A stretch of 64,000 nucleotides of DNA from positions 124,001 to 188,000 of the forward strand of contig NZ_SNYN01000001.1 in the NCBI RefSeq assembly GCF_004363075.1, given 5' to 3'. The position numbers and the translations under genes are program-made. How positions within the stretch are numbered: the first letter of the stretch is position 1; the number at the start of each line of letters is the position of its first letter. The notes beneath the pieces are model-generated. The model saw only the letters and a list, made by a program, of their open reading frames with translations, was not told the origin of the DNA and did not search any database. This DNA is from Actinorugispora endophytica (GTDB lineage: Bacteria; Actinomycetota; Actinomycetes; Streptosporangiales; Streptosporangiaceae). Below are positions 1 to 64,000 of this stretch, one piece after another.

Positions 1-500
1 GACCCGCTGACGACCAGCAGCAGCGCCTCGTCCACCGGTTCGTCGGCCTTGCGGAACAGGGCGACGTTGCGGTCGGTCCACTCGCGCAGCCGGGTGCGCA
101 TGGTGGCCTCGAACCCGGGAGGGCTGTCGCCGCTGAAGAAGAGCCAGGTGATCTCCCGCTCCTCGATACACCCCTCCAGGTAGGCCCGGGCCGCGGTGTT
201 CATGAGCCGGTTGGGGTCGGTCTCGCCCTCGGCGCGCGCCCGCGCGACCGCCTCGCGGGTGCGGTCCTGCTGGCGCTGCTGGAAATCCTCGTACAGGGCG
301 ATGAAGAGGTCGGCCTTGCCGGTGAAGTGGTGGTAGAGGCTGCCCACGCTGGCTCCGGCGTGGGCGACGACCTGGCTGACCCCGGCCCTGTCGAAGCCGA
401 CCGTGCGGAACACGTGCGACGCGGCCTCCAGCAGCGCGCTGCGCGTCGCCGCGCCCCGCGGCGACACCCGCACCGGCTTTTCCAGCTTCTCCACAGTCAA
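1..500 (-). CDS. TetR-family transcriptional regulator (C-terminus cut by window edge)
   Basis: Reading the minus strand from about 500 gives an open frame running off the left edge, so only the N-terminal part (about 166 residues) is seen. The first 60 residues form a TetR helix-turn-helix: ATRSALLEAASHVFRTVGFD, then GVSQVVAHAGASVGSLYHHF and KADLFIALYEDF, the usual SLYHHF(x)KxxLF signature of the recognition helix. The ligand-binding half begins around residue 75 and is incomplete. I chose the TTG at 500 because GAGGA lies 8 nt upstream; a GTG two codons later at 494 is possible. It diverges from glpX across about 150 bp, so it may act on that interval or on its own promoter. The ligand cannot be inferred. 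Family assignment is secure; regulatory target is inference. Confidence 0.85.
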   Translation of the reverse strand, partial: MTVEKLEKPVRVSPRGAATRSALLEAASHVFRTVGFDRAGVSQVVAHAGASVGSLYHHFTGKADLFIALYEDFQQRQQDRTREAVARARAEGETDPNRLMNTAARAYLEGCIEEREITWLFFSGDSPPGFEATMRTRLREWTDRNVALFRKADEPVDEALLLVVSG

Positions 501-652
501 CCCAATCGTCCTCAATCGCGCGTGAAGGGCTCGCCTAGGGTTGAAAGCGTACGCCAGCGGGTTCCGGACAACCCAGTGACCGGTGAAGCTGAGAGGATCA
601 GTGAATCCCTCACATTGATCGGACACCCGAGCCGAATCCGAAAGGGCCCATC

Positions 653-1678
653 ATGACCACTGCGAACGCTCCCGTCCCGATCCCCGACGACGCCCCGGAC
701 CGCAACCTCGCCCTGGAGCTGGTGCGGGTCACCGAGGCCGCCGCGCTGGCCGCCGCGCGCTGGGTGGGCCGCGGTGACAAGAACGGGGCGGACGGCGCCG
801 CGGTGCGTGGGATGCGTCACCTCATCAGCACCGTGTCCATGGACGGCACGGTCGTCATCGGCGAGGGCGAGAAGGACAACGCGCCCATGCTGTACAACGG
901 CGAGCGGGTGGGCGACGGCTCCGGCCCCGAGTGCGACGTCGCCGTGGACCCCGTCGACGGCACCCGCCTGACCGCGATGGGGATGCCCAACGCGGTGGCG
1001 GTGATCGCGGTGAGCCCGCGCGGCTCGATGTTCGACCCGTCCGCCGTGTTCTACATGGAGAAGCTCGTCACCGGTCCGGCGGCGGCGGGCGCGGTGGACA
1101 TCAACGCCCCCGTCGCCGACAACATCCGCGCGGTGGCCGCGGCCAAGGGCGGCGGTCCGCAGGACGTCACGGTCGTCATCCTGGACCGGCCCCGGCACGA
1201 GCGGCTCGTCCACGAGGTGCGCGAGACCGGCGCCCGGATCAAGTTCATCATGGACGGCGACGTGGCGGGCGCGATCATGGCGGCGCGCGCCGGGACCGGC
1301 GTGGACCTGCTGCTGGGCGTCGGCGGCACCCCCGAGGGCATCATCACCGCGTGCGCCATCAAGTGCCTGGGCGGCGTGATCCAAGGCCGGTTGTGGCCAA
1401 CCGGCGACGACGAGCGGCGCAAGGCCGAGGCCGCCGGGCACGACCTGTCCAGGGTGCTGACCACCGACGACCTCGTCTCCTCGGAGGACGTCTTCTTCGC
1501 GGCGACGGGCATCACCGACGGCGAGCTGATCAACGGCGTGCGCTACGCCGACGGCGGCGCCACCACGGACTCCCTGGTCATGCGGGGACGCAGCGGGACC
1601 ATCCGCCGGGTGGCGAGCGAGCACCGGTTGAGCAAACTCGCCACGTACAGCGGCGTCGACTTCAAGAACGCCAACTGA
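653..1678 (+). CDS. glpX: Fructose-1,6-bisphosphatase, class II (GlpX)
   Basis: This 341-residue cytosolic enzyme hydrolyses fructose 1,6-bisphosphate to fructose 6-phosphate, the committed step of gluconeogenesis. The class II metal and substrate motifs are present: GEGEKD near residues 73-78 and DPVDGT near 97-102, followed by the conserved glycine-rich segment [19 protein letters not shown]. Length matches the family (about 320-345). Class II is the main FBPase of actinobacteria. The ATG start has an AAAGGG ribosome binding site about 6 nt upstream. It sits divergent to a TetR regulator and a few kilobases from fumC; in mycobacteria glpX and fum are also neighbours. Identification is near certain. 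Confidence 0.97.
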
Positions 1679-1827
1679 CGCCCCGCGTCGGCACGGGTCC
1701 CGCCTCGGCGGGGCCCGGTCACTTTTCGGGAACGAAGACGGGCCCCGGGGAACCCGGAAGCTGCGGATTCGGTCGAATCCGCATTGATAGCGTCTAAAGG
1801 AACTCCCCCCGCACGCCCGGAGGATCG

Positions 1828-3402
1828 ATGTCCTACCCCGACCAGCCGAACCAGCCGCCCCAGTGGGGGCAGCCGCCCTCGCAGGGGCAGCCCGTGTACG
1901 GGTACCCGCCCCAGGGGCCTCCAGGCACCCCGTACCCGCCGCAGCCGGCGCAGGCCGGGCCGCCACCGCGCAGGAGCCGGGTCTGGATGATCCCCGTCGC
2001 CGTCGTCGCGGCGCTGGCCCTGATGGCGACGATGGTGTGGGCGTCGACCTCCGTGGTCGACCGGCTGTTCGGCGGTCCGCAGCCCGAGACGGTGCTTCCG
2101 GGCTCCGCGCTGGTGTTCGCCAAGGTCGACCTCAAGCCCACGGGCGGGCAGTGGGCCTCCTACACGCAGTTCTACGACCGGCTCCCCGACACCGTCAAGG
2201 ACGAGCTCGGCGGCGAGGAGGAGGACTTCGCCAAGACCCTGGTGGAGGAGGAGTTCGACTACCTGGACTACGAGACCGACGTGGAGCCGTGGCTCGGCCA
2301 GCGCTTCGGTGTCGCGGCGTGGGAGAGCACCGACGGCGAGCCCGCCTTCGCGATCGCCATCGCGGCCGAGGACGAGGACCGGGCCGCCGAGACCCTGGCC
2401 CGGGCGCAGTCCCAGGAGGAGGAGCTCTACTACGTCGTCGAGGACGGGTTCGCGGTGATCACCGACACCCAGGCCTCGCTCAACGACCTGGACTCCCAGG
2501 TGGCCCGGTACGGGACGCTGGACAAGAACGAGACCTTCGCCGCCGACATCGACGAGATCGGCTCCGGGATCGCCAACATGTGGATGGACGTCGGCGCGTT
2601 CGCGCAGTCGTCGATGGCCTCCTCCAGCGGTGAGTTCGGCAGCGACTTCGACGACATCGAGGGAGTGGGCGAGGTCACCGGACGGGTCGCCGCGGTCCTG
2701 CGGGTGGAGAGCGAGTACCTGGAGTTCCGGGCCGACAGCTACGACATGAGCGTCGACGGCGTCACCACGTTCGCCGAGGACGTCCCCGAGGGGGGCATCT
2801 CCGCGCTGGGCGACCTCCCGGACAACTCCGTCATCGCCGTCGGCGGCGACGGGCTGGACGGCGTCGCCCAGTCGCTGTGGGACGCCAACCGCGAGAGCAT
2901 CGAGGGCGCGCCCGACTACGCGGACTTCGACGGGGTGATGCGGGAGATGGGCGTCACCCTGCCGCGCGACTTCCACAAGCTGATCGGGACCAGGACCGCG
3001 GTCGGGTTCACCGACTTCGAGAGCCTCGACTTCTTCGGCACCGGCGACGTGTCCTTCGAACTCCGGTTGGACGGCGCCGACCAGGCCCTGTGGTCCGACT
3101 TCTCGAACGAGATGGGCGCCGACGGCTACGGCGGCGGTCCGGCCGTCACCACCGACGGCGACACCACGGTGCTCTCCATGGGCACCGCCGGGACGGGCCT
3201 GCTCGGCGACGACGCCGTGTTCCAGCAGACCATGAGCGGGCTGGAGAGCTCGCACCTGGGCTTCTACATGGACCTGCGGTTCGCCGCCGAGGAGGGCGGG
3301 GAGGCGTACCCCGAGCAGTGGGGCGGCCTGGGCGGCGCCATCGAGTTCAGCGAGAACGGCGGCTCCTCGACCGTCCTGCGCTGGGTGCCCAACCCCAGCT
3401 AG
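1828..3402 (+). CDS. DUF3352 domain membrane-anchored protein
   Basis: A 524-residue protein of unknown function. Residues 1-48 are Pro/Gln/Gly/Tyr-rich and disordered, residues 52-72 form one transmembrane helix (WMIPVAVVAALALMATMVW), and the remaining 450 residues would lie outside the membrane. The extracellular part opens with VLPGSALVFAKVDLKP, the typical beginning of DUF3352 proteins, which describe the protein as summing per-residue substrate quantities but have no known enzymatic activity. No catalytic motif is visible. The start is supported by CGGAGGATCG directly before ATG. It stands alone between glpX and a convergent ABC operon, with a strong hairpin after the stop. Common in actinobacteria. 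Confidence 0.8.
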   Translation: MSYPDQPNQPPQWGQPPSQGQPVYGYPPQGPPGTPYPPQPAQAGPPPRRSRVWMIPVAVVAALALMATMVWASTSVVDRLFGGPQPETVLPGSALVFAKVDLKPTGGQWASYTQFYDRLPDTVKDELGGEEEDFAKTLVEEEFDYLDYETDVEPWLGQRFGVAAWESTDGEPAFAIAIAAEDEDRAAETLARAQSQEEELYYVVEDGFAVITDTQASLNDLDSQVARYGTLDKNETFAADIDEIGSGIANMWMDVGAFAQSSMASSSGEFGSDFDDIEGVGEVTGRVAAVLRVESEYLEFRADSYDMSVDGVTTFAEDVPEGGISALGDLPDNSVIAVGGDGLDGVAQSLWDANRESIEGAPDYADFDGVMREMGVTLPRDFHKLIGTRTAVGFTDFESLDFFGTGDVSFELRLDGADQALWSDFSNEMGADGYGGGPAVTTDGDTTVLSMGTAGTGLLGDDAVFQQTMSGLESSHLGFYMDLRFAAEEGGEAYPEQWGGLGGAIEFSENGGSSTVLRWVPNPS

Positions 3403-3416
3403 GCGGTGTCGGACCA

Positions 3417-3451
3417 CCGATGGGCGGACCCCCCGGGGGTCCGCCCATCGG
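3417..3451. terminator. GC-rich hairpin between convergent genes
   Basis: Perfect 17-bp inverted repeat (arms 3417-3433 and 3435-3451, sequence CCGATGGGCGGACCCCC and its complement) just after the DUF3352 stop at 3402 and before the convergent ABC permease stop at 3485. No U-tract, as usual in actinobacteria. It probably terminates both genes. Confidence 0.7.
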
Positions 3452-3484
3452 CGTTCTCCGGCGGCCGCCGGAAGGACCACCGCG

Positions 3485-4309
3485 TCAGTCGATCAGGCGC
3501 CGCCGCATCTGGAGGACCGCCAGGAACCACACGACGGCGGTGAACAGCGCGATCGCGGCGAAGTGCCCGAGGGCCGGGAGCAGCCCGATCCCGAAGGCCA
3601 GCCCCCGCACCAGCTCCACGCAGTGGTAGAGCGGGTTTGCCGCGGCCGCCGTCTGCGCCCAGGACGGCAGCTGCTCGATCGGGAAGAAGGTCCCCGCGAC
3701 CAGGAACAGCGGGGTGATGATCCCGGAGATGATGTAGTCCATCATCCGGATCGACGGGATCAGCGCCGAGAGCAGGATGCCCAGCAGGGCGAACCCGAAC
3801 CCGGTGACCAGGCCGATGAACGGCACGAGCAGCATCGCCGGAACGGGCTGCAACCCGAAGGCGAACGCCACCAGGAGCGGCGCGCAGCCGTAGACCCCGG
3901 ACTTCAGCGCGATCCAGAGCGCCTCGGCGGTGACCAGTTCCCGCACGTCGACCGGTGCGGCCAGCATGCCCTCGTAGGAGTGCTGGAACTCGCGCCGCAC
4001 GAACGTGTTGATCAGTCCGGGGAACATGGACGAGAACAGCACCGACATCGCGACGATGCCGGTGCCCAGGAACTCGATGTAGCTGTAGCCGCCGATGCCG
4101 CCGATCAGCGCCCCCATGCCCAGCCCGAAGGCGAGCAGGTACAGGACCGGTTCGACGACCGCGGAGAAGGTGATGGGCGCCCAGGTCCGCCGGTACAGCG
4201 CCCACTCCCGGGCCAGCACACCGGTGATCGGGGCGAGTTCGAAGCGTCCGGGGCGGGCGTACCGGTCGGACCTCCGGGCCGTCGCCACGTTCTCACTCAT
4301 CGTCGTCAT
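3485..4309 (-). CDS. ABC-2 type exporter permease (NodJ/DrrB-like)
   Basis: A 274-residue integral membrane protein, the permease half of a drug/polysaccharide-type exporter. Sequence shows an N-terminal cytoplasmic stretch (about 40 residues) followed by six hydrophobic segments, including VLYLLAFGLGMGALIGGIGG and the ABC-2 consensus region FLVAGTFFPIEQLPSW near residue 205. The start ATG at 4309 overlaps the ATPase stop by four bases (ATGA), so the two genes are translationally coupled and form one transporter. An extended frame runs further upstream but overlaps the ATPase and is not coding. Related to DrrB and NodJ; the substrate is unknown. Confidence 0.9.
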   Translation of the reverse strand: MTTMSENVATARRSDRYARPGRFELAPITGVLAREWALYRRTWAPITFSAVVEPVLYLLAFGLGMGALIGGIGGYSYIEFLGTGIVAMSVLFSSMFPGLINTFVRREFQHSYEGMLAAPVDVRELVTAEALWIALKSGVYGCAPLLVAFAFGLQPVPAMLLVPFIGLVTGFGFALLGILLSALIPSIRMMDYIISGIITPLFLVAGTFFPIEQLPSWAQTAAAANPLYHCVELVRGLAFGIGLLPALGHFAAIALFTAVVWFLAVLQMRRRLID

Positions 4310-5265
4310 TCGACCTTCTCCCCCGTCAGCGTCACGAAGACGTCCTCCAGATTGCCGGCCCGGCGCGTCCCCGTGCCGAGCCGGTCGCGCAGCGAGTCGG
4401 GGAGCTCCTCGGCGCGCAGCACCGACAGCGCCGAGCCGGTGCGCCGCGTGGTGAACCCCTCGGCGTGCACGGTCCTCTCCAGCTCCTCGATCCCGTCGGG
4501 GCCCGCCGCGTACTCCTCGACCGTCTTTCCGGCGAACTCGGCGATCAGGTCGGCCGGGGCCCCGCGGTTGACGATTCGTCCCTTGGCCATGAGCGCCACC
4601 TCGTCGGAGAGCCGTTCCGCCTCCTCGATGTAGTGCGTGGACATCAGGACCGTGACTCCGTCGGCGCGCAGCGCGGTGATCAGGCCCCACAGTTCCTGGC
4701 GCACCTGCGGGTCCAGGCCGACGGTCGGCTCGTCCAGCAGCACCACCTGGGGGCGGTGCACCAGGCCGCGGGCGATGAGCAGGCGGCGGCGCATGCCCCC
4801 GGACAGCTTTCCGGTGAAGGCGGTGCGGCGGTCCCTGAGGTGCGCGAGGTCCAGGGCCCGCTCCACGGCGGCGGCGCGCTCCCCGCGCGGCACCCGGTAC
4901 AGGTGGGTGAAGACCCGCAGGTTCTCCTCGACGGTGAGCTCCTCGTCGAGGTTGTCGTGCTGGGGGACCACGCCCATGAGGGAGCGCGCCCACTTGGACT
5001 CCTGCGGGATGCGGTGGCCCAGGATGCTGATCTGCCCGGAGTCGGCGCGGCTCTGGGCGGTGAGCATGCGCATGGTGGTCGACTTCCCCGCGCCGTTGGG
5101 GCCGAGCAGACCGAGCACGATCCCCTCGGGGACGTCGAGGTCGAGTCCGTCCACCGCGGTCAGGGAACCGAAGCGCTTGACCACTCCACGCAGGGAGATC
5201 GCGGGCGGGGACTGGCTCCGCGACGGCTCTGATGTCGACTGGTTCAGCCGTGGCGACGAAGTCAT
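4306..5265 (-). CDS. ABC exporter ATP-binding protein (DrrA/NodI-like)
   Basis: A 319-residue ATPase that powers the adjacent permease. All nucleotide-binding motifs are visible: Walker A GPNGAGKST, the Q-loop region VVPQHDN, signature LSGGMRRR, Walker B VVLLDEPT, D-loop VGLDP and the H-loop STHY. The C-terminal tail ends LEDVFVTLTGEKVE, characteristic of the DrrA/NodI/CcmA exporter group. ATG 5265 is preceded by GGTGGGG; a GTG three codons upstream at 5274 is an alternative. First gene of a two-gene operon (ATPase then permease). It diverges from the DUF1707 gene, with a perfect palindrome between them. Substrate unknown; antibiotic or lipid export is plausible only by family. Confidence 0.92.
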   Translation of the reverse strand: MTSSPRLNQSTSEPSRSQSPPAISLRGVVKRFGSLTAVDGLDLDVPEGIVLGLLGPNGAGKSTTMRMLTAQSRADSGQISILGHRIPQESKWARSLMGVVPQHDNLDEELTVEENLRVFTHLYRVPRGERAAAVERALDLAHLRDRRTAFTGKLSGGMRRRLLIARGLVHRPQVVLLDEPTVGLDPQVRQELWGLITALRADGVTVLMSTHYIEEAERLSDEVALMAKGRIVNRGAPADLIAEFAGKTVEEYAAGPDGIEELERTVHAEGFTTRRTGSALSVLRAEELPDSLRDRLGTGTRRAGNLEDVFVTLTGEKVE

Positions 5266-5360
5266 GGACCCCACCGTAGACGCGGGGTCCGGCAGTTTTC
5301 CAGCGGTTTTACGGCGGGCCGGGCACCAGGGCGGGACACCGCCGGGTTCTGCGTCGAATC

Positions 5361-5430
5361 CTTCGATGATCTCGACGCCGGCGTTCTACACAACGGACAT
5401 CGTGGAACGCCGGCGTCGAGATCATCGAAG
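5361..5430. repeat. Intergenic palindrome, family A copy 1
   Basis: Perfect 26-bp inverted repeat (5361-5386 and 5405-5430) around an 18-nt loop. It carries the core GACGCCGGCGTTCTACA followed by AACGGACA in arm plus loop, which reappears at 58774-58839. It lies between divergent genes, so termination is not its obvious role. Member of the window-wide palindrome set ending in GATC-N-Y-G. Confidence 0.9.
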
Positions 5431-5501
5431 GCGGCGGGGCGGCCGCGGTCCCGAAGGCTCGGCCCTACTGTCCGCCCCCGGCAAGAAGTACCTTTGGTCG
5501 T

Positions 5502-6098
5502 GTGAACGAGCGAGTACCACCCGCCCGGCTGCGCGCCTCGGACGCGGACCGCGAGCGTGTGCTCAGGGCGCTGCGCGAGGCGGCCGAGGACGGCCGCCTG
5601 GACCTGGAGGAGTTCAGCGAGCGAAGCGACCGGGTGCACGAGGCGCGCACGCTCGGCGAACTGCCGGAGGTCACCAGGGACCTGCTGCCGCCCGAGCGGC
5701 AGCCGCTGCGCCTGGACACCGCGCCCGTCTCCGCGCTGTTCCGCAACGACGGGCGCGCCGGGCGGTGGGTGGTGCACGGCGATCAGGTCGTGTACGCGCT
5801 CTTCGGGTCGGCCGAGGTCGACCTGTGCGACGCGTTGCTGACGCGCAACACGGTGCGGATGACCGCGTCGGCCCTTTTCGGCCGGATCGAGATCCGGGTG
5901 CCCGAGGGGATGGAGGTCCGGGTGCGCGGCTGGTCCTTCCTGGGCCTGCGCACGACCTCGACCCGCCCCTCCCCCGTTCCCGACGCACCGGTCCTGGAGA
6001 TCGAGGGGTTCTCCCTGTTCGGCTCCCTGCGCGTCAGCGCCCCCAGACGCCGGCGCCGCTGGCTCCGCCGCTCCCCGAAACCGCGGGAGCTCGGCTAG
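5502..6098 (+). CDS. DUF1707 domain protein with LiaF-like C-terminal domain
   Basis: A 198-residue soluble protein. Residues 8-62 match DUF1707: RASDADRERVLRALREAAED, then LEEFSERSDRVHEARTLGEL, a short helical domain found at the N-terminus of many actinobacterial proteins. The second half (about 80-165) contains the pattern LFGRIEIRVPEGMEVRVRGW, resembling the C-terminal beta-helical domain of LiaF/YvqF-type cell-envelope stress proteins. No transmembrane segment is evident. Start is GTG at 5502 with only a weak ribosome binding site. Single gene, followed by a palindrome and a convergent membrane protein gene. Function unknown; an envelope-sensing role is only suggested by the LiaF-like part. 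Confidence 0.8.
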   Translation: MNERVPPARLRASDADRERVLRALREAAEDGRLDLEEFSERSDRVHEARTLGELPEVTRDLLPPERQPLRLDTAPVSALFRNDGRAGRWVVHGDQVVYALFGSAEVDLCDALLTRNTVRMTASALFGRIEIRVPEGMEVRVRGWSFLGLRTTSTRPSPVPDAPVLEIEGFSLFGSLRVSAPRRRRRWLRRSPKPRELG

Positions 6099-6118
6099 TG
6101 TCCCGGGTCCGTTCTTCT

Positions 6119-6182
6119 CGCCGATCTTGACGTTTTCGGGGTCTCAACCGGCTCCGAGACCCCGGAAAGGTCAAGATCGGCG
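6119..6182. repeat. Intergenic palindrome, family B copy 1
   Basis: Inverted repeat with 27-nt arms (6119-6145 and 6156-6182) and two mismatches, loop of 10 nt. Arm contains GATCTTGAC and CGGGGTCTC, shared with the elements at 36615-36686 and 44258-44321. It lies between convergent stops (6098 and 6200), so it may also terminate transcription in both directions. Confidence 0.88.
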
Positions 6183-6199
6183 GAGAGAGCACATCGTTG

Positions 6200-7360
6200 T
6201 CAGACCAGTTCCCAGCCGTAGAGCACGCCCCCCGCCGGGACCGCTCCGACCAGGAGGAGGGTCCCCGCGAGTGCGACGGCCGCCAGGACGGTCCCCGCGA
6301 TCGCGAGCCCGGCGGGGTGGCCGAGGTTCATGGTCTGCCCGATGCCCATGGAGCGCTTGGGGACCCACAGGGCGGGGTCCTCGCGGTTGACGTAGACCGT
6401 CCCCGCCAGGCGCCAGAAGCGGTCGTCGTCGCGCTGGACGTAACCGGTGGCCTCGTCGGCGGGCACTCCGCTCCGCAGCCGCCAGCCGCTCTGGCCGGCG
6501 GCCAGGAGGACTCCGAGGAGGCCCAGCGCTCCGAGGACTCCGGGGGCCAGCACGAGGCCGGCCAGCACGCCGTCGGTCATCGTCCCCGTCCACACCAGCG
6601 CCGCGAGGCCCGCGAGCGACGTGTTCAGGGCGAGGACCGCGGCCGCCAGACAGCGGGCGGAGATCCGCAGGTAGCGACGGTACTGCTCCGAGGACCGGTG
6701 CGGGGCCGCGGCGTCGATGTCGGCGCGCGAGCGCAGGAGCAGCCGGAGCAGTCCCGGGAGTCCCACGCTCAGCAGCGCCTGCGCGAAGACCATGGGAAAC
6801 GCTGTCCACACCGACGTCGCGGCGGTCTCGATCCGCGTCTCCCCGGCGGTGTGGCGCACGGCGACGACCAGCTCGGGCGGCAGCTCCGGGTACAGCACGG
6901 CCCCCGCGACCGCGGTTCCGGCGGCGACCAGCGCCGACGGCAGTATCCACGGCCACGGCAGCCGGACCGGATCGGTGCGCAGCCCGATGTCCGAGGCGAC
7001 GGCCTGGCGCTTGCCCTCGTACCACCGGCCCCGCTCCTTGGCGGCGCGCAGCGCCCGGAAGGCGCGCACGTGCAGGGCGGTGTGGCCGACGGCGAGCAGG
7101 ACCGAGGCCGGCACCAGGGCGATGTCCGGCGACAGCACCAGGGACAGCAGCACCACGGCGGCCAGAACCCCCGCGCCGAGCACCAGGACCGCCCTGCGGT
7201 ACCCGTCCGCGACGTGCGCGACGGCGGGGTCGCCCGCGCGGTCCGGTGGGATCCGGACCCCGAACGGGACGGTCGGCCGCCCCAGGGCCGGCGCGGACCA
7301 CGCCGCGGCGGTGACGGTGGCCACCAGCAGTGTCGAGGCGAGCACCCAGACGTAGTTCAC
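6200..7360 (-). CDS. DUF1648/DUF5808 domain integral membrane protein
   Basis: A 386-residue polytopic membrane protein. About nine hydrophobic segments are seen, beginning VWVLASTLLVATVTAAAW. The N-terminal part has the DUF1648 pattern (VPFGVRIP near residue 30), and near residue 310 is DRFWRLAGTVYVNREDP followed by WVPKR and TMNLGHPAG, which is the DUF5808 consensus. Its GTG start at 7360 overlaps the GntR stop by four bases (GTGA), so it is the last gene of the operon ATPase-permease-GntR-DUF1648. In Gram-positives this arrangement occurs with YtrA-type regulators, where the membrane protein is thought to assist envelope-stress transport. Exact role unknown. Confidence 0.85.
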   Translation of the reverse strand: MNYVWVLASTLLVATVTAAAWSAPALGRPTVPFGVRIPPDRAGDPAVAHVADGYRRAVLVLGAGVLAAVVLLSLVLSPDIALVPASVLLAVGHTALHVRAFRALRAAKERGRWYEGKRQAVASDIGLRTDPVRLPWPWILPSALVAAGTAVAGAVLYPELPPELVVAVRHTAGETRIETAATSVWTAFPMVFAQALLSVGLPGLLRLLLRSRADIDAAAPHRSSEQYRRYLRISARCLAAAVLALNTSLAGLAALVWTGTMTDGVLAGLVLAPGVLGALGLLGVLLAAGQSGWRLRSGVPADEATGYVQRDDDRFWRLAGTVYVNREDPALWVPKRSMGIGQTMNLGHPAGLAIAGTVLAAVALAGTLLLVGAVPAGGVLYGWELV

Positions 7361-7761
7361 GGCTTCTCTCCTTGTTCTGTTCCCTGGAACGTTGTCAGAC
7401 GGTCCCGGCAGAGCCCGACGACCTCCTCCGCGGTGACCCCGTGCGCCACCGCCTCGGCGAGCAGGGTGCCCAGCCGCGCCTCCCAGTCGGGGAGGAACGC
7501 CGTCCCGGGCGGCCCGGAGCGGGGGTCACGCTGGATGACCGCTCCCGTCTTGCGGTTCAGCCGCAGGAGCCCCTCGCGCCGCAGCAGGTCGTAGGCCTTG
7601 TTCACGGTGTGGAAGTTGATCCCCAGATCCGCGCCGAGCTGGCGCGTCGCGGGGAGGGTGCTGCCCTCCCGCAGCTCGCCCGAGGCGATGGCCTCCACCA
7701 CCCGGTCCCGCAGCTGCTGGTAGATCGGTACCTCGCTGTCGAGGTCGATGCTGAGGATCAC
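7357..7761 (-). CDS. GntR-family regulator, YtrA subfamily
   Basis: A 134-residue repressor with a winged helix (residues 10-78): VPIYQQLRDRVVEAIASGEL, GSTLPATRQLGADLGINFHT and VNKAYDLLRREGLL are the classical GntR motifs. The C-terminal region is only about 50 residues, the short tail that defines the YtrA subfamily, whose members control linked ABC transporters. Start GTG 7761 has GAGGGG six bases upstream. It lies 108 bp after the permease gene and overlaps the next gene, so it is in the operon it most likely regulates. Effector unknown; in Bacillus YtrA relatives respond to cell-wall antibiotics. Confidence 0.92.
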   Translation of the reverse strand: MILSIDLDSEVPIYQQLRDRVVEAIASGELREGSTLPATRQLGADLGINFHTVNKAYDLLRREGLLRLNRKTGAVIQRDPRSGPPGTAFLPDWEARLGTLLAEAVAHGVTAEEVVGLCRDRLTTFQGTEQGEKP

Positions 7762-7869
7762 CCGGTACCCCTCGTCGTGTCTCTCGAGTCGTTTCCGGCT
7801 CGCGGCCGCCGAGACGATTGTCGCGAACCATCCCGCCGGTCCCGTCCCGGACGGCCGCGGGCCGCCCGG

Positions 7870-8667
7870 TCACACCACGTCCCGCCGCACGGGCAGCACC
7901 ACCGCGACCGCGACGGCCGCCAGGGCGTAGCCCGCGAGCACCGCGGCTCCCGCTCCCGGCGAGAGCAGGTCCGGCATCGCCAGGCCCGTCTCGCTTCCGG
8001 CCTGCTCCGCGAGCAGCGTGAAGTTGGTCAGGGCCGCGGTGGCCCCTCCGGGCAGATAGGGGTAGACGGTGTTCACCCCGGGAACGACCAGCAGGACCTG
8101 GTCGAGGAAGTACAGGGCCCCGCCCAGGACCGCGATCGCGGTGAGCTGGTGGCGCACCAGCGCTCCGACGCCCACTCCGATCATGGTGTAGACGGTCATC
8201 GCCATGACGACCCGCAACAGCATCCCGGCGATCTCCGGCGCTCCGGCCCCCAGGGGAACGTCGAGGACGAGCGCGGACCCGGCCAGCGACGCCGCGACCA
8301 TGGCGGCGGCGACCACCCCGTACCCCGCGCCGATGACGGCGTAGGCGACGACCTTGGCCACGACCACCGGAGAGCGCCGGGGGACGGCCAGGAACGCGGG
8401 GGTGATCGTCTGATGCTGGTACTCCGACGTCATCCCGACCACCCCGACCAGGGCCGGGACGGCGGCCAGGAGGGCCGTCACGCCGACGGCGGCCCGGACC
8501 CCCTGGTCCGTGTCGATCCCGGGCAGCGGGGGGTCGCTGTAGGGGGCGGCCAGTCCCATCACGGCGACCGCGCCCGCGGCCACGACCGCGAGCAGCAGCG
8601 CCGTCCAGAACCAGGCGCGGGTGCTGAAGAACTTCTCGATCTCCACGACCACGAGTCTCGGCGTCAT
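7870..8667 (-). CDS. ABC-2 family transporter permease
   Basis: A 265-residue membrane protein with six predicted helices: FWTALLLAVVAAGAVAVMG, VGVTALLAAVPALVGVVG, then two in the middle, ALYFLDQVLLVVPGV and a final helix before a short basic tail (VRRDVV). The motif TSEYQHQTITPAFLAVPRR around residue 80 is the conserved cytoplasmic loop of BcrB/ABC-2 permeases, thought to couple to the ATPase. Its ATG overlaps the ATPase stop by four bases. It makes the transport channel of the YtrA-controlled system; substrate unknown. Confidence 0.9.
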   Translation of the reverse strand: MTPRLVVVEIEKFFSTRAWFWTALLLAVVAAGAVAVMGLAAPYSDPPLPGIDTDQGVRAAVGVTALLAAVPALVGVVGMTSEYQHQTITPAFLAVPRRSPVVVAKVVAYAVIGAGYGVVAAAMVAASLAGSALVLDVPLGAGAPEIAGMLLRVVMAMTVYTMIGVGVGALVRHQLTAIAVLGGALYFLDQVLLVVPGVNTVYPYLPGGATAALTNFTLLAEQAGSETGLAMPDLLSPGAGAAVLAGYALAAVAVAVVLPVRRDVV

Positions 8668-9422
8668 CGGTCTTCCCTCCCGGAGGTCCGCGCCGCCGGT
8701 TCGGCGGGGGTGTCACTGGTCAGGCGGAGGAAGACCCGTTCCAGCCCCTCGCCTTCGGGGTCGAGTTCGCCGAGCGTCCCCTCGGCCACCCCGCGCCCCC
8801 GGTAGACGACCACGACCCGGTCGACGGTCTGCTGCACCTCGCTGAGGATGTGGCTGGAGACCAGCACGGTGCGCCCCTCGTCGGCGAGTCTGCGCAGGAA
8901 TCCCCGGAGCCAGGCGATCCCGGCGGGGTCGAGCCCGTTGGAGGGCTCGTCCAGGACCAGCACCGAGGGGTCGCCCAGCAGGGCCGTCGCCAGGTTGAGG
9001 CGTTGGCGCATCCCCAGGGAGTATCCGCGTGTCGCCCGGTTCGCGGCGTCGGTCAGGCCGGTCAGTTCGAGCACGTCGTCGACCCGGCTCTGGGGGATGC
9101 CCGCGGTCCGGCACTGGATCCGCAGGTGGGCGCGGCCGCTGCGCGCCGGGTGGAAGTTCGACGCCTCCAGCGACGCCCCCGCGGTCCTCAGCGGATCGGC
9201 CAGGCGCGCGTAGGGCCGCCCGCCGATCACGGCCTCGCCCCCGGTGGGCCGGACCAGTCCCAGCAGGCAGCGCAGTGTCGTGGTCTTGCCGGAGCCGTTG
9301 GGGCCCAGGAATCCGGTGATCACACCGGGCCCGGCGGTGAAGCTCAGGTCCTGGACAGCAGCGACCTTTCCGAAGTGCTTGGTCAGTCCTTCGACGCGGA
9401 TGGTGACACCCGTGCGTTCCAT
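8664..9422 (-). CDS. ABC transporter ATP-binding protein (BcrA-like)
   Basis: A 252-residue ATPase, first gene of the GntR operon. Walker A GPNGSGKTT, signature YSLGMRQR (the usual LSGG is replaced by SLGM, typical of the bacitracin BcrA group), Walker B VLVLDEPSNG and H-loop SSHIL are all present. It energises the permease encoded next. ATG 9422 is preceded by an excellent AAGGAGGGG at 3-4 nt. Upstream is an AT-rich promoter region that contrasts sharply with the surrounding GC-rich DNA. BcrA-type pairs often confer resistance to peptide antibiotics acting on lipid II, but that is inference here. Confidence 0.93.
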   Translation of the reverse strand: MERTGVTIRVEGLTKHFGKVAAVQDLSFTAGPGVITGFLGPNGSGKTTTLRCLLGLVRPTGGEAVIGGRPYARLADPLRTAGASLEASNFHPARSGRAHLRIQCRTAGIPQSRVDDVLELTGLTDAANRATRGYSLGMRQRLNLATALLGDPSVLVLDEPSNGLDPAGIAWLRGFLRRLADEGRTVLVSSHILSEVQQTVDRVVVVYRGRGVAEGTLGELDPEGEGLERVFLRLTSDTPAEPAARTSGREDR

Positions 9423-9437
9423 CGTCCCCTCCTTCTT

Positions 9438-9473
9438 CTATCTTCTATATTTGTTATACCTCAGATAGAACAA
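9438..9473 (-). promoter_or_regulatory. Promoter and candidate GntR operator of the YtrA-type ABC operon
   Basis: Unusually AT-rich stretch upstream of the ATPase gene. On the minus strand TTGTTC (9473-9468) and TATAGA (9449-9444) are 18 nt apart and could be -35 and -10 boxes; the start codon follows 22 nt later. A CTATCT...AGATAG inverted repeat (9438-9443, 9463-9468) and the near-symmetric GTATAACAAATATAG overlap it, as expected for an autorepressing GntR operator. Inferred from sequence only. Confidence 0.5.
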
Positions 9474-9638
9474 AGAGGGCAAGCGGGCGCCGCTCCAACG
9501 CGGTCGGACGCCGGCCCCGTTCCCGGTCCGCGCCGGTGAGGTGTGAATCTCTGTGCCTGGCGGCGGGGCCCGGGCACCGGCTCACAAGAGGGTCTGGCAG
9601 TCTTTTGCTCTGAGGTCTCCCTGGAGGTGTCTTTCCCA

Positions 9639-11027
9639 ATGAGTGAATTCCGCATCGAGCACGACTCGATGGGCGAGGTCAAGGTCCCCGTCGACGCCAA
9701 GTGGCGGGCGCAGACCCAGCGCGCGGTCGAGAACTTCCCCATCTCGGGGCAGGGTCTCGAGCACGCGCACATCGCCGCGCTGGGCCATATCAAGGCCGCG
9801 GCCGCCACCGTCAACGCGGAGCTCGGCGTGATCAAGCCGGACCTCGCCGAGGCGATCCGCGAGGCCGCCCTCGAGGTCGCCGAGGGCCGGTGGAACGACC
9901 AGTTCCCGATCGACGTGTTCCAGACCGGTTCCGGCACGTCGAGCAACATGAACACCAACGAGGTCGTCGCGACCCTGGCCACCGCCCGCCTGGGCGCGCC
10001 GGTGCACCCGAACGACCACGTCAACGCGTCGCAGTCGTCCAACGACGTCTTCCCGTCCTCGATCCACATCGCGGCGACCGCGGCGATCGTCAACGAGCTG
10101 GTCCCGGCACTGCGGCACCTGGAGGCGGCCCTGTCCGCCAAGGCGGACGAGTTCGCCACGGTGGTCAAGAGCGGCCGCACCCACCTGATGGACGCCACCC
10201 CCGTCACCCTCGGACAGGAGTTCGCCGGGTACGCCGCGCAGGTGCGCTACGGCGTGGAGCGGGTGGAGGCCAGCCTGCCGCGCGTGGCCGAGCTGCCGCT
10301 GGGCGGCACCGCCGTGGGCACCGGCATCAACACCCCCGAGGGCTTCTCCCCCAAGGTGATCGCCGAGATCGCCCGGGTCACCGGACTGCCGCTGACCGAG
10401 GCGCGCGACCACTTCGAGGCCCAGGGGGCCCGGGACGGCCTGGTGGAGCTGTCCGGCCAGCTGCGCACGATCGCGGTGGGCTTCTGCAAGATCGCCAACG
10501 ACATCCGGTGGATGGGCTCGGGGCCGCGCACCGGCCTGACCGAGATCTTCCTGCCCGACCTGCAGCCGGGGTCCTCGATCATGCCGGGCAAGGTCAACCC
10601 GGTGCTGTGCGAGGCGATGCTCCAGGTGGCGTCGCAGGTCGTCGGCAACGACGCGGCGGTGGCGTTCGGCGGCTCGACCGGCAACTTCGAGCTGAACGTG
10701 CAGCTGCCGCTGATCGCCCGCAACGTGCTGGAGTCGATCCGGCTGCTGGCGAACGTCTCCCGGGTGTTCGCCGACCGCTGCGTGGCGGGCATCACGGCCA
10801 ACGAGGAGCGGTGCCGCGAGTACGCCGAGTCCTCGCCCTCCATCGTCACACCGCTCAACCGCTACATCGGGTACGAGGAGGCCTCCAAGGTCGCCAAGCA
10901 GGCCTTGGCCGAGCGCAAGACGATCCGCCAGGTCGTCATCGAGCGCGGTTACGTCGACGCGGGCAGGCTGACCGAGGCCCAGCTGGACGAGGCCCTCGAC
11001 GTGCTGTCGATGACCAACTCGCGCTAG
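9639..11027 (+). CDS. fumC: Fumarate hydratase, class II
   Basis: A 462-residue cytosolic TCA-cycle enzyme interconverting fumarate and malate. The class II fumarase/aspartase signature [11 protein letters not shown] is at about residues 315-325, and the family motifs [30 protein letters not shown] and [16 protein letters not shown] are intact; the catalytic Ser lies in the mobile SS loop of the signature. An open frame extends 32 codons upstream, but ATG 9639 ([14 protein letters not shown]) matches family N-termini and has GGAGG 11 nt before it. Divergent from the BcrA-like operon; convergent with a transglycosylase gene behind three hairpins. No iron-sulfur ligand, as expected for class II. 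Confidence 0.97.
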
Positions 11028-11040
11028 CCCCGGGGAGGCG

Positions 11041-11160
11041 GCGTCCCGGCGTTCCGGGACGCCCCCGGACGGCGGCGGGACACCGCCGTCCGGGCCCCGC
11101 GCCGGGCTTGGGGCGCGGAAGCGGCGCGGAGGCCGGCCCCCGAAGGGGCCGGCCTCCGCG
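11041..11160. terminator. Cluster of three hairpins between convergent fumC and the transglycosylase gene
   Basis: Perfect inverted repeats at 11041-11049/11054-11062 (9 bp), 11064-11075/11083-11094 (12 bp) and 11125-11140/11145-11160 (16 bp with a CGAA tetraloop). They fill the space between the fumC stop at 11027 and the opposing stop at 11177, so the first two probably serve fumC and the third the minus-strand gene. Confidence 0.7.
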
Positions 11161-11176
11161 CCGACGGCTCAGGGCG

Positions 11177-11842
11177 TCAGTACCAGCCGACGCTCTGGGA
11201 GTGCGCCCATGCCTCGCAGGGGCTGCCGTAGCGGTCCTGGATGTAGCCCAGGCCCCACTTGATCTGGGTGGCGGGGTTGGTCTGCCAGTCCGAACCGGCG
11301 CTGGCCATCTTGTCGCCGGGAAGCGACTGCGGGATGCCGTACGCGCCGGAGCTGGGGTTCTCGGCGAGGTGGTTCCAGTTGCTCTCCTTCTCCCACAGGG
11401 GTTCGAGGCAGCCGCTGAACTGGTCCTCGCCCCAGCCGTAGTCGGGCAGCATCTGGAGGGCGATCTCCTTGGAGCTTCCGGCGGGCACCGCCGCGCCGCC
11501 ACCGCCCGAAGAAGTCTCCTCCTCTTCCTCTTCTTCCTCCTCCTTCTCCTGCTCCAGTGAGCCCTCGGTCGAGACCGAGCCGCTTCCGACGACCTGGTCG
11601 CGCCTGGAGCCCGCGTCCTGGAGGAGGGTCTGGCGCGACTCCGCGTCGTCGGCTTCGGGTTCGGGGAAGAACGGCGTCTCCTCCGCCTCGGGCACGCCCG
11701 GCAGCACCGCGACGGAGGCCGTCTGGTCGGGGCCGGCCCCAACGTCGGCGAAGGCGGAGACTCCGAACGCCGTGCCCGCGACGACGACCGCCGCCGCCCC
11801 GGCCGCCGTGGCGACTCGCAGCGAGATTCGGTTTTTCAGCAA
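11177..11842 (-). CDS. Secreted transglycosylase-like (SLT/lysozyme-fold) protein
   Basis: A 221-residue exported protein. Residues 1-30 are a signal peptide (NRISLRVATAAGAAAVVVAG then AFA|DVG). The middle is disordered and contains an acidic run of nine glutamates near residue 105. The C-terminal 85 residues carry LEPLWEKESNWNHLAENP, SGAYGIPQSLPG and QIKWGLGYIQDRYGSPCEAW, the goose-lysozyme/SLT-like fold used by actinobacterial peptidoglycan hydrolases; the Glu of WEKESNW is the likely catalytic acid. TTG 11842 was chosen because AAAGG lies 7 nt before it; GTG 11866 is an alternative, and the longer frame upstream looks non-coding. No c-di-AMP riboswitch was recognised in the long leader. 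Confidence 0.82.
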   Translation of the reverse strand: MLKNRISLRVATAAGAAAVVVAGTAFGVSAFADVGAGPDQTASVAVLPGVPEAEETPFFPEPEADDAESRQTLLQDAGSRRDQVVGSGSVSTEGSLEQEKEEEEEEEEETSSGGGGAAVPAGSSKEIALQMLPDYGWGEDQFSGCLEPLWEKESNWNHLAENPSSGAYGIPQSLPGDKMASAGSDWQTNPATQIKWGLGYIQDRYGSPCEAWAHSQSVGWY

Positions 11843-12477
11843 GGGTTGGCCTTTCGACGGTCGCACACCCGGTGGTCCACATGCGATCGAACGCGCCCCG
11901 GATCTCGTGTCGGGGGTCTCACGGAGGCGGTGACGGGCGGGGTTGGGCAGGTACCACCGGCCGCCCGTGTCACCGGAGATCATCGCGCGCTCGCTGAAGG
12001 GGGTTCCCGCATCCAGCACGCGGTCCGCGCGACTCTCGGGGCTCTTAGGGAACGGCACCCACCCTGCCGCATGATCACAGGCACATAACACCGAAATCGA
12101 TATGAGGTGGATCACAACACGATAAGTGACCATTCACCGTCTCTCCGTACCGTCGAATCGCGGCGCGCTCCCGGGCGGCAACAGCGGGTGCCGGTCGAGA
12201 CCGCGCCCACGATGACCGTTCCGCGCGGCTTCCGTTGGCGATCGTGCTGTCATCCCCCCGAAACCGAGGATTTCGGGGGGATGACAGCACGATCACCGGA
12301 CAGGGGCCTGTGGGGACCGTGAACCGGGTCGCTCCGCGCGGCCCCGACCCCCGCCCGTCGTCGCCGCCCCGTCGCCGCGCCGGACACCCAGTACTCACGA
12401 CGCCCCTCCGCTACTCACCGCGGGTTGAGTACGAGAAGTGATGGCCCGTGGTCCCGACGACTGCGAGTGTGGCGGTC
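11843..12477. other. Long divergent intergenic region
   Basis: About 635 bp between the transglycosylase gene and the giant membrane protein gene. The part at 12080-12140 is relatively AT-rich and probably holds the promoter of the minus-strand gene, giving it a leader of over 200 nt. A family D palindrome occupies 12240-12294. Near 12391-12433 the heptamer TACTCAC occurs twice and its approximate complement GAGTA once. No small gene or known riboswitch was recognised. Confidence 0.5.
12240..12294. repeat. Intergenic palindrome, family D copy 1
   Basis: Perfect 24-bp inverted repeat (12240-12263 and 12271-12294) with a 7-nt loop; arm starts GATCGTGCTGTCATCCCC. Read on the minus strand, its flank GGCCCCTGTCCGGTGATC matches the flank of the copy at 52472-52535, so homology extends beyond the palindrome. 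Lies in a divergent region, not at a gene end. Confidence 0.9.
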
Positions 12478-15400
12478 ATGAATCCGTACGGCCCAGCCCC
12501 CCAGTGCCCGGACTGCTCGGCCCCCCTCGCCCCCGGGACCCCGTTCTGCCACGCGTGCGGGCTTCCGCTGACCGGTCCCGCGGCGAGCCGGCTGGGACAG
12601 GTCATGACGCGGATCCAGCGGCTGGAGTACGAGCGCCACGCGCTCTACACCCAACGGGACGCCCTCGTCCGCGAGCTGCGCGCCGTGCGCGACGCGATGC
12701 TCGCCGCCCGGCGGCGCCCGGCACCGCCCTTCCCCGGCCCGGCACCCGCCCCGGTCGGCGCCTCCCCGCCCCCCGCCCTCGCGGGGACGGCGACGGGCGC
12801 CGGCGCGCCCCTCCCCTCCGCCCCGGCCGCACCGGCCGCGCGCCCCGCGCCCGCTCCGAGGGCCCCGCGGCGCCCTCGGCGGGAGCTGTCCGCGCGGTCG
12901 GTGCAGAACATCCTGCTCGGTCTCGGCGGCCTGCTCGTCGCCGTGGCGGCCCTGGTGTTCACCGTCGTCACCTGGAGCGACCTGGGCGTCGGCACGCGCG
13001 CGCTGATCCTGGGCGGGTCCACCGCGCTCACCGCGTACGCGGCCCGCCCCCTGCACCGGCGCGGCATGGGGGCCACCGCCGAGACGGTCGGCGCGCTGGC
13101 GGCCGCGCTGGTGTGCCTGGACGGGGTCGCGCTGTGGCTGGTCGTCGACGTCCCGGTTCCGCTCCCGGGGTACGCGGCGGGCGTACTGGCGGTGGCGTGC
13201 GCCCTGCTGGCGGCCTATCCGAGGCTGGCGCCGCTGCGCGGCCCGCGCGTGCTGGCGCTGCTGCTGGCCCAGCCCGTCCCGGTGCTGGCGGGCCTGGCGC
13301 TCCCGTTCGGCGCGGACTCCGTCCCGGTCGCCCTGGCGGTGACGGCGCTGGGGAACGCGGCGCTGCGCTCCGTGCCGGGGGCCGGCCCGGCCCGCCTGGT
13401 CCGGGGCCTGGCGGTGACGGCCTGGGCCGGCTCGGCGGCGGCCTCGGCGCTGCTCACTCTGGCCTCGCTCACGCTGCCCGCGCTGTTCGGCGGGGCCGGC
13501 GGGATCTGGGCGGCGGCCGCGCTGGCGCTGGCGGGATCCGTGGCGCTGCTGGACGCGCGCTCGTCCTCCGACCCCGTGTCCTCCCTGTCCGGCGGAGGCG
13601 CGGCGCTGGCCTGGCTGGCGGCGGTTCCGGCACTGGCGGGAGGCGTCGGCGCCGCCCCGGCGGGGATGGTCGCGGTGTTCGCGGCGGGCGCGGCCGCCGC
13701 CGCGGTGGTCATGGGCCGCCGGCCCTCCGCACGGGGCGGCGGAACACTGTGGGTGGTGTCGGCCGCGCTCGCGGTGTCCGGACTGGCCGGGGCGGTGGCG
13801 ACGGCTCCGCTGCTCGGCCTGGTCGGACAGGCGGCACGGCCCTGGCGGGGACCGTTCACGCTGGTGGAACTGTCCGACGCGTGGCTGCTGGGGCTGGCCG
13901 CGGCCCTGGCCGCGACCGGGATCGGGACGAGCGCGCTGACCACGGCCCTGAACCGGTCCTGGACCACGGTGTCGGCGCTGGCGACGGCCTCGCTCGTCGC
14001 GGTGGTGTCGGGGCTGCTGGCGGGGCGCGCCGTGTCGGTGGCGGTGCTCGCGGCGGTCTCCGTCCTGCTGATGGCCGTGGCGCTGGCGCCCCGGTCCTCC
14101 GGCGGGGGGACCGGCGGCTGGTGGGGCGCGGCGGCGCGGCGGCGCACCGCGACGACCGCCCTTTCGCTGGGTCTGCTGGCGGGGGCGCTGGCGGTGTGCG
14201 GTTCGCTGGCCGCGCCGCTGCCGGCGGTGGCGACCGTGGGGACGCTGGCCGTCGCCGCCGTGGCGGGCGCCGCGGCGTCCGCGCCGCTGGGCTCGGCCCC
14301 GGTGGCGCGGGTGACGTACTCGGCGGCGGCCGTGGTGCTGGTCTCGGGTGCGGTCGCCGCGTCCGGGGCGGTGTGGCGGGTACCGGCTCCCGTGGTGGTC
14401 GCCGCCCTGCTGGGGACGGCCCTGCTGGTGGCCGGGACGGCGACCGCGCTGGACCGCTGGGGCGGCCGCCGCGACCAGGTGGCGGCGCTGGACTCGGCGC
14501 TCGCGGTGCCGCTGCTCCTCGCGGCGGGCTGGGCGCTGGGCGTCGGAACCGTGGCGGCGGGGGTCTCCTCCGCTGTCTCGGTGCTCGCGCTCCTGGCCGT
14601 GGCCGGGCACCGGCGCTCGCTTCCGGTCCCCGCCCGGCGCGCCGCGAGCGCGGCAGCGGGGTTCGCGCTGGCCGGTGCCGGGGTGGTCGCGGCGCCGCTG
14701 CTCGCGCAGGCGCTCCTCGGTCCGCTCGGGCAGGCCTCGGGGACGGCGGTCGCGGGCGAGCCGTCCGCCGGGACCACCGCGGTGGCGGGACTGGCCCTCC
14801 TCGCCTCGGCCGCCTGGTGCGTCCGGGGACGCGCCCGGCGCGGTACGGCCGCCGCCTTGGTGGCGGTCTCCACCACGGCCGCGCTGGTCGGCGCGGCATG
14901 GCTGTCCGGCGCGCTGCTCGCGGCCGCGCTGACCGCGACCGCCGCGATCCTGCTCACTCTGTCCGTACTGGCCGACCGCCGCGCCGGCGTTGTCGACAAA
15001 TCGACCGGAGTCCCGTTGCCTCCGGGCCCGGGACGGCTGGACCGCCGGATCCCCCGGAGACCCGAGCAGTGGGTCGTCACCGGAAGGGCCCGCGCACCGG
15101 GGACTCCGGCCCCGATCCCCTCGGGAGCGCCCGGCGCGCCTCCCCTGTCCGCCGGGCCCTCCCGGATGGTGGCGGGCGCCGCGCTGGGGTGTGCCGGGTT
15201 CACGGGTGTACTGGCCGTCTCGGCCTCGCTGACCGGGCCGGGGGCCACGATCGCGGTGCTGTGCGTGCTCACGGTGTGCGCCGGGGCCGCGACGGTGCTC
15301 GCCGCCTCCGCCGCGGTCCGCGCGGCGACCGCGGCGTCGGGGGTCTTCGCGCTGACCGGGCTGACGGCCGCCGTGCTGGCGGTCGGAGACGCCCCTCCGG

Positions 15401-18075
15401 TCGCGTCGGCCCTGGCGATGGCGGTCGTGGCCGCGGCCGCGGTGGGATGCGCGACGGTTCCCGCGCGCCTGGGCGGGCGCGTTCCCCAGGTCGTCGCGCT
15501 GGACGCGGCGGCGACCGCGCCGACGGCGGCCGCTGTCACGTGGGCCGCCTGGGCCGGTACCGCCCCGGCCTCGCTGGCCGTCGCGCTGGGCGCGCTGCTG
15601 GCGCTCGTGGCGGCCACGCACACGTACGCTCCTGGCGCCGCCCCGGCCGCGACAGGGTCGCGCGCCGACGCGCGCCAGGCGCTGACCGTGCTGTCGGGGG
15701 TGCTCGCAGCGGGGTCCCTGCTGCTGGTCGGGGACCGGATCCTGGCCGTGCTGCTGGGCCCGCTGCTGGCGGCCCGGCACACGTGGCTTCCCGAGGCCGC
15801 GGCGTGGACGGCGCTCCCACTGGTGGGACGCCCCTCCGGCGACGACCCCGTGGTGTTCCTCGCGGCCTGCGCGGTGGCGCTGACCGCGTTGTCGCTGTGC
15901 GCCGGGCTGGGACGGGGCCGCGGCTCGGTGCTGTCGGCGGCCTCCGTCGCGGGCGGGCTGCTCGTCCCGCTGGCACTGGCCCACCTGGAGGTGCGGTACG
16001 ACCTCGCGCTGGCGGTCGCGGTGGGCACCGCGGGGCTTCTTCTGTGGCGGTCGGCGCGCGGGACCGGACGGGTCGCGCACGCCGCGCTGTGGTCGGGGGT
16101 CTTCGTGGCGGTGACGACGGCCGGCTGGGCGTTGTCCGCACCGCTGCGCACGGTCCTGGTGCTGGCCGTGCTGGGCGCCGCGGCCCTGGTGGCGGCGTCC
16201 GGCGTCTCGGACCGCACCCGGGCGGAGGCGCCGACGGTGTCGCGGGTCCTCGCCATGGTCGCGGGGCTCGCCCTGGCGCTCGCGGTGTCCGCCGGATACG
16301 CCGCGCTGCCGTTCGCCGGGGTGGCCGCCGACCAGCGCTGGCTGCCGTTCGTGGGTCTGGCCACGGCCGCCGGGCTGGCGCTGGCGGCGCGGCTGCGGGC
16401 GGGGTCCGGCCGGTGGGCGGGCGGGCGGCTGCGGATCGCGTTGGCGCCCAGCGCCTCGGCGGCCCGGGAGTGGGCGGCGCGAGGGCCCGCGTCCCCGCCG
16501 CCACCGGACCGCCCCGAGCAGAGGAGCGGTCTGATCGGCGCCTCGCTGGCCATGGTGCTGGCCGCTTCGCTGTCGACGGCCGTCGTGCCGGAGTCCCTGG
16601 GGCTGGTCGCCGCGCTGGCGGCGCTGCTGCTGTTCGCGCTCGCGGCGGCGCTCCCGCGCGCGGCGGGCCGGGTGGTGGCCGCCGCGGGCGGGACCGCGCT
16701 GCTGGTGGCGGGGGGAACGGCGGCCGGGCGGCTCGGGGCGGTCCTGTTCGCCCCCTACGCCTGGGCGGGGGCGGCGTGGACCGGAACCGGCCCCGCCGGC
16801 CTGTCGGCCCCCTCCGGGGGCGTGCTGGCGCCGTGGGGCGGCGTCGGCGCCGACCCGCTGCTGCTGCCGGTGGTCACCGCGGGCGCGCTGGCGGTGCTGG
16901 TCGCGGTGCGGGCGCGGGCGGCCGGGGCTCTCGCGCCCACCGCGATCATGCTGGTCACGCCGGTTCTGGTTCCGTACGCGACCGCCACGGGCATGTCGTA
17001 CGGGGTGGCGCTGGGCTGGGTGATGCTGGTGGCGACCTCCTTGGCGGGGGTGGCCGCGCTGGCGCGCGACCCCCGCGTGTCGGCGTGGGCCGGGGCCGCG
17101 TCGCTGTGGCCCGCGAGCCTGGCGGTGGCCTGGGGGCTCGCCGAGCCCATCGCCACGCTGGTGGTGCTCGGCCTGTCGGCGGTCGTCGCCGCGACCTGCC
17201 TGATGGCGGCCGCGCCGTCGGGCTCCGCCGGGACCGGGCGGACCTCGGTCTTCCCGCGCGGCGCGGCCGTGGTCGCGGTGCTGGCCACCGGGGGCTTCGC
17301 GATGGCGCTGCCGCTGGCGCTGGGACAGCCCGCGCAGGTGGCCGCGCTGGCGGTGCTCGTCGTCGTGGCGGGTGTGGTGCTGGTTCCGTACCTGGGCCGG
17401 ATGGACGCCCCCGTGCTGCTGGCCGCCGAGTGCGCGGCCGGTGCTCTGGGGGCGGCCTCGGTGCTGCTGACGTTGACCGGTGGCGGGCGGCCGGAGCTGA
17501 CCAGCGCCGCGCTGGCCTGCCTCGGCGTCATCGCGGCGGCCGGCGCGCCCCGGCCCGGGCGGTCCTGGCTCGGCGCCGTGGGCGCGGTGCTGCTGCTGGC
17601 CGCCGGGTGGGTGTTCCTGGGCTGGATGCGGGTCGCCGAGCCGGAGCCGTACACGGTGGTGCCCGCGCTCGCGGCGCTGGCCGCGGGAAGCGTGCTGCGG
17701 CGCGGCCGCCCCGGGACGAGCACCTGGCTGGTCTACGGTCCCGGACTGGCGCTGCTGTTCGCCCCGGGCCTGGTGGTGGCCCTCACGTCGGCGGCCGAGC
17801 CGTGGCGGATCGCGGTGCTGGGCGCGGGGTCGCTCGCGGCGACGCTGGCGGGGGCCCGGTGGCGGCTCCAGGCGCCGCTCCTGGTGGGCGCGCTGGTCCT
17901 GCTGCTGACCACGGCCAGGGCGTTCGGACCGCCGCTCTGGGACATCATGCTGGTCCTGCCGAACTGGATCCCGGTGGGCGCGGCGGGCCTGCTCCTCCTG
18001 GTGGCGGGCGCCCGCTACGAGCACCGCCTGCGCGACGCGCGCCGGCTGGGCCGGGCCCTGCGCGCGATGGAGTGA
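12478..18075 (+). CDS. SCO7613-type giant polytopic membrane protein
   Basis: A very large protein (about 1865 residues). The N-terminus has a two-Cys-pair zinc ribbon, CPDCSAPLAPGTPFCHACG, followed by a short coiled coil (IQRLEYERHALYTQRDALVR) and a Pro/Ala-rich linker. From about residue 150 to the end there are dozens of hydrophobic segments, beginning NILLGLGGLLVAVAALVF, separated by short loops, the pattern of the family named after the Streptomyces protein SCO7613. Function is unknown. ATG 12478 was preferred to GTG 12448 because family members begin with the zinc ribbon. Composition is extremely rich in Ala, Val, Leu and Gly. Stands alone; next gene (PhoH) is convergent. Confidence 0.85.
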   Translation: MNPYGPAPQCPDCSAPLAPGTPFCHACGLPLTGPAASRLGQVMTRIQRLEYERHALYTQRDALVRELRAVRDAMLAARRRPAPPFPGPAPAPVGASPPPALAGTATGAGAPLPSAPAAPAARPAPAPRAPRRPRRELSARSVQNILLGLGGLLVAVAALVFTVVTWSDLGVGTRALILGGSTALTAYAARPLHRRGMGATAETVGALAAALVCLDGVALWLVVDVPVPLPGYAAGVLAVACALLAAYPRLAPLRGPRVLALLLAQPVPVLAGLALPFGADSVPVALAVTALGNAALRSVPGAGPARLVRGLAVTAWAGSAAASALLTLASLTLPALFGGAGGIWAAAALALAGSVALLDARSSSDPVSSLSGGGAALAWLAAVPALAGGVGAAPAGMVAVFAAGAAAAAVVMGRRPSARGGGTLWVVSAALAVSGLAGAVATAPLLGLVGQAARPWRGPFTLVELSDAWLLGLAAALAATGIGTSALTTALNRSWTTVSALATASLVAVVSGLLAGRAVSVAVLAAVSVLLMAVALAPRSSGGGTGGWWGAAARRRTATTALSLGLLAGALAVCGSLAAPLPAVATVGTLAVAAVAGAAASAPLGSAPVARVTYSAAAVVLVSGAVAASGAVWRVPAPVVVAALLGTALLVAGTATALDRWGGRRDQVAALDSALAVPLLLAAGWALGVGTVAAGVSSAVSVLALLAVAGHRRSLPVPARRAASAAAGFALAGAGVVAAPLLAQALLGPLGQASGTAVAGEPSAGTTAVAGLALLASAAWCVRGRARRGTAAALVAVSTTAALVGAAWLSGALLAAALTATAAILLTLSVLADRRAGVVDKSTGVPLPPGPGRLDRRIPRRPEQWVVTGRARAPGTPAPIPSGAPGAPPLSAGPSRMVAGAALGCAGFTGVLAVSASLTGPGATIAVLCVLTVCAGAATVLAASAAVRAATAASGVFALTGLTAAVLAVGDAPPVASALAMAVVAAAAVGCATVPARLGGRVPQVVALDAAATAPTAAAVTWAAWAGTAPASLAVALGALLALVAATHTYAPGAAPAATGSRADARQALTVLSGVLAAGSLLLVGDRILAVLLGPLLAARHTWLPEAAAWTALPLVGRPSGDDPVVFLAACAVALTALSLCAGLGRGRGSVLSAASVAGGLLVPLALAHLEVRYDLALAVAVGTAGLLLWRSARGTGRVAHAALWSGVFVAVTTAGWALSAPLRTVLVLAVLGAAALVAASGVSDRTRAEAPTVSRVLAMVAGLALALAVSAGYAALPFAGVAADQRWLPFVGLATAAGLALAARLRAGSGRWAGGRLRIALAPSASAAREWAARGPASPPPPDRPEQRSGLIGASLAMVLAASLSTAVVPESLGLVAALAALLLFALAAALPRAAGRVVAAAGGTALLVAGGTAAGRLGAVLFAPYAWAGAAWTGTGPAGLSAPSGGVLAPWGGVGADPLLLPVVTAGALAVLVAVRARAAGALAPTAIMLVTPVLVPYATATGMSYGVALGWVMLVATSLAGVAALARDPRVSAWAGAASLWPASLAVAWGLAEPIATLVVLGLSAVVAATCLMAAAPSGSAGTGRTSVFPRGAAVVAVLATGGFAMALPLALGQPAQVAALAVLVVVAGVVLVPYLGRMDAPVLLAAECAAGALGAASVLLTLTGGGRPELTSAALACLGVIAAAGAPRPGRSWLGAVGAVLLLAAGWVFLGWMRVAEPEPYTVVPALAALAAGSVLRRGRPGTSTWLVYGPGLALLFAPGLVVALTSAAEPWRIAVLGAGSLAATLAGARWRLQAPLLVGALVLLLTTARAFGPPLWDIMLVLPNWIPVGAAGLLLLVAGARYEHRLRDARRLGRALRAME

Positions 18076-18162
18076 CGACGGGGCTTCCGCACGTCGACGG
18101 GGGTCCGCGACCGGGCGGGCGTGGTTCGCGGGAACCACGCCCGCGTGCGGGCGGTCGGGGTG

Positions 18163-19506
18163 TCAGCCCTCCAGCATCTCGGTGACCAGCGCGGCGATCT
18201 GGGACCGCTCGGAGCGGGTCAGGGTGACGTGTGCGAACAGGGGGTGCCCCTTGAGCTTCTCGATCACGGCCACCACGCCGTCGTAGCGGCCCACCCGGAG
18301 GTTGTCCCGCTGGGCGACGTCGTGGGTGAGGACCACACGGGAGTTCTCCCCGAGGCGGGACAGCACCGTCAGCAGCACGCCGCGCTCCAGGGACTGCGCC
18401 TCGTCCACGATCACGAAGGAGTCGTGCAGGGAGCGACCCCGGATGTGGGTGAGCGGCAGGACCTCCAGCATGCCGCGGTCCACGATCTCGTCGATGACGT
18501 CCTGCGTGGTGAGCGCCGAGAGGGTGTCGTGCACGGCCTGCGACCAGGGCGACATCTTCTCGTACTCGCTGCCCGGCAGGTAGCCCAGCTCCTGGCCGCC
18601 GACCGCGTACAGCGGCCGGAACACCACGACCTTGCGGTGCTGGCGGCGCTCCAGCACCGCGTCCAGGCCCGCGCACAGCGCGAGCGCGGACTTGCCCGTG
18701 CCCGCTCTGCCGCCCAGGGACACGATGCCCACGTCGGGGTCGGTGAGCAGGTCGAGCGCGATGCGCTGCTCGGCGCTGCGCCCGTGCAGGCCGAACACGT
18801 CGCGGTCGCCGCGGACCACCTTCACCGACTTGTCGGGGAGCACCCGCCCGAGGGCCTTGCCCCGCTCGGAGACGAGCACCAGGCCCGTGTGGCAGGGCAG
18901 GTCCCGCGCGGTCTCGACCTCGGCCGTCCCCTCGTCGAAGAGCTCCTGGATCTCGTGCGCCGGAACCTCCAGCTCCGCCATGCCGGTCCAGCCGTGCTCG
19001 ATGGCGAGCTCGGCGCGGTACTCGTCCGCTGCCAGGCCGACCGACGCCGCCTTGATCCGCAGGGGGAGGTCCTTGCTGACCAGGACGACATCGCTGCCCT
19101 CCGCGGCGAGGCTGCGCGCCACCGTCAGGATCCGGGTGTCGTTGTCCCCGAGCCGGAAACCGGCCGGGAGGATGCCCGGATCGCTGTGGTTGAGCTCCAC
19201 CCGCAGGGTGCCGCCCTGCTCGTTGACGTCCACCGGGGCGTCGAGGCCGCCGAAGGCGACCCGGAGGTCGTCGAGCCTGCGCAGCGCCTCGCGGGCGAAG
19301 TAGCCCAGTTCGGGGTGGTGGCGTTTGCTCTCGAGTTCGGTGATGACGACGATCGGCAGGACCACTTCGTGCTCGGCGAAGCGGGTGATCGACATCGGGT
19401 CCGCGAGAAGGACGCTGGTGTCGAGCACGTAGGTGCGCCGCGTGCCGTCCTCGGTCGAGGAGGTGGGGCCGGCAGGGCTGCGGCGGACGGTCGAGGAACT
19501 AGCCAC
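18163..19506 (-). CDS. phoH2: PIN-PhoH protein (PhoH2-type ribonuclease/ATPase)
   Basis: A 447-residue fusion of an N-terminal PIN nuclease domain (about 24-150; [13 protein letters not shown] with the first catalytic Asp, ITELE, and [10 protein letters not shown] with later acidic residues, then VVLVSKD) and a C-terminal PhoH ATPase domain (about 235-447; Walker [16 protein letters not shown], Walker [12 protein letters not shown], and THDVAQRDN). Mycobacterial PhoH2 proteins of this build unwind and cleave RNA in an ATP-dependent way. Start GTG 19506 has GGGGAG five bases upstream. The associated antitoxin-like phoAT gene described for some species is not evident upstream. Also near uppS in mycobacteria. 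Assignment is firm; cellular RNA targets are unknown. Confidence 0.94.
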
Positions 19507-19784
19507 TCGTTCTCCCCCTGGGCGCGTCGGAGCGCCCTAGAATCACGGGAATCCAAGGACCGGGACCAGCCCCGCGAGGACCGGGGCCGGCCCTCGTCGT
19601 GAAGAGTTCCTGATCGTTCAGGACCGTCAATGGGTCGGGGCCTCCCGAGTGGAAGGATGTACACCTTCCACCGATACCGACGGTACCCGGCTCGCCTGAA
19701 AGAACAAGACCCCGACGTGGCCCGCTTCGTGAACAGCGGGTTACGCGTGTCGCTTCCTGTCCGGGGGTGGGGAGGGGGTCGCGC

Positions 19785-20549
19785 TCACGAGCCGAAGCGC
19801 CGGTTCCGCGCGCCGTAGGACCGGAGCGCGCGCAGGAAGTCCACCTTGCGGAAGGCAGGCCAGAAGACCTCGCAGAAGTAGAACTCCGAGTGCGCGCTCT
19901 GCCAGAGCAGGAAGCCTGAGAGGCGCTGCTCCCCCGACGTCCGGATGAGGAGGTCGGGGTCGGGCTGACCGCGGGTGTAGAGATGCTCGGCGATGTGCTC
20001 CAGGTCGAGGCGCTCCGCGAGCTCCTCGATCGTGGTGCCCTTGGCCGCCTCGGCCAGGAGGAGCGACCGAACCGCGTCAGCGATCTCACGCCTTCCCCCA
20101 TACCCAACGGCCACGTTCACAATCAGGCCGGGATTGCCGGATGTGGCCGTACCCGCCTCTTTCATGACACGGGCGGTCTCATCGGGCAGGAGGTCCAGGG
20201 ACCCCATGGGGTTGACCCGCCAGCCCTCGCTGCGGAGCCGCTTGACGGTGTTCTCGATGATGGCGAGGAGGGGTTCGAGCTCCTCGGGCGGGCGGGTGAG
20301 GTTGTCCGTGGACAGCAGCCACAGCGTGACCACCTGCACACCGACCTCGTCGCACCAGTTGAGTAGTTCGAAGATCTTGTCGGCGCCCGCCTGGTGCCCC
20401 TCCTTGACGTTGGCGAGTCCGCTGGTCTTGGCCCACCGGCGGTTCCCGTCGAGGATGACGCCCACGTGCCTGGGCGTCTCGAACGTGCCGAGCGCGCGCT
20501 CGAGGCGCCGCTCGTACAGCCGGTAGAGGGGGTCGCGCAGCAGACCCAT
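19785..20549 (-). CDS. uppS: Z-isoprenyl diphosphate synthase (UppS/Rv1086 type)
   Basis: A 254-residue cis-prenyltransferase that adds isopentenyl diphosphate units to an allylic primer in the Z configuration, feeding the lipid carrier for cell-wall synthesis. Hallmarks: HVGVILDGNRRWA (catalytic Asp in DGNRRW), the LWLLSTDNLTRP region, VNVAVGYGGRREIADAV, and the C-terminal DLLIRTSGEQRLSGFLLWQS with FCEVFWP. The start MGLLRDPLYRLYERRL at ATG 20549 agrees with the family; an extra 17 upstream codons are open but look untranslated. Actinobacteria usually carry two such enzymes, one short-chain and one long-chain; sequence alone cannot decide which this is, although the N-terminal YRLYERRLER resembles the Rv1086 short-chain group. 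Confidence 0.93.
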   Translation of the reverse strand: MGLLRDPLYRLYERRLERALGTFETPRHVGVILDGNRRWAKTSGLANVKEGHQAGADKIFELLNWCDEVGVQVVTLWLLSTDNLTRPPEELEPLLAIIENTVKRLRSEGWRVNPMGSLDLLPDETARVMKEAGTATSGNPGLIVNVAVGYGGRREIADAVRSLLLAEAAKGTTIEELAERLDLEHIAEHLYTRGQPDPDLLIRTSGEQRLSGFLLWQSAHSEFYFCEVFWPAFRKVDFLRALRSYGARNRRFGS

Positions 20550-20583
20550 GGGACGGATACCTCTCTCGCTACTCCGGTGCTCC

Positions 20584-20823
20584 TCAGAGCACCGGTCCAA
20601 AAGGTCTCTCGACGGACCCGCGGAGGACCGCCTCCGCGGCCACCGCCCTGTCTCCGCCCTCCCGGAGCGCTCGCTCCCGCGCCTTTCGCGTGACCTGGTC
20701 CACGGACGCGGCGGGGAGGGGGCGAAGGCCGGACCCCGCCGCGGTCACGGCGCGACCGGCGGACGTGCCGTGGAAACGGTCGTCCGACGGCGCGGCGTCG
20801 GCGGTCCACTCAACGTTAGCCAA
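20584..20823 (-). CDS. Possible small hypothetical protein upstream of uppS
   Basis: A 79-residue frame on the same strand as uppS, 34 bp ahead of it, with strongly GC-biased third codon positions like its neighbours. It would start with TTG at 20823, with only a weak GGGGG-type ribosome binding site. The sequence is rich in Arg and Ala, is slightly basic and has no membrane segment or recognised domain. Long random frames are common at this GC content, so it may not be real. If it is, co-transcription with uppS is likely. Confidence 0.25.
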   Translation of the reverse strand: MANVEWTADAAPSDDRFHGTSAGRAVTAAGSGLRPLPAASVDQVTRKARERALREGGDRAVAAEAVLRGSVERPFGPVL

Positions 20824-20875
20824 GAAACCGGCCCCCGGACGACATCCCCGGCACTCCGGCCCGCGAATCGCCCGC

Positions 20876-21499
20876 TCAGCTCACGGCGAGCGACTTGCGC
20901 ACCCGCTTGCGCCCCTCGTGGATCCGGGACTTGACCGTTCCCAGCGCCAGGTCGAGCTCCGAGGCGATCTCCCCGTACTCCATCTGGCACAGGTCCCGCA
21001 GCACCAGCGGCGCCACCAGGTTGGGGCGGTCGCGCTCCAGCTGGTCGAGGGCCTCCAGCAGGTCGATCCGCGATCCGGCGATGACGCTGGTGGTGCGCGG
21101 GTCGCTCTGGTGCGGGATGCGGTCGGCCTCGGTCGGCATCTCCGCGGCGCGGCGCTTCATGGACCGGTAGGTCTGCCGCGCGGAGTTGGAGACCACCGTG
21201 TACAGCCACGTCGTGAAGAGCGACTCCCCCCGGAACCGCTCTATGCTGGCGGCGACCCGCATGAGCGCGTCCTGGCACGCCTCCTCGGCGTCCTGGCGGT
21301 AGGGCAGGAACCGGGCGCAGCGGCGCAGGACCTCGGGCTGGATCCGGCGCAGGAGTTCTTCGAGGGCCGGCTTGTCCCCGGCTTTGGCCCTGCGGGCCAG
21401 GTCTTCGAGGGATTCCTCTTCGCCAGGGCTGGCATGGGTTGATCCGTAAGGCTGGTCTGCGTTACGCACGACGGGCAACTCCCCACTGACGACGGTCAT
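20876..21499 (-). CDS. ECF-like RNA polymerase sigma factor
   Basis: A 207-residue sigma-70 family protein. Region 2 (about 50-115) contains LRRCARFLPYRQDAEEACQD and FRGESLFTTWLYTVVSNSAR, the core-binding and -10 recognition helices; region 4 (about 150-205) contains LRDLCQMEYGEIASELDLAL and GTVKSRIHEGRKRVRKSL, the -35 recognition helix-turn-helix. Regions 1 and 3 are missing, as in ECF factors. No anti-sigma gene or zinc-finger ZAS motif follows it; the next gene downstream is uppS. It is divergent from a Ser/Thr kinase gene, which could be a target or partner. The assigned ATG overlaps a purine-rich AAAAGG, so the start could be slightly different. Confidence 0.88.
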   Translation of the reverse strand: MTVVSGELPVVRNADQPYGSTHASPGEEESLEDLARRAKAGDKPALEELLRRIQPEVLRRCARFLPYRQDAEEACQDALMRVAASIERFRGESLFTTWLYTVVSNSARQTYRSMKRRAAEMPTEADRIPHQSDPRTTSVIAGSRIDLLEALDQLERDRPNLVAPLVLRDLCQMEYGEIASELDLALGTVKSRIHEGRKRVRKSLAVS

Positions 21500-21614
21500 C
21501 CTTTTATTACACGCACAACCCCGGTCAAAGGGTTGACGCGCCTCTTAGATGGGCGCTCCGCTTCACCGGCTCCCCCGGGACCGAGACAAAACGTGACGTT
21601 TGGCGGCTGAGGAC

Positions 21615-23015
21615 ATGGTAAAAGCTGTAGCTGTGGCACAACCGGAGCGTTTTGGGCGCTATCGCGTTCTCCGACGGCTGGGCTCGGGCTCGTTCGCCAC
21701 CGTTTGGCTGGGGCATGACGATCTGCTCGACACCCCGGTCGCCATTAAAGTGCTGGCCGAGAACTGGTCACATCAACTCGACATCCACCATCGTTTCGTC
21801 GAAGAAGCACGGATCCTACGCCAGGCCGACTCTGAATGGCTGGTAAGGGTCCACGATATCGGAACACTGCCTGATGAGCGCCCGTACTTCGTGATGACGT
21901 ACGCGGACCGCGGCAGCGTCGCCGACCGAATCGCCGCAGGGCCTCTGCCTATGGACGAGGCGCTGCGCCTGCTGACCGAAATCGGCCAGGGCGTCACCGT
22001 CCTGCACCGGCACGGCACGATCCACCGCGACATCAAGCCATCGAACGTGCTGCTGCAGTCGAGTCCGGTCGGCGAGCGGGTGCTCGTGGCGGACCTGGGC
22101 TTCGCCAAGAGCATCGACGAGGCGTCCGGGTTCACCGCGGCCGCGGGCACCCCGGGGTACATGTCGCCGGAGCAGAGCGTCGTCGGCGGTGACATCGACG
22201 TGCGCGCCGACGTGTACTCGCTGGGCGCGGTCGCCTACGAGCTGCTCACCGGCAGACGCCCGCCCCGCCCGCCGGCGCGGGTCCCGCCCAGCCGGGTCCG
22301 CCCGGGCCTGCCGCCCGCCCTGGACGAGCTGATCATGTCCGCGCTGTCGCCGAACCGGGCCGACCGGCCCCCGGACGCGGCCACCTTCACCTCCCGTATC
22401 CGGGCGATCCGCATGTCGCCCGACCTGGAGGTCGCCGTGCCGTGGTGGCGGCGCCACCGGGCCGCCTGGACCCGGATCGCGGTGACGACGGCGACGGCGC
22501 TGGCGGTGCTGTCCGGGAGCACGGCGGCGGCCGCCTCCCCCGGGGTGTCGCTGGTGGACGTCTACGACTCCAGCGGCGAGATCCACGTGCTGGTCCCGCT
22601 GCCGTGGGCGCGCCAGGTGCAGGCCAACGGCTGGTCGCCGCGCGAGCTGGGGATGGTCGGCGGCCACGAACCCGGGCTGCTGGTGGCCACCGACGTCCCG
22701 TCCTGGCCCGACCCCGACGCGGAGGTGTCCGGGGTCTTCGCCGGGCTGCTCGACTCCGACGAGCGGGGGCCGCGCCTTGACGGACTGGTCGACTCCGTCC
22801 CCTGCGCGGGGACCCCCCAGCAGCGCCCGTTCTCCGACGCCCGCTGGGAGGGCGAGGTCTGGCAGTGGCTGGACTGCCCCGAAGGGGGGACGTTCACCGC
22901 CGCGGCGCTGCGGCACCGCGAGCACGACCGGACCCTGTACCTGGAGATCCGCCAGCCCGACCAGCAGCCCGAGGTCGTGGACCGGCTCCTGTCGGGAATC
23001 CGGCTGACCAGCTGA
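21615..23015 (+). CDS. Receptor-like serine/threonine protein kinase
   Basis: A 466-residue PASTA-less Hanks kinase. The kinase domain (about 13-265) shows the glycine loop GSGSFATVW, catalytic Lys in PVAIKVL, HRDIKPSNVLL, DLGFAK in place of the usual DFG, the activation segment GTPGYMSPEQ and DVYSLGAVAYELLTG. After residue 280 comes one transmembrane helix (AVTTATALAVLSG) and an extracytoplasmic domain of about 160 residues with a CAGTPQQRP...WLDCPEGG cysteine pair. That outer domain matches nothing I recognise. ATG 21615 is preceded closely by GAGG; TTG 21600 and GTG 21633 are alternatives. Divergent from a sigma factor gene. Kinase call secure; signal and substrates unknown. Confidence 0.92.
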   Translation: MVKAVAVAQPERFGRYRVLRRLGSGSFATVWLGHDDLLDTPVAIKVLAENWSHQLDIHHRFVEEARILRQADSEWLVRVHDIGTLPDERPYFVMTYADRGSVADRIAAGPLPMDEALRLLTEIGQGVTVLHRHGTIHRDIKPSNVLLQSSPVGERVLVADLGFAKSIDEASGFTAAAGTPGYMSPEQSVVGGDIDVRADVYSLGAVAYELLTGRRPPRPPARVPPSRVRPGLPPALDELIMSALSPNRADRPPDAATFTSRIRAIRMSPDLEVAVPWWRRHRAAWTRIAVTTATALAVLSGSTAAAASPGVSLVDVYDSSGEIHVLVPLPWARQVQANGWSPRELGMVGGHEPGLLVATDVPSWPDPDAEVSGVFAGLLDSDERGPRLDGLVDSVPCAGTPQQRPFSDARWEGEVWQWLDCPEGGTFTAAALRHREHDRTLYLEIRQPDQQPEVVDRLLSGIRLTS

Positions 23016-23102
23016 GTCACGGTCATCGGTCGGTCCCCTCCTCCCGACGCCGAATCACCCCGCGCCCATACCGTCCGTTGCGAGGGTCTCGTTGGCGGTC
23101 TT

Positions 23103-23144
23103 GGGCTTTCCGCCCGTTTCGGGGCCTGGCAGGGCGGAAAGCCC
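23103..23144. repeat. Intergenic palindrome, family C copy 1 (inverted orientation)
   Basis: 13-bp perfect arms (GGGCTTTCCGCCC, 23103-23115, and its complement 23132-23144). On the minus strand the wider segment, from GGAATGATCACGGG at 23154 to the AAGACCGCCAAC end near 23093, matches the copies at 30246-30311 and 52561-52640 both inside and beyond the arms. Lies between convergent genes (stops 23015 and 23175). Confidence 0.88.
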
Positions 23145-23174
23145 GTGATCATTCCGGGTGGGGGCGGAGCTTCC

Positions 23175-23819
23175 CTAGTCGGCGGTCTTGTGGCGGGAGA
23201 GGTCGATGGAGCGGACGATCTCGGTGTAGCCGTCCGCGGCGTCCTCCAGCAGGACCGGGACGTCGAACTCCAGGCCGGCCTCCGCGACGAACCAGGCGCG
23301 CGTGCGGAAGCCGGCGCCTCCCGTGCAGGCGACGGTCCACTCGCTGAACTCCACCCGCTCCCCGCTGACCAGGAAGAAGTTCCCCCGGTCGGTGATCTCG
23401 GCGGACTCGGCCTTGATCGGGTCGGTCAGCTCGGGGGCCTTCGGGCAGGCCGCCCAGGGGCGCTGCCACTTCTCCGGGTCGTCGAGGTCCTCGCCCTCGG
23501 CGTCGATGAAGCCGCCCTCGACCGCGTTCGGCCGGATGCGCAGCGCCGAGTGGGGGCAGTCACCTCCGGGCGAGGGCTCGGCCCCCGGCGGTGAGAGGCA
23601 GTCGTCGGTGACGCCGACCTGCCAACCGGGCGGCAGCACCAGGTTGATCCCGTTGTAGTCGTGCAGGGTGGCCCCTTCCGGCATCCGGTGCCCGGAGGCG
23701 GCCGAGGCCGCCGGGTGCGCCAGGCCGGGCAGCACCCGCGAGGGGCCGTCCATCCCGCATCCCGAGGCCGCCACGAGCACGGCCGCCAGTGGGAGCGTCG
23801 CGGCCGCGGATACCCGCAT
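23175..23819 (-). CDS. Secreted lipoprotein of unknown function
   Basis: A 214-residue lipoprotein. The signal peptide ends in the lipobox LVAASGC, with the acylated Cys at residue 21. The mature part (about 190 residues) is acidic and contains at least five further cysteines (CLSPPG, GDCPHS, WAACPK, VACTGG), suggesting two disulfides. Phrases such as INLVLPPGWQV resemble small secreted domains also seen attached to kinase ectodomains in actinobacteria, and the neighbouring kinase has a similarly sized, cysteine-containing outer part. The two genes are convergent, so a joint function is only a guess. No enzyme motif is visible. Confidence 0.75.
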   Translation of the reverse strand: MRVSAAATLPLAAVLVAASGCGMDGPSRVLPGLAHPAASAASGHRMPEGATLHDYNGINLVLPPGWQVGVTDDCLSPPGAEPSPGGDCPHSALRIRPNAVEGGFIDAEGEDLDDPEKWQRPWAACPKAPELTDPIKAESAEITDRGNFFLVSGERVEFSEWTVACTGGAGFRTRAWFVAEAGLEFDVPVLLEDAADGYTEIVRSIDLSRHKTAD

Positions 23820-24077
23820 GCACTCCTCCTCTCAGTCTCCCGCCGGGCCGTCGGTGCCCACGCGGGAAACGGCCCTGATTCATCGTCCCCATTCGCGAAC
23901 CGTTCGGGAACCCCCTGCATCCCATCAGAAGGGGACGCGCGAGGGCGAGAGCATATCCACCCTGACCGCGAACCTCACGGCCGCACCCTTTCGGAGCCCG
24001 CGTGGGGGCTTGCTCCGGAAGGGTGCCCGGCCCCGATGCCCGGGACCGCCGCCCCGGCAGGGCGGCCGAGCGGCCCG

Positions 24078-26078
<2,001 letters not shown>

Positions 26079-26134
26079 GTACTCAACTCTGCCCGAGCCG
26101 AGGCGTCGGACACGCGCCGGGGTGGAACACACCG

Positions 26135-26169
26135 CGGCCCCGCGCGGCCGGTCCGGCCGCGCGGGGCCG
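26135..26169 (-). terminator. GC-rich hairpin after the mca operon
   Basis: Inverted repeat with 17-nt arms (26135-26151 and 26153-26169) made of CGGCCCCGCGCGGCCGG and its complement. It lies between the stop of the small membrane protein gene (26267) and the start of the next minus-strand gene (26078), so it likely ends the mca transcript. Confidence 0.6.
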
Positions 26170-26266
26170 TGGTCAGGTTCTGACCTGGTTGTCTCTCCCG
26201 GATCATCCGGGCTCGCGCCCGCCAGGACGGCGCCCGCTCATCCGAAGGCGTCCGGGAGGGCTCTCC

Positions 26267-26488
26267 CTAGTCGTCCTCCGCGCTCTTCTCGGCAGGGACG
26301 GTGGCCCCGGCGGCGCGCTGGTCGAAGTCGCCCGAGCGCGCCACGTCCAGGTGTCCCTTCATGGAGCGCATGAGCAGGAACAGGGCCCCGCCGATGAGCG
26401 CGATGACGGTGAAGCCCAGGATGCCTGGGGAGGCCAGGTCGGCCACGGGGTTGCTGGAGGCTGCGAGCTGGAGCGCGGGGTGGTTCAT
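26267..26488 (-). CDS. Small single-pass membrane protein linked to mca
   Basis: A 73-residue protein with one transmembrane helix (about 21-41: LGFTVIALIGGALFLLMRSM) and a charged cytoplasmic tail (KGHLDVARSGDFDQ, ending KSAEDD). It starts 12 bp after the mca stop (ATG 26488; an in-frame ATG at 26497, directly after the stop, is also possible), implying translational coupling. A small membrane protein in this position between mca and the DUF255 gene is seen in other actinobacteria, which supports it being real. No function known. Confidence 0.72.
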   Translation of the reverse strand: MNHPALQLAASSNPVADLASPGILGFTVIALIGGALFLLMRSMKGHLDVARSGDFDQRAAGATVPAEKSAEDD

Positions 26489-26499
26489 ACCGACCATTC

Positions 26500-27384
26500 T
26501 CACACCGTGTCGCGCAGGCCCGCGAAGAGGTCGTCCTCCGGGAGCTCCGTGTCGACCATGGAGCGCGCCAGGTGGTACTCCTCGGTGGGCCACACCTCGC
26601 GCTGGATGTCCATGGGGACCGCGAACCAGAAGCCGTTGGGGTCGATCTGGGTGGCGTGCGCGATGAGGGCGCGGTCCCGGGTCTCGAAGTACTCCTCGCA
26701 CCTGACCCGCGTGGTGACCTCCCACTGCGGGTAGTCGCGCTCCTCCATCCGCTCCATCCACTCGGCGAACGGGTTTTCCAGGCCGCGCTCGCTGAGGGCC
26801 TTGGCGATGGCCTCGAAGCGCTCGCGCGGGAAGGACACGTGGTAGTAGAGCTTGAGCGGCTGCCACGGCTCGCCGGTGCCCGGGTAGCGGTCGGGGTCGC
26901 CCGCGGCGTCGAACGCCTCGACCGAGACCTTGTGGCACATGATGTGGTCGGGGTGCGGGTAGCCGCCCTGCTCGTCGTAGGTGAGCAGGACGTGCGGGCG
27001 GAACTCGCGGACCGAGCGCACGAGGGGCTCGGCCGCGACCTCCAGCGGCTGGAGGGCGAAGCAGCCCTCGGGGAGCGGGGGCAGCGGGTCGCCTTCGGGC
27101 AGCCCGGAGTCGACGAAGCCGGAGAACTCCTGGCGGACGCCGAGGATGCGCCGGGCCTCCTCCATCTCCTGGCGGCGCACCTCGCCGATGTTCTCCAGGA
27201 CCTCGGGGCGGTCCATGGCCGGGTTGAGGATCGAACCGCGTTCGCCACCGGTGAGGGTGACGACCAGCACCTCCGCACCTTCGCTCACGTAGCGCGCCAT
27301 GGTGGCCGCGCCCTTGCTTGACTCGTCGTCTGGGTGGGCATGTACGGCCATGAGCCGCAAGCGCTCGGACAATGGAGAAGACAC
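26500..27384 (-). CDS. mca: Mycothiol S-conjugate amidase
   Basis: A 294-residue zinc amidase that cleaves mycothiol S-conjugates of toxins into a mercapturic acid, which is exported, and glucosaminyl-inositol, which is recycled. The zinc ligands are in AHPDDESS near residue 15 and PHPDHIM near residue 142, as in the MshB/Mca (PIG-L) family; length and the [10 protein letters not shown] segment identify Mca and not MshB. Mycothiol is restricted to actinobacteria, so this fixes the phylum. Starts at ATG 27384, divergent from DUF4307. Downstream are a small membrane protein and a thioredoxin-fold protein, forming a likely thiol-detoxification neighbourhood. Confidence 0.95.
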
Positions 27385-27536
27385 CTCGGATGGTCGTGAT
27401 GGGCCGACATGCGCCGCTCCGGTACCGGATATCCGCAGTACGGGACCGCCGCGCGGGACAAGGCGGGGGTGGATCAGAACCCTGTCGGGACAGGGTTATC
27501 TTAGACAACGTAGCCCCCACGTTCGGAGATTCCCGC

Positions 27537-27968
27537 ATGCCGTCCAAGCCCGACGAAGCCGTGTCCCACGACGCCGGCCCGGCCACCGGCGCGCGACGAC
27601 GACTCGGCAACCGGCCGGTCTTCTTCGTCCTGGGCGTCATCGCCGCCGTCGTCTTCACGATCGGCTGGGGCTTCGCGCTCCTGAGCTACAGCGGCAGCAT
27701 GCCGGGACAGGTCCACTTCCAGACCGCCACCTGGGACGTCGTCTCCGACTCCGAGGCGCGGATCACCTTCCAGACGAACAGCCGCGACGGGGCGCTGTGT
27801 CTGATCAGCGCCGTCGACGAGCAGCACGTGCAGGTGGGCCAGTCGGAGGTCCCCGTCGAGAGCGGGGTCCGCGACGTCGAGGCCACGATCGACACAGTTC
27901 GCCGCGCTTCGGCGGTACAAGTCGTCTCCTGCAGGGAACAAGCTTCCACAGGCGAGTCGACCGAGTAG
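27537..27968 (+). CDS. DUF4307 family membrane protein
   Basis: A 143-residue protein with a disordered N-terminus (about 27 residues), one transmembrane helix (VFFVLGVIAAVVFTIGWGFAL), and an outer beta-rich domain containing TWDVVSDSEARITFQ and a pair of cysteines (ALCLIS, VVSCRE). This layout matches DUF4307, found in actinobacteria between mca and greA. ATG 27537 is chosen because GGAG stands 8 nt upstream; longer in-frame starts overlap mca and its promoter. No function known. It is divergent from mca and upstream of greA. Confidence 0.88.
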   Translation: MPSKPDEAVSHDAGPATGARRRLGNRPVFFVLGVIAAVVFTIGWGFALLSYSGSMPGQVHFQTATWDVVSDSEARITFQTNSRDGALCLISAVDEQHVQVGQSEVPVESGVRDVEATIDTVRRASAVQVVSCREQASTGESTE

Positions 27969-28182
27969 TCCCCGACCCTTCCGACAAGAGCACCGACCGC
28001 GCCGATCCGCACCGGGCGGACCCTGGTTCCTCCGTCCCCGCGGCCTGCCTCCGGAGGCGGCCGCACCCCGTCCCGGGAGCGGTTTTCCATGGTCGCGCCG
28101 CCTGGAGCGCTCGGTGCTAATCTCGTAAGTTCATCTACCGCGCCCACGCGGCGCGGTACCTAGACGCACCAAGGGAGTTCCC

Positions 28183-28683
28183 GTGACCGAGACCCGTGAT
28201 GACAACGTCACCTGGCTCACCCAGGAGGCGTACGACCGGCTCACAGCGGAGCTGGAGCACTTGTCTGGGCCTGGTCGCATCGAGATCGCCGACCGGATCG
28301 AAGCCGCTCGGGAGGAAGGCGACCTCAAGGAGAACGGCGGCTACCACGCCGCCAAGGAGGAGCAGGGCAAGATCGAGGCCCGGATCGTGCAGCTCCAGTC
28401 GATCCTGAACAACGCCCAGGTGGGCGAGGCCCCGCGCAGCGAGGGCGTCGTCGGCCCCGGTATGACGGTGACGATCAAGTTCGAGGGTGACGACGAGGAG
28501 GTCACCTTCCTGCTCGCCTCCCGTGAGGAGAGCGGCGCACCGATCGACGTGTACTCGCCGAAGTCCCCGCTGGGCAGTGCCATCAACGGCAAGAAGCCCG
28601 GGGAGAAGGCCACGTACACGCTCCCCAACGGCAGGAACAGTACGGTGGAGATCATCGACGCCGTCCCCTACGGCGGGTTCTGA
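28183..28683 (+). CDS. greA: Transcription elongation factor GreA
   Basis: A 166-residue factor that enters the RNA polymerase secondary channel and stimulates cleavage of backtracked RNA. The N-terminal antiparallel coiled coil (about 12-85) contains the tip EEGDLKENGGYHAAKEEQ with the acidic Asp and Glu that hold magnesium; the C-terminal FKBP-like domain carries SPKSPLGSAINGKKPGEKAT. The usual NAEYH of the tip reads NGGYH, which is common in actinobacteria. GTG start with AAGGGAG at 5 nt. It follows DUF4307 by 214 bp and is closed by a strong hairpin. Confidence 0.97.
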   Translation: MTETRDDNVTWLTQEAYDRLTAELEHLSGPGRIEIADRIEAAREEGDLKENGGYHAAKEEQGKIEARIVQLQSILNNAQVGEAPRSEGVVGPGMTVTIKFEGDDEEVTFLLASREESGAPIDVYSPKSPLGSAINGKKPGEKATYTLPNGRNSTVEIIDAVPYGGF

Positions 28684-28697
28684 CCCCTTAGGCGATA

Positions 28698-28732
28698 CGC
28701 GGAAGGGGTGGCCACGAGCCACCCCTTCCGCG
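28698..28732 (+). terminator. greA terminator hairpin
   Basis: Perfect 15-bp stem (28698-28712 and 28718-28732; CGCGGAAGGGGTGGC and complement) with a 5-nt loop, starting 15 nt after the greA stop. Confidence 0.75.
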
Positions 28733-28856
28733 TTGCGGGGTTCTCCACCCCCGCGGGGCGACCGGATGCGGCCACGGCGCCGCCCGGATTGGACGTGTCG
28801 GGGGGAAGCCGCCAGAATCGACGGGCTCCACCGTCTCGCCGAGGAGTCCGCCTCCC

Positions 28857-29447
28857 GTGTACACCCCCCAGTACCCCCAGTACCCCGCCCCCCACGCCTC
28901 CCCGTACGGCGGTCCGTACGGCGGTCCGTACGGCGGTCCGTACGGCGATCCGTACGGCGGCCCACCGGCCCCGGTGTACGGCCCCGAACCCGCGAGCTGG
29001 GGTTCTCGCGCGGTCGCCTCCCTGATCGACTCGGTGCTGGCGATGCTGCTCTTCTACGGCACGCTGCTCGCCGGCTTCGGCGCCGCCATCGGCCTGGAGA
29101 TGCTGTTCAACCCCGACCGGCGGTACGGCGACCCCAGCTGGTTCGCCGGCCTCACCATCGGGGTCTCCCTCGTCGCCGCCGTCGTCCTCACGGTGCGCTA
29201 CTGGTACATCCCCGTCGCCAGGTCCGGCAAGACCGTGGGCAAGCGCCTCCTGGGCATCAAGATCGTCGCGCTGGCCACTGGCGAGCCCCCGTCCAAGGGC
29301 CGGGCCCTGGGCCGGTACGGCGCCATGGTGCTGCTCTCCCTGGTCTCGATGGTCGGCCTCCTGGACGTCCTCTGGCCGCTGTGGGACCAGCCCTACAAGC
29401 AGTCCCTGCACGACAAGATGGCGGCCACCTACGTCGTCCGGGGCTGA
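28857..29447 (+). CDS. RDD family membrane protein with tandem GGPY repeats
   Basis: A 196-residue membrane protein. Residues 1-42 are Tyr/Pro/Gly-rich and include repeated PYGG units; residues 50-190 form an RDD domain with three helices (VLAMLLFYGTLLAGFGAAIG, LTIGVSLVAAVVLTVRYW, and a C-terminal one). The RDD hallmarks are visible: the Arg-Asp pair region SRAVASLIDSVLAML and GKTVGKRLLGIKIV, and HDKMAATYVV at the end. Some RDD proteins act as Na+/H+ antiporters, but most are uncharacterised. Start GTG with GGAG 10 nt upstream. A second RDD gene follows 63 bp later, likely in one transcript. Confidence 0.88.
   Translation: MYTPQYPQYPAPHASPYGGPYGGPYGGPYGDPYGGPPAPVYGPEPASWGSRAVASLIDSVLAMLLFYGTLLAGFGAAIGLEMLFNPDRRYGDPSWFAGLTIGVSLVAAVVLTVRYWYIPVARSGKTVGKRLLGIKIVALATGEPPSKGRALGRYGAMVLLSLVSMVGLLDVLWPLWDQPYKQSLHDKMAATYVVRG
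28902..28961 (+). repeat. 12-bp tandem repeat in the RDD gene
   Basis: Five consecutive copies of CCGTACGGCGGT (28902-28961), the fourth reading CCGTACGGCGAT and the last ending GGC. They encode PYGG units (one PYGD) in the disordered N-terminal tail. Such in-frame microsatellites can vary in copy number by slippage. Confidence 0.92.
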
Positions 29448-29510
29448 TCCGACCGCGCTCCGACCAGGCCCGCGGGTGCGGGCGCCCGCGGTCGTGGCGA
29501 TAATGCTTGG

Positions 29511-30098
29511 GTGAACACTCCCCCGTGGCCAGGCCAGCAGCCGCCGTACGGAATGCCGCAGGGCCCGCCCCCCGTAGGACCCGGTGGGCCCTACGGCGCG
29601 CAGCGGTTTCCCGGATCGGACGTCGACCCCGGAACGGGGCTGCCCCTTGCCGGTTTCGGCCGCCGGCTGTCCGCCAGGCTCATCGACTACACGTTCCTGG
29701 TCTCCCTGCTGTTCGTCTTCTTCGTCGTCGTGACGGTCTTCCAGACCATGACGAACCCCGACCTGGAGGAGATGCCGGACGCGGTCGCCGAGGTCTGGGC
29801 CTACCTCTTCCTCTTCGGCTGGGGCCTCGCCCAGTTCCTGTACGACTGGCTGTTCCTGGCCGCCTCGGGGCGCACCCCGGGCAAGCGGCTGGTGTCGATC
29901 AAGGTGGTCGGCACCGACGGCGGTCTCCTGTCCCAGGGCCGGTCCGCGGCGCGCAGCGCGCTCTTCGGCCTCCCGCACTCGGTCCTGTGCCTGGGCCACC
30001 TCTTCCTGGTCATCGACTGCCTGTGGCCTGCCGCGGACACCCCGCGGCGTCAGGCCGTCCACGACAAGGCCGTCCGGTCCATGGTCATCCGCGGCTAG
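29511..30098 (+). CDS. RDD family membrane protein
   Basis: A 195-residue membrane protein with a Pro/Gly-rich N-terminal tail (about 45 residues) and an RDD domain: GFGRRLSARLIDYTFLVSLL, helices VFFVVVTVFQTM and YLFLFGWGLAQFLYDWLFLA, the loop SGRTPGKRLVSIKVVGT and the end HDKAVRSMVI. It parallels its upstream neighbour closely in layout, but sequence identity is limited, so the two are old paralogues or co-selected partners. GTG start. A pair of RDD genes after greA may function as a heteromer; that is inference. Confidence 0.88.
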   Translation: MNTPPWPGQQPPYGMPQGPPPVGPGGPYGAQRFPGSDVDPGTGLPLAGFGRRLSARLIDYTFLVSLLFVFFVVVTVFQTMTNPDLEEMPDAVAEVWAYLFLFGWGLAQFLYDWLFLAASGRTPGKRLVSIKVVGTDGGLLSQGRSAARSALFGLPHSVLCLGHLFLVIDCLWPAADTPRRQAVHDKAVRSMVIRG

Positions 30099-30245
30099 GG
30101 AAGCCCCGGCGCGGGGGTGGTTCGCGCACGGGTGCTTCGGGTGGGGCTTTCGGCCTCATGTCGTGCGGATCGCGGGGCCACGGCGGGCGGCGACGGCGGG
30201 TGCGGGGCGGGGCCGCGCCCATGATGTCCGTCGCGTGAGGATTCC

Positions 30246-30311
30246 GTTGACGGTCGTGGGCTTTCTGCCCTTCCCGGCCCCGAAACGGGCGGAAAGCCCA
30301 CGACCGTCAAC
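30246..30311. repeat. Intergenic palindrome, family C copy 2
   Basis: Arms of 25 nt with one mismatch (30246-30270 and 30287-30311) around a 16-nt loop. The following 40 bp (AACCACCGGTGCCCGAA, then CACCCCCGCGCCGG) recur almost unchanged after the copy near 52561-52670, so the repeated unit is about 100 bp and includes non-palindromic DNA. Located between convergent stops 30098 and 30391. Confidence 0.92.
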
Positions 30312-30390
30312 AAAACCACCGGTGCCCGAATCCACCCCCGCGCCGGAGGTTCCCCAGCGTCCGGGGTCCGGAGTCCGCCGGACGGGCCCG

Positions 30391-31620
30391 TCAGGTCCCA
30401 CACCACGGAGCGGTGTCGCCGCCGTCCGCGTTCTCCGCCGGGATGTAGTGCCCCTCGCCGATGTGGTACCAGACGCCGTCGGCCCCGTCCCGGTCCGTGC
30501 GGCACAGCACGTCCACGTTCGCGTTGTGCGCGGCCAGGCCCGTCTCGGCCGACCGGGCCCCCGGTCCCGAGCGCACGGCCACCGGGGCCTCGCCGTCGGC
30601 CGAGCGCACCCGGGCGAGGTGCGTGTAGGAGCCCGTCCACAGGTAGTCCACCTGGACCCAGGCGTTGGTGGGGAGCCTGAGGGCATGCCGGAAGGTGCCG
30701 TCGGCGAGGTCGATCCCGGCGGGGTTGCGGACCTCGCGGCCGAACCCGTCCAGACCGTCGTTGTACCCGTCCAGGTAGGCGGCCTCGGCCTGGGGCGTGC
30801 CCTGCGGCAGGTCGGTCCACATCTGGCGGTCGGTGTTCCAGTGGTCGTCCTTGGTGTTCCACGGGCCCACGTCCCACACGGGCGCGTACGCGCACCTCCG
30901 GGGCTCGGCGTCGGTCGTGCAGACCCGCACCGTGTACTCGCCGCCGCCCTTGGCGGACAGGCCCCGGCGGGAGGGCAGGGCGACGAAGTGCGCGTCGGGG
31001 CGGATCGTCCCGCCGTTGGCGGTGCGGTGGCCGACCAGTCCGACCCTGGTGGCGAACAGCCGCGCGGAGTACGGCTCGCCGGCCGGTCCGAGGCTCTCGG
31101 CGGCGCCCTCGACCGGGCGGGTGCGCACGCCGCCGACCCGCGCCCCGGGGTCGGCCCCCATGCCCACCCGCACCTGGACCCGGTCGACCTCGGCGGGGAG
31201 CGCGACGCGGCCGCCCCCCTCCGACCCGGGGTCGGCGGCCTCCCGCCACTCGGTCCACGCCCCGTCGGCACGCGTCCCGCGCGCCTCCACGACGAGGTCC
31301 CCGTCCGCTCCGGTGGCGTCCACCGCGACCTCGACGGCCCCGGTGGAGCGGTCGAGCCGGTGCGACGGGAAGAGGGCCAGGGCGGCAGAGCTCCCGGTGT
31401 CCCCGCTCCGCCGCTCCGCACCGGCCCCGATCCCGTCGGGGTGCAGGACCGCGCCCCAGCGGTCCGCCGCGGCCAGGTCCTCCCGGATCCAGCCCTCCTC
31501 GGCGCGGTGGTCCCCCGCGTCCGCGCCGGCCTCCCCGTTCTGCGGTGGTGCCGCGAGGACCGCGGCGACGACCGCGGCCGCGGTTCCCACTCTCATCCAG
31601 GCGTACGGCGCGTGCGGCAT
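30391..31620 (-). CDS. Secreted protein of unknown function
   Basis: A 409-residue exported protein with an N-terminal signal (VGTAAAVVAAVLAAPPQNGEA). Residues 75-175 look beta-rich, with TGAVEVAVDATG and WTEWREAADPG resembling a carbohydrate-binding-like sandwich. A middle block (about 230-310) has CTTDAEPRRCAYAPVWDVGP followed by WNTKDDHWN and DGYNDGLDGFGREV, a pattern I have seen in other actinobacterial secreted proteins but cannot tie to a function. The C-terminal 80 residues (ARVRSADGEAPVAVRSGPG, GVWYHIGEGHYIPAE) resemble an SH3-like cell-wall binding domain. No catalytic motif recognised. ATG 31620. Single gene, likely acting at the cell wall. Confidence 0.75.
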   Translation of the reverse strand: MPHAPYAWMRVGTAAAVVAAVLAAPPQNGEAGADAGDHRAEEGWIREDLAAADRWGAVLHPDGIGAGAERRSGDTGSSAALALFPSHRLDRSTGAVEVAVDATGADGDLVVEARGTRADGAWTEWREAADPGSEGGGRVALPAEVDRVQVRVGMGADPGARVGGVRTRPVEGAAESLGPAGEPYSARLFATRVGLVGHRTANGGTIRPDAHFVALPSRRGLSAKGGGEYTVRVCTTDAEPRRCAYAPVWDVGPWNTKDDHWNTDRQMWTDLPQGTPQAEAAYLDGYNDGLDGFGREVRNPAGIDLADGTFRHALRLPTNAWVQVDYLWTGSYTHLARVRSADGEAPVAVRSGPGARSAETGLAAHNANVDVLCRTDRDGADGVWYHIGEGHYIPAENADGGDTAPWCGT

Positions 31621-31763
31621 GTGGCGGTCTCCCCCGTGACGTTCGGGGCGCCCCTCCGGATCGTTCCGGGTCCGCGCCCCAGGCCGCGTCCAGTAAGCAC
31701 CGCGGCGGCCCGAAGGCGCGGGAACGGCGCGCCGGACATGACCCGGACCGGGGACGGAGCCGG

Positions 31764-32924
31764 TCAGCTCTTGAAGGCCAGCACGCAGGCGGTGAGCCCG
31801 TGCAGGTGGTTGTGCCCGCCGACGGGGCCGATCTCGCCCGCGGCGAAGAAGCCGCCGACGGCGTCGATGCCCAGGGCCTGCTGGACGCAGCGCACGTCGT
31901 GGTCGGAGGAGGGGAACATGCTGGTCCCCCGGCCGTTGCAGGAGAACAGCAGGGCGGCCTCGGCGGCGCCGCCCGTGTCGTCGGCGAACGCGCGCAGGCG
32001 CTCCACGAGGTCGCCGTCCGCGGTGTCGTGGTCGCTGACCTGGAAGCGGACCGTCTGGCCGACCTCGACCACGTCACCGATGGTGAGCGCGCCCTGGTCC
32101 GGGTCGGCCGCGAGGACGCCGCGGATCAGGAAGTCGCCCCGCTCGTGGCGGTCGGCGTACTCGTCCATGGCGATGCCGATGTGCAATCCCCCCGCGGCCA
32201 GATCCTGCTCCTGCGGGGAGATCGCGTTGACGATGTCCTCGAGCTTGTCGTAGGCGGGGGCCCCGGCGAGTTCGAGGAGGATGTTGTCCTCGGCCTTCGT
32301 CACGGCCATGGAGGGGCCTATGGGGCGGCAGCCCTGGCTGACCATCGTCCCGATCACGCCCTCCCCGCCGAGCACGAGTCCGACGGCGCCCGACCGGACG
32401 GTCTCGCCCTGGAGGAACAGCCGGACGTCCTCGCCGCCGTGCTTGCCGTCGGCGAGGCCCCCCACGATGGGCAGGCCGCCCAGCGCGGGCTCGCTCCGCC
32501 GCACGAACGAGTGGGCCGGGAAGATGTACGGGTCGGCCAGCAGCAGGACCGCCGTGTCCGAGGGGCCGGGTTCGGCCATCCCGATGATCGCGAGGTGGTC
32601 GCCCTCGGGGATCGCGTGGAGGTCGAAGGGGGTCGCGGTGACGCCGGGCAGCATCGCCGCCCACACGCTCACCGCCCCCTGGTCCTCGGCTCCGCGCCCG
32701 CCTCCGATGACGCCGTCGGCGCTGCACCCGATGGTGGTGGCGTCCCCGGCCAGGGCCATGGCGCGCTCCCCCGCGAGCTCCACCTCCTCGGGGTCGGAGC
32801 CGCTGACGAACACGCAGACGAGGTCGGCCGGGCCGTCGAGCCGCGCCAGTGCCTTCAGGGCCGCGCGTTCGGCCGCGCTCACCAGATCGGCACCGGTCGC
32901 CAGGGCATCGCCGAACCGCGCCAC
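31764..32924 (-). CDS. FIST-domain sensory protein
   Basis: A 386-residue soluble protein comprising FIST_N (about 30-210; TIGCSADGVIGGGRGAEDQG and VSVWAAMLPGV) and FIST_C (about 230-370; LLFSCNGRGTSMFPSSDHDV, then GGFFAAGEIGPVGGHNHLHG). The C-terminal motifs CNGRG and GEIGPV...LHG are diagnostic. FIST proteins are thought to bind small ligands such as amino acids and usually precede signalling domains, but here the sensor stands alone. ATG 32924. Convergent neighbours are absent; it diverges from the MoxR-type ATPase gene. Ligand unknown. Confidence 0.92.
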   Translation of the reverse strand: MARFGDALATGADLVSAAERAALKALARLDGPADLVCVFVSGSDPEEVELAGERAMALAGDATTIGCSADGVIGGGRGAEDQGAVSVWAAMLPGVTATPFDLHAIPEGDHLAIIGMAEPGPSDTAVLLLADPYIFPAHSFVRRSEPALGGLPIVGGLADGKHGGEDVRLFLQGETVRSGAVGLVLGGEGVIGTMVSQGCRPIGPSMAVTKAEDNILLELAGAPAYDKLEDIVNAISPQEQDLAAGGLHIGIAMDEYADRHERGDFLIRGVLAADPDQGALTIGDVVEVGQTVRFQVSDHDTADGDLVERLRAFADDTGGAAEAALLFSCNGRGTSMFPSSDHDVRCVQQALGIDAVGGFFAAGEIGPVGGHNHLHGLTACVLAFKS

Positions 32925-33227
32925 TCGTCGCCTCCTCGCCGCTCACCGCGAGCGTCGCCCGCGGACACCGCTATTCTCCCCGCCGGGAGGGCGTCTCTGA
33001 GACAGAGCATTCCCACCTGGGTCCCTGATTCGCATGCGCGGGCCGAGAAAAACCCGGCGCGGCGAAAGCCCGGCGCGGTCGGCGGCCCGCGCCCCGGGAC
33101 ACGCGGCGGCCCCGGCCCCGGCAGGGCGGGAGCCGCGCGAGGGGCGGGACCGGGACCGGCAGCGCGCGCGGGCGTATATGTGACGGAGGCTCCCCACGGG
33201 CCGGGGTTGGTGAATAGACTCCCCCGT
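32925..33227. other. Divergent intergenic region without a recognised gene
   Basis: About 300 bp between the FIST gene and the MoxR-type ATPase gene. It is extremely GC-rich from 33040 to 33175, and contains a short GTCTC-T-GAGAC palindrome near 32992-33002. No open frame or known element is convincing. Confidence 0.5.
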
Positions 33228-34640
33228 GTGTCCGATCACGCCGCTCTTCCCCAGACCCTGGGCGCGCTGCGCGCTGCGGGGCATGTCCACCGATCAGTCA
33301 AAGACGAGATCCGCGAGAACCTGCTGCGGCGCATGCGGTCCGGGCAGGAGCGCTTCCCCGGCATCGTGGGGTTCGACGAGACCGTGCTGCCGCAACTGGA
33401 GCGGTCGCTGCTCGCCGGGCACGACGTGGTGCTCCTGGGCGAGCGCGGCCAGGGCAAGACGCGGCTGATCCGCACCATCGCGGGCCTGCTGGACGAGTGG
33501 AGCCCCGCCGTCGCCGGGTGCGCGCTCAACGACCACCCCTACGCCCCGGTCTCCCCCGAGGCGCGCCGCCTGGCCGCCGAGTACGGCGACGACCTGCCCG
33601 TCGTGTGGCGGCACCGGAGCGAGCGCTACGGCGAGAAGCTCGCCACCCCCGACACCAGCGTCGGCGACCTCGTCGGCGACGTCGACCCGGTCCGGTTGGC
33701 CGAGGGCCGCAGCCTGGGCGACCCCGAGACCGTGCACTACGGGCTGGTTCCGCGCTCCAACCGAGGCGTGTTCTGCCTCAACGAGCTCCCCGACCTGGCC
33801 GCGCGCATCCAGGTGGCGCTGCTGAACGTGCTGGAGGAGCGGGACGTGCAGATCCGCGGCTACCGGCTGCGGCTGCCGCTGGACATGCTGGTGGTGGCCA
33901 GCGCCAACCCCGAGGACTACACGAACCGGGGGCGGATCATCACACCGCTCAAGGACCGGTTCGGCGCGGAGGTGCGCACCCACTACCCGCCCGAGCTCGC
34001 CGACGAGGTCGCCCTGGTCGAGCAGGAGAGCGGCTTCGCCGACGGCGTCCTCGTGCCGCCGCACCTGGCGGAGATCGTGGCCCGGTTCACCCGGCTGGTC
34101 CGCGAGTCCCCGTCCGTGGACGAGCGCTCGGGCGTCTCGGCCCGGTTCGCGATCGCGGCGCTGGAGACGGCCGCGGCCTCGGCCGAGCGCCGGGCCGCGC
34201 TGGTGGGCGAGGAACGGCCGGTCGCGCGGGTCTGCGACCTGCCCGGCGTGGTGCACACACTGCGCGGCAAGGTCGAGTTCGAGGTGAGCGAGGAGGGTCG
34301 CGAGGCCGAGGTGCTGCGGCACCTGCTGCGCCGCGCCACCTACGACGCGTTCCGGAGCGTGCTGGGCGGCGTGGACCTGGGACCGCTGGTGGAGCGCTTC
34401 TCCACCGGGGAGACCGTGGAGTCCGGGGAGCTGGTGTCCGCGACCGAGCTGCTGGACCGGGTCGGCCCCTTCCCGGGACTGGCCGAACTGGTCAAGCGGG
34501 TCGCGCCCGACTCGGACGGGGCCCCGGAGGCGACGCCGGGCTACGCGGCGGCGGGTCTGGAGTTCGCGCTGGAGGGTCTGTACCTGAACCGGCGCCTGTC
34601 CAAGGACACGGTGCCCGGCGGGGCCCGCTACCGGACGTGA
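33228..34640 (+). CDS. MoxR/magnesium-chelatase-type AAA+ ATPase
   Basis: A 470-residue AAA+ protein. Motifs: Walker A LLGERGQGKTRLIRTI near residue 70, Walker B/ sensor region GVFCLNELPDLAARIQVALL (Asn-Glu replacing the usual Asp-Glu), then NVLEERDVQIRGYRLRLPLD and VVASANPEDYTNRGRIITPL. It most resembles the ChlI/MoxR group that works with VWA-domain partners. Start GTG 33228 (VSDHAALPQTLGALRAAG) follows family N-termini; GTG 33210 and 33180 are in frame upstream. The next gene, 28 bp downstream, encodes its VWA partner. Likely a chaperone complex acting on metal or cofactor insertion; target unknown. Confidence 0.9.
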   Translation: MSDHAALPQTLGALRAAGHVHRSVKDEIRENLLRRMRSGQERFPGIVGFDETVLPQLERSLLAGHDVVLLGERGQGKTRLIRTIAGLLDEWSPAVAGCALNDHPYAPVSPEARRLAAEYGDDLPVVWRHRSERYGEKLATPDTSVGDLVGDVDPVRLAEGRSLGDPETVHYGLVPRSNRGVFCLNELPDLAARIQVALLNVLEERDVQIRGYRLRLPLDMLVVASANPEDYTNRGRIITPLKDRFGAEVRTHYPPELADEVALVEQESGFADGVLVPPHLAEIVARFTRLVRESPSVDERSGVSARFAIAALETAAASAERRAALVGEERPVARVCDLPGVVHTLRGKVEFEVSEEGREAEVLRHLLRRATYDAFRSVLGGVDLGPLVERFSTGETVESGELVSATELLDRVGPFPGLAELVKRVAPDSDGAPEATPGYAAAGLEFALEGLYLNRRLSKDTVPGGARYRT

Positions 34641-34668
34641 CCGGGCCTGACCGGAGGAGGCGTTGACG

Positions 34669-36612
34669 ATGAGCGGGTTTCGGTACGGGGAGTACGACGA
34701 CGGTCCTGATCCGCTGCGCGCCCCCTACGACGCGCGGGCCGCGCTGGACGAGCTGGGCCGCTCGGTGATGTCGGGGGCGCGGCCGTCGCAGGCACTGCGT
34801 GACCTGCTGCGACGCGGAACCCGCGGGCTGGCCGGGCTGGACGGCCTCCGGGAGCGGATCCGCGAGCGCGGGCGGCGGCTGCGCTCCCAGGGCCGCCTGG
34901 ACGGCACCCTGTCCGAGGCGCGGCGGCTGCTGGACCAGGCCGTCGGGCAGGAGCGCGCGGCACTGTTCCCCGACCCGGGCGACGAGGCGCGGCTGCGCGA
35001 GCGGGAACTCGACGAGCTCCCGTCGGACGCCTCCGCGGCGATCCGGCGCCTGGCCGGCTACCAGTGGCGCTCGGACGCGGCGCGCGCGACCTTCGACCAG
35101 CTGCGCGACCTGCTGCGGCGCGAGGTCCTGGACTCGCGGTTCCTGGGCATGAAGCAGGCCCTGGAGAACGGCTCGCCCGAGGACCTCCGGCGGGTGGCCG
35201 CGATGCTGGACGCGTTGAACGCGATGCTGGAGGCCGACGACCGGGGCGAGCACACCCCCGCCGACTTCGACCGGTTCATGGCCGAGTACGGCGACCTCTT
35301 CCCGGACCGCCCGCGCGACCTCGCCGAGCTCGTGGACTCGCTGGCGCGCCGCTCCGCCGCCGCGCAGCGGGTGCTGGACTCGCTCACCCCCGAGCAGCGC
35401 GCCGAACTGGACGCGCTGGGCCGCCAGGCCATGGAGGAGGCCGGGCTGTCCGAGTCGATGGAGCGGCTCGGGCGGGCCCTGCGCGCGCGGCGGCCCGACC
35501 TCGCCTGGTCGGGCGGGCAGCCCATGACCGGCGATCAGGGCCTGGGCATGGGCGACGCCACCACGGCGGTGGCGGAGCTCGCCGAACTGGCCGAGCTGGA
35601 GGCGGCGCTGGGCCAGGACTACGCGGGCGCCGGACTGGACGACGTCGACCCCGAGGCGGTGCGCCGGGCGCTCGGGCAGTCGGCCGTGGACGACGTGGAG
35701 CGGCTGCGCGAACTCGAGCGGCAGCTGCGCGACCAGGGCTACCTGTCGGGTTCGCGCACCGGCCTGGAGCTCACCCCCAAGGCGGTGCGCAGGCTGGGGG
35801 AGACGGCGCTGCGCGAGGTCTTCCCCGCTCCCTCCCGCGGCCGTCCGGGCGGCCACGAGAGCACCGCGGTCGGCGCGGCCGGGGAGCCCACCGGGTCGTC
35901 GCGGCCGTGGCGGTTCGGGGACGAGCAGCCGCTGGACGTCGTGCGCACGCTCGCCAACGCCGCGTCCCGCGGCGGCGGGCCCGGCGGCCGGACGCGGCTG
36001 CGCCCGGAGGACTTCGAGGTCGCCGAGACCGAGCGGCGCGACGCCGCGGCGGTGTGCCTGCTGGTGGACCTGTCCTACTCGATGGTGCTGCGGGGCCTGT
36101 GGGAGCCGGCCAAGCGGACCGCGATGGCCCTGCACGCGCTGGCGACCACCCGGTTCCCCCAGGACGCGGTGCGGGTCATCGGCTTCAACGACTACGCGCG
36201 CGAGCTGAAGCCGGGCGAGCTGGCGGGGCTGTCCCTGGAGCGGGTCCAGGGCACCAACCTGCAGCACGCGCTGGTGCTGGCCGGACGGCACCTGGACCGG
36301 CACCCCGAGTTCGAGCCGATCGTCCTGGTCATCACCGACGGTGAGCCGACCGCGCACCTGGAGCGCGACGGCACCTCCCGGTTCGAGTACCCGCCGACGC
36401 GGCGGACCACCGAGTCGACGCTGGCCGAGGTGGACCGGATGACGCGGCGCGGGGCCCGGCTGAACGTGTTCATGCTGGCCGACGACCCCCGGCTGGAGGA
36501 GTTCGTCTCGGCCCTGGTCGGCCGCAACGGCGGCCGGACCCTGCGTCCGTCCCCCGACCGCCTGGGCGCGTTCGTGGTCGACGAATTCCTGTCCAGACGC
36601 CGGACGCGGTGA
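34669..36612 (+). CDS. VWA-domain protein, partner of the MoxR-type ATPase
   Basis: A 647-residue protein. Residues 1-430 are helical and strongly charged, with long Arg/Glu-rich segments (RRLAGYQWRSDAARATFDQL, DDVERLRELERQLRDQGYLS) likely forming coiled coils that bind the ATPase ring. Residues 440-640 form a von Willebrand factor A domain: MIDAS DLSYS in CLLVDLSYSMVLRG, the Thr in QGTNLQHALVLAG and the Asp in VLVITDGEPT are all present, so metal binding should be intact. ATG 34669 has GGAGGAGG 8 nt upstream; TTG 34663 is also open. Coupled with the preceding ATPase (28 bp gap), a standard MoxR-VWA pair. Confidence 0.92.
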   Translation: MSGFRYGEYDDGPDPLRAPYDARAALDELGRSVMSGARPSQALRDLLRRGTRGLAGLDGLRERIRERGRRLRSQGRLDGTLSEARRLLDQAVGQERAALFPDPGDEARLRERELDELPSDASAAIRRLAGYQWRSDAARATFDQLRDLLRREVLDSRFLGMKQALENGSPEDLRRVAAMLDALNAMLEADDRGEHTPADFDRFMAEYGDLFPDRPRDLAELVDSLARRSAAAQRVLDSLTPEQRAELDALGRQAMEEAGLSESMERLGRALRARRPDLAWSGGQPMTGDQGLGMGDATTAVAELAELAELEAALGQDYAGAGLDDVDPEAVRRALGQSAVDDVERLRELERQLRDQGYLSGSRTGLELTPKAVRRLGETALREVFPAPSRGRPGGHESTAVGAAGEPTGSSRPWRFGDEQPLDVVRTLANAASRGGGPGGRTRLRPEDFEVAETERRDAAAVCLLVDLSYSMVLRGLWEPAKRTAMALHALATTRFPQDAVRVIGFNDYARELKPGELAGLSLERVQGTNLQHALVLAGRHLDRHPEFEPIVLVITDGEPTAHLERDGTSRFEYPPTRRTTESTLAEVDRMTRRGARLNVFMLADDPRLEEFVSALVGRNGGRTLRPSPDRLGAFVVDEFLSRRRTR

Positions 36613-36614
36613 TC

Positions 36615-36686
36615 CCCCCGCTGATCTTGACCTTTCCGGGGTCTCAAAGGCGGTTGAGACCCCGGAAAGGTCAAGATCAGCGGGGG
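36615..36686. repeat. Intergenic palindrome, family B copy 2 (longest, perfect)
   Basis: Perfect 33-bp inverted repeat (36615-36647 and 36654-36686) with a 6-nt loop, starting 3 nt after the VWA gene stop and ending 17 nt before the opposing metB-like stop. Arm carries GCTGATCTTGACCTTTCC, nearly identical to copies at 6119 and 44258. Could end both transcripts, but a perfect 33-bp stem is longer than usual for a terminator. Confidence 0.93.
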
Positions 36687-36703
36687 AAGGGCCGTCCGGG
36701 TCC

Positions 36704-37849
36704 TCAGGGCTCCAGGGCCTGGCGGAGGTCCTCGACCAGGTCGTCGGCCGACTCGATGCCGACGGAGATCCGGACCAGGTCGTTCGGCACCTCCAGGGCC
36801 GAACCGGCCGTGGAGGCGTGCGTCATCCTCCCGGGGTGCTCGATCAGCGACTCGACCCCGCCCAGCGACTCGGCCAGGGTGAACACCCTGGCGCGGTCGC
36901 ACACGCGCAGCGCGGCCTCCTCGCCGCCGCGCAGCCGGAAGGAGACCATCCCGCCGAACCCGCTCATCTGTTCGGAGGCGGTCTTGTGCCCGGGGTGCTC
37001 GGGCATCCCCGGGTACAGGACCGCGGAGACCTCCGGGTGCCGCTCGAGTTCGGCCACGACGCGCTCGGCGTTGGCGCAGTGCCGGTCCATCCGGACCGCG
37101 AGCGTCTTGATGCCGCGCAGGGTCAGCCAGGCGTCGAACGGGCCCGCGACCGCGCCCATGGTGTTCTGGTGGAAGGCCAGGCGCTCGCCCAGCTCCGGGT
37201 CGGCCACGACCAGCGCGCCGCCGACGACGTCGGAGTGCCCGCCCAGGTACTTGGTGGTGGAGTGGACCACCACGTCGGCGCCCAGCCGGATCGGCCGCTG
37301 CAGGTAGGGCGAGGCGAAGGTGTTGTCGACCACCAGGAGCGCGCCCGAGGCGTGCGCGACCTCGCCCAGCGCGGCGATGTCGGCGATGTTGAGCAGCGGG
37401 TTGGTGGGCGTCTCCACCCAGATCGCGACCGTCTCGGGCCGCACCCTGGCGCGCACGGCGTCCGGGTCCGACAGGTCCACCGCGTCCCAGGCCACCCCCC
37501 AGCGCTCCAGGACCTTGGAGACCAGCCGGAACGTGCCGCCGTAGGCGTCGCCCGGGATGATCAGGTGGTCGCCCGGCTTCGCGATGGTGCGCAGCAGGGT
37601 GTCCTCGGCGGCCATCCCCGACGCGAACGCCAGCCCCCGCACACCCCCCTCCAGCGCCGCCACGCACTCCTCCAGCGCGGCCCGGGTGGGATTGCCGGTG
37701 CGGGTGTACTCGTATCCGCCGCGCAGCCCGCCCACGCCGTCCTGGCGGTAGGTGCTCGTCTGGTAGATGGGAACCGCGACCGCCCCGGTCGCGGCGTCCG
37801 CCTCCTGACCGGCGTGGATGGCCAGCGTCTCAAACCCCTCGTAAGTCAT
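36704..37849 (-). CDS. metB: Cystathionine gamma-synthase/lyase (Cys/Met metabolism PLP enzyme)
   Basis: A 381-residue PLP enzyme of the transsulfuration group. The pyridoxal-binding Lys is in VVVHSTTKYLGGHSDVVGG (near residue 197), and YEYTRTGNPTRAALEECVAAL, SGMAAEDT and ETPTNPLLNIADI are typical family motifs. Synthase, lyase and homocysteine-forming enzymes cannot be separated by motif; actinobacterial metB-type proteins may do both synthesis and cleavage of cystathionine. Proximity to cbs, with only an acyltransferase gene between them on the same strand, favours the reverse transsulfuration route from homocysteine to cysteine. ATG 37849. Confidence 0.93.
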   Translation of the reverse strand: MTYEGFETLAIHAGQEADAATGAVAVPIYQTSTYRQDGVGGLRGGYEYTRTGNPTRAALEECVAALEGGVRGLAFASGMAAEDTLLRTIAKPGDHLIIPGDAYGGTFRLVSKVLERWGVAWDAVDLSDPDAVRARVRPETVAIWVETPTNPLLNIADIAALGEVAHASGALLVVDNTFASPYLQRPIRLGADVVVHSTTKYLGGHSDVVGGALVVADPELGERLAFHQNTMGAVAGPFDAWLTLRGIKTLAVRMDRHCANAERVVAELERHPEVSAVLYPGMPEHPGHKTASEQMSGFGGMVSFRLRGGEEAALRVCDRARVFTLAESLGGVESLIEHPGRMTHASTAGSALEVPNDLVRISVGIESADDLVEDLRQALEP

Positions 37850-37883
37850 GCGGCCCAGGGTAGTACCGCGTCGTCCCCGTTCC

Positions 37884-38567
37884 TCACACCTCGGGCGGGG
37901 TGGACTCGGGCGGGCTCGCGGAGGTCGTGTGCGGGGAGCCGCCCCCGCGCAGGGGCGGGAGCCACCCGGCCTCGGGGTCGTAGCGGCGCACGACGCGGCC
38001 CGGGACCCCGGCGATGACGCTGTGGTCGGGGTACTCGCCCGGGCGCACCACGGAGCTCGCGGCCACCACGCAGTTGCGGCCCAGGGTCACGCCGGGCAGG
38101 ATCACCGCGTTCGCGCCGATCCAGGTGCCCGAGCCGACGCGGACCGGGTCGTCGGTGGGCCACTGGCCGCCGACGGGGGTCTCGGGGTCGGTGTAGACGT
38201 GGTTCTGGTCGGTGATGTAGACGTAGGGCCCCATGAAGACGTGGTCGCCCACCACGATGGACTTGTGCGCCACCACGTGCGAGCCCCGGCCGATGGCGCA
38301 GCCCCCGCCGATCCGGATCAGCGGTTCGGGCCCCAGGTCCAGGCCCGGCACGAACCCCGCCGTGAGCGTGATGTCCCCGCCCAGCAGGGTGTGCGCGCCG
38401 ATCTCGATCCACGCCTCGCCGAAGATCGTGGCGGGCGGGAACGCGATGGAGGTCCCCTCGCCGTAGGCGGCGAACCGGGCCGCGGCGCGCGAACCGTACC
38501 GGATGTCCGCCTTGCGCCTGGCCCACGACCAGGCCGTCCGCACCATCCAGGAAGTCAGTCGCGACAC
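37884..38567 (-). CDS. Left-handed beta-helix (hexapeptide) acyltransferase
   Basis: A 227-residue transferase of the LbetaH class. From about residue 50 onward, hexapeptide repeats are plain: AWIEIGAHTLLGGDITL, LIRIGGGCAIGRGSHVVAHK and IVVGDHVFMGPYVYITDQNH with an extended loop, then TWIGANAVILPGVTLGRNCV and IAGVPGRVVRRYD at the end, as in maltose/galactoside acetyltransferases. His in VAHKSIVVGD or DQNHVY may be the general base. GTG 38567 was chosen because GGGGA lies 4 nt upstream; a GTG at 38609 is open but unsupported. Lies between cbs and the metB-like gene on the same strand; it could be a serine or homoserine acyltransferase, but this is not established. Confidence 0.82.
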   Translation of the reverse strand: MSRLTSWMVRTAWSWARRKADIRYGSRAAARFAAYGEGTSIAFPPATIFGEAWIEIGAHTLLGGDITLTAGFVPGLDLGPEPLIRIGGGCAIGRGSHVVAHKSIVVGDHVFMGPYVYITDQNHVYTDPETPVGGQWPTDDPVRVGSGTWIGANAVILPGVTLGRNCVVAASSVVRPGEYPDHSVIAGVPGRVVRRYDPEAGWLPPLRGGGSPHTTSASPPESTPPEV

Positions 38568-38682
38568 CCGATCCCCGTTCCTACTCGCCGGTAGCGCCGA
38601 GGAGAACACTAGCCTCCCGCCGCGGTCCGGTGGTCTCCCCGGGCTGCCACCGGAGGAGCCTCGGGACCGCGGCGGGGGGCTC

Positions 38683-40050
38683 TCAGTTGGTGAGGTGGGT
38701 CAGCAGGTCCTGGCGCGTCAGCACGCCCGCGGGCTTGCCGTCGACCAGCACCACCACGGCCCCGGCCTTCTGGAGCAGCTCCACGCAGCGGCTCACCGGC
38801 TCCCCCGAGCCGACCTGCGGCAGCGGGGCGCTCATGCGCGTGTCCACCGGGTCGTCCAGCTGGGCCCGGCCGTTGAACAGCGCGTCGAGCAGGTCGCGCT
38901 CGGCGATGGCCCCGACCACCTCGGCGGCCATGACCGGCGGCTCCTCCTTCATCACCGGGAGCTGCGAGACGCCGTACTCGCGCATGACGGCCACCGCCGT
39001 GCCCACCGTCTCGTGCGGGTGGACGTGCACGAACTCGGGCATCGCCGTGCCCTTGCCCGCCAGCACCTGCCCGGCGGTGGCCTCCTCGGTCTCCGCGGAC
39101 AGGAAGCCGTAGTCGGCCATCCACTCGTCGTTGAAGATCTTGCCGAGGTAGCCGCGGCCGCCGTCGGGCAGCAGCACCACGACGACGTCGTCGGGTCCGG
39201 CGGTCTCCGCCACCCTGAGCGCGGCCACGACCGCGAGCCCGCAGGAGCCGCCGACCAGCAGCGCCTCCTCCTTGGCGAGGCGGCGGGTCATGAGGAAGGA
39301 GTCCTTGTCGCTGACCGCGACGACCTCGTCGCAGACGCTCGTGTCGTAGGTGTCCGGCCAGATGTCCTCGCCGACGCCCTCGACCAGGTAGGGCCGCCCG
39401 GTCCCGCCCGAGTAGACCGAGCCCTCGGGGTCGGCGCCGATGACCTTGACCCTGCCGCCGGAGACCTCCTTGAGGTAGCGGCCGGTGCCGGTGATCGTGC
39501 CGCCGGTGCCGATGCCCGCGACGAAGTGGGTGATCCGGCCCTCGGTCTGCTCCCACAGCTCGGGGCCGGTGCCGTGGTAGTGCGACTCGGGGTTGCGGGG
39601 GTTGGCGTACTGGTCGGGCTTCCACGCGCCGGGGATGGTCGCGGCCAGGCGGTCGGACACCGAGTAGTAGGACTCGGGGTGGTCGGGGGCGACCGTGGTC
39701 GGGCAGACCACGACCTCGGCCCCGTAGGCGCGCAGCACCGAGAGCTTGTCGACGCCGACCTTGTCGGGGCAGACGAATACGCAGCGGTACCCCTTCTCCA
39801 CGGCCACGATCGCCAGGCCCACCCCTGTGTTGCCCGAGGTCGGCTCGACGATGGTGCCGCCCGGCTTGAGCAGCCCCCTCTTCTCGGCGTCCTCGACCAT
39901 GCGCAGCGCGATCCGGTCCTTGACCGAACCGCCCGGGTTGAAGTACTCGACCTTGGCGAGCACGGTCGGCGCGAGCCCCGAGGCGACCTTGTTCAACCGC
40001 ACCAGCGGGGTGTCGCCGACCAGTTCGATCAGAGAGTTGTAGGCCCGCAT
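38683..40050 (-). CDS. cbs: Cystathionine beta-synthase
   Basis: A 455-residue enzyme that condenses serine with homocysteine to form cystathionine. The PLP Lys is in FNPGGSVKDRIALRMVEDAE (near residue 44), phosphate-binding GTGGTITGTGR near residue 177, and EPTSGNTGVGLAIVA binds the substrate. The C-terminal 120 residues form a Bateman module of two CBS domains (PEFVHVHPHETVGTAVAVM and VVLVDGKPAGVLTRQDLL), in eukaryotes regulatory for S-adenosylmethionine. No heme-binding N-terminus is present. ATG 40050 with GGGGGAG 6 nt upstream. Heads a probable operon cbs-acyltransferase-metB, consistent with methionine-to-cysteine conversion that also serves mycothiol synthesis. Confidence 0.96.
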   Translation of the reverse strand: MRAYNSLIELVGDTPLVRLNKVASGLAPTVLAKVEYFNPGGSVKDRIALRMVEDAEKRGLLKPGGTIVEPTSGNTGVGLAIVAVEKGYRCVFVCPDKVGVDKLSVLRAYGAEVVVCPTTVAPDHPESYYSVSDRLAATIPGAWKPDQYANPRNPESHYHGTGPELWEQTEGRITHFVAGIGTGGTITGTGRYLKEVSGGRVKVIGADPEGSVYSGGTGRPYLVEGVGEDIWPDTYDTSVCDEVVAVSDKDSFLMTRRLAKEEALLVGGSCGLAVVAALRVAETAGPDDVVVVLLPDGGRGYLGKIFNDEWMADYGFLSAETEEATAGQVLAGKGTAMPEFVHVHPHETVGTAVAVMREYGVSQLPVMKEEPPVMAAEVVGAIAERDLLDALFNGRAQLDDPVDTRMSAPLPQVGSGEPVSRCVELLQKAGAVVVLVDGKPAGVLTRQDLLTHLTN

Positions 40051-40303
40051 CAGCGGCTCCCCCTTTTTTCTTCGTCTTTCCGTGCCGCGCGACCGCGGAC
40101 TCCGCGGCGCGGCCGTGAACGGCGTCCGGCCGACCGGACCGGTATCCGTCCGACCTTAACGCGGCGTCCGCTCCGCCCGGCCACCCCGGGACCGGCGTTG
40201 CCCTCCTGTGTCGTGCCGGGGGCCGACTTGCCCCGGCGGCCCGGGTATCCCAAGGAGGGAAGGGGAGTATCCACGCGTCCACAGACGGACAGGAGGCCGG
40301 AAC

Positions 40304-41350
40304 ATGGTGCTGCGTGCGACGCGGGCCCGTCGGATCGCCACCGCGACGGCGTTCGGCGGCGGCGGGTTGACGTTGCTGGGGGCGAGCACTGTCGCGCTCC
40401 TGTACCTCCAGACCAGGATCGCGGCCAGGACGATCGGGCTCACCACGTGGAAGCGGCCCAGGGTCAACGGGGTCTACGGCTCGGGCGAGGGCGCCCCCGT
40501 CCGGCTCGTGATGATGGGCGACTCCACCGCCGCCGGGTTCGCGGTGTCCGACCCCCTGCAGACCCCGGCCTGCCTGATCGCCTCCGGGCTGTCCGCCGCC
40601 GCGGACCGGCCGGTGCGGCTGCGCGACGTGGCCAGGGTCGGGGCCACCTCCGGGGACCTGCACGCCCAACTGGACAAGGTCCGCGAGCGGCCCGTGGACG
40701 TGGCGGTCGTCTTCATCGGGGCCAACGACGTCATCCGCCGGGTGCGTCCCGCCGACTCGGTCCAGCACCTGCGGGAGGTGGTGCGCGCCCTCTCCCTGGC
40801 GGGCGCGGCCGTGGTAGTCGCCACCTGCCCCGACCTGGGCACGGTGCAGCCGATCCCGCAGCCGCTGCGCTCCATCGCGCGCCGCGCCTCGCGCCAGCTG
40901 GCCGCCGCCCAGACGATCGCGGTGGTCGAGGAGGGCGGGCGCACGGTGGCGTTGAGCGACCTGTTCGCGGACGACCTCGAACTCCGTCCCGACGAGATGT
41001 TCGGCCCCGACCGTTTCCATCCCTCGGCCCGCGGGTACGCGCAGGCCGCCACGGCGGTGCTGCCGTCGGTGTGCGCGGCGCTGGGGCTGCTGCCCGATTC
41101 GATCGGGTGGAGGCATCCGGACGAGGACGTGCTCCCGGTCGACCGCGCCGCGGTCGAGGCCGCCGAGCAGGCCGGGAGCACGGTCAGCCCGGCCGGGGTG
41201 GTCGAAGGCGGGCGCGGCGGTCCGCGCGGTCTCCTGGCCCGGCTGCTGCGCCGCGGCCCCGAGTCGGCGTCCGACGAGGCCGACAGTGAAACCGATTCTG
41301 ATTCGGTCAACGCCACCCCGGATACGGGAGTCCGGAACCCGACCGGTTAA
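40304..41350 (+). CDS. SGNH/GDSL hydrolase with N-terminal membrane anchor
   Basis: A 348-residue esterase/lipase-like protein. An N-terminal hydrophobic stretch (about 15-32: FGGGGLTLLGASTVALLYL) anchors or exports it. The SGNH blocks are: block I VMMGDSTAAGFA with the nucleophile Ser (residue about 72), block III FIGANDVIRRV with Asn and block V DRFHPSARGYAQAA with Asp/His. The C-terminal 60 residues are acidic and disordered (ESASDEADSETDSDS). ATG 40304 has GGAGG 7 nt upstream. Placed between cbs and a thiolase, as in mycobacteria (Rv1075c region, from memory). Natural substrate unknown; deacetylation of envelope lipids or sugars is plausible. Confidence 0.88.
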   Translation: MVLRATRARRIATATAFGGGGLTLLGASTVALLYLQTRIAARTIGLTTWKRPRVNGVYGSGEGAPVRLVMMGDSTAAGFAVSDPLQTPACLIASGLSAAADRPVRLRDVARVGATSGDLHAQLDKVRERPVDVAVVFIGANDVIRRVRPADSVQHLREVVRALSLAGAAVVVATCPDLGTVQPIPQPLRSIARRASRQLAAAQTIAVVEEGGRTVALSDLFADDLELRPDEMFGPDRFHPSARGYAQAATAVLPSVCAALGLLPDSIGWRHPDEDVLPVDRAAVEAAEQAGSTVSPAGVVEGGRGGPRGLLARLLRRGPESASDEADSETDSDSVNATPDTGVRNPTG

Positions 41351-41405
41351 CGTTCGGATCACGACGTTCCGTGTGAGCAGTTTCCTCCAGAGAAAGGCCG
41401 CGAAC

Positions 41406-42629
41406 ATGCCTGAAGCCGTCATCGTCGCCACGGCGCGCTCTCCGATCGGACGGGCCTTCAAGGGTTCGCTCAAGGACCTGCGGCCGGACGACATCGCCGC
41501 GCAGATCATCTCCGCCGCCCTGGCCAAGGTCCCGCAGCTGGACCCCGCCACCATCGACGACCTGCTCCTCGGCTGCGGCCTGCCCGGCGGCGAGCAGGGC
41601 AACAACCTGGCCCGCGTGGTCGCGGTCCAGCTGGGGCTGGACACCGTGCCCGGCGCCACCGTCACCCGCTACTGCTCCTCGTCGCTGCAGACCACCCGGA
41701 TGGCCTACCACGCGATCAAGGCCGGCGAGGGCGACGTCTTCGTCTCCGCCGGGGTGGAGATGGTCAGCCGCTTCGTCAAGGGCAACAGCGACTCGCTGCC
41801 CGACACCCAGAACCCGCTGTTCGACCAGGCGCAGGCGCGCACCGCCAAGCGCGCCGAGGGCGGCGCCGACACGTGGGCGGACCCGCGTGGGAGCGACGGG
41901 CTCCCCGACGTCTACATCGCGATGGGCCAGACCGCCGAGAACGTGGTGCAGCTGCGCGGACTGTCCCGGCAGCGCCAGGACGAGTTCGGGGTGCGTTCGC
42001 AGAACCTGGCCGAGAAGTCCATGGACAACGGCTTCTGGGAGCGCGAGATCACGCCGGTGACGCTGCCCGACGGCACCGTGGTCTCCACCGACGACGGCCC
42101 CCGGCGCGGCACCACGTACGAGAAGGTCTCCCAGCTCAAGCCGGTGTTCCGCCCCGACGGCACCGTGACCGCGGGCAACTGCTGCCCGCTGAACGACGGC
42201 GCGGCCGCACTGGTCGTCATGAGCGACCTCAAGGCCGCCCAGCTGGGCATCACCCCGCTGGCCCGGATCGTCTCGACCGGTGTGAGCGGGCTGTCGCCCG
42301 AGATCATGGGCCTGGGTCCGGTCGAGGCCTCCCGCCAGGCGCTGGCGCGGGCGAACATGGCGATCGGCGACATCGACCTGGTGGAGATCAACGAGGCGTT
42401 CGCCGCGCAGGTACTGCCCTCGGCCGACGACCTGGGCATCGACATCGACACCCAGCTGAACGTGAACGGCGGCGCGATCGCGGTGGGCCACCCGTTCGGC
42501 ATGACGGGCGCGCGGATCACCACGACCCTGCTCAACGGCCTGCGGTTCCACGACAAGACCTTCGGCCTGGAGACCATGTGCGTGGGCGGCGGGCAGGGCA
42601 TGGCCGCCGTCTTCGAGCGGCTGAGCTGA
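41406..42629 (+). CDS. Acetyl-CoA acetyltransferase (thiolase)
   Basis: A 407-residue thiolase that condenses two acetyl-CoA or cleaves 3-ketoacyl-CoA. The acyl-enzyme Cys is in TRYCSSSLQTTRMAYHAI (near residue 91), the His base in GGAIAVGHPFGMTGARI, and the second Cys in METMCVGGGQGMA-like sequence LETMCVGGGQGMAAVFE. NEAFAAQ near residue 333 is also diagnostic. ATG 41406 with GAAAGG 8 nt upstream. It follows the SGNH hydrolase by 55 bp and is closed by a hairpin. Similar to mycobacterial FadA3-type thiolases; degradative or biosynthetic use cannot be settled from sequence. Confidence 0.94.
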   Translation: MPEAVIVATARSPIGRAFKGSLKDLRPDDIAAQIISAALAKVPQLDPATIDDLLLGCGLPGGEQGNNLARVVAVQLGLDTVPGATVTRYCSSSLQTTRMAYHAIKAGEGDVFVSAGVEMVSRFVKGNSDSLPDTQNPLFDQAQARTAKRAEGGADTWADPRGSDGLPDVYIAMGQTAENVVQLRGLSRQRQDEFGVRSQNLAEKSMDNGFWEREITPVTLPDGTVVSTDDGPRRGTTYEKVSQLKPVFRPDGTVTAGNCCPLNDGAAALVVMSDLKAAQLGITPLARIVSTGVSGLSPEIMGLGPVEASRQALARANMAIGDIDLVEINEAFAAQVLPSADDLGIDIDTQLNVNGGAIAVGHPFGMTGARITTTLLNGLRFHDKTFGLETMCVGGGQGMAAVFERLS

Positions 42630-42667
42630 CCCGGGCCGGTTCGACCCGTCTGGTCGTCTTCACCACG

Positions 42668-42698
42668 AAGCGGGGCATTCCTTGCGGATGCCCCGCTT
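42668..42698 (+). terminator. Hairpin after the thiolase gene
   Basis: Perfect 11-bp stem (AAGCGGGGCAT at 42668-42678 and complement 42688-42698) with a 9-nt loop, 39 nt after the stop codon. Confidence 0.75.
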
Positions 42699-42870
42699 TG
42701 CCATCTTCTGACCGCCTTTTCCCACGCCTGGCGGCGGTGGCGGTCGGGGCGTCGCAGCAGGGCAAAGGCGATCTACGGAATCCAGCGTAAAAGCTGGTAC
42801 CCAGCCCTTGTCCAAACCGGGATCGTGTTGCAGTGTCCTTGATAAGTGCCGTTCACTCTCGGAGGTGCCA

Positions 42871-43113
42871 ATGTCGGTAACCCACTCGCCGGAGACACAC
42901 GCGCTGCTCATCGCCCGAATCCCGACCGTCACAGGACGCGAACTCCACGAGTGGTTCGACACCTTGGCGAAGGGCCCCGGGTTGTCCAGCTGCGCCGAAC
43001 GGGCCCACTGGTTGGCCGACGAGCACAACCTGAGCCACGGTTACGCCCAGGCGATCGTCCAGGAGTTCGACCGCCGCCGCCGCAACCCCGCGGTCCCGTT
43101 CCCGCGCACCTGA
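42871..43113 (+). CDS. DUF4287 domain protein
   Basis: An 80-residue soluble protein fully covered by DUF4287: GRELHEWFDTLAKGPGLSSC, AERAHWLADEHNLSHGYAQA and IVQEFDRRRRNP. ATG 42871 is chosen because GGAGG lies 5 nt upstream and because the upstream codons (with three Cys/Ser-rich residues) look like leader. Members often occur alone or joined to DUF5655; function unknown. In mycobacteria a DUF4287 gene also lies beside the same thiolase. It has a modest number of Trp and His residues for its size. Confidence 0.85.
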   Translation: MSVTHSPETHALLIARIPTVTGRELHEWFDTLAKGPGLSSCAERAHWLADEHNLSHGYAQAIVQEFDRRRRNPAVPFPRT

Positions 43114-43145
43114 GCCCGTGCCGGACGACACGACGACCAGGAGAA

Positions 43146-43185
43146 GAGAGCGCCCCGCCCCGTGACGACGGGACGGGGCGCTCTC
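43146..43185. terminator. Bidirectional hairpin between DUF4287 and the Bax-inhibitor gene
   Basis: 18-nt arms with one mismatch (43146-43163 and 43168-43185; GAGAGCGCCCCGCCCCGT) between convergent stops at 43113 and 43205. Confidence 0.75.
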
Positions 43186-43204
43186 GGCCGCCGCGCACTC
43201 GGCG

Positions 43205-44128
43205 CTAATCGCTGAAGATCGACTGGATCATCCAGAGCAGGCGCAGGATCTCGATGTAGAGCCAGACCAGCGTGACGGTCAGGCCGAACGCGAGCTGCCA
43301 GGAGAACTTCTCCGGCAGGCCCATCGCGATGGCGTCGTCCACGCCCTTGAAGTCGATGGCCAGCACCAGCGCGGCCAGGATGATGGCGATGGCGCTGACG
43401 GCCAGACCCAGCGGGCCGGCGGTGCGCAGGCCCAGGCCGCCGTCGATGAAGAAGCTCAGCACGAAGTTGACCAGGATCAGCGCGACGAACCCGATGAGGG
43501 CCGCGGTCACGACCTTCACGAAGGTGTTGGTGACCCGGATGATCTGGAACTTGTACAGCGCGAGCATGCCGCCCGCCACGAACAGCGTGCCGAACACCGC
43601 GGGCACCACGAGGCCCCCGGCCGCGGAGCCGATCGAGCGCTCCAGCACGAAGCTGAAGCCGCCGACCAGCAGGCCCTCGAACACCGCGTAGGTGAGGATC
43701 AGGCCCGGGTTCGTGGACTGCTTGAACGAGATGACCAGGCCCAGGACCAGGCCGCCGATCGCGCCCAGGGCCAGCAGGCCGATCCCGAGGCCGGGGTTGA
43801 CCATCGCGGCCAGGAAGTAGGTGACGACCGCGCCCAGCACCACGGTGCCGAGCGTGAACCCGGTCCGCATGACGACGTCGTCGATGGTGATCGGACGGTA
43901 GTCGGGGGCCCGGTGCACGGGACCGCCGTGGCCGTAGCCCTGCTGGGGGGCGTACTGGCCGGGTCCGTACCCCTGCGGGGGGTATCCGGGCTGCTGCGGG
44001 TAGGGCTGCCCGTACCCCTGCTGGTACGGGCCCTGACCATAGGGGCCTTGATGGGTCTGTGCGCCCGCGCCTCCCGGGCCAGACGCCATAGCCCGCTTGA
44101 GAACGGGGTTTGAACTGCGCATCCGCAT
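43205..44128 (-). CDS. Bax inhibitor-1/YccA family membrane protein
   Basis: A 307-residue integral membrane protein. Residues 1-75 are a Gln/Tyr/Pro/Gly-rich cytoplasmic tail (GPYGQGPYQQGYGQPYPQQP), which is a typical actinobacterial addition. From about residue 85 there are seven hydrophobic helices (TGFTLGTVVLGAVVTYFLAA, GIGLLALGAIGGLVLGLVIS and others), ending in VTLVWLYIEILRLLWMIQS. The family includes pH-gated calcium-leak channels. Start ATG 44128 has GGAGCGAAAA before it. A palindrome separates it from the proline dehydrogenase gene behind it on the same strand. Function in bacteria is uncertain. Confidence 0.92.
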   Translation of the reverse strand: MRMRSSNPVLKRAMASGPGGAGAQTHQGPYGQGPYQQGYGQPYPQQPGYPPQGYGPGQYAPQQGYGHGGPVHRAPDYRPITIDDVVMRTGFTLGTVVLGAVVTYFLAAMVNPGLGIGLLALGAIGGLVLGLVISFKQSTNPGLILTYAVFEGLLVGGFSFVLERSIGSAAGGLVVPAVFGTLFVAGGMLALYKFQIIRVTNTFVKVVTAALIGFVALILVNFVLSFFIDGGLGLRTAGPLGLAVSAIAIILAALVLAIDFKGVDDAIAMGLPEKFSWQLAFGLTVTLVWLYIEILRLLWMIQSIFSD

Positions 44129-44257
44129 TTTTCGCTCCGCACCTTTCAGGGGCGTGACACTACTGCCATTAACGTAACGGATGCCCTCACGGACGGGTTC
44201 CCACGACTCTGTCACAGTGTGGGCACGGGTCTCCCTCTCTTTCACTGCCCCTTTTCG

Positions 44258-44321
44258 CGCTGATCTCGACCTTTCCGGGGTCTCAACCGCCTGGGAGACC
44301 CCGGAAAGGTCGAGATCAGCG
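44258..44321. repeat. Intergenic palindrome, family B copy 3, overlapping a stop codon
   Basis: Perfect 27-bp inverted repeat (44258-44284 and 44295-44321) with a 10-nt loop; arm CGCTGATCTCGACCTTTCC. The right arm overlaps the last codons of the proline dehydrogenase gene: its GATCAGCG supplies the TGA stop at 44318-44316. The element therefore forms the 3' end of that gene. Confidence 0.92.
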
Positions 44322-45242
44322 GGAGGACCACAGGGAGCGCGCGAAGAACGCCAGGTTGGCGGGGCGCTCGGCAAGGCGGCGCATGTAGTAGCCGTACCAC
44401 TCCTGCCCGTAGGGCACGTACACCCGCATCCGCCTGCCCCCGGCCGCCAGCGCGGTCTGCTCCTCGGTCCGGATCCCGTACAGCATCTGGTACTCGTAGG
44501 AGTCCGCGGAGCGGTTCGCGGCGGCCGCCAGGTGCCCGGCGATCTCGATCACGCGCGGGTCGTGGGAGGCGACCATCGGGTATCCGGCGCCGTTCATCAG
44601 CGTCTTCAGGCAGCGCACGTAGGAGCGGTCCACCTCGCCCTTGTCGCGGTAGGCGACCGACGCCGGCTCGTCGTAGGCGCCCTTGCACAGCCGCACCCGC
44701 GAGCCCTCGCGGGCCAGGTCCCGGCAGTCGGCCTCGGTCCGGCGCAGGTAGGCCTGCAGGACCGCGCCGACCCAGGGGAAGTCGACCCGCAGCTCGCGCA
44801 GGACCTCCAGGGTCGAGTCGGTGGTGGTGTGGTCCTCCATGTCCAGGGTGACCGTGGTGCCGACCGCCTCCGCCGCCTCGCAGATCCGCCGGGCGTTGTC
44901 CAGCGCGGTCTTCCGCCCGTCCACGGGCAGGGCCTGGCCGACCGCGGACAGCTTCACCGACACCTCGACCCGCTCGGCGAGGCCCCGCCCGCCGAGCTCG
45001 GCCAGCAGCCGGGTGTACACGTCGGCGGTCTCCCGGGCCTGGGCCTCGTCGGCGACGTCCTCGCCCAGGTGGTCCAGGGTGACCAGCCGGTCGGCGGTGA
45101 TCCCGCCGACGACCGGGAGGGCCTCCTCCAGCGTGGTCCCGGCGACGAACCGGGTCACCAGGTCGCGGGTGAAGGGAGCACGCTCGACGAACTTTCGGCA
45201 GGCCGTCGACCGTCCGGCGATCAGTAGCGGTGTACGGAGCAT
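44316..45242 (-). CDS. putB: Proline dehydrogenase
   Basis: A 308-residue monofunctional FAD enzyme that oxidises proline to 1-pyrroline-5-carboxylate. The (beta/alpha)8 barrel motifs are visible: VEVSVKLSAVGQAL, VTLDMEDHTTTDSTLEV, and GAVLQAYLRRTEADCRDLA, RVRLCKGAYDEP, VASHDPRVIEIA and the terminal signature YGQEWYGYYMRRLAERPANL. Length equals monofunctional bacterial PRODH. ATG 45242. It lies 75 bp downstream of pruA, so the two enzymes form an operon converting proline to glutamate; the regulator gene is divergent from pruA. Confidence 0.95.
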   Translation of the reverse strand: MLRTPLLIAGRSTACRKFVERAPFTRDLVTRFVAGTTLEEALPVVGGITADRLVTLDHLGEDVADEAQARETADVYTRLLAELGGRGLAERVEVSVKLSAVGQALPVDGRKTALDNARRICEAAEAVGTTVTLDMEDHTTTDSTLEVLRELRVDFPWVGAVLQAYLRRTEADCRDLAREGSRVRLCKGAYDEPASVAYRDKGEVDRSYVRCLKTLMNGAGYPMVASHDPRVIEIAGHLAAAANRSADSYEYQMLYGIRTEEQTALAAGGRRMRVYVPYGQEWYGYYMRRLAERPANLAFFARSLWSSR

Positions 45243-45317
45243 GGGGACCTCGCGGTGTTCACTACGTGGGGGGCGGCCCCGGGCCGGATCGATCCGGCCC
45301 GGGGCCCTGGCCTGGTG

Positions 45318-46946
<1,629 letters not shown>

Positions 46947-46979
46947 GGGACTGGCCCCCTCGTATGTCGTGGTTGAACT

Positions 46980-47061
46980 GGACAAACGCTATGTCGATCC
47001 ATCCGGTTCGTTCTTGTGTGGGCGGCTACTCTTCACCGGCCCCGGTTGTCCGATAGGACAA
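46980..47061. promoter_or_regulatory. Candidate PucR-family operator sites in the pruA/pucR divergent promoter
   Basis: TTGTCC-GATA-GGACAA (47046-47061) is a perfect 6-4-6 palindrome directly in front of the regulator gene. A further half-site GGACAA stands at 46980-46985 near the pruA start. The two positions bracket the 116-bp divergent promoter, as expected for an activator/autoregulator of proline catabolism. Function is inferred. Confidence 0.6.
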
Positions 47062-47062
47062 G

Positions 47063-48742
47063 ATGGGGGTGATGGCCGCCTTCGACGACCCCCTACCCGC
47101 GAACGCGCTTCCCGACAACGGGCCGCTCGCGCCGTCCGGGGTTCCGCTGCGCCGACTGCTGCTCGCCGTGGGCGAGCCGGTGGTCGAGGTGCTGGCCGCG
47201 CCCGCCGGGCTGGACGTGTCGATCCGCGACGTGGTGATCCTGGACCCCGAGGACGAGACGGTCCCCTACACCGGGGACCTGGTGCTGCTGATCGGCGCGC
47301 GCGGCCGGGCCGCGGCCCGGCTGGTGCGCGCCGCCGGGCGGCGCGGCGCGGCGGCGATCGCGGTGAAGGCGGACGAGGGCGGCGGGACCGAGCCGCTGCG
47401 CGCCACGGCCCTCGACGCGGGGGTCGCGCTGCTGGCGGTGCGCCCGGAGCTGCGCTGGGAGCAGTTGCAGTCGCTGTGCCGCGGCGTCGTGGACGACGCG
47501 CGGCTGGGCGGGTCCTCCGACATCGGGGAGGTCTCGGGGGACCTGTTCTCGCTGGCGCAGACGATCGCGACGCTCACCGGCGGACTCGTCAGCATCGAGG
47601 ACTCCGCGAGCCGGGTGCTGGCCTACTCGGGCGGGGAGGAGGCCGACGAGCTGCGCCGCCGGTCCGTGCTCGGCCGGCGGGGGCCCGAGGCGTACCTGGC
47701 TCTGCTGCGCGACTGGGGGGTCTTCCGGAGACTGCGCGCCGGCGAGGAGGTGGTGCGCGTCGACGAGCACCCCGAGCTGGGCATCCGGCGGCGCCTCGCG
47801 GTCGGGATCCACGCGGGGACGCAGCCGCTGGGCGCCATCTGGGTGCAGGAGGGCGCCGCGCCGTTCACCCCTCAGGCCGAGGAGGCGCTGCTGGGCGCGG
47901 CCCGGATGGCGGCGCTGCACCTGGTCCGCCAGCGCACCGAGGCCACGGCCGGGCTGCGGCTGCGCCAGGACCTGCTGGCCGGGCTGCTGGAGGGCCGGGG
48001 AGAGCCCGCCGCGCTGGCGGACAGCGTCCGGGTGGACGCCGAGCACACCGTCGTCGTGGTGGTCTTCACCCTGCGCGACGACGGGTCCGGGCCCGGTCCG
48101 GACCGTTCTGCCGTGGAGCTGCGGCACCGCCGGATGGCCAGTCTGATCGGCGTGCACGCGGCGGCGTACCGGCGCGAGGCGCTGGTGACGACGCTGGGCT
48201 CGCGGGTGTACGTGCTGTTCCCGTCACTGGCCCGGCGCACCGCGGAGCCGTCCGTGCTGGCGCTGACCCGCAAGGTCGTGGCGGCCGCCCGCGCCCTGCC
48301 GGACCTGACCGTGCAGGCCGCGGTGGGGTCGATGGTGGACAGCCTCGCCGACGTGCGTGCCTCGCGGACGGAGGCGGACCGTGTCCTGGACGTGATGGGC
48401 CGGGACCCGGCGATGGACGTGGCGACCATCTCGGACGTGCGCTCGCGGGTGCTGGTCGGCGAGACCCTGGAGCGGCTGCGTGAGGACCCCCGCCTGCGCG
48501 ACCCGCGCGTCGCCCGCCTGGTCCGGCACGACACCGCGCACGGGTCCGCGCTGGTGCCGTCGCTCATCGCCTACCTGGAGGCCTTCGGCGACGTGCGCGC
48601 CGCCGCGGCCGGGCTGCACATCCACCCCAACACGCTGCGGTACCGGATGCGCAGGGCCGGGGCGGTAAGCGGGCTGGACCTGTCCGACCCCGACGAGCGG
48701 CTGTCCGCCCACCTCCAGCTGCTGCTGGAGCAGGGGCGCTGA
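47063..48742 (+). CDS. PucR-family transcriptional regulator of proline catabolism
   Basis: A 559-residue regulator. The N-terminal purine-catabolism-like domain (about 30-130: VEVLAAPAGLDVSIRDVVIL), a middle GGDEF-like/CdaR domain (about 330-440; HTVVVVVFTLRDDG and VYVLFPSLARR), and a C-terminal PucR helix-turn-helix (about 490-555: ALVPSLIAYLEAFGDVRAAA then GLHIHPNTLRYRMRRAGA). Streptomycete PutR-type regulators with this layout activate the divergent prodh/pruA genes in response to proline, and the arrangement here is the same. ATG 47063 preceded by TAGGACAAG; ATG 47072 is possible. Ligand inferred from context. Confidence 0.88.
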   Translation: MGVMAAFDDPLPANALPDNGPLAPSGVPLRRLLLAVGEPVVEVLAAPAGLDVSIRDVVILDPEDETVPYTGDLVLLIGARGRAAARLVRAAGRRGAAAIAVKADEGGGTEPLRATALDAGVALLAVRPELRWEQLQSLCRGVVDDARLGGSSDIGEVSGDLFSLAQTIATLTGGLVSIEDSASRVLAYSGGEEADELRRRSVLGRRGPEAYLALLRDWGVFRRLRAGEEVVRVDEHPELGIRRRLAVGIHAGTQPLGAIWVQEGAAPFTPQAEEALLGAARMAALHLVRQRTEATAGLRLRQDLLAGLLEGRGEPAALADSVRVDAEHTVVVVVFTLRDDGSGPGPDRSAVELRHRRMASLIGVHAAAYRREALVTTLGSRVYVLFPSLARRTAEPSVLALTRKVVAAARALPDLTVQAAVGSMVDSLADVRASRTEADRVLDVMGRDPAMDVATISDVRSRVLVGETLERLREDPRLRDPRVARLVRHDTAHGSALVPSLIAYLEAFGDVRAAAAGLHIHPNTLRYRMRRAGAVSGLDLSDPDERLSAHLQLLLEQGR

Positions 48743-48817
48743 CGCGCCGGAACGGCGCGCGGACCGCCGCGGTTCCGGCGGGGAACCGCGGCCGCCAGGG
48801 CGGATCCGTGTCCTGAG

Positions 48818-48891
48818 TACCCCCGGTCGGACTCGAACCGACACTTGTGACCCTTTTAGGGGGCCTGCCTCTACCATTGGGCTACGAGGGC
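48818..48891 (-). tRNA. tRNA or tRNA-like gene with unusual anticodon loop (UAA by position)
   Basis: A 74-nt cloverleaf on the minus strand. The acceptor stem GCCCTCG pairs with CGGGGGT (closing G-U), discriminator A, no encoded CCA. The D arm GCCCAATGGTAGAGGC keeps GG but has only a 3-bp stem. The anticodon arm is GGCCC-CCTAAAA-GGGTC, a good 5-bp stem, but position 33 is C instead of the near-universal U and positions 34-36 read UAA. The T arm GTCGG-TTCGAGT-CCGAC is perfect. A leucine UAA tRNA would have a long variable arm, which is absent (6 nt). Identity is therefore undetermined. Confidence 0.72.
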
Positions 48892-48952
48892 CCGACCAGC
48901 ATACCGGCACGCACCATTTTCCGGGTTCGGTTCCATGTCGCCTCGCACACGT

Positions 48953-48987
48953 GCGGAGGGCCGCACCCAGGGGGTGCGGCCCTCCGC
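48953..48987 (-). terminator. Hairpin after ndh
   Basis: Perfect 16-bp stem (48953-48968 and 48972-48987; GCGGAGGGCCGCACCC) immediately downstream of the ndh stop at 48998 on the minus strand, separating it from the tRNA gene. Confidence 0.75.
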
Positions 48988-48997
48988 GTGCTTCCGG

Positions 48998-50377
48998 CTA
49001 GCTCACGCGGCGCAGCAGGTGGCCGTCCTCGATCTGCGGGCGGCTCGCCTCGGCGAACGCCTGGCGCGGGTCGCTCATCTCGGGCATCGACGCGAAGTCG
49101 CGGCGCAGGAAGAACCCCAGCGTCCAGTCCGAGAGGACCCGGAACTTGCGGTTGAAGGTGGGCACCGCGAGCAGGTGGTACGAGCGGTGCGCCAGCCAGG
49201 CCAGGCGGCCGGTCAGCTTGATCCGGCCGAACAGCTGGGCGGCGCCCTTGTTCATGCCGAGTCCCGCGACCGCGCCCAGGTTCTTGTGGCGGTAGGGCTT
49301 GAGCTCCTTGCCACGCAGGGTCGCGATGACGTTGTCGGCCAGGATCGGGGCCTGGCGGACCGCGTTCTGGGCGTTGGGCGGGTAGTAGCCGCCGTTGCCG
49401 TCGGGCACCTGGGCGTTGTCGCCGCCCGCGAAGGCGTTGTCCACGCCGTTCACGGTGAGGTACTCGCTGGTGTCCACGTGGCCCTTGGGGCCCAGCGGCA
49501 GGTCCGAGGCCTGGACGACGGGGCTCGGCTTGACGCCGGCGGTCCACACCAGGGTCCCGGCGTCGAACTCGGTGCCGTCGCTGAGCTTGATCCGCTGGTC
49601 GACGGCCGACTCCAGGAAGGTCGACAGGCGCACGTCGATGCCGCGCAGGCGCAGCTGGTTGAGCGCCTTGCCCCCGACCTCGGGGCCCACCTCGGGCAGG
49701 ATCTTGTCCGCGGCCTCGATGAGGTAGAAGTGCAGGTCGTCGATGCCGATCGACGGGTAGATCCGGGTGGCGTCGCGGGCGAGGTCCTCCAGCTCCGCGA
49801 TGGCCTCGGCGCCCGCGAACCCGCCGCCGACGAACACGAAGTTCAGCGCCTTGCGGCGGACCTCGGGGTCGTCGGTGGAGTCGGCGATGTTGAGCTGCTC
49901 CAGCACGTGGTTGCGCAGGTAGGCGGCTTCCTCGACGGTCTTGATGCCGATGCCGTGCTCGGCCAGGCCCGGGATGGGCAGGGTCCGCGAGACGGCTCCG
50001 GCGGCCACGACGATGTGGTCGTAGGCGATGTCGCGGACCTCGCCCTGGTTCGACTCGAACTCGACCTTGCGGCCGGTGTGGTCGATGCGGATGACGCGGC
50101 CGTTGAGGACGCGGACCCGGTTCAGGACCTTGCGCAGCGGGACGACGACGTTGCGCGGGGAGATGCTGCCCGCGGCCGTCTCGGGCAGGAACGGCTGGTA
50201 GGTCATGTAGGAGTTGGGGTCGACGACCGTGATGCGGGCCTCACCGGCGCCCAGCTTCTTCTCCAGCCGCATCGCCGTGTACATCCCCAGGTACCCACCG
50301 CCGACGATGAGTACGTGCGGGATCTCCGTCTCGTCGCCACCGCCGTGCACCAGCCGGTAGTTCCTGCTCTCGGTCAT
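48998..50377 (-). CDS. ndh: Type II NADH dehydrogenase (NDH-2)
   Basis: A 459-residue flavoenzyme that passes electrons from NADH to menaquinone without pumping protons. Two dinucleotide-binding folds are seen: FAD-binding HVLIVGGGYLGMYTAMRLE (about 21-39) and NADH-binding NFVFVGGGFAGAEAIAELED (about 172-191); also LVWTAGVKPSPV and AFAGGDNAQVPDG. The C-terminal 50 residues contain an amphipathic segment (WTLGFFLRRDFASMPEM) that can dock on the membrane. ATG 50377 (MTESRNYRLVHGG) is preferred to a GTG 8 codons upstream. A Rex-type operator lies about 150 bp upstream, fitting control by the NADH/NAD ratio. Confidence 0.93.
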   Translation of the reverse strand: MTESRNYRLVHGGGDETEIPHVLIVGGGYLGMYTAMRLEKKLGAGEARITVVDPNSYMTYQPFLPETAAGSISPRNVVVPLRKVLNRVRVLNGRVIRIDHTGRKVEFESNQGEVRDIAYDHIVVAAGAVSRTLPIPGLAEHGIGIKTVEEAAYLRNHVLEQLNIADSTDDPEVRRKALNFVFVGGGFAGAEAIAELEDLARDATRIYPSIGIDDLHFYLIEAADKILPEVGPEVGGKALNQLRLRGIDVRLSTFLESAVDQRIKLSDGTEFDAGTLVWTAGVKPSPVVQASDLPLGPKGHVDTSEYLTVNGVDNAFAGGDNAQVPDGNGGYYPPNAQNAVRQAPILADNVIATLRGKELKPYRHKNLGAVAGLGMNKGAAQLFGRIKLTGRLAWLAHRSYHLLAVPTFNRKFRVLSDWTLGFFLRRDFASMPEMSDPRQAFAEASRPQIEDGHLLRRVS

Positions 50378-50529
50378 CGCAATTCCGCCCTTAGCTTCCA
50401 CGTCCCGCCCCCACGATAGGAAGCGAAGATCGGTAAGTCTTCTTTGACTGACATCTCTGCTTTCTGATTCCCACAGAAAGGACGCGTCTTTTTAACGCTT
50501 GCTCGAGATCTCGCCCATCCCGCGCCTGC

Positions 50530-50547
50530 TTGTGCATTCTTTCACAA
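50530..50547. promoter_or_regulatory. Rex-type redox operator upstream of ndh
   Basis: TTGTGCATTCTTTCACAA matches the Rex consensus TTGTGAA-N4-TTCACAA in all but one defined position. Rex represses respiratory genes at low NADH/NAD, and ndh is a known type of Rex target in actinobacteria. Located about 150 bp upstream of the ndh start within a relatively AT-rich stretch, so it probably overlaps the promoter. Confidence 0.75.
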
Positions 50548-50601
50548 GCCCCCTCCGTCAAGGAAGGCACAGGTCAGAAAGGTTTAGACCAGGATAAACC
50601 C

Positions 50602-50626
50602 GACCTGGGACAGGTTCCACCAGGTC
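50602..50626. repeat. GACCTGG...CCAGGTC inverted repeat in the ndh-ppx spacer
   Basis: A 7-bp inverted repeat (50602-50608 and 50620-50626) with an 11-nt centre, flanked by one more CAGGTC at 50571-50576. Spacing and half-site form suggest a regulatory binding site; no known regulator is recognised. Confidence 0.4.
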
Positions 50627-50677
50627 AGAGGCCATGTGAACGAGTTAACGCACCCGTAACAACGTGATGGGGTTCAC

Positions 50678-50700
50678 TCGGCCCCCCAATCGGGGGCCGA
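50678..50700 (-). terminator. Hairpin after the ppx gene
   Basis: Perfect 9-bp stem TCGGCCCCC (50678-50686) with its complement (50692-50700) about 50 bp beyond the Ppx/GppA stop on the minus strand. Confidence 0.6.
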
Positions 50701-50752
50701 ATCCCCTGGACCTGAGGCGCCGGATCCGCTACCGCCCCCGGGGCGGCGGTCC

Positions 50753-51742
50753 CTACTCCGCTCCCAGGGCCAGGCTCCAGGCGATCCCGTCCAGGATGTC
50801 GTGCTCGCTGGCGACGAACTCCGACGCCCCCGTGCGGGCCAGCACCCGCTCCAGGATGAGCGCGCCCGCGCCGATCACGTCCACCCGGCCCGGGTGCATG
50901 ACGCCGATCGCCTCGCGCCGCTCGCGCGGCATGGCCAGCAGGTCCGCGGTGATCTCGCCCAGCCTCCCGGCCGACACCCGGGAGTGGTGGATCCGGTCGG
51001 GGTCGTACCCGGGCAGGTCCAGCGAGATCCCGGCCACCGTCGTGGCGGTCCCCGCCACGCACACCACCGTCGCGGCCTCGCCCAGCGGGACGGCCGCCGC
51101 GGCCTCGTCCAGCGCGGCCTCGATGTCGGCGGTGGCCGCCGCGATCTCCTCCGCCGTAGGCGGGTCCGACCTCAGGTGCCGCTCCGTCATCCGCACGCAG
51201 CCGATGTCCACCGACCGGGCCGCGCGCACCGCGCCGTCCCCGGAGTCGTCGGCGAAGCCCAGCACGAACTCGGTGGAGCCGCCGCCGATGTCCACCACCA
51301 GGTAGGGGCGCGCCATGCCCGCGGCCGGGTCCTCGGCCGCCTCCAGCTCGGCCGTCGCGCCGACGAAGGAGAGCTCCGCCTCCTGGTCGCCGCTGATCAC
51401 CTCGGGCTCCACGCCGATGATCGCGCGCACGCCGTCGACGAACTCGGCGCGGTTGGCGGCGTCCCGGGTGGCGCTGGTGGCGACCATGCGCACCGACTCG
51501 GGACCGAACTCCACGCCGTTGGCCTTCATCCGCTCCGCGTAGTCGGCCAGCGCGGCGAAGGTGCGCTCCAGCGCCTCGGGCGCGAACACGCCGGTGCGGT
51601 CCACCCCCTGGCCGAGCCGGACCACCTCCATGCGGCGCTCGATGTCCAGCATCTGGACGTCGTCACCGTCCACGGGGATCAGCCCGGCCAGCAGCAGCCG
51701 GATGGAATTGGTTCCGCAGTCGATAGCCGCGACCGTGTTCAC
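50753..51742 (-). CDS. Exopolyphosphatase/pppGpp phosphohydrolase (Ppx/GppA)
   Basis: A 329-residue enzyme of the ASKHA fold that shortens polyphosphate or dephosphorylates pppGpp. The N-terminal phosphate loop is NTVAAIDCGTNSIRLLLAG, the second VARPYLVVDIGGGSTEFVLG-like segment PYLVVDIGGGSTEFVLGFAD, and VMHPGRVDVIGAGALIL closes the nucleotide site. The protein is the short (one-domain) form, as for mycobacterial Rv1026. GTG 51742 overlaps the DUF501 stop by four bases, so the genes are coupled. Part of the conserved eno-divIC-DUF501-ppx block. Confidence 0.93.
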   Translation of the reverse strand: MNTVAAIDCGTNSIRLLLAGLIPVDGDDVQMLDIERRMEVVRLGQGVDRTGVFAPEALERTFAALADYAERMKANGVEFGPESVRMVATSATRDAANRAEFVDGVRAIIGVEPEVISGDQEAELSFVGATAELEAAEDPAAGMARPYLVVDIGGGSTEFVLGFADDSGDGAVRAARSVDIGCVRMTERHLRSDPPTAEEIAAATADIEAALDEAAAAVPLGEAATVVCVAGTATTVAGISLDLPGYDPDRIHHSRVSAGRLGEITADLLAMPRERREAIGVMHPGRVDVIGAGALILERVLARTGASEFVASEHDILDGIAWSLALGAE

Positions 51743-52320
51743 TCGTCCCCGCCGTTCTTCTCTGGGTCTCCGGGGTCCCCCGGATCGTCCGCCACGTGCA
51801 CGCACGGGCCCTTGGCCCACCAGTCGGGCAGCGCGTCCAGCGCCTCGCGTCCGAACGGGTTGGTGCCCGGCGCGGCCAACTCGTGCCCGACCAGCGCGTG
51901 CAGGCACTTGACCCGGGTCGGCATCCCGCCCGCGCTCTGCACGCCCTCGGGCAGCGGCTCGACCCCCGCCTCGCGGGCGAGGCCGTCGCGCTCGGCCAGG
52001 TAGGCCTCGTGCGCCTTGGCGTAGGCGGCGCGCAGCCCGGGGTCGCCGTCGAGGCGCTCGGTCATCTCGCGCATCATCCCGCCGCCCTCCAGAGTGCCGA
52101 TGGCGGAGGCCGCGCGCGGGCAGGTCAGGTAGTACATGGTGGGGAACGGCGTGCCGTCCTCCAGACGCGGCGCGGTGCGCACGACGTCGGGCAGCCCGCA
52201 CGGGCACCGGTGCGCGACCCCGCGCACGCCCCGCGGCGACCGCCCCAGCTGGAGTTCGACGGCAGCGATGTCTGTACTGGTGAACCGCCCGTCGGGGGCG
52301 GACCGGTCTGGATGAGTCAT
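51739..52320 (-). CDS. DUF501 family protein
   Basis: A 193-residue soluble protein with the DUF501 pattern: DIAAVELQLGRSPRGVRGVA, HRCPCGLPDVVRTAPRLEDG and TPFPTMYYLTCPRAASAIGT, then MPTRVKCLHALVGHELA near residue 140. Four conserved Cys/His (CPCG, TCPR, KCLH, GHE) could bind a metal. No reaction is known. It is always near enolase and DivIC in actinobacteria. Overlaps the downstream ppx gene by four bases. A pair of palindromes separates it from divIC upstream, so it may have its own promoter. Confidence 0.9.
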   Translation of the reverse strand: MTHPDRSAPDGRFTSTDIAAVELQLGRSPRGVRGVAHRCPCGLPDVVRTAPRLEDGTPFPTMYYLTCPRAASAIGTLEGGGMMREMTERLDGDPGLRAAYAKAHEAYLAERDGLAREAGVEPLPEGVQSAGGMPTRVKCLHALVGHELAAPGTNPFGREALDALPDWWAKGPCVHVADDPGDPGDPEKNGGDE

Positions 52321-52471
52321 GTCGGGTTCAGCCTAATGCGCCGGGGGCGCCGCCCGGGCCGGTCAGCGCACCCCGCGCAGCAGCTCCCGGCCACCCCGAC
52401 CGCGTCCACAATGCCCGTTTCGCGAGAGTCTCGTTGCGGAGCGACCCGGCTCGCGACCCCCAGGCCCCTGG

Positions 52472-52535
52472 CCGGTGATCTTGCTGTTTTCCCCCGAAAA
52501 CCTTGACTTCAGGGGGAAAACAGCAAGATCACCGG
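52472..52535. repeat. Intergenic palindrome, family D copy 2
   Basis: Perfect 24-bp inverted repeat (52472-52495 and 52512-52535) with a 16-nt loop; arm CCGGTGATCTTGCTGTTTTC. Its left flank CCCCAGGCCCCTGGCCGG matches the flank of the copy at 12240-12294 read from the other strand. It directly adjoins a family C copy. Confidence 0.9.
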
Positions 52536-52560
52536 ACATTCGAGGGGCGGTTCCGCCCCC

Positions 52561-52672
52561 CCCGGAATGATCATGGGCTTTCCGCCCTTCCCGGCCCCGA
52601 AACGGGCGGAAAGCCCAAGACCGTCAACAAAACCACCGGTGCCCGAATTCACCCCCGCGCCGGGGTCTCCCT
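52561..52672. repeat. Intergenic repeat, family C copy 3 with extended 3' homology
   Basis: Core palindrome GGGCTTTCCGCCC at 52575-52587 with complement 52604-52616. Between and beyond the arms it is almost identical to the 30246-30355 copy: CTTCCCGGCCCCGAAACG in the loop, then AAGACCGTCAACAAAACC and GGTGCCCGAATTCACCCCC. The repeat ends at the divIC stop codon, so the two intergenic copies share about 100 bp. Confidence 0.9.
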
Positions 52673-53240
52673 AGCCGGACGGGGTCCCCGCCTCGTCCGC
52701 CTCCAGGACGGACTTCCACAACTGGGTGAACCAGGGGTCGGCGGGCGCGCTGTCCTCGGGGGTCTCGGGGGCCTCTCCGCCGATGACGACGTAGGCCTGC
52801 TCCCCCGGGTACCGGTAGTGCAGCCGGGAGCGGGCCTCGCGTTCGATGTAGGCGGGGTCCTGGAGCTCCTCGTAGCGCTGGGAGAGCTCCTCGACGGTCT
52901 CCTGGGTGCGGGCGCGCTGGTCCTGGAGCTGGGCGATCTCCGACCTCTGGGCGACGTACTCGCGCAGCGGGTAGGCCAGGCTCAGCGCGATCACGCAGAC
53001 GAGCAGGGCCAGGACGGCGGCCCGGCTGGTCAGTGCGGGGCGGACGCTGGGCCTGCTCCCGGTGCCCGCGCGGGGGCGGGGAGCGGCCTTGGGGGCGTTC
53101 CCCGCCGGCCGCCCCTTGGCCGCGTCCTTGCCGGCGCCCTTTGCGGAGGAGCCGGCCGGGCGCTCGGCGGCACCGGAGGCCGAAGGACCCGTCCCCGCGC
53201 GGGGACGGCGGTCCTTCGGCGGCTCCGATGCCCCGGCCAC
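52671..53240 (-). CDS. Septum formation initiator FtsB/DivIC
   Basis: A 189-residue bitopic division protein. A long basic, Ala/Pro-rich cytoplasmic tail (1-70) is followed by one transmembrane helix (about 73-93: AAVLALLVCVIALSLAYPLR) and a coiled coil (QRSEIAQLQDQRARTQETVE, then ELSQRYEELQ), ending in the family motif DPAYIEREARSRLHYRYPGE. FtsB/DivIC bridges FtsQ and FtsL in the divisome. The cytoplasmic extension is typical of actinobacteria. ATG 53240 lies 6 bp after the eno stop, so the two form an operon. Confidence 0.9.
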   Translation of the reverse strand: MAGASEPPKDRRPRAGTGPSASGAAERPAGSSAKGAGKDAAKGRPAGNAPKAAPRPRAGTGSRPSVRPALTSRAAVLALLVCVIALSLAYPLREYVAQRSEIAQLQDQRARTQETVEELSQRYEELQDPAYIEREARSRLHYRYPGEQAYVVIGGEAPETPEDSAPADPWFTQLWKSVLEADEAGTPSG

Positions 53241-53246
53241 TTCCGG

Positions 53247-54918
<1,672 letters not shown>

Positions 54919-55848
54919 ATGCAGACCCTCATCCTCCTGGCCGCCTTCGGCCTGGCCGCGCAACTCGTCGACGGCAGCCTGGGCATGGGCTACGGCGTCA
55001 CCTCGACCACCCTGCTGCTGGCGATCGGCGCGACCCCGGCCGGCGCGTCGGCGACCGTGCACCTGGCCCAGATCGGCACGACGCTGTCCTCGGGCTTCGC
55101 GCACTGGAGGATGGGCAACGTCGACTGGAGGGTCGTGCGGCGCATCGCGGTCCCCGGCGCGGTCGGCGCCTTCCTCGGCGCGACCCTGCTGAGCTCTCTG
55201 TCCACCGAGGCCGCCGCCCCCCTGATGTCGGCCATCCTGCTGGCGCTGGGCGTGTACGTCCTGGTCCGCTTCACCGCCTGGGGCACCCCGCGCGGCAACC
55301 TCGGCAAGCCGCTGCGCAGGCGCTTCCTGGGGCCGCTGGGCCTGGCGGGCGGGTTCATCGACGCGACGGGCGGCGGCGGGTGGGGCCCGGTCGGCACCCC
55401 CGCGCTGCTGGCCAGCGGCCGACTGGAGCCGCGCAAGGTCATCGGCTCGGTGTGCACCAGCGAGTTCATCGTCGCGGTCGCGGCCAGCGCGGGCTTCCTT
55501 GTCGGCCTGGGGCACGCGGGCGTCGACTGGGCCTGGGCGGCCGCCCTGCTGGTGGGCGGCTCCGTCGCCGCTCCCTTCGCGGCCTGGATCGTGCGCCACT
55601 TCCCGCCCCGCGTCCTGGGCTCGGTGGTCGGCGGCATGATCATCCTGACCAACACGCGTACCGTCGTGAACGGCGACTGGCTCCCCGTACCCCCGGTCGG
55701 CCAGGTCCTCGCCTACGTCGCCGTGGCGGCGGTGTGGGCCGCGGCCGTCACCTGGTCCGTGCGCGCCCACCTGGCCGACCGCGCCGCCGAGAAGGCCGCG
55801 GCGGACCGGGACCTCGTCGTCCCCGAGCCCGTGCGCGACCGCGCCTGA
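54919..55848 (+). CDS. TauE/SafE family permease (sulfite/sulfonate or other anion)
   Basis: A 309-residue membrane protein with about eight helices. The first contains QLVDGSLGMGYGVTSTTLLL, the classic duplicated TauE signature, and a second copy is FIDATGGGGWGPVGTPALL near residue 145. Loops between the two halves carry HWRMGNVDWRVVRRIAVPG. ATG 54919 with GGGAAGG some 11 nt upstream. The family exports sulfite, sulfoacetate or similar anions; no sulfur gene is adjacent, though an APS kinase fusion lies 6 kb away. A short hairpin follows the stop. Confidence 0.9.
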   Translation: MQTLILLAAFGLAAQLVDGSLGMGYGVTSTTLLLAIGATPAGASATVHLAQIGTTLSSGFAHWRMGNVDWRVVRRIAVPGAVGAFLGATLLSSLSTEAAAPLMSAILLALGVYVLVRFTAWGTPRGNLGKPLRRRFLGPLGLAGGFIDATGGGGWGPVGTPALLASGRLEPRKVIGSVCTSEFIVAVAASAGFLVGLGHAGVDWAWAAALLVGGSVAAPFAAWIVRHFPPRVLGSVVGGMIILTNTRTVVNGDWLPVPPVGQVLAYVAVAAVWAAAVTWSVRAHLADRAAEKAAADRDLVVPEPVRDRA

Positions 55849-55969
55849 GACCGCCCGCGCGAAACCGCGACGCGACGACGTCCCCGCGAAGCGGGGGAAG
55901 TGAGGCCGCCCGCGGTCGGCGGCGCGGCGTCACGGGCTCTCCCGGGACGCCGCGCCGGCGCCGGCCGGA

Positions 55970-56362
55970 TCAGGCGGCCAGCTGCCGCAGCAGGTCGGCC
56001 GAGTCGTGCAGCGCCGTCATCTGCACGAAGCGGCCATCGCTGACCTTGTAGATGGCGTACTCGACGATCTCGAAGGAGGCGCCGGAGGGAGGAACGTCGA
56101 GCCACTCCTTCACCGGGGTTCCGGTGTTGACCGCGCGCACGGCGATCCGGTCCCGGTCGAACAGCAGCTCCTCGACCTCCCACTGGAGGTCCGGCACAGC
56201 GTCGATGTTGTACTTCATGACCGCGACGACGTCGTCGCGGGTGCCCGGTTCGCCGTTCAGCACGACGTCGTCGGCGATGAACTCGTCCATGCCTCCGAGC
56301 TCGTGGGCGTTGAGCGCCGCCACGTAGCGCAGGTACCACTCCTTGACGCCGGAGTCGGTCAT
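55970..56362 (-). CDS. SnoaL-like/nuclear transport factor 2 fold protein
   Basis: A 130-residue single-domain protein of the SnoaL/NTF2 fold: [60 protein letters not shown] and [20 protein letters not shown] are typical, ending [16 protein letters not shown]. Such proteins range from ester cyclases and dehydratases to plain ligand binders. No His/Asp pair of a proven catalyst can be singled out. ATG 56362 with AAGGAG 7 nt upstream; the longer frame upstream is unlikely. Isolated between a TauE gene and a gene-poor stretch. Confidence 0.82.
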
Positions 56363-57074
56363 CGGTCTTCTCCTTCTGGGTCGCCGATCCCCCTGCGGGG
56401 ATCGATGGGGAGCGGCGAGGACCGGTGCCCCGCTCGACTCGCTACCGACATTAGGGACGGCGACGGCGGCGGCCCAGAGTCCTCCCGAGCCAGGGGTCCG
56501 GGAGTACCATGTTCGCCGCGCCGCGTGGACCCGGCCTCGATTCACGAGTGAGACGTCCGATGAGCCGGGCGCCCGCCCGCGTGCCGAACGCGATCCGGGG
56601 AAGCCGGAGCGGGGAGGGCCGGACGGTGCCGGCATGCGGCGCGCGCCGGGGCCGCGTCCTGGCGGAGGCCCCGGGCGCGGACGATCCGAGAAAAGCCGAC
56701 GCGCCGGCTGCGGGGTTCTCCCGCAGCCGGCGCGTTCATCGGGATGTCGGCGGAACCGGGGGCGCCGCGTCGACTGCGGTGCCGTGCCCGCCCGGCTCCC
56801 GGGCGGGGGTGCTGACCGCGCCCTTCGTCGCACCGCGCGTCACCACTGGTGGCACGCGGTGTACGAGGCCGCCAACGCCGGGGCGACGACGCGTGCGCCC
56901 TTGCTCATCCCGCCCGGCGCCAACCGGACGAGGCGGGGGCGCCGCACACGGCGGCGAGCAGAGGCCGGGGCCCGCGTGTCCCGTCGAGGGCGCGGACGAC
57001 GGCCGCGCCCCGCTCCGCGATCGCCGGAAGCGCTGACGGAACCGGCGGGGAAGCCCTGTGCCGTCCGCTCCCCC
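56363..57074. other. 712-bp region without a convincing gene
   Basis: Open frames exist on both strands, but their translations are Arg/Pro-rich and low in conserved patterns, as random GC-rich DNA gives. A perfect 16-bp hairpin sits at 56699-56735. Short pieces such as TTGGCGCCGGGCGG and the frame containing HWWHAVYEAANAG near 56850-56890 could be remains of a decayed gene, but no family was recognised. Confidence 0.4.
56699..56735. repeat. Isolated perfect hairpin in gene-poor DNA
   Basis: 16-bp arms ACGCGCCGGCTGCGGG (56699-56714) and complement (56720-56735) with a 5-nt loop. It is not related to the four palindrome families and has no gene end within 300 bp, so it may terminate an unrecognised transcript or mark a lost gene. 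Confidence 0.6.
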
Positions 57075-57773
57075 TCACCACGCGAGGGTGCCGTAGCGGT
57101 CGATGAACCGGCCCGTTCCGGCGCCGGGGTCCTCGGTGGCCAGGGTCACGATGGCGTCGGTTCCCTCGGTCACGGTCTGGGTGCCGCTGTGGCCGTTGAG
57201 GTCGGTCGCGGTGTAGCCGGGATCGACGGCGTTGAACCGGACGTCGCCCAACGCCTTCGCGTACTGCGTGGTCAGCATCGTGACGGCGGCCTTGGAGGCC
57301 GCGTAGACGGGGGCGATGACCTTCGACTCGACCCGTTCGGGGTCGTGCGTGAGCGCGACGGACCCCAGGCCGCTGCTGACGTTGACGACGGTCGGAGCGT
57401 CGGAGGCGCGCAGGAGCGGCAGGAAGGCCGTGGTGACCCGCACGACGCTGACCACGTTGGTGTCGAGCACCAGCGCGGCCTCCGCGCCGGTCAGCTCCTC
57501 GGCGGGCACGGCGCCACCGGTGATGCCGGCGTTGTTGACCAGGACGTCGATCCGGCCCTCCTCGGCCGCGACGTCGGCGGCCGCGGCCGCGACCGAGGCG
57601 TCGTCGGTGACATCGATCCGGACGAAGCGGACACCCAGCTCTGCCGCCGCGCGGCGTCCGCGACCGACGTCGCGGGCGCCGAGGAGCACGGTGTGCCCGA
57701 GTCCGGTGAGGCGGCGGGCGGTCTCGAAACCGAGGCCCTTGTTGGCTCCGGTGATGAATATGGTCTTGGGCAT
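57075..57773 (-). CDS. Short-chain dehydrogenase/reductase
   Basis: A 232-residue SDR oxidoreductase. The NAD(P)-binding TGANKGLGFETARRL (TGxxxGxG at residues 8-15), NNAG in LVNNAGITGG, catalytic Ser in VNVSSGLGSV and YxxxK in APVYAASKAAVTML (Tyr-Ala-Ala-Ser-Lys) are all present, so the Asn-Ser-Tyr-Lys tetrad should be functional. The ARDVGRGRRAA segment after beta-2 suggests NADP preference. ATG 57773. Divergent from the HTH regulator by 108 bp and very likely its target. Substrate unknown; reduction of small carbonyl compounds is common in this group. Confidence 0.9.
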   Translation of the reverse strand: MPKTIFITGANKGLGFETARRLTGLGHTVLLGARDVGRGRRAAAELGVRFVRIDVTDDASVAAAAADVAAEEGRIDVLVNNAGITGGAVPAEELTGAEAALVLDTNVVSVVRVTTAFLPLLRASDAPTVVNVSSGLGSVALTHDPERVESKVIAPVYAASKAAVTMLTTQYAKALGDVRFNAVDPGYTATDLNGHSGTQTVTEGTDAIVTLATEDPGAGTGRFIDRYGTLAW

Positions 57774-57881
57774 GCCCCGAGTCTTCACCGGGTCTGCCGG
57801 GACCAGCCAGGGAACGGCTCTCGGTAGGACCACCAGTACCACCCGAGCGGGCGCGGAGGCAGATGCGCGGCTGCTTACGAT

Positions 57882-58757
57882 GTGGTCGTGAACAACAGGA
57901 ATGCCATCGACAACCAGCTGGGAGCGACACTCCGGGCCTGGCGGGACCGGCTCTCGCCAGAAGCCGTCGGACTGCCGGTGGAAAAGGCGCGTCGGTCGCC
58001 GGGCCTGCGGCGTGAGGAGCTCGCCGAGCTGGCCGGCCTCTCCGTCGACTACCTCGTGCGACTCGAGCAGGGCCGGGCCGTCAGCCCCTCCGAGCAGGTC
58101 GTCACCTCGTTGGCCCGCGCGCTCCGGCTCTCCCAGGACGAGCGGGAGCACCTCCATCGGCTCACCGGGTTCCGGCCGCCGCAGGACCGGCGGGTCGTCG
58201 ACGACATCGCGCCGAGCATGCGGCGGCTGCTGACCCTGCTCGATTCCACTCCGGTCGCGGTCTTCGCCGCAGACTGGAAGCTGGTCTGGTGGAACCCCAG
58301 GTGGGCCGCGCTGTTCGGCGAACCTACGAGGATCGGGGCCGAGGAACGCAACCTGGTGCGGCTGCGCTTCCCGGTCGCCTCGGACCGCGGCCGCCTGGCG
58401 AGCTGGCCGGTGATCCCCGCCAACGCCGAGGCCGCCGACCGGGCCCTCGTGGCCGACCTGCGCCGAGCCGCGGCCCGGTTCCCCGACGATCCGCGCGTGA
58501 CCGAGCTGGTGGCCGGCAGGATCGCCGGCAACCCCCGGTTCGCCGCGTTCTGGGCCGATGCCGCCGTGGGACGGCACTCCGAGGACCGCAAGACGATCCG
58601 GCATCCCGTCATCGGGGAGGTGAGCGTCGACTGCGACGTCCTGACGGACGGGGACACCGACCTCAAGATCGTCGCCTATACGGCGGTCCCGGGCAGCGAG
58701 GACGAGTCCAAGCTCGAACTCGCCGGCATCATCTCTTCTCCGGGGAGCGACGCGTGA
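57882..58757 (+). CDS. HTH regulator with MmyB-like ligand-binding domain
   Basis: A 291-residue regulator. Residues 10-75 are an XRE/HTH_31 domain: RSPGLRREELAELAGLSVDY then LVRLEQGRAVSPSEQVVTSL. Residues 105-275 match the MmyB-like domain that binds fatty acids or similar ligands: LDSTPVAVFAADWKLVWWNP, NLVRLRFPVASDRGRLAS and TIRHPVIGEVSVDCDVL. This two-domain family commonly represses a divergent SDR gene, the arrangement seen here. GTG start at 57882 (a GTG two codons later is possible), no strong ribosome binding site. Confidence 0.9.
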   Translation: MVVNNRNAIDNQLGATLRAWRDRLSPEAVGLPVEKARRSPGLRREELAELAGLSVDYLVRLEQGRAVSPSEQVVTSLARALRLSQDEREHLHRLTGFRPPQDRRVVDDIAPSMRRLLTLLDSTPVAVFAADWKLVWWNPRWAALFGEPTRIGAEERNLVRLRFPVASDRGRLASWPVIPANAEAADRALVADLRRAAARFPDDPRVTELVAGRIAGNPRFAAFWADAAVGRHSEDRKTIRHPVIGEVSVDCDVLTDGDTDLKIVAYTAVPGSEDESKLELAGIISSPGSDA

Positions 58758-58773
58758 CCACGACCGGCGTCAG

Positions 58774-58839
58774 TCGGTGATCGTGACGCCGGCGTTCTAC
58801 AAAACGGACAGATCTGAACGCTGGCGTCACGATCACCGA
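58774..58839. repeat. Intergenic palindrome, family A copy 2
   Basis: 24-nt arms with one mismatch (58774-58797 and 58816-58839), loop of 18 nt. Core GACGCCGGCGTTCTACA with AACGGACA in the loop is shared with 5361-5430, 53 kb away. Lies 16 bp after the HTH gene stop and 130 bp before ftsW. Confidence 0.9.
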
Positions 58840-58972
58840 GCAGGGCCCCGGTGAGGACCGCGACCGTCGACAGCCCGTTCGCGGCTCCCCGGACCGTCTC
58901 ACGGATCCGGGGCACGCGTCCGCCTATAGTTCGCATTGTCCGTTGGCGGCGACACGGTCGAGCGAGGCGGGG

Positions 58973-60412
58973 ATGACCGACGAGACGACGCCCCCTTCGC
59001 AGCGGCGGCGCAACACCGAACTGGCCATGCTGTCCGTGGCCCTGCTGGTGTTCGTCACCGGTTTCTGCTTCGCCGGGCTGAGCCTGGACGGGCGCGTCCC
59101 GGATACCCTGTGGATGTTCGCCGCCGTACTCGGCGCCGGGTCCCTGGCCGTGCACGTGGGGCTGCGGTTCCTCGCCCCCCACGCCGATCCGCTGATGCTC
59201 CCGCTGGCGGTGCTGCTCAACGGGATCGGACTGGTCCTGATCTGGGGGCTGCACGCCGAGGCCGGACGCCCCGACTCCGGCGCCTTCAGGCAGCTCATGT
59301 GGACGGGCCTGGGCCTGATGATGTGCCTGGCCGTGCTGTTCGCCGTGCGCCGCCCCCAGCACCTGCAGCGCTACCCGTACCTGATGGCGCTCGCCGGGCT
59401 GGTCCTGATCGCCTCGCCCATGCTGCCCGTCATCGGCCTGGACCAGTACGGCGCGCGGCGCTGGCTGTCGTTCGGCCGGTACACCGTGCAGCCCTCGGAG
59501 TTCGCCAAGGTCCCGCTCGTCATCTTCCTGGCGGCCTACCTGGGCATGAAGCGGGACATGCTGGCGCTGGCCGCCACCCAGATCACGGTGCGCGGGGTCA
59601 AGGTCTTCAGCGTGCCGCGCGTGCGCGACATGGGGCCGATGACGGTGGCGTGGGGCATCGCCATCCTGCTGCTGGTCGGCACCAAGGACCTGGGCACCTC
59701 CCTTCTGCTGTTCGGGCTGTTCCTGGCGATGTTCTACACCGCCACCCAGCGCAAGTCCTGGGTGGGCATCGGCCTGGCGATGTTCCTGGCCGGGGCGTAC
59801 GCGGCCTACCTGGTCTTCTGGCACGTGCAGCAGCGGGTGACGATCTGGCTGCACGCCTTCGACCCCGAGGTGTACTACGGGCCCAACGGCAGCTACCAGG
59901 TGGTGGAGGGGCTGTTCGCGCTCGCCGACGGGAGGCTGACCGGGATCGGCTTCGGCACCGGACGCGCGGCGGGGATCTTCGCCTCCGACAGCGACCTGAT
60001 CCTGGTGTCCCTGGGCGAGAAGTTCGGCCTGGCCGGGCTGTGCGCGGTGATGCTGGCGACCCTGCTGCTGGTGGAGCGGGCGTTCCGGGTCGCGCTGGAC
60101 GCGCGGGAGCTGTTCGTCAAGCTGATGACGACCGGGCTGGCCTTCCTGTGGGCCTTCCAGGTGTTCGTGGTGCTGGGCGGGGTGACCCTGCTGATCCCGC
60201 TGAGCGGCATGACCACGCCGCTGCTGTCCACCGGCGGCTCCTCGCTGATCACCAGCTGGATCGTGGTGGGCCTGTGGCTTCGCGTGGGCGACGAGGCGCA
60301 CCGCCCCGCCGCCCCCCGGGTCCACGACGGCGGCGCCACCGTGGAGCTCCCCCTGGGCGCCTCGCGCGGGGGCGGGCTCAACTCCAGTACGTCCGCCACT
60401 GGTCCGGTGTGA
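58973..60412 (+). CDS. FtsW/RodA/SpoVE-type SEDS glycosyltransferase
   Basis: A 479-residue SEDS family peptidoglycan polymerase with about ten transmembrane helices. Key SEDS features: GLDQYGARRWLSFGRYTVQP and SEFAKVPLVIFLAAYLG, KDLGTSLLLFGLFLAMFY, then the extracellular loop YQVVEGLFALADGRLTGIGF, and PLSGMTTPLLSTGGSSLITS near the end. Asp in RDMGPMTVAWG and in loop 4 match functional residues. ATG 58973 with GAGG 5 nt upstream. No class B PBP is adjacent, which would usually tell FtsW from RodA. Its last 35 bp overlap the 3' end of mazG on the other strand. Confidence 0.92.
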   Translation: MTDETTPPSQRRRNTELAMLSVALLVFVTGFCFAGLSLDGRVPDTLWMFAAVLGAGSLAVHVGLRFLAPHADPLMLPLAVLLNGIGLVLIWGLHAEAGRPDSGAFRQLMWTGLGLMMCLAVLFAVRRPQHLQRYPYLMALAGLVLIASPMLPVIGLDQYGARRWLSFGRYTVQPSEFAKVPLVIFLAAYLGMKRDMLALAATQITVRGVKVFSVPRVRDMGPMTVAWGIAILLLVGTKDLGTSLLLFGLFLAMFYTATQRKSWVGIGLAMFLAGAYAAYLVFWHVQQRVTIWLHAFDPEVYYGPNGSYQVVEGLFALADGRLTGIGFGTGRAAGIFASDSDLILVSLGEKFGLAGLCAVMLATLLLVERAFRVALDARELFVKLMTTGLAFLWAFQVFVVLGGVTLLIPLSGMTTPLLSTGGSSLITSWIVVGLWLRVGDEAHRPAAPRVHDGGATVELPLGASRGGGLNSSTSATGPV

Positions 60413-61097
60413 GGGCACGCGGGTCGAGGCCGTCGGCGCGGGCCGCCGCCTCGGCCGCGCGCAGCCGGGCGTCGAAGCGGCGGGCAGCGGCGCGCAGGTC
60501 CATCTCCGGGTCGGCCCCGCGGCGCCGCTCGGCCTCCACCGCCGCGAACAGCTCCCCGCCGGGACCCCCGTCGTCGCCGATCAGCTCCTCGGGGAAGCCG
60601 TTGCGCGCGGCGCGCTTCTGCAGCTCGTAGGCCAGCAGCGCGGCGGGCTGCGCGAACGGCACCCCGGCCAGCACCGAGACGTCGGCGGACGCGCCCTCGG
60701 CCGCGCGCTCGGCGGCCTTGATCGTCTCCCAGTTGGCCTTGACCTCGTCCGCGCCGTCCACCACCGCGCCGGAGAACACGTGCGGGTGGCGGCGGGTGAG
60801 CTTGTCGATGACGGCGTCGGCGACGTCGTCGACGGTGAAGCCGTCCGGGCCCCGCTCCTCCGCGACCCGGGCGTGGAAGACCACCTGGAGCAGGACGTCG
60901 CCCAGCTCCCCGGCGAGGGCGTCCAGGTCGCCCCGCTCGATGGTCTCCAGCGTCTCGTAGGCCTCCTCGATGAGGTACTTGGCGAGCGTCTCGTGCGTCT
61001 GCTCCGCGTCCCACGGGCACTCGCGCCGCAGCGTGTCCATGACCTCGACCAGTGCGACCACCCGGTGCCCGGGCGGCCCTCCGTCGCGTTCGCTCAT
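60378..61097 (-). CDS. mazG: Nucleoside triphosphate pyrophosphohydrolase MazG
   Basis: A 239-residue all-alpha pyrophosphohydrolase that removes aberrant or excess nucleoside triphosphates. The MazG motif is CPWDAEQTHETLAKYLIEEA then YETLETIERGDLDALAGELG and DVLLQVVFHARVAEE, with the EExxE and ExxD magnesium ligands intact. A second MazG-like helix (RRHPHVFSGAVVDGADEVKANWE) follows. Overlaps ftsW at the 3' end (tail-to-tail, 35 bp). Three genes on the same strand follow upstream in the order APS-kinase fusion, SurA-like lipoprotein, mazG; MazG and mfd are neighbours in mycobacteria too. Confidence 0.95.
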   Translation of the reverse strand: MSERDGGPPGHRVVALVEVMDTLRRECPWDAEQTHETLAKYLIEEAYETLETIERGDLDALAGELGDVLLQVVFHARVAEERGPDGFTVDDVADAVIDKLTRRHPHVFSGAVVDGADEVKANWETIKAAERAAEGASADVSVLAGVPFAQPAALLAYELQKRAARNGFPEELIGDDGGPGGELFAAVEAERRRGADPEMDLRAAARRFDARLRAAEAAARADGLDPRALTPDQWRTYWS

Positions 61098-61102
61098 GGT
61101 CC

Positions 61103-61861
61103 CTATTGTCCCGGAAGCGTCGGGGAGGCGGGCGCCGCCTCCGGGGCCGAGAGCGGGCTCGCGCCCGGGGTGATCTCCAGGGTGGCGGGGTCGATCACTC
61201 CGTAGCGGGGGCTGACGCTCACCTCCTGGGCGGTCAGGTAGGGCTGGATCCGCTCGTTGAGGTACAGGTTGGAGGCCTGGACCCGGATGGACGGCTCCTG
61301 CCGCTCCAGCTCCTCCTCCACCTGCCGCTCCAGGTCCTCCTCGGGGACGCCCTGGAGTCTTCCCTGCTCGGTGAGCTGGTCGCGCAGCCCGTCGCGGACC
61401 CCGTCCTCCAGTGCGCCGATCTCGCCCGGGGCGGCCCCGCCGACCAGGGCGTCGCCGATGACGGCCATCGTCACCTGGTCGTCGATCTGGGAGTCCGTCA
61501 GCCCCTGGTCCGCCAGGGCGTCCCGGCCGCCGAGCTCGGCGAGGCGGGCGCGGGTGTCGTCGGCGGCGACCGTGATGCCCTCGGCGTCCGCCAGCTGCTC
61601 CATGACGGTCATCACGATGCGCGTGCGCAGCAGCCCGCTGGCGAGCTGGGAGCGCTGCTCCTGGGGGATCTCCTGGCCGAACGACGCGGCCAGCTCCTCG
61701 ACCTCGGCGACCTCGGCCTCGATCTGTTCGTTGCCGATCCGCTGGTCGCCGACGACGGCGGCCGCTCCGGCCTGGCCGTTCACGCAGCCGGTGGACAGGA
61801 GCATGGCCGCGGCGGCGGCCGCCGCGAGGGCGGTCCGGCGGCGCGGAGAGGTCGGGCGCAC
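61103..61861 (-). CDS. SurA N-terminal-like lipoprotein (peptidyl-prolyl isomerase-type chaperone)
   Basis: A 252-residue lipoprotein with lipobox MLLSTGC (Cys 26). The mature part is helical and acidic: VGDQRIGNEQIEAEVAEVEE, LASGLLRTRIVMTVMEQLAD and TDSQIDDQVTMAVIGDALVG, which matches the chaperone core of SurA/PrsA-like proteins. The parvulin isomerase domain is missing, so it is a chaperone-only form. GTG start at 61861. Sits 5 bp upstream of mazG and 12 bp downstream of the APS-kinase fusion, so all three share a transcript. Probably helps fold exported proteins at the outer face of the membrane. Confidence 0.82.
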   Translation of the reverse strand: MRPTSPRRRTALAAAAAAAMLLSTGCVNGQAGAAAVVGDQRIGNEQIEAEVAEVEELAASFGQEIPQEQRSQLASGLLRTRIVMTVMEQLADAEGITVAADDTRARLAELGGRDALADQGLTDSQIDDQVTMAVIGDALVGGAAPGEIGALEDGVRDGLRDQLTEQGRLQGVPEEDLERQVEEELERQEPSIRVQASNLYLNERIQPYLTAQEVSVSPRYGVIDPATLEITPGASPLSAPEAAPASPTLPGQ

Positions 61862-61873
61862 GGTGGTGGCCTT

Positions 61874-63454
61874 TCAGTCGGTGACGGACGTCGGGGACGG
61901 AACGGTGCGCCGCCCACTGTGCCGCACGGAGTGCTCCCCGCGCCACTCCGGGTGTTCGCCCGCGCTCGAAGGGGGCAGCCAGCCGCCCCCGCGCAGCGCG
62001 TCGATGACCCGCGCGACCGACTCGGCCTCGGTGTCCAGCGACGTGTCGATGACGAGATCGGCGTCCTCGGGGGTCTCGTACGGATCCGAGACCCCGGTGA
62101 ACTCGGGGATCTCCCCGGCGCGGGCCCTGGCGTACAGGCCCTTGCGGTCGCGCGCCTCGCACACCTCCAGCGGGGTGGCCACGTGCACGAGGAAGAAGTC
62201 GCCGGTGTCCTCGGCCATGCGGCGCACCTCGGCGCGGGTCGCGGCGTAGGGGGCGATGGGCGCGCACACCGCGACGCCGCCGTGCCGGGCGATCTCGGCG
62301 GCCACGTAGCCGATCCGGCGGATGTTGAGGTCGCGGTCGGCGCGCGAGAAGGTCAGCCCCGAGGACAGCATGCGGCGCACCACGTCGCCGTCCAGGAGGG
62401 TCGTCGTGCGTCCGGCGCGGCGCACCCGCTCGGCGACCCCGCGCGCCACCGTGGACTTGCCCGATCCGGACAGCCCGGTGAAGAAGAGGGTGAGGCCGCG
62501 GTCGGCGCGCGGGGGCCGCGTCCGCGCCAGCGCGGCGGCCACGGGTCCGGGGGTGAACCAGGAGGGCAGCGCCCTGCCGTGGGCCAGCTCGGTCTCGACG
62601 TCGGCGTCGGCGAGCTCGGGCCGGGCGTGCTCGGGCGCGACCTCGGCCGCGGGCCGCCAGACGCCCTCGCGCGTGTCGTGGGCCCACTCCCCCGCGGGCA
62701 GCACCACGGCGGGCGCGCCCTCGGGAGCCCGGTCCGCGCGGGCCGGTTCCAGGACGACGTGGGTGGCGCCGTAGGCGGCGGCCACGTGCGCGGCGAGCAG
62801 GTCGCGCCGGCGCGCGGGCAGCTCGGGGGCGCCGTCGGCGGCGGCCGTGGGCAGCGTGACGACGGCGAACCGGGTGTGCTCGGGCAGCAGCGGCCGGGCC
62901 GCGAGCACGGCGGGCGCGGCGCCCTCGCCGTCCAGGGGGGCGTCGATCAGGACGAGGAGCTCGGGGGCGCCGCCGATGGCGGCCAGGGCCGAGCGGACCA
63001 GGGCGAGCGCGCGGTGGTGCAGCGGCCGGTCGGTGACCACGGCCAGCATCGGCCGCCCCGGGTCGGGGCGGTCCGCCCGCACCTGCCCGGTGGTGAGCCG
63101 CAGCGGGCGCAGCGCGCCGTGCGCGGGCGGAGCGGCCGGGCGGAGCGCGCCCGCGAGGCGGACGCTCCCCCCTTCCCGGTGGCTCTCGGCGACCTTCAGC
63201 TCGGCCAGCGGCGCGCCTTCGGGGTCGGTGAGGACGAGGCCGGGCGCGTCGGCGAGTTCGTCGGGGACGGCCAGGACCGCGGGCACCGGCCAGGGCGCCC
63301 CGGCCGGGGGCGGACCCGGCTCGGCGAGCGCGGCGGCCTCGGCGGCCGTCATGAACCCGGGCAGCGGGCAGGCGCCGGTCAGGAGCAGCTCCAGGTGGGC
63401 CATGCCCTGCGGTCCCGGAGTGAAAGCGGGCAGGCCCCCGGTGGCCCCGGTCAT
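61874..63454 (-). CDS. cysC: Degenerate ATP sulfurylase-like domain fused to APS kinase
   Basis: A 526-residue protein. The C-terminal part (about 330-500) is an intact APS kinase: Walker A FFTGLSGSGKSTVARGVAER, TLLDGDVVRRMLSSGLTFSR, NIRRIGYVAAEIARHGG and CEARDRKGLYARARAGEI, which phosphorylates adenylylsulfate to PAPS. The N-terminal 320 residues have the shape of ATP sulfurylase (PUA-like N-domain, then VVTDRPLHHRALALVRSAL, ending LAHGRALPSWFTPGPVAAAL), but the essential QxRNP and HxxGH motifs are missing. It should therefore act only as APS kinase. ATG 63454 with GAGGGAG. Longer upstream frames are non-coding. Confidence 0.88.
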   Translation of the reverse strand: MTGATGGLPAFTPGPQGMAHLELLLTGACPLPGFMTAAEAAALAEPGPPPAGAPWPVPAVLAVPDELADAPGLVLTDPEGAPLAELKVAESHREGGSVRLAGALRPAAPPAHGALRPLRLTTGQVRADRPDPGRPMLAVVTDRPLHHRALALVRSALAAIGGAPELLVLIDAPLDGEGAAPAVLAARPLLPEHTRFAVVTLPTAAADGAPELPARRRDLLAAHVAAAYGATHVVLEPARADRAPEGAPAVVLPAGEWAHDTREGVWRPAAEVAPEHARPELADADVETELAHGRALPSWFTPGPVAAALARTRPPRADRGLTLFFTGLSGSGKSTVARGVAERVRRAGRTTTLLDGDVVRRMLSSGLTFSRADRDLNIRRIGYVAAEIARHGGVAVCAPIAPYAATRAEVRRMAEDTGDFFLVHVATPLEVCEARDRKGLYARARAGEIPEFTGVSDPYETPEDADLVIDTSLDTEAESVARVIDALRGGGWLPPSSAGEHPEWRGEHSVRHSGRRTVPSPTSVTD

Positions 63455-63825
63455 CGCGGCTCCCTCGTCGGTCGGAGAACGTCCGCCCCCAGCGTATTCG
63501 GCCCGGCCCGCCCGCCTCCGCCCAGGTGGCCCCCGCGCGCCCGGCGCCGCCCTGCCGGCCCCCTGTCCCCGGACCGGGGCGGGCCGGTATGCTTCCCACC
63601 CCGCGAACGGGCGAAACGGGGCGTTTCGGGGAACAGCGTCACCTCCCGTGGTGTTTTCCATAGTGACCGGAACACCGGTCACCTCCGGTGATCAAGCCGC
63701 CGAATCCGGGTGCGCCCGGTGCGACGCCCCGCGTAGTCTGTATCCGGGGAGCACACCGATCCGTAGCCGGCGCGACCTTTCCGCCGCACGGCAGGCACCG
63801 ACCATCACACGCCCCACCTGGTGAT
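63455..63825. other. Divergent region between the APS kinase fusion and mfd
   Basis: About 370 bp without a gene. Two exact small palindromes are present: CGAAACG-GGG-CGTTTCG (63612-63628) and GTGACCGG-AACA-CCGGTCAC (63663-63682), the latter followed by a further half-site CCGGTGATC. They may be regulator sites for either gene. Confidence 0.5.
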
Positions 63826-64000
63826 ATGAGCCTTTCTGGACTTCTCTCCGTCGTCTCCGGCGACCCTGCCCTCGGCAAGGCGATCGACACCGCCCGCGGC
63901 GGGCGCGATCCCCGTCTCGACATCGTCGCGCCTCCCGCGCTCCGCCCCTTCGTCGTGGCCGGACTCGCGGCCGACGCCCCCGTGGGCGCGGGGCGTCCGG
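63826..64000 (+). CDS. mfd: Transcription-repair coupling factor Mfd (N-terminal fragment)
   Basis: Only the first 58 codons are in the window (ATG 63826 to the right edge): MSLSGLLSVVSGDPALGKAI and LDIVAPPALRPFVVAGLAAD, which match the beginning of actinobacterial Mfd, the ATPase that removes stalled RNA polymerase and recruits UvrA. The full protein is about 1,180 residues. mfd also neighbours mazG in mycobacteria, which supports the call. A GGTG just before ATG is a weak ribosome binding site. Confidence 0.8.
   Translation, partial: MSLSGLLSVVSGDPALGKAIDTARGGRDPRLDIVAPPALRPFVVAGLAADAPVGAGRP

Follow-up and report, generated by a model that had tools for sequence, protein, structure and literature searches.

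A predicted Rex operator upstream of ndh and a paired operator layout in relatives

An 18-bp palindrome upstream of ndh is, judging from its sequence and conservation, very probably a genuine Rex operator (ROP) through which ndh would be controlled by negative feedback. Rex control of ndh is of an already known kind, and the interesting part is the paired layout of operators in relatives. The following features belong to the 64-kb window, that is, the whole stretch of DNA that was analysed.

Positions 48998 to 50377, minus strand: ndh, encoding a type II NADH dehydrogenase of 459 amino acids (Pyr_redox_2), with its ATG at 50377.
Positions 50530 to 50547, minus strand: predicted Rex operator proximal to ndh, which reads TTGTGAAAGAATGCACAA in the direction of ndh and was identified by top matrix score and conservation.
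Positions 50753 to 51742, minus strand: Ppx/GppA phosphatase gene, upstream of ndh on the same strand.

The ATG at 50377 is the likely start of ndh and is preceded by a GGGCGG stretch. No NCBIfam model scored above its cut-off for the ndh product, and the naming of the gene therefore rests on similarities, namely, to Pyr_redox_2 and to solved relatives. Among solved structures, it matched best to 5na1, 5na4, and the 4nwz group, which are entries of the NADH dehydrogenase type and NDH-2 enzymes.

On the forward strand, the 18-mer reads TTGTGCATTCTTTCACAA, with a single mismatch to the Rex consensus TTGTGAANNNNTTCACAA, and it is enclosed by a conserved 22-mer, GCTTGTGAAAGAATGCACAAGC (50528 to 50549). 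The sequence, coordinates, and one-position difference given in the preliminary description were correct, and the distance of about 150 bp that it named corresponds to a gap of 152 bp between operator and start codon. In the window, the 18-mer is the sole match with one mismatch; 2 matches with up to two mismatches were found against 0.21 expected, and at least two such matches occurred in 2 of 100 shuffles. The wrongly spaced pattern TTGTG-N7-CACAA gave no match. With a Rex matrix built from seven published Streptomyces avermitilis sites, the 18-mer ranked first of all window positions at 26.4 bits, a score that is not wholly independent of the matrix, which contains the S. avermitilis ndh2 site; the runner-up, at 50634, reached 15.9 bits. 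None of 2,000 base-shuffled versions of the 440-bp upstream region reached 26.4 bits, the highest scoring 19.8.

A search for related loci yielded 80 ndh loci, of which 38, whose genomes bear titles such as Thermobifida, Nocardiopsis, and Streptomonospora, were aligned. The other 42 were distant (47 to 56% identity) and were left out of the alignments; none of these 42 had a site in the upstream window searched, which was partly coding. The comparison of ndh upstream regions that had been proposed earlier showed that the proximal site is kept in all 38 Nocardiopsaceae-type loci while its flanks change. With the window included, 36 of 39 loci share exactly the same 18-mer, and the remaining 3 differ at two centre positions only. 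Parsimony on a tree of ndh coding DNA required 4 steps over the whole 18 bp, and the flanks averaged 8.6 steps per site at -30 to -3 and 11.3 at +20 to +29. The leader between operator and ATG varies in length from 42 to 158 bp among loci. One of the aligned records, L018, has an ndh locus of the Nocardiopsis type under the title Glycomyces fuscus and is possibly mislabelled.

Conservation extends to the four N positions at the centre of the proximal operator, which took 0, 0, 3, and 1 steps, versus 12, 7, 0, and 8 at the centre of the distal operator described below. Such a frozen centre suggests that the core promoter and the proximal operator overlap. For the window's group, the simplest reading of the frozen centre would be a promoter element inside the operator, for which there is the following candidate.

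Positions 50536 to 50544, minus strand: candidate extended -10 promoter element, TGA-AAGAAT on the ndh strand, within the operator at its nearly invariant centre.

A promoter scan of positions 50360 to 50760 found no standard sigma-70 promoter, which counts against this overlap. The combination of the -35-like TTGACG with AAGAAT as -10 was rejected, since this pairing would need a 14-bp spacer. In other groups, sequences were inspected by eye. Three regions of family f19 have a single perfect operator, with TACTCT, TAGGCT, or TAGGGT following 16 to 17 bp after TTGTGA, which to go by its position is placed as though serving as a -35 element. In five regions of the window's own family (f1), TANGCT overlaps the start of the operator. 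The operator thus seems to be located on the core promoter, in registers that differ among groups. An invariant centre would also be explained if the 22-mer had another role, as a 5' leader RNA hairpin (GCUUGUG-loop-CACAAGC) or as the site of another protein. We regard this as unlikely: Rfam gave no match in positions 50000 to 51000, the near invariance of the 22-mer leaves no compensatory changes by which a hairpin might be tested, and a core promoter element within the operator accounts for the centre more simply.

Reading the 18-mer as a Rex operator presupposes a Rex protein, the absence of which had been named as refuting. The genome encodes one, with a single match to the DNA-binding domain genome-wide. 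Against an NCBIfam Rex equivalog, for which the cut-off is 226, the protein scores 383 bits, and its alignment with solved Rex proteins covers RKDLSHLGSYGTRGVGY (RKDLS...GSYGTRGVGY region). In the solved proteins, a recognition helix and a glycine-rich wing contact the DNA there (PMC8836258).

Exact TTGTGN8CACAA occurs at 3 places in the 5.25-Mb genome (reversed control, 0): one lies before ndh, one before rex, and one before a FAD reductase gene that has nuoABCD behind it. The similar operator in front of rex is TTGTGAAAGCGCGCACAA, and hemA comes after rex. Six genome sites have up to two mismatches. Five of them are located in front of ndh, of rex-hemA, of nuo, of a WhiB gene (1 mismatch to the Rex consensus), and of atpI-atpB (2 mismatches). 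The last of these lies before an open reading frame like that of ATP synthase protein I, named by eye and without a Pfam match, and then atpB, which has one. The sixth site (contig 23; 2 mismatches; 12.5 bits) fits no known target and counts against the Rex reading. With up to three mismatches, 25 places were found, versus 12 with the reversed control, and weak genome matches are therefore often due to chance. Surroundings were viewed for the ndh, rex, nuo, WhiB, atpI, and contig 23 sites and for L102, L103, L105, and L107 among these 25; no obvious respiratory gene was seen around the latter four. Such chance matches count in favour of the view that the 18-mer itself is a functionless chance palindrome, a probability that we consider negligible in light of its conservation in all 38 loci of close relatives and its first rank in the window.

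Published EMSA results for S. avermitilis show that Rex binds five promoters, those of rex, nuoA1, wblE, atpI, and ndh2, out of eleven reported targets (PMC5355995). Only five of the 11 published targets were matched here, which counts against the Rex reading, and the other six, cydABCD and hppA among them, lay outside the search. The expectation in the preliminary description that Rex acts here as in other actinobacteria, on respiratory genes and ndh, is supported, in that five of the six genome sites precede published S. avermitilis Rex targets, including ndh.

The CRP/FNR consensus, TGTGA-N6-TCACA, has the same core and spacing as the Rex site. A regulator of this family might bind the site instead of or alongside Rex, since the 18-mer matches the CRP/FNR core with identical spacing and one mismatch, the genome encodes 5 CRP-type DNA-binding domains above the Pfam cut-off (4 of them strong), and a similar consensus has been proposed for ArcR in Staphylococcus aureus (PMC3544828, in the text available). 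We consider this quite improbable, however, because the genome has 5 exact TGTGA-N6-TCACA places, to which the window site does not belong and which coincide with the Rex set at nuo alone, because both the outer TT..AA and the genes concerned agree with Rex, and because Rex bound the similar ndh2 site of S. avermitilis (PMC5355995).

The Rex site before ndh2 of S. avermitilis (SAV3529), TTGTGAAGGGGCGCACGA, which was the one bound in EMSA (PMC5355995), resembles that of the window in its position before ndh and in having a perfect TTGTGAA half together with GCAC in the other half. Both sites share the same off-consensus G, but the window site has 1 mismatch to the consensus and the S. avermitilis site 3. 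Among ten loci of family f18, which we call Streptomyces-like because its ndh2 operator is identical, TTGTGAAGGGGCGCACGA precedes ndh in 7, and the other 3 have the consensus T at that position. All 10 of these loci contain a second site 247 to 285 bp further upstream, which is better than the first in 9 and equal in 1. The accessible part of the S. avermitilis study names one Rex site for ndh2 (PMC5355995). Because this first site lies at 119 nt, a second one of the kind suggested by the Streptomyces-like loci would escape the 350-bp limit of that search (PMC5355995).

The paired layout in the window's relatives involves two further features.

Positions 50634 to 50651, minus strand: remnant of a distal Rex operator, which reads GCGTTAACTCGTTCACAT in the direction of ndh and, measured from start to start, is 104 bp upstream of the proximal one.
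Positions 50614 to 50627, minus strand: conserved element, which reads TGACCTGGTGGAAC (consensus, TGACCTGSNNAAAC) and lies downstream of the distal operator with a gap of 6 bp.

The distal site, which the preliminary description overlooked, is the second-best matrix position in the 64 kb. In the window, it has kept the right half TTCACAT and lost the left half, with 4 mismatches in all. Sought at spacings of 98 to 110 bp, a second operator is present in all 38 relatives, and in the 39 loci including the window it starts 103 to 105 bp upstream of the proximal one (104 bp in 19, 105 bp in 19, and 103 bp in 1). Distal mismatches number 0 in 28 loci, 1 in 5, 2 in 3, and 3 in 1; the window and L006 have 4 each. 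The stretch between the operators is nearly constant in length, yet part of it varies as much as the flanks do (13 steps per site, without gaps). Close to the distal operator, positions 50662 to 50679 (ACGTGATGGGGTTCACTC) rank fourth in the window for the Rex matrix at 10.2 bits, probably by chance.

The preliminary description had noted GACCTGG/CCAGGTC repeats in the spacer that might bind a second regulator. Both arms are present, at 50602 to 50608 and 50620 to 50626, and the conserved element includes one of them. The idea of a second regulator is partly borne out in that TGACCTG is strongly conserved, being found in 39 of 39 loci (36 exact and 3 with one change at the fourth letter) with AAAC-like letters after it, and keeping the 6-bp gap to the distal operator in 38 of 39. 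The repeat as a pair, however, is mostly not conserved, and CAGGT as a second arm occurs in only 8 of 39 loci, 18 to 24 bases after the start of TGACCTG. It is likely from this pattern that a second factor acts on the region, though not on the inverted repeat as such. By eye, TGACCTGSNNAAAC fits neither a -35 element nor an ECF promoter nor a GlnR-type box.

Strict operator pairs were found in 12 of 394 genomes at spacings of 98 to 110 bp and in 5 of 120 at 124 to 154 bp, and all 17 precede an ndh. Other genera of the window's family have operators 132 to 153 bp apart, with 134 to 151 bp in four f1 regions, which, together with the 247 to 285 bp of the ten f18 loci, led us to reject helical phasing as a general rule. 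Of 77 ndh-like places in other genomes, 40 were read for sites. At least one site with up to three mismatches was found in 20 of these upstream regions, with two or more in 16; the other 20, one of them incomplete, are without a site at this threshold, which counts against the Rex reading. Rex was found in all 33 genomes checked, including those whose ndh shows no operator, and the presence of Rex therefore does not predict control of ndh.

Two Rex operators before one gene are also known from S. aureus ldh1, where they lie at -160 and -218 relative to the start codon and give two shifted bands in EMSA (PMC3544828). The gene and the spacing differ from those described here. Among the titles that our literature searches listed, none dealt with paired or cooperative Rex operators of actinomycete ndh genes, and none was a Rex study in this group of organisms.

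At low NADH, Rex would occupy the operator and block ndh transcription; with rising NADH, Rex would be released and ndh made, and its product would oxidise NADH. In relatives, the distal operator, some ten helical turns away on the upstream side, may be occupied by a second Rex dimer. Control in this genome probably rests mainly on the proximal site, because only half of the distal site remains. What the sequences show is the site and its conservation, the rex gene, the matching sites elsewhere in the genome, and the second operator of relatives, and from these we infer binding, repression, promoter overlap, and any cooperation between the two sites. The yjlC-ndh loop of Bacillus subtilis and its Rex were reportedly described by Gyan in 2006. 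In that loop, Rex represses ndh and the product oxidises NADH (PMC5355995), which is the same logic in a phylum different from that of the window.

Control of this kind would tie an NADH-oxidising enzyme to an NADH sensor in the Nocardiopsaceae-type group. More tentatively, and with considerable doubt, we suggest that ndh of the Nocardiopsaceae might be a two-operator Rex switch, in which the distal operator and a promoter-overlapping proximal operator, ten helical turns apart, cooperate by a loop or by cooperative binding with a factor on TGACCTGSNNAAAC between them, that double Rex operators might be characteristic of the way in which several actinomycete families control ndh, and that the window's lineage might be losing the distal one. 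If this were true, the loss in the window's lineage would be a natural test of the role of the distal operator. With the conserved two-operator layout, a comparison of species with intact and with decayed distal sites would allow cooperation of Rex at a respiratory promoter to be tested.

Further repeats were observed around the proximal operator. About 30 bp upstream of it, GAAGGT-N12-ACCTTC-like repeats occur in most Nocardiopsis-type loci (L009 to L033, L035 to L038, and L040), and at the same place the window and L002 to L008 have GGTCTAAACC-like letters, which are presumably DasR-like. Between the operator and ndh, positions 50460 to 50480 form a perfect 7-bp inverted repeat, CTTTCTG-ATTCCCA-CAGAAAG.
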